NCBI GenBank assembly: GCA_028702415.1
Contig: JAQVOT010000008.1
Coordinates: forward strand, 1-15,047
Source of the DNA: Eubacteriales bacterium
Lineage (GTDB): Bacteria; Bacillota; Clostridia; Peptostreptococcales; Anaerovoracaceae
Reading direction: 5' to 3'
Length of the DNA stretch: 15,047 nucleotides
The notes beneath the pieces are model-generated. The model saw only the letters and a list, made by a program, of their open reading frames with translations, had not been told where the DNA came from and searched no databases. Of the stretch, positions 1-15,047 are shown piece by piece; positions within the stretch are counted from its first letter, which is position 1; each line of letters begins with the position of its first letter. The position numbers and the translations under genes were made by a program.

Positions 1-787
1 TCATATAATCCTGCATCTCTCCGGCAAGAAACTCCGGCATATCAATGACTCTGATTCCTTTCTGTGTCTTTGGCGGCGTTATGATATCCTGGCCTTCTAT
101 TCTCTGGTACGATTTGGTTATTGAAAGCTTGTTGTGTTCAAAATCAAAATCCTTTGGAGTAAGCGCAAGCAGCTCGCCTTCACGTATTCCGCACCAGTAC
201 AGAAGTTCAAAGGCATAATATGTCCGCGGATTATCCATTACCTCCTCTGCAAATTTTTCGTATTCTTCAGTTGTCCAGAAAAGCATTTCGTCTGCTTCTT
301 TCTTTCCCATTGAACCGGCCTTTCTCACCGGATTTTCTTTCAAACCATAAAAGTTCACTGCATGATTGAAGATAGCACTTATCTGATTGTTGATTGTTTT
401 CAGATAAGTTGGAGTGTAAGGCTTTCCATCTTCGTTTCTGTAATCCATCATCACGTTCTGCCACTTGACTATGTCTCGTGGTGTGATTGAATTGATTTTT
501 CTGTTCTTAAAATACGGCAGTATCTTCTTACTGATAAGCTGCTCCTTGTTTTTCAAGGTGCTTAGCCTTATTCTCGATTTCATATCCTCATAGTAGAGAT
601 CTACAAATGATCCAAATTTCATGTTGAGGTCTACATTTACAATTGCTTTCTGCTCACACTCCCATTTGATTGCTTCCCGTTTTGTCTGGAAACCTCTTTT
701 CTGTGTCTGTTTGTTTTCACCATTCCAGTCTTTGTACCGGAATACGACACGCCATGTCCCTGTGTTTTCATCCTTATAAACTGACAT
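1..787 (-). CDS. Tyrosine-type site-specific integrase, 3' end off window
   Basis: Integrase that would cut and rejoin DNA at the attachment sites of the mobile element. The 262 visible residues begin at ATG 785-787, preceded by an AGGAGGA ribosome binding site (794-800). Residues 1-45 resemble the arm-site-binding domain of Tn916-like integrases (TWRVVFRYKDWNG). Residues 55-145 fit the SAM-like core-binding domain. The catalytic domain shows box I (CGIREGELLAL, catalytic Arg202) and the beta-hairpin lysine (PPKTQKGIRV, Lys240). The box II HxxR and the nucleophilic tyrosine would lie beyond the left edge, so completeness cannot be judged. The gene starts two bases after the stop of the excisionase-like gene, so the two are almost certainly co-transcribed. 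The family is well supported; the exact element type is not. Confidence 0.93.
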   Translation of the reverse strand, partial: MSVYKDENTGTWRVVFRYKDWNGENKQTQKRGFQTKREAIKWECEQKAIVNVDLNMKFGSFVDLYYEDMKSRIRLSTLKNKEQLISKKILPYFKNRKINSITPRDIVKWQNVMMDYRNEDGKPYTPTYLKTINNQISAIFNHAVNFYGLKENPVRKAGSMGKKEADEMLFWTTEEYEKFAEEVMDNPRTYYAFELLYWCGIREGELLALTPKDFDFEHNKLSITKSYQRIEGQDIITPPKTQKGIRVIDMPEFLAGEMQDYM

Positions 788-789
788 CT

Positions 790-1002
790 TTAATCCTCCT
801 CTCCTTTTTCTGCCTTGTAACAGAACTTCTTCTTGAAATACCTTGCGTTGACTTTGCCTGAAATAGTCAGATATCCCATTTCTCTCAGTTCCTTGTTAAG
901 CCCCTGCATTACTTTATATGCATACGCCTTTGAGATTCCCAGCTCTTCTGCTACTTCATCTGCAGTCATCATTAATTTTTCATCTTTATTTGCGGTGTTC
1001 AT
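790..1002 (-). CDS. Small HTH protein, probable excisionase/recombination directionality factor
   Basis: A 70-residue basic protein with a winged helix-turn-helix (MTADEVAEELGISKAYAYKV) and a C-terminal wing (YLTISGKVNARYFKKKF). Proteins of this size and sequence type sit directly upstream of Tn916-type integrases, where they act as excisionases or assist the integrase. I choose ATG at 1000-1002 because the GGAGG ribosome binding site (about 1011-1016) lies eight bases upstream. The GTG at 1009-1011 in the same frame overlaps that site and is an unlikely start. The stop is two bases before the integrase start, so translation is probably coupled. Transcription should come from the operator-covered promoter at 1051-1079. 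The role as excisionase is inferred from position and fold. Confidence 0.85.
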   Translation of the reverse strand: MNTANKDEKLMMTADEVAEELGISKAYAYKVMQGLNKELREMGYLTISGKVNARYFKKKFCYKAEKGEED

Positions 1003-1028
1003 CCTTTTCACCTCCTCTCACAATATAC

Positions 1029-1145
1029 TAAACTTATTTGTTTAAGTAGGATAATACTAAACATTTTTGTTTAAGTCAAGCATTATTTTAGAATTTCTTA
1101 AACTTTTTTGTTTAATATCTTTACTATCCTAAACATTTCTGTTAT
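1029..1145. promoter_or_regulatory. Four TAAAC-N6-GTTTA operators of the element repressor
   Basis: Four copies of an inverted repeat TAAAC-N6-GTTTA lie at 1029-1044, 1058-1073, 1099-1114 and 1130-1145. The last is imperfect (GTTAT on the right). Start-to-start spacings are 29, 41 and 31 bp, close to three, four and three helical turns. Two sites cover the leftward promoter and two cover the rightward one. The obvious candidate binder is the XRE protein encoded next door; this is inferred from layout. Confidence 0.75.
1051..1079 (-). promoter_or_regulatory. Promoter for excisionase-integrase genes, spacer filled by an operator
   Basis: On the minus strand, TTGACT (1074-1079) and TATTAT (1051-1056) are separated by exactly 17 bases. 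The 16-bp palindrome TAAACATTTTTGTTTA (1058-1073) fills the spacer, so a bound repressor would exclude RNA polymerase. Operator 1 (1029-1044) lies around the predicted transcription start. Confidence 0.75.
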
Positions 1146-1148
1146 ACT
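1120..1148 (+). promoter_or_regulatory. Promoter of the XRE repressor gene
   Basis: TTTACT (1120-1125) and TATACT (1143-1148) are separated by 17 bases. The imperfect operator at 1130-1145 occupies most of the spacer and enters the -10 box, and the operator at 1099-1114 lies just upstream of the -35. This suggests autoregulation, with the degenerate operator giving weaker self-repression. Confidence 0.65.
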
Positions 1149-1205
1149 CATTATATAAATAACCATAGACATATATGATGGGTATATCAGATAGGAGTAA
1201 TAATT

Positions 1206-1670
1206 ATGGCTATTGGCGAACGAATCCGTTATTTCCGTACTATGAAAGGAATAACCCAAAAGGCATTGGGGATACAGCTTGGCTATCCTGAAAAAGCTGC
1301 TGACATCCGTATTGCTCAATATGAATCCGGAACTAGAACACCTAAGGCTGAGACCGTTAATAAACTCGCAGAGATATTCAGTGTTTCACCTACAGCACTG
1401 GATGTCCCTAACACAAGCTGCATGGACGGCATAATGCAGACACTGTTTTCGCTGGAAGACAGTCATGGCATCACGCTTACCATACGAGATGAAGGCTCAA
1501 TATGTATACTCACTGATCCTACAAAGCCTGATGATGGTCTTCTCCTCAATTTATATGACTGGGCCAGAAGGTGCGATCAGCTAAGAAAAGGAGAAATATC
1601 TCAGACCGAGTATGATTCCTGGAGGTATAATTCATCCGGCTTCATTTCCCACAGCGAAACTTCCAAATAA
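1206..1670 (+). CDS. XRE-family HTH repressor of the mobile element
   Basis: DNA-binding protein of 154 residues. Residues about 5-62 form a Cro/CI-type helix-turn-helix (GERIRYFRTMKGITQKALG, then RIAQYESGTRTPKAETVNKL). The C-terminal 90 residues are a separate domain I do not recognise; I see no LexA/CI-type autoprotease signature, so RecA-driven cleavage is not indicated. The start is ATG 1206 with AGGAG upstream (about 1193-1197). It is divergent from the excisionase-integrase pair, with a 203-bp gap holding four operator-like palindromes, and is followed by a strong terminator. The likely job is to keep the integrase operon silent and control its own level. The family is certain; the target is inferred from the arrangement. 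Confidence 0.92.
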   Translation: MAIGERIRYFRTMKGITQKALGIQLGYPEKAADIRIAQYESGTRTPKAETVNKLAEIFSVSPTALDVPNTSCMDGIMQTLFSLEDSHGITLTIRDEGSICILTDPTKPDDGLLLNLYDWARRCDQLRKGEISQTEYDSWRYNSSGFISHSETSK

Positions 1671-1677
1671 GAGCATT

Positions 1678-1718
1678 AAAAAAAGCTATCCAACTATTCT
1701 ATGTTGCATAGCTTTTTT
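1678..1718 (+). terminator. Rho-independent terminator of the XRE gene
   Basis: The hairpin pairs GCTAT (1685-1689) with ATAGC (1708-1712) and CAAC (1691-1694) with GTTG (1703-1706). It is flanked by A7 and followed by T6 (1713-1718), starting eight bases after the TAA stop. Confidence 0.88.
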
Positions 1719-1734
1719 GTTATGATTATGCTTT

Positions 1735-1756
1735 TGTTGCCAAAGTGTTGCCAAAG
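1735..1756. repeat. Perfect 11-bp tandem repeat, probable integrase arm-type sites
   Basis: TGTTGCCAAAG occurs twice in a row (1735-1745 and 1746-1756), followed by GGCAA, which echoes the repeat in inverse. It sits in the gap between the element's last gene and the end of guaA. Short direct repeats at the ends of tyrosine-recombinase elements are commonly binding sites for the integrase arm-binding domain. That role is inferred. Confidence 0.55.
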
Positions 1757-1775
1757 GGCAATTCTCACTTAGCAG

Positions 1776-1797
1776 AACCCAGTGTTTTCAATGGGTT
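1776..1797 (+). other. Hairpin just beyond the guaA 3' end, possible plus-strand terminator
   Basis: AACCCA (1776-1781) pairs with TGGGTT (1792-1797), with TG/CA pairs and a TTTT loop inside. On the plus strand a T-rich tract follows at 1804-1818, after a short gap. It could stop plus-strand transcription entering guaA antisense. On the minus strand no T-tract follows, so it is a poor guaA terminator. Confidence 0.35.
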
Positions 1798-1802
1798 TAG
1801 GG

Positions 1803-1830
1803 ATTTTTCTTTTTATTCCCATTCAATCGT
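1803..1830. other. Probable attachment-site region at the 3' end of guaA
   Basis: The last guaA codons (IEWE and TAA, 1813-1827) abut the integrase-bearing module. The 3' end of guaA is a known integration site for genomic islands and integrative elements carrying tyrosine integrases. I cannot see the second copy of the core because the other end of the element is outside the window, so the exact core is unknown. Confidence 0.45.
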
Positions 1831-2787
1831 GGATGTAGGTTTATCGCTGATGTCCCAGAGGACTCTGTTAATTCCGGGAACCTCTGCGATTATGCGGTCG
1901 CGGATTCTGCAGAGCATGTCCCAAGGGAGTTCAACGGATTCGGCGGTTACGGCATCAACTGTGTTGACTGCTCTGATAACTGCCGCCCATCCCATGTATC
2001 TCTTGTCATCCTTGATTCCTGTTGATTTAAAATCAGGGATCGCTACGAAGTACTGCCATGGTGCAGGATTCATCTTGTCGATTTCCTCTCTCACGATGGC
2101 ATCTGCTTCTCTTACCGCCTCAAGTCTGTCAGCTGTAATTGCACCAACGCATCTTACTCCCAGGCCCGGCCCCGGGAATGGCTGTCTGTAAACCATGCTG
2201 TCAGGAAGTCCCAGCTGCTTTCCCACAACTCTCACTTCGTCCTTGTAAAGAAGTTTAACAGGTTCTACCAGTTCAAACTGCAGATCTTCCGGAAGTCCAC
2301 CTACGTTGTGGTGTGCTTTAACCCCATCTGATTCCAAAATGTCAGGATAAATTGTTCCCTGTCCCAGGAACTTGATCCCGTCCAGCTTCCCTGCTTCCTC
2401 TGCAAATACATCTATAAATTCCTTGCCTATGATTTTTCTCTTCGTTTCAGGGTCATCAACACCTGCGAGTTTATCAAGGAATCTGTCTACCGCATCAACA
2501 TAAACCAGGTTGGCACCCAGTTCTTCTCTGAATACTTTGACAACCATTTCAGGTTCTCCCTTTCGAAGCAGACCATGATTAACATGAACGCATACCAGCT
2601 GATCACCGATTGCCTTGATCAATAGTGCAGCAACCACTGATGAGTCAACGCCACCTGACAGGGCAAGCAAAACCTTCTCTTGGCCAATCTGTTTTTTGAG
2701 CGCCGCCAGCTGTTCGTCGATGAACGCCTGTGCCAGCTCAGGGCTTGTAATTCTTTCCATTGTTTCCGGTCTTTTGTTTGGATCCAT
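1813..2787 (-). CDS. guaA: GMP synthetase, ATP-pyrophosphatase subunit lacking the glutaminase domain
   Basis: Converts XMP to GMP by adenylating XMP and replacing the adenylate with ammonia. The 324 residues hold the N-type ATP pyrophosphatase P-loop SGGVDSS (44-50), GQGTIYPD (142-149), RQPFPGPGL (201-209) and the typical C-terminal IEWE with the dimerisation domain. Bacterial GuaA is usually about 510-525 residues, with a class I glutamine amidotransferase domain of about 190 residues in front. That domain is absent here, and no coding space upstream could hold it. The protein therefore resembles the separate synthetase subunit of archaeal two-protein GMP synthetases. I choose ATG 2785-2787 because GGAGGT lies seven bases upstream; the ATG at 2802 overlaps that site. 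It probably needs a glutaminase subunit encoded elsewhere, or free ammonia. Confidence 0.93.
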   Translation of the reverse strand: MDPNKRPETMERITSPELAQAFIDEQLAALKKQIGQEKVLLALSGGVDSSVVAALLIKAIGDQLVCVHVNHGLLRKGEPEMVVKVFREELGANLVYVDAVDRFLDKLAGVDDPETKRKIIGKEFIDVFAEEAGKLDGIKFLGQGTIYPDILESDGVKAHHNVGGLPEDLQFELVEPVKLLYKDEVRVVGKQLGLPDSMVYRQPFPGPGLGVRCVGAITADRLEAVREADAIVREEIDKMNPAPWQYFVAIPDFKSTGIKDDKRYMGWAAVIRAVNTVDAVTAESVELPWDMLCRIRDRIIAEVPGINRVLWDISDKPTSTIEWE

Positions 2788-2840
2788 ATCGATTACCTCC
2801 ATCTATATTTAAATACTTTATTTACAAAATTATGAAAAGA

Positions 2841-2849
2841 AGTATAGCA
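2841..2849 (-). promoter_or_regulatory. Extended -10 promoter of guaA
   Basis: On the minus strand, TGCTATACT (2841-2849) is an extended -10 element about 50 bases upstream of the guaA start. No convincing -35 is visible, which is acceptable for an extended -10. The gap to the upstream permease gene is only 85 bp and has no clear terminator. Confidence 0.5.
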
Positions 2850-2872
2850 CAGTATGTCTGCTTTTGCATATA

Positions 2873-3772
2873 CTATTTACTGTACTTTTCAATAAGTGCG
2901 ATGGCGGTAACAGCGGCCATTATGAGAAGGCCTCCCGCGATCTGACTTCCAGTCAGCATGGTGCCGAATATAATCAGTGAAAAGATTACAGTTGTAAGGG
3001 GCAGTACATTCTCGAATGCGGATACAAGCGTTGTGGACAATCTTCCTACCGCATAGATATATCCGAATTCTCCTATTATGATGCAGACGATAGCCGTCGC
3101 GATTGTAATCAGTATACCCGCGGGTGTAAATTCAATCGCTGCGTGGGTTATGGCCTGACTTATGGCTGCAATCGGCAGTTCCACAATCAATCCGGAGAGA
3201 AACAGCCCCGTAAGCAAAGTCAGAAGATCCAGTTTCTCATACAATGGTTTCACGTACACGATATAGAAGGTCCAGACGATTGCCGCAACAAACATCGCCA
3301 CCGTGCCCAGCACGTTGATGCCCATCGGTTCTCCTGAAACCAGCAGGTATACACCCAGTATGGAAATCGCAATGCAAAGGATCTTAAGAGGCGTAATTCT
3401 GTTCCCGAAAAATATCCTGTCTCCGATCATCCCGAAGACCGGTACAGTGGCCATGATCAGTGAAGAAAATGCCGCACCGGTAAGCCCGGTTCCCAGATTT
3501 TCCACGGTAAAATATATGGCCATGCCAACCGCTCCTGAAATGAATACCCGGGGCATATCTTTCTTATTGATATGGATTCCTTTTTTGAATATGAAACAGC
3601 AAACCGTGAGGATGATGCTTCCGATTATAAGTCTGAGCAGGGTGAATATTGCCGGTGACATGTAGTCCATCATGTATTCAATGGCAATAAAATCGAAACC
3701 CCAAAGGAAATTAACTCCAATAATCGCGAGGAGGGGTTTCGCGATTGCTTTGTTTTTCGTTTTTTCTGTCAT
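2873..3772 (-). CDS. EamA/DMT-family permease
   Basis: Inner-membrane transporter of 299 residues with ten hydrophobic helices in two five-helix EamA repeats, typical of the drug/metabolite transporter superfamily (amino-acid or metabolite exporters such as RhaT/YdcZ-like proteins). The first repeat begins LLAIIGVNFLWGFDFIAI and contains the characteristic Pro-Ala-x-x-x-x-x-x-Arg pattern (SPAIFTLLRLIIGS). The second begins around residue 155, after GINVLGTVAMFVAAIVWTFY. The substrate cannot be predicted. The only plausible start, ATG 3770-3772, has no clear Shine-Dalgarno sequence, so translation may be weak. It has its own probable promoter just downstream of copA and is not obviously linked in function to copA or guaA. 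Confidence 0.9.
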   Translation of the reverse strand: MTEKTKNKAIAKPLLAIIGVNFLWGFDFIAIEYMMDYMSPAIFTLLRLIIGSIILTVCCFIFKKGIHINKKDMPRVFISGAVGMAIYFTVENLGTGLTGAAFSSLIMATVPVFGMIGDRIFFGNRITPLKILCIAISILGVYLLVSGEPMGINVLGTVAMFVAAIVWTFYIVYVKPLYEKLDLLTLLTGLFLSGLIVELPIAAISQAITHAAIEFTPAGILITIATAIVCIIIGEFGYIYAVGRLSTTLVSAFENVLPLTTVIFSLIIFGTMLTGSQIAGGLLIMAAVTAIALIEKYSK

Positions 3773-3842
3773 ATTCTATTAAGCCAAATGTTTTCTTTGT
3801 AGCTTCCTTTTCTGCATTTTTCTTTACGCGTTATTCCGTTTC

Positions 3843-3872
3843 ATTATAATACTTTGTCCTGGCCTTTGCCAG
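3843..3872 (-). promoter_or_regulatory. Promoter of the EamA permease gene
   Basis: On the minus strand a perfect TATAAT (3843-3848) has CTGGCA 18 bases upstream as a weak -35. A small inverted repeat, CTGGC-N4-GCCAG (3859-3872), overlaps the -35 region and could be an operator. It is not followed by a T-tract, so it is not a copA terminator. Confidence 0.5.
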
Positions 3873-3878
3873 TTATGT

Positions 3879-6173
3879 TTACCTGAATCTGTTGAGCCTC
3901 AGGGAGTTCATGACAACGCAAAAGCTGGAAATGCTCATTGCCGCCGCTGCAATCATGGGGTTCAGTGTCCATCCGAGAATACCGATATATGCTCCCGCCG
4001 CCAGGGGTATCAGGATCAGATTGTAGATGAAGGCCCAGAAAAGATTCTGGTGTATGTTTCTCACTGTTGCCCGGCTGAGCCTGATGGCCGTAACAACATC
4101 GCTGAGCCTGCTGTTCATGAGGACCACATCCGCCGCATCTATGGCAACATCTGTGCCGGCTCCGATAGCTATCCCTGTATCCGCCTTTGTCAGGGCAGGT
4201 GCATCATTGATACCGTCTCCTACCATTACAACACGGGTGTTAGCCTCGTCTTCTCCATTGGCCCTAGCCGCGCCCCGCCTCTGGAGTTCCCGAATCACCG
4301 CTTCCTTGCCCTCAGGTTTTACCTGGGCGATAACCTCATCTACGCCTGCCTGTTCGCCCATTGCCTGGGCAGTCTGCCGGTTGTCTCCCGTGAGCATGAC
4401 CACATAAAAGCCCATATCTTTAAGCCGCTTTATCGCCTCCGGACTGTCTTCTTTGATCGTATCCGCCACAGCGATTAGGCCCAGCAGCCTGTCTGCTTTT
4501 GCAAAATACAAACAAGTCTTGCCGTCCTGTGCCAGATTCTCCGCCGCTTTTTTCATTTCATGGCTGACCGAAACCGCCTCGCTTATGAACTCCAGATTTC
4601 CGCCGGCCATGAGAAACTTCTCGTCTCCTGCAACTGCATCATGCGCTACTTTGGCCGTCAGTCCCTTTCCCGGTACCGCACTGAAGTCCGAAACCTCCGG
4701 AATTATCATCCCCCGGGCTTCAGCCGCGGTGAGGATTGCTTTTGCTAGAGGATGCTCGCTCCGCTTCTCCAGTGCCGCCGCCAAGGCAAGCAGTTCCTCT
4801 TCCTCAATTCCTTCGGAAGGCAGAATGTCCGTAAGCTCCGGCTCCCCCTTCGTTATGGTACCCGTCTTATCCAGCACCATGATTTCGCTTTTCCCCGCTA
4901 TCTCCAGGGCCTGGGCCGTCTTGAACAGAATTCCGTTCTTGGCTCCCACTCCGTTTCCTACCATAATGGAAACAGGCGTGGCCAGGCCAAGGGCGCATGG
5001 GCAGCTTATTACCAGCACCGCTACCGCTCTTGTCAGAGAATAACTGAAGTCGGCTCCGATTATCAGCCAGACTACCATTGTCAAGAGAGCAACAAAAAGT
5101 ACAGCGGGCACGAAAATTCCCGAGACCTTGTCGGCTGCTTTTGCGATAGGTGCCTTGGTGGCAGCCGCATCGCTGACCATTTGAATTATCTGCGCCAGAG
5201 TGGTATCTTCACCAACCCTGGTTGCCCGGGCCTGTATGAATCCAGAGCGGTTTATCGTCGCCGCGGATATTACATCACCCACAGTCTTGTCAACGGGAAT
5301 GCTTTCTCCGCTGAGAGCCGACTCGTCTACCGCCGAATCCCCCTCCAGAATTATTCCGTCAACGGGAATGCTTTCTCCCGGTCGAACTACGAAGAGATTT
5401 CCTCTCTTTACTTCGTCTATTCCCACTTCCTTTTCTTTGCCGTCGATTATGATGGTGGCAGTCTGTGGTGCCAGATTCATGAGACTTTTCAGTGCGCTTG
5501 TGGTTCTGCCCTTGCTCATTGCCTCCAGCATTTTGCCCACGGTAATCAGTGTGACTATCATGGCAGCGGCTTCAAAATAGAAATTGTGCATGTTCCCGGT
5601 TGTGAAAAGCACAACGACGCTCCAAGCAAATGAAGCAAAGGATCCCATGGCAACCAGGGTATCCATATTCGGTGCTCCGCGCAGCAGGCTGCCGAAGCCG
5701 CCGGTGAAAAACTTTCCGTTGATTGCCATTATTATTGCCGCCAGAACCATCTGTATGATTCCCAGGGCCATATGATTCTCCATGAGAAATTCCGGCATTG
5801 GAAATCCCCACATGGTGTGCCCCATGGAGATGTACATGAGGGGAATCAGAAATCCCACCGATGTGATCAGCCTTTTTTTCAGAGCCGGGGTTTCGTGATC
5901 CTCCAAAGCGGCGGAGAGATTCCCTCCTGTCTCGCCTTCAGCCCTTGCTGTCTGTTGGCTGCCCTCAGCACTGCCCCCTTTGATGGAAGCACCGTAGCCG
6001 GCCTTCTCCACGGCTTCTATTACTTTCCGTGGATCTGCCCTTCCTTCAACTCCCATTGAATTTGTGAGAAGACTCACGGCCACTTCCGTGACTCCTTCAA
6101 CTTCCCTTACTGCCTTTTCCACACTTGCCTGGCAGGCGGCACAGCCCATTCCGCTTACTGTATATTGTCTCAT
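3879..6173 (-). CDS. copA: Cu(I)-translocating P1B-type ATPase
   Basis: Exports cuprous ion across the cytoplasmic membrane using ATP. In the 764 residues I see one N-terminal heavy-metal-associated domain with GMGCAAC (8-14), eight membrane helices, the actuator SGES (288-291), the transport motif CPC (391-393), the phosphorylated DKTGT (435-439), the P1B SEHP (472-475), TGD (595-597) and GDGIND (652-657). TM7 carries YN (717-718) and TM8 carries Met746 and SerSer749-750, the residue set of the P1B-1 (copper) subgroup rather than Zn/Cd. Length is normal for a single-HMA CopA. ATG 6171-6173 is the only reasonable start. GGGAG lies about 12 bases upstream and a close AAGG is also present, so the ribosome site is not ideal. 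Neither a CopZ chaperone nor a CsoR/CopY regulator gene is adjacent. Confidence 0.96.
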   Translation of the reverse strand: MRQYTVSGMGCAACQASVEKAVREVEGVTEVAVSLLTNSMGVEGRADPRKVIEAVEKAGYGASIKGGSAEGSQQTARAEGETGGNLSAALEDHETPALKKRLITSVGFLIPLMYISMGHTMWGFPMPEFLMENHMALGIIQMVLAAIIMAINGKFFTGGFGSLLRGAPNMDTLVAMGSFASFAWSVVVLFTTGNMHNFYFEAAAMIVTLITVGKMLEAMSKGRTTSALKSLMNLAPQTATIIIDGKEKEVGIDEVKRGNLFVVRPGESIPVDGIILEGDSAVDESALSGESIPVDKTVGDVISAATINRSGFIQARATRVGEDTTLAQIIQMVSDAAATKAPIAKAADKVSGIFVPAVLFVALLTMVVWLIIGADFSYSLTRAVAVLVISCPCALGLATPVSIMVGNGVGAKNGILFKTAQALEIAGKSEIMVLDKTGTITKGEPELTDILPSEGIEEEELLALAAALEKRSEHPLAKAILTAAEARGMIIPEVSDFSAVPGKGLTAKVAHDAVAGDEKFLMAGGNLEFISEAVSVSHEMKKAAENLAQDGKTCLYFAKADRLLGLIAVADTIKEDSPEAIKRLKDMGFYVVMLTGDNRQTAQAMGEQAGVDEVIAQVKPEGKEAVIRELQRRGAARANGEDEANTRVVMVGDGINDAPALTKADTGIAIGAGTDVAIDAADVVLMNSRLSDVVTAIRLSRATVRNIHQNLFWAFIYNLILIPLAAGAYIGILGWTLNPMIAAAAMSISSFCVVMNSLRLNRFR

Positions 6174-6245
6174 ATCCTTGCATTGCTCCCTTTTGTTAAT
6201 CCCTTTTACTGCTCTCTTTTCTTATCTTGACTCTTTATATCCAGT

Positions 6246-6275
6246 ATTGTATACCTCCCGTAAGCAATGTGTCAA
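6246..6275 (-). promoter_or_regulatory. Promoter of copA
   Basis: On the minus strand TTGACA (6270-6275) is followed by TATACA at 16 bases (6248-6253) or TACAAT at 18 bases (6246-6251). The spacer contains the GC-rich TTACGGGAGGTAT with TAC/GTA symmetry, which could be a metal-regulator site; that part is speculative. The -35 lies 16 bp past the stop of the upstream MFS gene. Confidence 0.6.
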
Positions 6276-6290
6276 ATAGATCCCCCTCAT

Positions 6291-8861
6291 TTATTCGTCT
6301 TTATTACCATTTTGGTTCTCGCCATAGCTCTCGTCTTGGTTTTTTCTTCTATCGTCTCTGTATATCATCAGCAAAAACAGTCCGATCAGATTGAACACGG
6401 CTACGCAGATGAACATGTTTTTGAATCCCCTATTCAGAGTTGCCTGATAAACCGCTTCAATATCACCTGACCGCTTATCGATTTCATACAGATACTTCGC
6501 CTCAACATCTTGGAACAATCCCGGTATGTCATCCCTCATGCTGATCATGAGATTCTTGGCCTCTATCATCAGCTGCTGCTTGGACTTCATCTCATTGATT
6601 GCGTCATACATTTCTTTCTTGGCAGCTTCCATTTCCTTTACGGCAGACTCCATGTTTGTCCGGTCATTTATGGCCTTGTTCTGCTTGGCTGTTAGCGCGG
6701 AAAGCCCCTGATTCATGCCCGCGATACCCTGCTTTGCTCCATCAATTCCCTGCTGGATGCCGGCAATACCGCCCTGCATGTCCTTCAGGGCCTTCTCAGC
6801 AGCATTTAACTCGCTTTCAGCATTTTTATATTCATCAGTAGTATCATCATAGCTCGCTTTCACAAGGTCAAATGCTGCCTGCTTCTGCCTGACAAACATC
6901 TGAGCCATAGGTATGAGACCTTCCATCTGAGCCTTATCCTTTTCCATCTGAGCTACGTCTGCTTTTGCATTACTTATATCCTCTTTAATCTGAGCAATAC
7001 CCTGATCCATGCCGACGATGCCCTGTGAAATTCCGCTTATGCCTTTGCGAATGCCGTCCTGGCCGCTACTGATTTCCGAAATCCCGTCCTGGATACCGGC
7101 AACCCCGGAATCAATTCCGCCGATACCTTCGCCTATTCCATCAATCCCCTCATTGATTCCTCCCTGAATATCGATGATAACATCCGGCGTAAACTGGCTG
7201 AACATGTACTTTGCCATATCCTTGCTGGCCACCGTGATGTTTGTAACGTCGGAATCACGCAGCTCCCGAAGAAGACTGTCCGGCAGTTCAAAATCCTTGT
7301 TGGCGGAGCTCATGTCGATGTCCATATCCATATCCATGTTCAGCATGGAGTCAAGATCAATGTCCCCCATTCTCTCCTGAAAATCCTCGTCGTCCTTAAG
7401 CTGGTCAAGAATTGACTGCAGCTTGATCTGCTGCTCCATTTTTGGAACTTCCGGAATATCCGGCATTTCCTTCATGAGCTCGTCCTGCATGCTTGCTCCT
7501 GCCTGAGCGATGAAGCCAACCATGATTGCCGGAGCAATGGCGGTGCCGATTGAACGTATCAGTGAAAGTGTTGCCAGGGCCGAGTTGCTGTCTTCGTCTT
7601 TTGTGTGACGCAGCATCATATAGTTGAGAGGCGTTCCCATAATAACACCAAGTCCCAGGCCGATTAACAGCAGGCATGCAACCACGTTGAATATGTTAAT
7701 GTAATTAATGGTTACAAAGGCCAGATATAAAGACCCGATAATTGATACCATAAAACCCGCTCCCAGAACCGGTTTGGAACCGAATCTGTCTATGAGCTTG
7801 CCGCTGATTGGCGAAACGGCACCGGCCATGAGACCGAGGATTATTACGAAGTAGCCACCGCTACCGGCGGGGATCTTCATGCAGTTCTCTGCGAACTGGG
7901 GAATGAATATCATTCCCATCAGTGAGCATCCGGCTAGAAGCCCCATTCCTAAGGTAACCATGATCTGGCTGTTTTTTATGTATTCGATATGGAAAATCGG
8001 ATCTTCTGCTCTCTTTTCCACAAATGCAAACACCGGGATAAGTATTAATGAAAAAGCTAGGAAAGGCCAAACATCCATATGTGTTAGGGATGCCAGAAAA
8101 TCAAAGAAGTCAACATTCTTAAGGCCATATAACAGTGACAGAATTATTATTGTCATCAGCAGTGTGCCGATCTTGTCAATTCTGTAAACCATCTCGCTCT
8201 TATGATTTGGAATAACGGCGATTCCGCCGATAATAATAAGTGCGCAAAGAGGAATATTAATCAGGAATATCCACTGCCACTGATCCACTCCGAATATGTC
8301 CAGAATGGCACTCCCGAATGTAGCTCCCAGCACGTTGGCGATTCCGTAAACACCGCCTACCATACCCAGAGCCACCCCTCTCTTCTCTTCAGGGAAGCTC
8401 GTTCCGAATTCTGCTGTGGCTATGGGCATGATGCCGCCGGCGCCTATAGCCTGAACTGCACGCCCAACAAGGAACAGAGTGAAACTGTCAAATCCCATGG
8501 AAATTCCGCTTATTAAAGATCCCACACCAAACAGCAGAATGCTTACGATGAATACGATCTTTCTGCCCAATCTGTCCGCCAGTTTTCCTGATACAGGAAT
8601 AATTGCCGCATAGCATAGAGTGAAAATTGTAATCATCCAGATTCCAAGCTGGTCGCCAACTTGGAAGGAGTTCTGGATTATGGTTCTTACCGGCGTAATA
8701 CTTCCCGTACTGAGTGCGCCAATAAAAAGGCCGAAGAGGTAGATAGCCATGATCCACCCCGTTTTGTCCTTTGCTTTTTTTACCTGTGTTTCATCGTTCA
8801 GGTTTTCCGGGTTCTGTAATTCCGGGATTTCCTTGTTTTTGCTTCGATTTCCGTGACGCAT
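6291..8861 (-). CDS. DHA2-family 14-TM MFS exporter with a large extracellular coiled-coil insertion
   Basis: Proton-driven multidrug-type exporter of the EmrB/QacA branch. Thirteen helices lie between residues 37 and 455. Motif A (GKLADRLGRK, 92-101) and the antiporter-type TM5 glycine pattern (GMVGGVYGIANVLGATFG) are present. Residues about 455-812 are inserted before the last helix (FICVAVFNLIGLFLLMIY). The insert has an acidic Met-Asp stretch (507-517), a Gly-Ile repeat region (567-625), a charged helical stretch (626-696), a second Gly-Ile block (697-720) and a long helix (721-780). Family members usually have about 470-550 residues; this has 856. With a cytoplasmic N-terminus, the TM13-TM14 loop lies outside the cell. 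The gene starts 15 bases after tetR (GAGGC site upstream), so they form one operon. The substrate is unknown. Confidence 0.92.
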   Translation of the reverse strand: MRHGNRSKNKEIPELQNPENLNDETQVKKAKDKTGWIMAIYLFGLFIGALSTGSITPVRTIIQNSFQVGDQLGIWMITIFTLCYAAIIPVSGKLADRLGRKIVFIVSILLFGVGSLISGISMGFDSFTLFLVGRAVQAIGAGGIMPIATAEFGTSFPEEKRGVALGMVGGVYGIANVLGATFGSAILDIFGVDQWQWIFLINIPLCALIIIGGIAVIPNHKSEMVYRIDKIGTLLMTIIILSLLYGLKNVDFFDFLASLTHMDVWPFLAFSLILIPVFAFVEKRAEDPIFHIEYIKNSQIMVTLGMGLLAGCSLMGMIFIPQFAENCMKIPAGSGGYFVIILGLMAGAVSPISGKLIDRFGSKPVLGAGFMVSIIGSLYLAFVTINYINIFNVVACLLLIGLGLGVIMGTPLNYMMLRHTKDEDSNSALATLSLIRSIGTAIAPAIMVGFIAQAGASMQDELMKEMPDIPEVPKMEQQIKLQSILDQLKDDEDFQERMGDIDLDSMLNMDMDMDIDMSSANKDFELPDSLLRELRDSDVTNITVASKDMAKYMFSQFTPDVIIDIQGGINEGIDGIGEGIGGIDSGVAGIQDGISEISSGQDGIRKGISGISQGIVGMDQGIAQIKEDISNAKADVAQMEKDKAQMEGLIPMAQMFVRQKQAAFDLVKASYDDTTDEYKNAESELNAAEKALKDMQGGIAGIQQGIDGAKQGIAGMNQGLSALTAKQNKAINDRTNMESAVKEMEAAKKEMYDAINEMKSKQQLMIEAKNLMISMRDDIPGLFQDVEAKYLYEIDKRSGDIEAVYQATLNRGFKNMFICVAVFNLIGLFLLMIYRDDRRKNQDESYGENQNGNKDE

Positions 8862-8876
8862 TTTTTGCCTCTGCCT

Positions 8877-9404
8877 CTATAACTTCTTCATGGTTTCAAT
8901 AATTTCTATTGGTTCAATATCTGTATAATACACGCAGGTGATAATCAGTTTCGTCAGAACCCTCGCCATGGCCTCCGCCTCTGTTTCCGTCTTGCCGTTT
9001 CCCGCCAGTATTATTTTTACTCTTTTTTCAAGTGGAACGATTACTGTCGCATTTACATCAAACCGCGGTCTGACCTTTCGGCTTGTTACCGTAGAAATGT
9101 GCTGTTGCAAAAGGGGTCTGACGCTCTTCCTGAGCTCTTCGATAATTGCCGTCAGAGCTTCCCCGGTCTCGCTGCCCTCTTGGCATATTTCATCGATTCT
9201 GGTAAGTGCATCTCCCCAGTTTCTTTTCAGTAGCGCCTCGATTATCTGGGCCTTGCTATCGTAATAGTTGTACACAGTTGAATGGGCAATATTCAGTGCG
9301 GTAGCCAGGCTTCTGATACTAAGCTGCTCCATGCCCTTTTCTACTATGATTTTCATTGCTTCATCTAGAATCTTTGATTGCAGATTCTCAATAATCTTCG
9401 GCAA
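8877..9404 (-). CDS. TetR/AcrR-family repressor of the MFS exporter operon
   Basis: 175-residue regulator with an N-terminal TetR helix-turn-helix (SIRSLATALNIAHSTVYNYY, then DSKAQIIEAL), of typical length for the family, and a divergent C-terminal ligand-binding domain. The start codon is TTG (9402-9404), supported by GGGAGG five bases upstream; no ATG fits. It is the first gene of an operon with the MFS exporter, and a 17-bp perfect palindrome overlaps its promoter, so autoregulation with ligand-induced release is likely. The inducer is probably an exporter substrate, inferred from the usual tetR-efflux pairing. Confidence 0.9.
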   Translation of the reverse strand: MPKIIENLQSKILDEAMKIIVEKGMEQLSIRSLATALNIAHSTVYNYYDSKAQIIEALLKRNWGDALTRIDEICQEGSETGEALTAIIEELRKSVRPLLQQHISTVTSRKVRPRFDVNATVIVPLEKRVKIILAGNGKTETEAEAMARVLTKLIITCVYYTDIEPIEIIETMKKL

Positions 9405-9451
9405 TTTTTCCTCCCTTTCGCAAAAGCAGGCCTAACCCCGACCTCACGCTT

Positions 9452-9468
9452 TATGAACACTGTTCATA
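9452..9468. promoter_or_regulatory. Operator for the TetR-family regulator
   Basis: TATGAACA-C-TGTTCATA is a perfect 17-bp palindrome. It overlaps the -10 box and predicted start point of the tetR-exporter promoter, the classic position for a TetR-type operator. Confidence 0.75.
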
Positions 9469-9494
9469 TTAACAAATGCCACAGCCCCAGTCAA
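9466..9494 (-). promoter_or_regulatory. Promoter of the tetR-exporter operon
   Basis: On the minus strand TTGACT (9489-9494) and TAATAT (9466-9471) are separated by 17 bases. The predicted start, near 9459, lies inside the palindrome at 9452-9468. Confidence 0.72.
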
Positions 9495-9524
9495 CGGATT
9501 TTCGGTGGCAGCTGCCCTCCCGAC

Positions 9525-9554
9525 AAAATAAAGAAGACCCCGCAGGGGGGCCTT
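9525..9554 (-). terminator. Rho-independent terminator of groES-groEL
   Basis: On the minus strand a GC-rich hairpin pairs AAGGCCCC-like and GGGGTCTT arms (9534-9554), followed by CTTTATTTT (9525-9533). It lies about 65 bases past the groEL stop. A second small hairpin, CGGTTT-N5-AAACCG (9563-9579), lies between the stop and this terminator. Confidence 0.8.
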
Positions 9555-9617
9555 CACAATTTCGGTTTAGGTCAAACCGCATTATCTTAGTTCAAAACAC
9601 ATGATCTTTTATCCAGC

Positions 9618-11255
<1,638 letters not shown>

Positions 11256-11270
11256 TTAAAATACCTCCTT

Positions 11271-11549
11271 TTATTTAACTACGGCCAGAATATCTCTCTG
11301 GTCCATAATCATTACTTCCTCGCCGTTAAACTTCACTTCAGTTCCGGCATACTTGCTGAAGATAACCTTGTCTCCAACTTCCAGTTCCATCTTTACTTCA
11401 TCGGTCCCTGGACCAACTGCCAGAACTTCTGCCATCTGAGGTTTTTCCTGTGCACTTGCAACCAGAACGATACCGCTTGAAGTCTTTTCTTCCGGAACCA
11501 TTTCCTTGATTACCACTTTGCTGCCTAACGGCTTAATTCCATAACTCAT
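11271..11549 (-). CDS. groES: 10-kDa co-chaperonin GroES
   Basis: Heptameric lid of the GroEL folding chamber. The 92 residues have the expected beginning (IKPLGSKVVIKEM), a mobile loop around residues 17-32 (EEKTSSGIVL), and the usual end with GEEVMIMDQRDILAVV. Length is typical of bacterial GroES. ATG 11547-11549 is preceded by GGAGA, and groEL starts 15 bases after the stop, as in the standard operon. Expression is governed by the CIRCE-overlapped promoter upstream. The encoded protein is intact, in contrast to the interrupted groEL. Confidence 0.97.
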   Translation of the reverse strand: MSYGIKPLGSKVVIKEMVPEEKTSSGIVLVASAQEKPQMAEVLAVGPGTDEVKMELEVGDKVIFSKYAGTEVKFNGEEVMIMDQRDILAVVK

Positions 11550-11624
11550 TTCTTCATCTCCTTTTCAATTTAATACCTGCACATCGGTTTATCTGCGAGT
11601 ATCAAACCCGTCCTTTTTTTATTG

Positions 11625-11651
11625 TTAGCACTCTATCTGTTTGAGTGCTAC
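11625..11651. promoter_or_regulatory. CIRCE operator (HrcA binding site)
   Basis: TTAGCACTC (11625-11633), nine bases, then GAGTGCTAC (11643-11651). This is the HrcA-binding inverted repeat TTAGCACTC-N9-GAGTGCTAA with one mismatch at the last base. It covers the expected transcription start of groES-groEL, so heat shock should relieve HrcA repression. hrcA itself is not in the window. Confidence 0.95.
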
Positions 11652-11655
11652 GTAT

Positions 11656-11684
11656 AATTTAACGCTATTGCTTCTGTTTGTCAA
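11656..11684 (-). promoter_or_regulatory. Promoter of groES-groEL, overlapping the 3' end of the glycosylase gene
   Basis: On the minus strand TTGACA (11679-11684) and TAAATT (11656-11661) are separated by 17 bases. The -35 and most of the spacer are within the last codons of the upstream glycosylase gene (stop at 11665), so the two genes have no free intergenic space for a separate terminator. Confidence 0.78.
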
Positions 11685-12633
11685 CACCCTTATGCGTAAT
11701 AAAATAAAAAAGATACTGCTGGGCAATTCCTCCGTATGGGGCGAAGTGTTTTCTCGCAAAATCAGACATTCCTTTCATGTCATTTTCCTCAAGTCCGTAC
11801 AGTTCGTGCATGACCCTGCGCATCCAGACATCTACTGGAAAGCTGTCCGCCCTCTGGAGGCAGAACAGGGATACGCAGTTTGCAACTTTGGGGCCCACTC
11901 CTGCAAAATCGGTTAAATCCCTGTTTCGCATTTCTTCTTTTCCCCATTCAATATACTGCTTTGCCGCTTCAATCAGATACTTATCCCTGTACCCGAGCCT
12001 GCACTCTGCCAGATCCGCCAGGCTTGCTTTTGCGAGAACTTCAGCTTCCGGAATGGAAAACGCTTCTGTCCCATCAGCCAGAAAACCCACCCTGTTGCCA
12101 AGGATTCGACTCAGAGAACTTATACATTTTTTTATCCTGGGGATATTGTTGTTCTGGGAAATAATAAAAGAAACCAGGGTTTCCCAAGGGTCCTGATTCA
12201 GAATCCGGATTCCGCCCCCCTGTTTAATCGCCGCCTGCATGACCTCGTCGCCGCGGGACAGCTTTTTCTTGATTTGCCCGTAGTCTCTGTCCAGATCGAA
12301 ATAATGCCGCCAGAATTTTCGGGCCTGGAAAACGGTGCGACCGCCTGTTTCCAGCATACTGTCATATACAGTCAGCCTGCCCTTGGACTCATCGTAATTT
12401 ACCGAAGCGATGCCCCTTCCCACAACCCCCTGCCAGAATGATTTTTGGGGTTCTTGTGAGTTTTGGGGACGATTACGAAATGAGTTTTGGGGACGTGTCC
12501 CGCGACTCATAATAAATGAGTCGCGGGACACGTCCCCAAAACTCATTTTCTCCCAGCGGAAACACTGGCCGCAATCAAATATCTGATCGGGATTAAAATC
12601 TTCTATGTTATTAAATATTATTTTTTTTGCCAT
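11665..12633 (-). CDS. ogg: 8-oxoguanine DNA glycosylase/lyase of the OGG1 type, with an in-frame hairpin insertion
   Basis: Base-excision repair enzyme expected to remove 8-oxoguanine and nick the strand. Recognisable OGG1-type elements in the 322 residues are CGQCFRW (21-27), SQNNNIPRI (159-167), the helix-hairpin-helix GVGPKVANC (245-253) with the Schiff-base Lys249, and PVDVW (266-270) with Asp268. Residues about 30-66 do not belong to the fold: they are low-complexity (RPQNSF, RPQNSQ, EPQKSF) and encoded by a palindromic insertion at 12440-12548 that keeps the frame. The insertion sits between CFRWEK and QGVVGRG, where homologs have only a short turn. ATG 12631-12633 has a poor ribosome site and lies eight bases after the upstream stop, suggesting translational coupling. 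Function may be retained; activity is untested. Confidence 0.9.
   Translation of the reverse strand: MAKKIIFNNIEDFNPDQIFDCGQCFRWEKMSFGDVSRDSFIMSRGTRPQNSFRNRPQNSQEPQKSFWQGVVGRGIASVNYDESKGRLTVYDSMLETGGRTVFQARKFWRHYFDLDRDYGQIKKKLSRGDEVMQAAIKQGGGIRILNQDPWETLVSFIISQNNNIPRIKKCISSLSRILGNRVGFLADGTEAFSIPEAEVLAKASLADLAECRLGYRDKYLIEAAKQYIEWGKEEMRNRDLTDFAGVGPKVANCVSLFCLQRADSFPVDVWMRRVMHELYGLEENDMKGMSDFARKHFAPYGGIAQQYLFYFITHKGVDKQKQ
12478..12548. repeat. REP/MITE-like perfect hairpin inside the glycosylase gene
   Basis: Arms of 33 bases (12478-12510 and 12516-12548) are perfect reverse complements around a 5-base loop (AATAA). The core contains GGGGACGTGTCCC. A partial extra copy, TGAGTTTTGGGGACG, lies at 12457-12471, and TTTTGGGG occurs again at 12443-12450. 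The structure resembles short palindromic mobile repeats (REP or MITE type); the family assignment is inferred, since other genomic copies are not visible. Confidence 0.85.
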
Positions 12634-12641
12634 ACTTTTTT

Positions 12642-13466
12642 CTATATCACATTTCTGATGTCCAGGTCTACCCTGAAAACGTAAAACGCCGTCATATCTT
12701 CGATTTTATTGGCGATGTCCCTTTGAAATTTTTCTGCGGCCTTCGGAAGGTTCTCCCCGTACTTGAAATTGGCTGCGACGTAGATTCCTATTCCCTCACT
12801 GGCGACTTCCTGCTGCTGGGTTACGATAACCTTAATAACCTCGTAAACGGTACTGCTCTCCTCCTGAATACAGTCAACTATATCAGCCAGAACCTTTTCA
12901 GAAATATTATATCTCCCAAGATAACTGTAAGACGGGCGAACAACCGACTTCTCCGAAACATCACGCCAAGGATAAAGACTTCCTATGTCCCTGAAAATTC
13001 TCATAGGGGACATGAAATAGCCGGAGAACTGTCTTTTTATCTGGAATGTCGGCGCCGGTATAACGTGCTGGCCCAGCTCGTTCCTGTATTTGGTTGCCGT
13101 TACCCGTTCCTCATCTGAGGTAATGTCTTCTATATATATTCTTTCCTGAGGCTCGGGAAGTTCCAGACGGGCGATGATCTTATCCACCATCTCATCGGAC
13201 GTTCCGATAACCAGAATAGATTTTAGGTCTGTCCTGGATATGGCCTCCCGCACTTCCTTGCAGTGTTCGTCTTCAAAAAAAAGAGCTGTTTTTATGGCTG
13301 TAATCTTCGTAGGCTGACGTTTAGCTGAAATTCCGGCAACAACCTTGTTCCGGCAGATAAACAATCCGTCATCTATGATTCCTTGAATGTTCCTTTGCTT
13401 GCAAAGGTTAACAGCCTGGAATGATTTTCCCGTTCCGCTTTTGCCTGATAAAGAAAATACTTTCAT
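12642..13466 (-). CDS. P-loop NTPase fused to an Asp23/Gls24-like domain
   Basis: Unnamed protein of 274 residues. The N-terminus carries a Walker A P-loop (GKSGTGKS, 8-15) directly after a beta strand, as in small nucleotide-binding domains. Residues about 182-274 look like an Asp23/Gls24 domain: GRYNISEKVLADIVDCI, then a hydrophobic strand with GIGIYVAANFKYGENLP, then a helix and terminal strand (FYVFRVDLDIRNV). Asp23 proteins are linked to envelope stress in Gram-positive bacteria; the role of this fusion is unknown. I choose ATG 13464-13466 because the P-loop needs this N-terminus and the upstream extension overlaps the divergent ferredoxin gene. The ribosome site is weak (GGGA). The gene is followed eight bases later by the glycosylase gene. 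Confidence 0.82.
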   Translation of the reverse strand: MKVFSLSGKSGTGKSFQAVNLCKQRNIQGIIDDGLFICRNKVVAGISAKRQPTKITAIKTALFFEDEHCKEVREAISRTDLKSILVIGTSDEMVDKIIARLELPEPQERIYIEDITSDEERVTATKYRNELGQHVIPAPTFQIKRQFSGYFMSPMRIFRDIGSLYPWRDVSEKSVVRPSYSYLGRYNISEKVLADIVDCIQEESSTVYEVIKVIVTQQQEVASEGIGIYVAANFKYGENLPKAAEKFQRDIANKIEDMTAFYVFRVDLDIRNVI

Positions 13467-13467
13467 A

Positions 13468-13496
13468 TTGAATTCCCATATACCTGATGTTATAAT
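13468..13496 (+). promoter_or_regulatory. Strong promoter of the ferredoxin gene
   Basis: TTGAAT (13468-13473) and a perfect TATAAT (13491-13496) with 17-base spacing, and a TG at the extended -10 position. The -35 starts one base from the ATG of the divergent P-loop/Asp23 gene, so the two genes share the same 70-bp region. Confidence 0.82.
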
Positions 13497-13536
13497 CTGC
13501 TTATCGTTTACTAAAAATATTAAAGGAGGTACGCTA

Positions 13537-13707
13537 ATGGCATACGTAATTAATGACGACTGCATCGCTTGTGGCGCTTGCATGGAAGAATGTCCTGTAG
13601 AAGCCATCATTGCTGGCGACGATAAGTATACAATCGACGCTGACAAGTGCATAGACTGTGGCGCTTGCGCTGGCGCTTGCCCGGTTGACGCTCCGGTAGA
13701 GGGCTAA
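13537..13707 (+). CDS. Clostridial 2[4Fe-4S] ferredoxin
   Basis: Low-potential electron carrier for anaerobic metabolism (pyruvate:ferredoxin oxidoreductase, hydrogenase and similar partners). The 56 residues contain two CxxCxxCxxxCP cluster motifs, CIACGACMEECP (11-22) and CIDCGACAGACP (39-50), with the usual internal pseudo-symmetry; overall it is acidic. Length matches the clostridial family (about 55-57). Start ATG 13537 has AAAGGAGGT seven bases upstream. A near-consensus promoter and a strong terminator flank it, so it is a highly expressed single-gene unit. Nothing is missing. Confidence 0.97.
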   Translation: MAYVINDDCIACGACMEECPVEAIIAGDDKYTIDADKCIDCGACAGACPVDAPVEG

Positions 13708-13737
13708 GAATCGAATAAGATACAGAATATAACAAAT

Positions 13738-13765
13738 AACCGTTTCCCATGGAAACGGTTTTTGT
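13738..13765. terminator. Shared terminator between ferredoxin and rex
   Basis: AACCGTTTCC (13738-13747), three bases, then GGAAACGGTT (13751-13760), followed by TTTG on the plus strand. It serves the ferredoxin transcript clearly. In the minus direction the same hairpin follows the rex stop but has only a weak T-rich tail, so it is possibly bidirectional. Confidence 0.85.
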
Positions 13766-14410
13766 TTATTTCTTTTCATCTGCATTTTTACTCATGTGGT
13801 AAGCCAGTGAATGCAAGCTGTCTGTAATATGCACATTCTCAACCGCAACATGAGATGGTGTTTCGATATCTATCGGGGCGAAGTTCCAAAGACCGGTTAC
13901 TCCTGCGAAGCAAAGCTTGTCCGCCGCCTCCTGAGCAGCATCCTTTGTGGTACATATAATACCGATATCGATGTTATTGTCCTCAACGAAGGCGACAATG
14001 TTCTCATAGTCCATGATCTCGATACCGTTTATCTTCTTGCCGATAAGATCTTTTTTGACCTCAAAGATGCCTTTAACAACAAAACCCGTCTTGTAGTAAT
14101 AAGTGTGGTTTACAACTGCCAGCCCCAGATTTCCTGCGCCCACAACTACCATCCTGTAGTCTTTGTCCAGGCCAAGAATAGCACTTATTTCATTGTACAG
14201 ACCTTCAACGCTGTATCCGTAACCCTGCTGACCGAATCCGCCAAAGTTATTGAGATCCTGTCTTATCTGAGATGCGGTATATCCTGTGAGTTCAGAGAAC
14301 TCGTTTGAAGATATCTTGTCAATGCCCTTCTTCCTAAGTTCGTTCAAATATCTTCTATAACGAGGTAACCTCTTAATTACCGCGTTTGAAATTTTTGTGT
14401 GATCTTTCAT
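13766..14410 (-). CDS. rex: Redox-sensing transcriptional repressor Rex
   Basis: Represses fermentation and NADH-consuming genes when NAD+ is high and is released by NADH. The 214 residues have an N-terminal winged helix (SSNEFSELTGYTASQIRQDL), the linker FGGFGQQGYGY typical of Rex, the dinucleotide-binding glycine motif VVVGAGNLG (88-96), and the dimer-swapping C-terminal helix (TDSLHSLAYHM). Length matches the family (about 210-215). ATG 14408-14410 is preceded by AGGTGAT. It starts 15 bases after the ACP stop and probably shares that transcript. I find no clear Rex operator (TTGTGA...TCACAA type) within the window. Confidence 0.96.
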   Translation of the reverse strand: MKDHTKISNAVIKRLPRYRRYLNELRKKGIDKISSNEFSELTGYTASQIRQDLNNFGGFGQQGYGYSVEGLYNEISAILGLDKDYRMVVVGAGNLGLAVVNHTYYYKTGFVVKGIFEVKKDLIGKKINGIEIMDYENIVAFVEDNNIDIGIICTTKDAAQEAADKLCFAGVTGLWNFAPIDIETPSHVAVENVHITDSLHSLAYHMSKNADEKK

Positions 14411-14425
14411 AAAGACATCACCTGG

Positions 14426-14656
14426 CTACTGAATAGCCTTCTCCACATAATTAACTATATCGCTTATAGTCTGGAACTTTTCGGCATCTTCATCCGGAAT
14501 CTCAATGTCAAATTCATCCTCGATTGCCATGATGATTTCAACCGCATCCAGAGAATCTGCCTCCAGATCCTTCATGAGATTTTTCTCAAGTTGAATTTCA
14601 TCTTCGCTTATGCCTAACTGTTCTACAACAAATTCTTTTATCTTATCAAATACCAT
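14426..14656 (-). CDS. acpP: Acyl carrier protein
   Basis: Small acidic carrier for fatty-acid synthesis. The 76 residues contain the phosphopantetheine attachment serine in EADSLDAVEI (Ser at about 35), preceded by LMKDLEA, and follow the four-helix ACP pattern ending in DIVNYVEKAI. Length is typical. ATG 14654-14656 is preceded by GGAGG (about 14666-14670); an upstream in-frame extension lacks family similarity. Fatty-acid synthesis genes are not adjacent in the window. Its pairing with rex is unusual but consistent with one transcript. Confidence 0.95.
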   Translation of the reverse strand: MVFDKIKEFVVEQLGISEDEIQLEKNLMKDLEADSLDAVEIIMAIEDEFDIEIPDEDAEKFQTISDIVNYVEKAIQ

Positions 14657-14696
14657 ATTAATAAACCTCCAACTGATTTTCTGTGTATCACGGATT

Positions 14697-14725
14697 ATTA
14701 TAACCAAATCAATCCTGTAATACAA
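14697..14725 (-). promoter_or_regulatory. Possible promoter of acpP-rex
   Basis: On the minus strand a perfect TATAAT (14697-14702) has a weak -35, TTGTAT (14720-14725), at 17 bases. The -35 lies within the last codons of the upstream ABC-F gene. Confidence 0.45.
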
Positions 14726-15047
14726 GCCATTCCTCATAGTTTTTTTCCAGCTGGGCTCTGCAAGATTCCAGTCTCTCAGCCAGTTCGACCAGCTTCTGAT
14801 GATCTGCCATAACCGCTTTCTGACACATTTTTTCTTCAATTTCCGCTATGTCCGCTTCAAGTCCTGCAATGGACTGTTCCAGCATATCTTTCTTTCGGGC
14901 GGTTCTTCTCTCCCGGGCTTCCTTCTCCTTCTGGAGCTTACGGCGTTCCGAAGCATCCAGTTTCGCAAAATCAGACTCCGCCTCAATATCCTCCCCGCGG
15001 GTCCGGGAAGCTCCCGCACCTAATTCGGCAACATATTGTTTAGGAGG
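14709..15047 (-). CDS. ABC-F family ATPase, C-terminal end (5' part off window)
   Basis: Only the last 112 residues are visible, and the frame is open to the right edge. They are a charged linker (ASERRKLQKEKEARERRTAR) followed by a two-helix coiled coil (MLEQSIAGLEADIAEIEEKM; KLVELAERLESCRAQLEKNY) and end at TGA 14709-14711. A basic linker and a coiled coil of this kind after the second ABC domain are typical of Uup/YkpA-like ABC-F proteins, which act on ribosomes or branched DNA. The ATP-binding domains are not in the window, so the family call rests on this tail alone. This is the only visible gene using TGA as stop. Confidence 0.75.
   Translation of the reverse strand, partial: PPKQYVAELGAGASRTRGEDIEAESDFAKLDASERRKLQKEKEARERRTARKKDMLEQSIAGLEADIAEIEEKMCQKAVMADHQKLVELAERLESCRAQLEKNYEEWLVLQD

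Follow-up and report, generated by a model that had tools for sequence, protein, structure and literature searches.

An untagged REP-like family of palindromic repeats with in-frame copies in conserved genes of a Clostridia genome

Tagged REPs are presented by Di Nocera et al. 2013 (PMC3733652), in the sections cited here, as palindromes of 20–40 nt that are mostly extragenic and often form inverted dimers. The same sections report that some REPs are intragenic, including in repair genes of several species where a change of activity has been speculated, and that CGTC REPs are without an associated transposase. CGTC REPs are defined by an unpaired terminal CGTC, an 8–9 bp stem starting with AT, a 4–5 nt loop and a CCA-like tail; the words Firmicutes and Clostridi are absent from the main text of PMC3733652. 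For TnpAREP, how much the GTAG tag counts varies among the groups studied (cited part of PMC8266576). Rickettsia palindromic elements (RPEs) lie in frame in genes and are either ~150 bp long or belong to short CGTC-tagged families (PMC10969869 and PMC3733652, cited parts). In yeast, the arms of inverted repeats are homogenised by template switching (PMC8604942, cited part). In the portions of the literature covered here, accounts of translated palindromes come mainly from Rickettsia, other proteobacteria and Opitutus; no Clostridia case was found described in those portions, and a literature search returned no paper on palindromic repeats of Anaerovoracaceae.

Here a perfect hairpin translated within a DNA repair gene was followed up in a 15,047-nt stretch of DNA (hereafter the window; contig JAQVOT010000008.1 of assembly GCA_028702415.1, from an Eubacteriales bacterium of the Anaerovoracaceae). 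The best reading of the data is that the hairpin belongs to an untagged, REP-like family of mobile palindromes whose copies are tolerated as linker peptides when read inside genes.

The hairpin and the glycosylase gene that carries it

A repeat search of the window located two arms of 33 nt apiece (12478–12510 and 12516–12548) that are 100% complementary and enclose a 5-nt loop, in agreement with a reading made from the sequence alone, which had described a 33-bp-arm hairpin with a 5-base loop and no mismatches. That sequence-only reading had also placed the hairpin in frame and without a stop inside a repair gene, as borne out by the minus-strand ORF at 11665–12633. The hairpin is made of two inverted copies of a 29–31 nt palindromic unit, adjoined by a decayed third unit. 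The features are as follows:

11665–12633, minus strand: OGG1-like 8-oxoguanine DNA glycosylase gene carrying the insert, 322 aa (ORF; Pfam OGG_N and HhH-GPD)
12448–12546, minus strand: approximate inserted segment, residues ~30–62, missing from genus relatives (protein alignments and codon map)
12457–12471, plus strand: decayed half of a third unit, an arm fragment of this family that is likewise in the translated frame (arm match; half-site and fragment search)
12478–12548, no strand assigned: perfect inverted pair (hairpin) of two palindromic units, loop 12511–12515 (repeat search and RNA fold)
12481–12509, plus strand: palindromic unit 1, 29-nt core (unit search)
12517–12545, minus strand: palindromic unit 2, 29-nt core, in inverted orientation and identical in sequence to unit 1

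The earlier account of the insert was thus right about the hairpin and had omitted the decayed unit at 12457–12471, which is also within the inserted DNA. Folded as RNA, the hairpin region reaches a predicted -72.4 kcal/mol, whereas shuffled sequences average -27.6 (z -13); the window gave no Rfam match at the gathering threshold.

The glycosylase ORF matched OGG_N (E 5.1e-24) and HhH-GPD (E 2.4e-11) in Pfam, and the columns G247-P-K-V-A-N-C and F265-P-x-D268 were invariant or nearly so in a 17-row glycosylase alignment. The net excess of the window protein was 32 to 34 residues over 11 genus relatives and 14–33 residues over 16 database homologues (50–64% identity), less than the figure of about 37 added residues put forward earlier; the nearest database homologue has four residues opposite residues 30–66 (37 residues). 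The genus set came from 24 relatives searched, 12 of them without an OGG match and 11 of the remaining 12 aligned; the one left out (L095 from genome G024, 40% identity) has an in-frame stop. The closest named sources of homologues were Bacillota, Clostridia and Lentihominibacter MAGs, Lentihominibacter being a member of the Anaerovoracaceae. Relatives were without the added residues, and a conserved domain at residues 30–62 was thereby ruled out. At this site two of the database homologues have insertions of their own, ~18 and ~23 residues long and unrelated to that of the window protein, and such variation in length fits a tolerant turn.

In the best of five AlphaFold2 models, built from a 17-sequence alignment (mean pLDDT 80.2; others 79.7, 74.5, 60.2 and 55.8), the insert lies between predicted strands 27–31 and 65–71, so that its proposed position between two strands of an OGG1-type glycosylase was retained. 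The pLDDT was <50 at residues 36–61, a low value that is expected where the aligned sequences are mostly gapped and is not proof of disorder. The insert is probably a floppy protein loop at a strand-to-strand turn.

Two further features of the window were recorded. A TGA at 10995–10997 (minus strand) interrupts the groEL frame at what we take to be the glycine position of a conserved motif, and the listed ORF begins downstream; it could be a sequencing error, a polymorphism or a real nonsense change. At 13729–13769, between genes named by ORF reading as ferredoxin and Rex-like, a 19-nt inverted repeat with 84% complementarity and a 3-nt loop is a possible terminator.

The repeat family and its paired units

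Further copies of the palindrome, anticipated from the window, were found in its draft genome (G000; 1.388 Mb, 233 contigs, 89.66% complete). The half-site TGAGTTTTGGGGACG occurred 71 times with ≤1 mismatch against 0 for the reversed control, so the repeat is not due to chance. Allowing up to 7 substitutions, 74 units of 29 nt were counted in 48 clusters, both numbers being lower bounds as the search was confined to regions with a half-site at ≤1 mismatch. The unit is an imperfect palindrome of 29–31 nt, (A)TGAGTTTTGGGGACGTGTCCGAAAACTCA(T), in which the outer arms are followed inwards by a mismatch or a pair, then by an inner stem and finally by the tip ACGTG; the units of the window family are written TGAGTTTTGGGGACGTGTCC. 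Columns 9–15 (GGGACGT) and columns 4, 7, 17 and 19 did not vary across the 74 units, an invariance that is partly built in since the probe spans unit columns 0–14, leaving only the later columns as an unbiased sign.

In 60 relatives, the half-site gave at most one inexact match each; two had a single one-mismatch match, in both cases without the rest of the unit. An exact-pattern scan of genome_contigs returned two single matches, one from a Gemmatimonadetes MAG and one from a Paenibacillus, with the second arm missing, while none was found in a pattern scan of viral_contigs or among plasmids and phages at E 0.01. As far as searched, in collections that may omit records of G000 or of very near relatives, the family is confined to one Clostridia species.

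The impression that the core resembles short REP-type elements held for the general description of REPs, which the family shares in its 74 units of 29 nt, hairpin pairing, many copies, mostly extragenic location and inverted dimers. It did not extend to the tags: GTAG occurred ≤8 nt from an end in only 1 of 74 units on either strand, and CGTC/GACG ≤8 nt from an end in 2 of 74, with CCA ≤4 nt past the end in 18 of 74, so that neither the GTAG nor the CGTC definition of REPs applies; the unit's own GACG sits at the hairpin tip. The family was therefore filed as a REP-like variant outside the GTAG and CGTC superfamilies.

Most adjacent unit pairs (22 of 26) were inverted. Partners were identical in 15 of these 22, a result equalled in none of 20000 reshuffles, whereas units at different loci were on average 2.8 positions apart; the other seven inverted pairs were non-identical, three of them at 2–4 positions. 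Variants private to a locus were common to both partners, such as CACG in L053 and CGTG in the direct pair L059. Four pairs also shared 10–15 nt of outer flank, and the gap between units mostly differed among loci. Extra arm fragments (38 in total) were present ≤80 nt from 24 of the 48 clusters, compared with 1 fragment in 406 background windows, and were placed at 11-nt steps in five clusters. These statistics suggest that the family may grow and be homogenised in place by template switching.

Copies inside conserved genes and in spacers

Ten of the 48 clusters lie in frame inside nine conserved genes:

OGG, in the window: in-frame cluster
Crp/Fnr, L035: in-frame cluster
Pyridine nucleotide-disulfide/dicluster (flavin/Fe-S) oxidoreductase, L038: two internal in-frame clusters
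MurB-PHP linker, L044: in-frame cluster
MobA-like NTP transferase, L046: in-frame cluster
FolC, L048: in-frame cluster
ComEC, L050: in-frame cluster
RlmL, L065: in-frame cluster
ABC exporter, L067: in-frame cluster

A third cluster at the start of the oxidoreductase ORF (a leader copy) was excluded from the count, and this gene was left out of the alignments. In the eight genes aligned to relatives, the copies occupied variable stretches between conserved blocks. The peptide was MSFG/MSFR-like in eight clusters and EFSDTSPKLI in two, and the third reading frame opens with the stop TGA. Apart from the glycosylase, net lengths relative to homologues were +24 to +35 residues for the ABC exporter (vs 9), +34 to +44 for MobA (vs 8), +13 to +23 for Crp (vs 9 database homologues) and +2 to +10 for ComEC (vs 7). 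For the single-unit copies they were -9 to +3 in FolC (vs 9), -3 to +2 in RlmL (vs 9) and -4 to 0 in the MurB-PHP linker (vs 9); with no net length gained, these three look like a replacement of linker codons and not like a simple insertion. The comparison omits a MobA relative (L159) whose frame is without the part before the site and a ComEC protein (P0243) that starts downstream. The latter is 100% identical over 59% of the L050 (G000 contig C138) query and is recorded on contigs of up to 51.7 kb, its start lying downstream of the palindrome; strains may diverge at the repeat in the comEC part upstream of this start.

A repeat-driven fusion of murB to the PHP gene was considered and ruled out, as 21 of 48 other genus genomes matched as one fused frame. 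None of nine aligned fused relatives carries the unit, which is confined to the linker. In most of the non-fused genus genomes, MurB and the PHP-domain protein matched as separate frames.

The remaining 38 clusters lie outside conserved genes, 24 of them between same-strand neighbours and 14 flanked by opposed genes or situated close to a contig end. Pfam scans of the 24 same-strand neighbour pairs (21 informative, with a match for both partners) revealed no split gene. The coding share of the window is 88.8% by gene list, and if ~85% of the genome is coding, the finding of 10 of 48 clusters in genes amounts to a strong depletion.

Spread of the family and comparison with known systems

A REP-associated tyrosine transposase (RAYT), the other element anticipated from the window, was not found in the 89.7%-complete G000. 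The Y1_Tnp domain gave no match there in a search that was positive in 5 of 14 control genomes, nor was there a match to a sibling RAYT-like protein, in a search run without a positive control; a mover for the family is thus one that we infer. Within the genus, Y1_Tnp is present in 14 of 49 genomes, and palindrome-flanked RAYT-like genes occur in sibling species. Three RAYT-like proteins (L113, L114 and L135; 254–279 aa from frames) have genes flanked by palindromes in inverted orientation whose cores are GGGACGGTTC or GGGTCGGTTC; the proteins scored 73.9, 53.0 and 64.0 with the NCBIfam REP-associated tyrosine transposase model, below its cut-off of 80. Exact GGGACGGTTCT cores numbered 40 in sibling G071 and 18 in sibling G003, and the common unit of these two genomes, AATGTGTCAAAGGGACGGTTCTTTTGACACATT, is similar in layout to the window family. 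The RAYT-like gene of G071 (L114) has a copy of that genome's own 33-nt palindrome on either side. The sole Y1_Tnp match of G003 (145 bits, 196-aa frame) was read as IS200-like, so that G003 also carries a repeat without a detected RAYT. Flanking palindromes of this kind were not found at two fragmentary Y1_Tnp regions of G064 (L136 and L137).

Downstream of the RAYT-like gene of G065 (L113, 2242–2464), more palindromes of GGTAGGACCCTACCATAT type were seen, possibly a second repeat family. At L135 (G016 contig C120), the RAYT-like gene and palindromes at 1426–2384 are near a frame listed as minus 2139–3599, its minus-strand positions being counted from the opposite end, which by eye looks like a relative of the unit-carrying oxidoreductase of L038.

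Placement in genes differed between the species. Among 53 exact sibling cores checked (38 from G071, 15 from G003), four regions had a frame >150 aa across the core; all were rejected as intragenic copies, three of the four (L171, L173, L176 and L198) having no Pfam match and L176 a methylase domain that starts 70 residues after the core. In-gene clusters were thus 0 of 43 in the siblings (29 in G071, 14 in G003) against 10 of 48 in G000 (Fisher p 0.0013), a comparison based on exact cores only, on 15 of the 18 from G003 and without the two G071 cores flanking the RAYT-like gene.

Taken jointly, REP-like dispersal, growth in place, loss of gene-breaking copies and tolerance of in-frame linkers account for these observations with a probability that we put at roughly 0.8. 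On this view, the hairpin would be the dimeric form of a REP-like element that is specific to the species and has GGGACGT as its invariant core. A single-strand transposase of RAYT type, since lost or missing from the assembly, most likely carried its copies across the genome as hairpins. The pair and fragment statistics point to a subsequent stage of template switching at the imperfect hairpin, which would yield inverted duplicates, equalised arms and adjoining arm fragments. Gene-breaking copies would be removed by selection. Those that persist would either occupy spacers or lie in frame within variable loops and linkers, where they would encode linker peptides of hydrophilic character (MSFGDVS.DSF / MSRGTRPQNS). 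Such a peptide in the glycosylase would extend the strand-to-strand turn, and the enzyme should still work.

A wider proposal is more tentative, and we rate it somewhat below an even chance. It holds that the genus harbours an untagged Clostridia REP superfamily with a GGGACG core and arms differing among species. Once landed, its copies would use template switching to grow into perfect hairpins and arrays of arms at 11-nt steps; in one species the superfamily would now supply translated linkers across the whole genome, with new peptide loops in at least nine conserved proteins and no visible gene loss.

The strongest competitor appears unlikely. It does without a transposase and lets microhomology repair, or template switching during replication, copy short inverted repeats into new places. 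It would agree with the failure to find a RAYT in G000, with the equalised arms and the fragments at 24 of 48 clusters (11-nt steps in five), and with copies in RlmL, FolC and the MurB-PHP linker that bring no net length, but local copying alone hardly explains the dispersal of a conserved unit with an asymmetric core to 48 places, a sibling family of similar design flanks a RAYT-like gene, and ~10% of G000 is missing from the assembly. Still less probable is that the inserts are selected functional parts, with the mRNA hairpin tuning translation or the peptide tuning the enzyme, as might be suggested by the great stability predicted for the RNA hairpin (-72.4 kcal/mol) and by the REPs in repair genes of several species for which altered activity was speculated (cited sections of PMC3733652); against it stand the nine unrelated genes, variable linkers and low-confidence model region, the use of two different reading frames, and relatives without inserts. 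An artefact of the draft assembly, which could be suspected from its 233 contigs and a few copies close to contig ends, is hardly credible given 48 separate clusters. In addition, the identical OGG protein is recorded on 2 contigs of up to 65726 bases and the Crp protein with its insert on 4 of up to 57887; both maxima exceed the contigs here, so the inserts recur in at least one further assembly.

The untagged REP-like reading gives, in one Clostridia species, nine repeat-carrying genes together with relatives that are without the repeat, and siblings without copies make the seeding of new protein loops by selfish repeats and the origin of perfect hairpins testable.

Compared with the REPs of Di Nocera et al., the family is in the same size class, forms inverted dimers and, like some of them, is found in a repair gene, but has no terminal GTAG or CGTC. 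It resembles RPEs in that in-frame palindromes occur in many unrelated conserved genes (10 clusters, 9 genes here) as tolerated extra peptide, and departs from them, as described, in its untagged 29–31 nt unit, its Clostridia genome and its cis-equalised dimers. The likeness to REPtrons lies in the G071 RAYT-like gene between its own palindromes, with outer arms and a GGGACG core as in the window family; the differences are that no RAYT was found in the window's 89.7%-complete genome and that the arm sequence of G071 is another one. Like the inverted repeats of yeast (PMC8604942) and the coding palindromes of Nematomorpha (PMC6649704), the family has translated inverted repeats whose arms are perfect or equalised; the cited parts of these papers present theirs as local, whereas the window hairpin is a member of a dispersed family. 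Intragenic REPs and Rickettsia palindromic elements are already known, and the window family is a variant of that kind.
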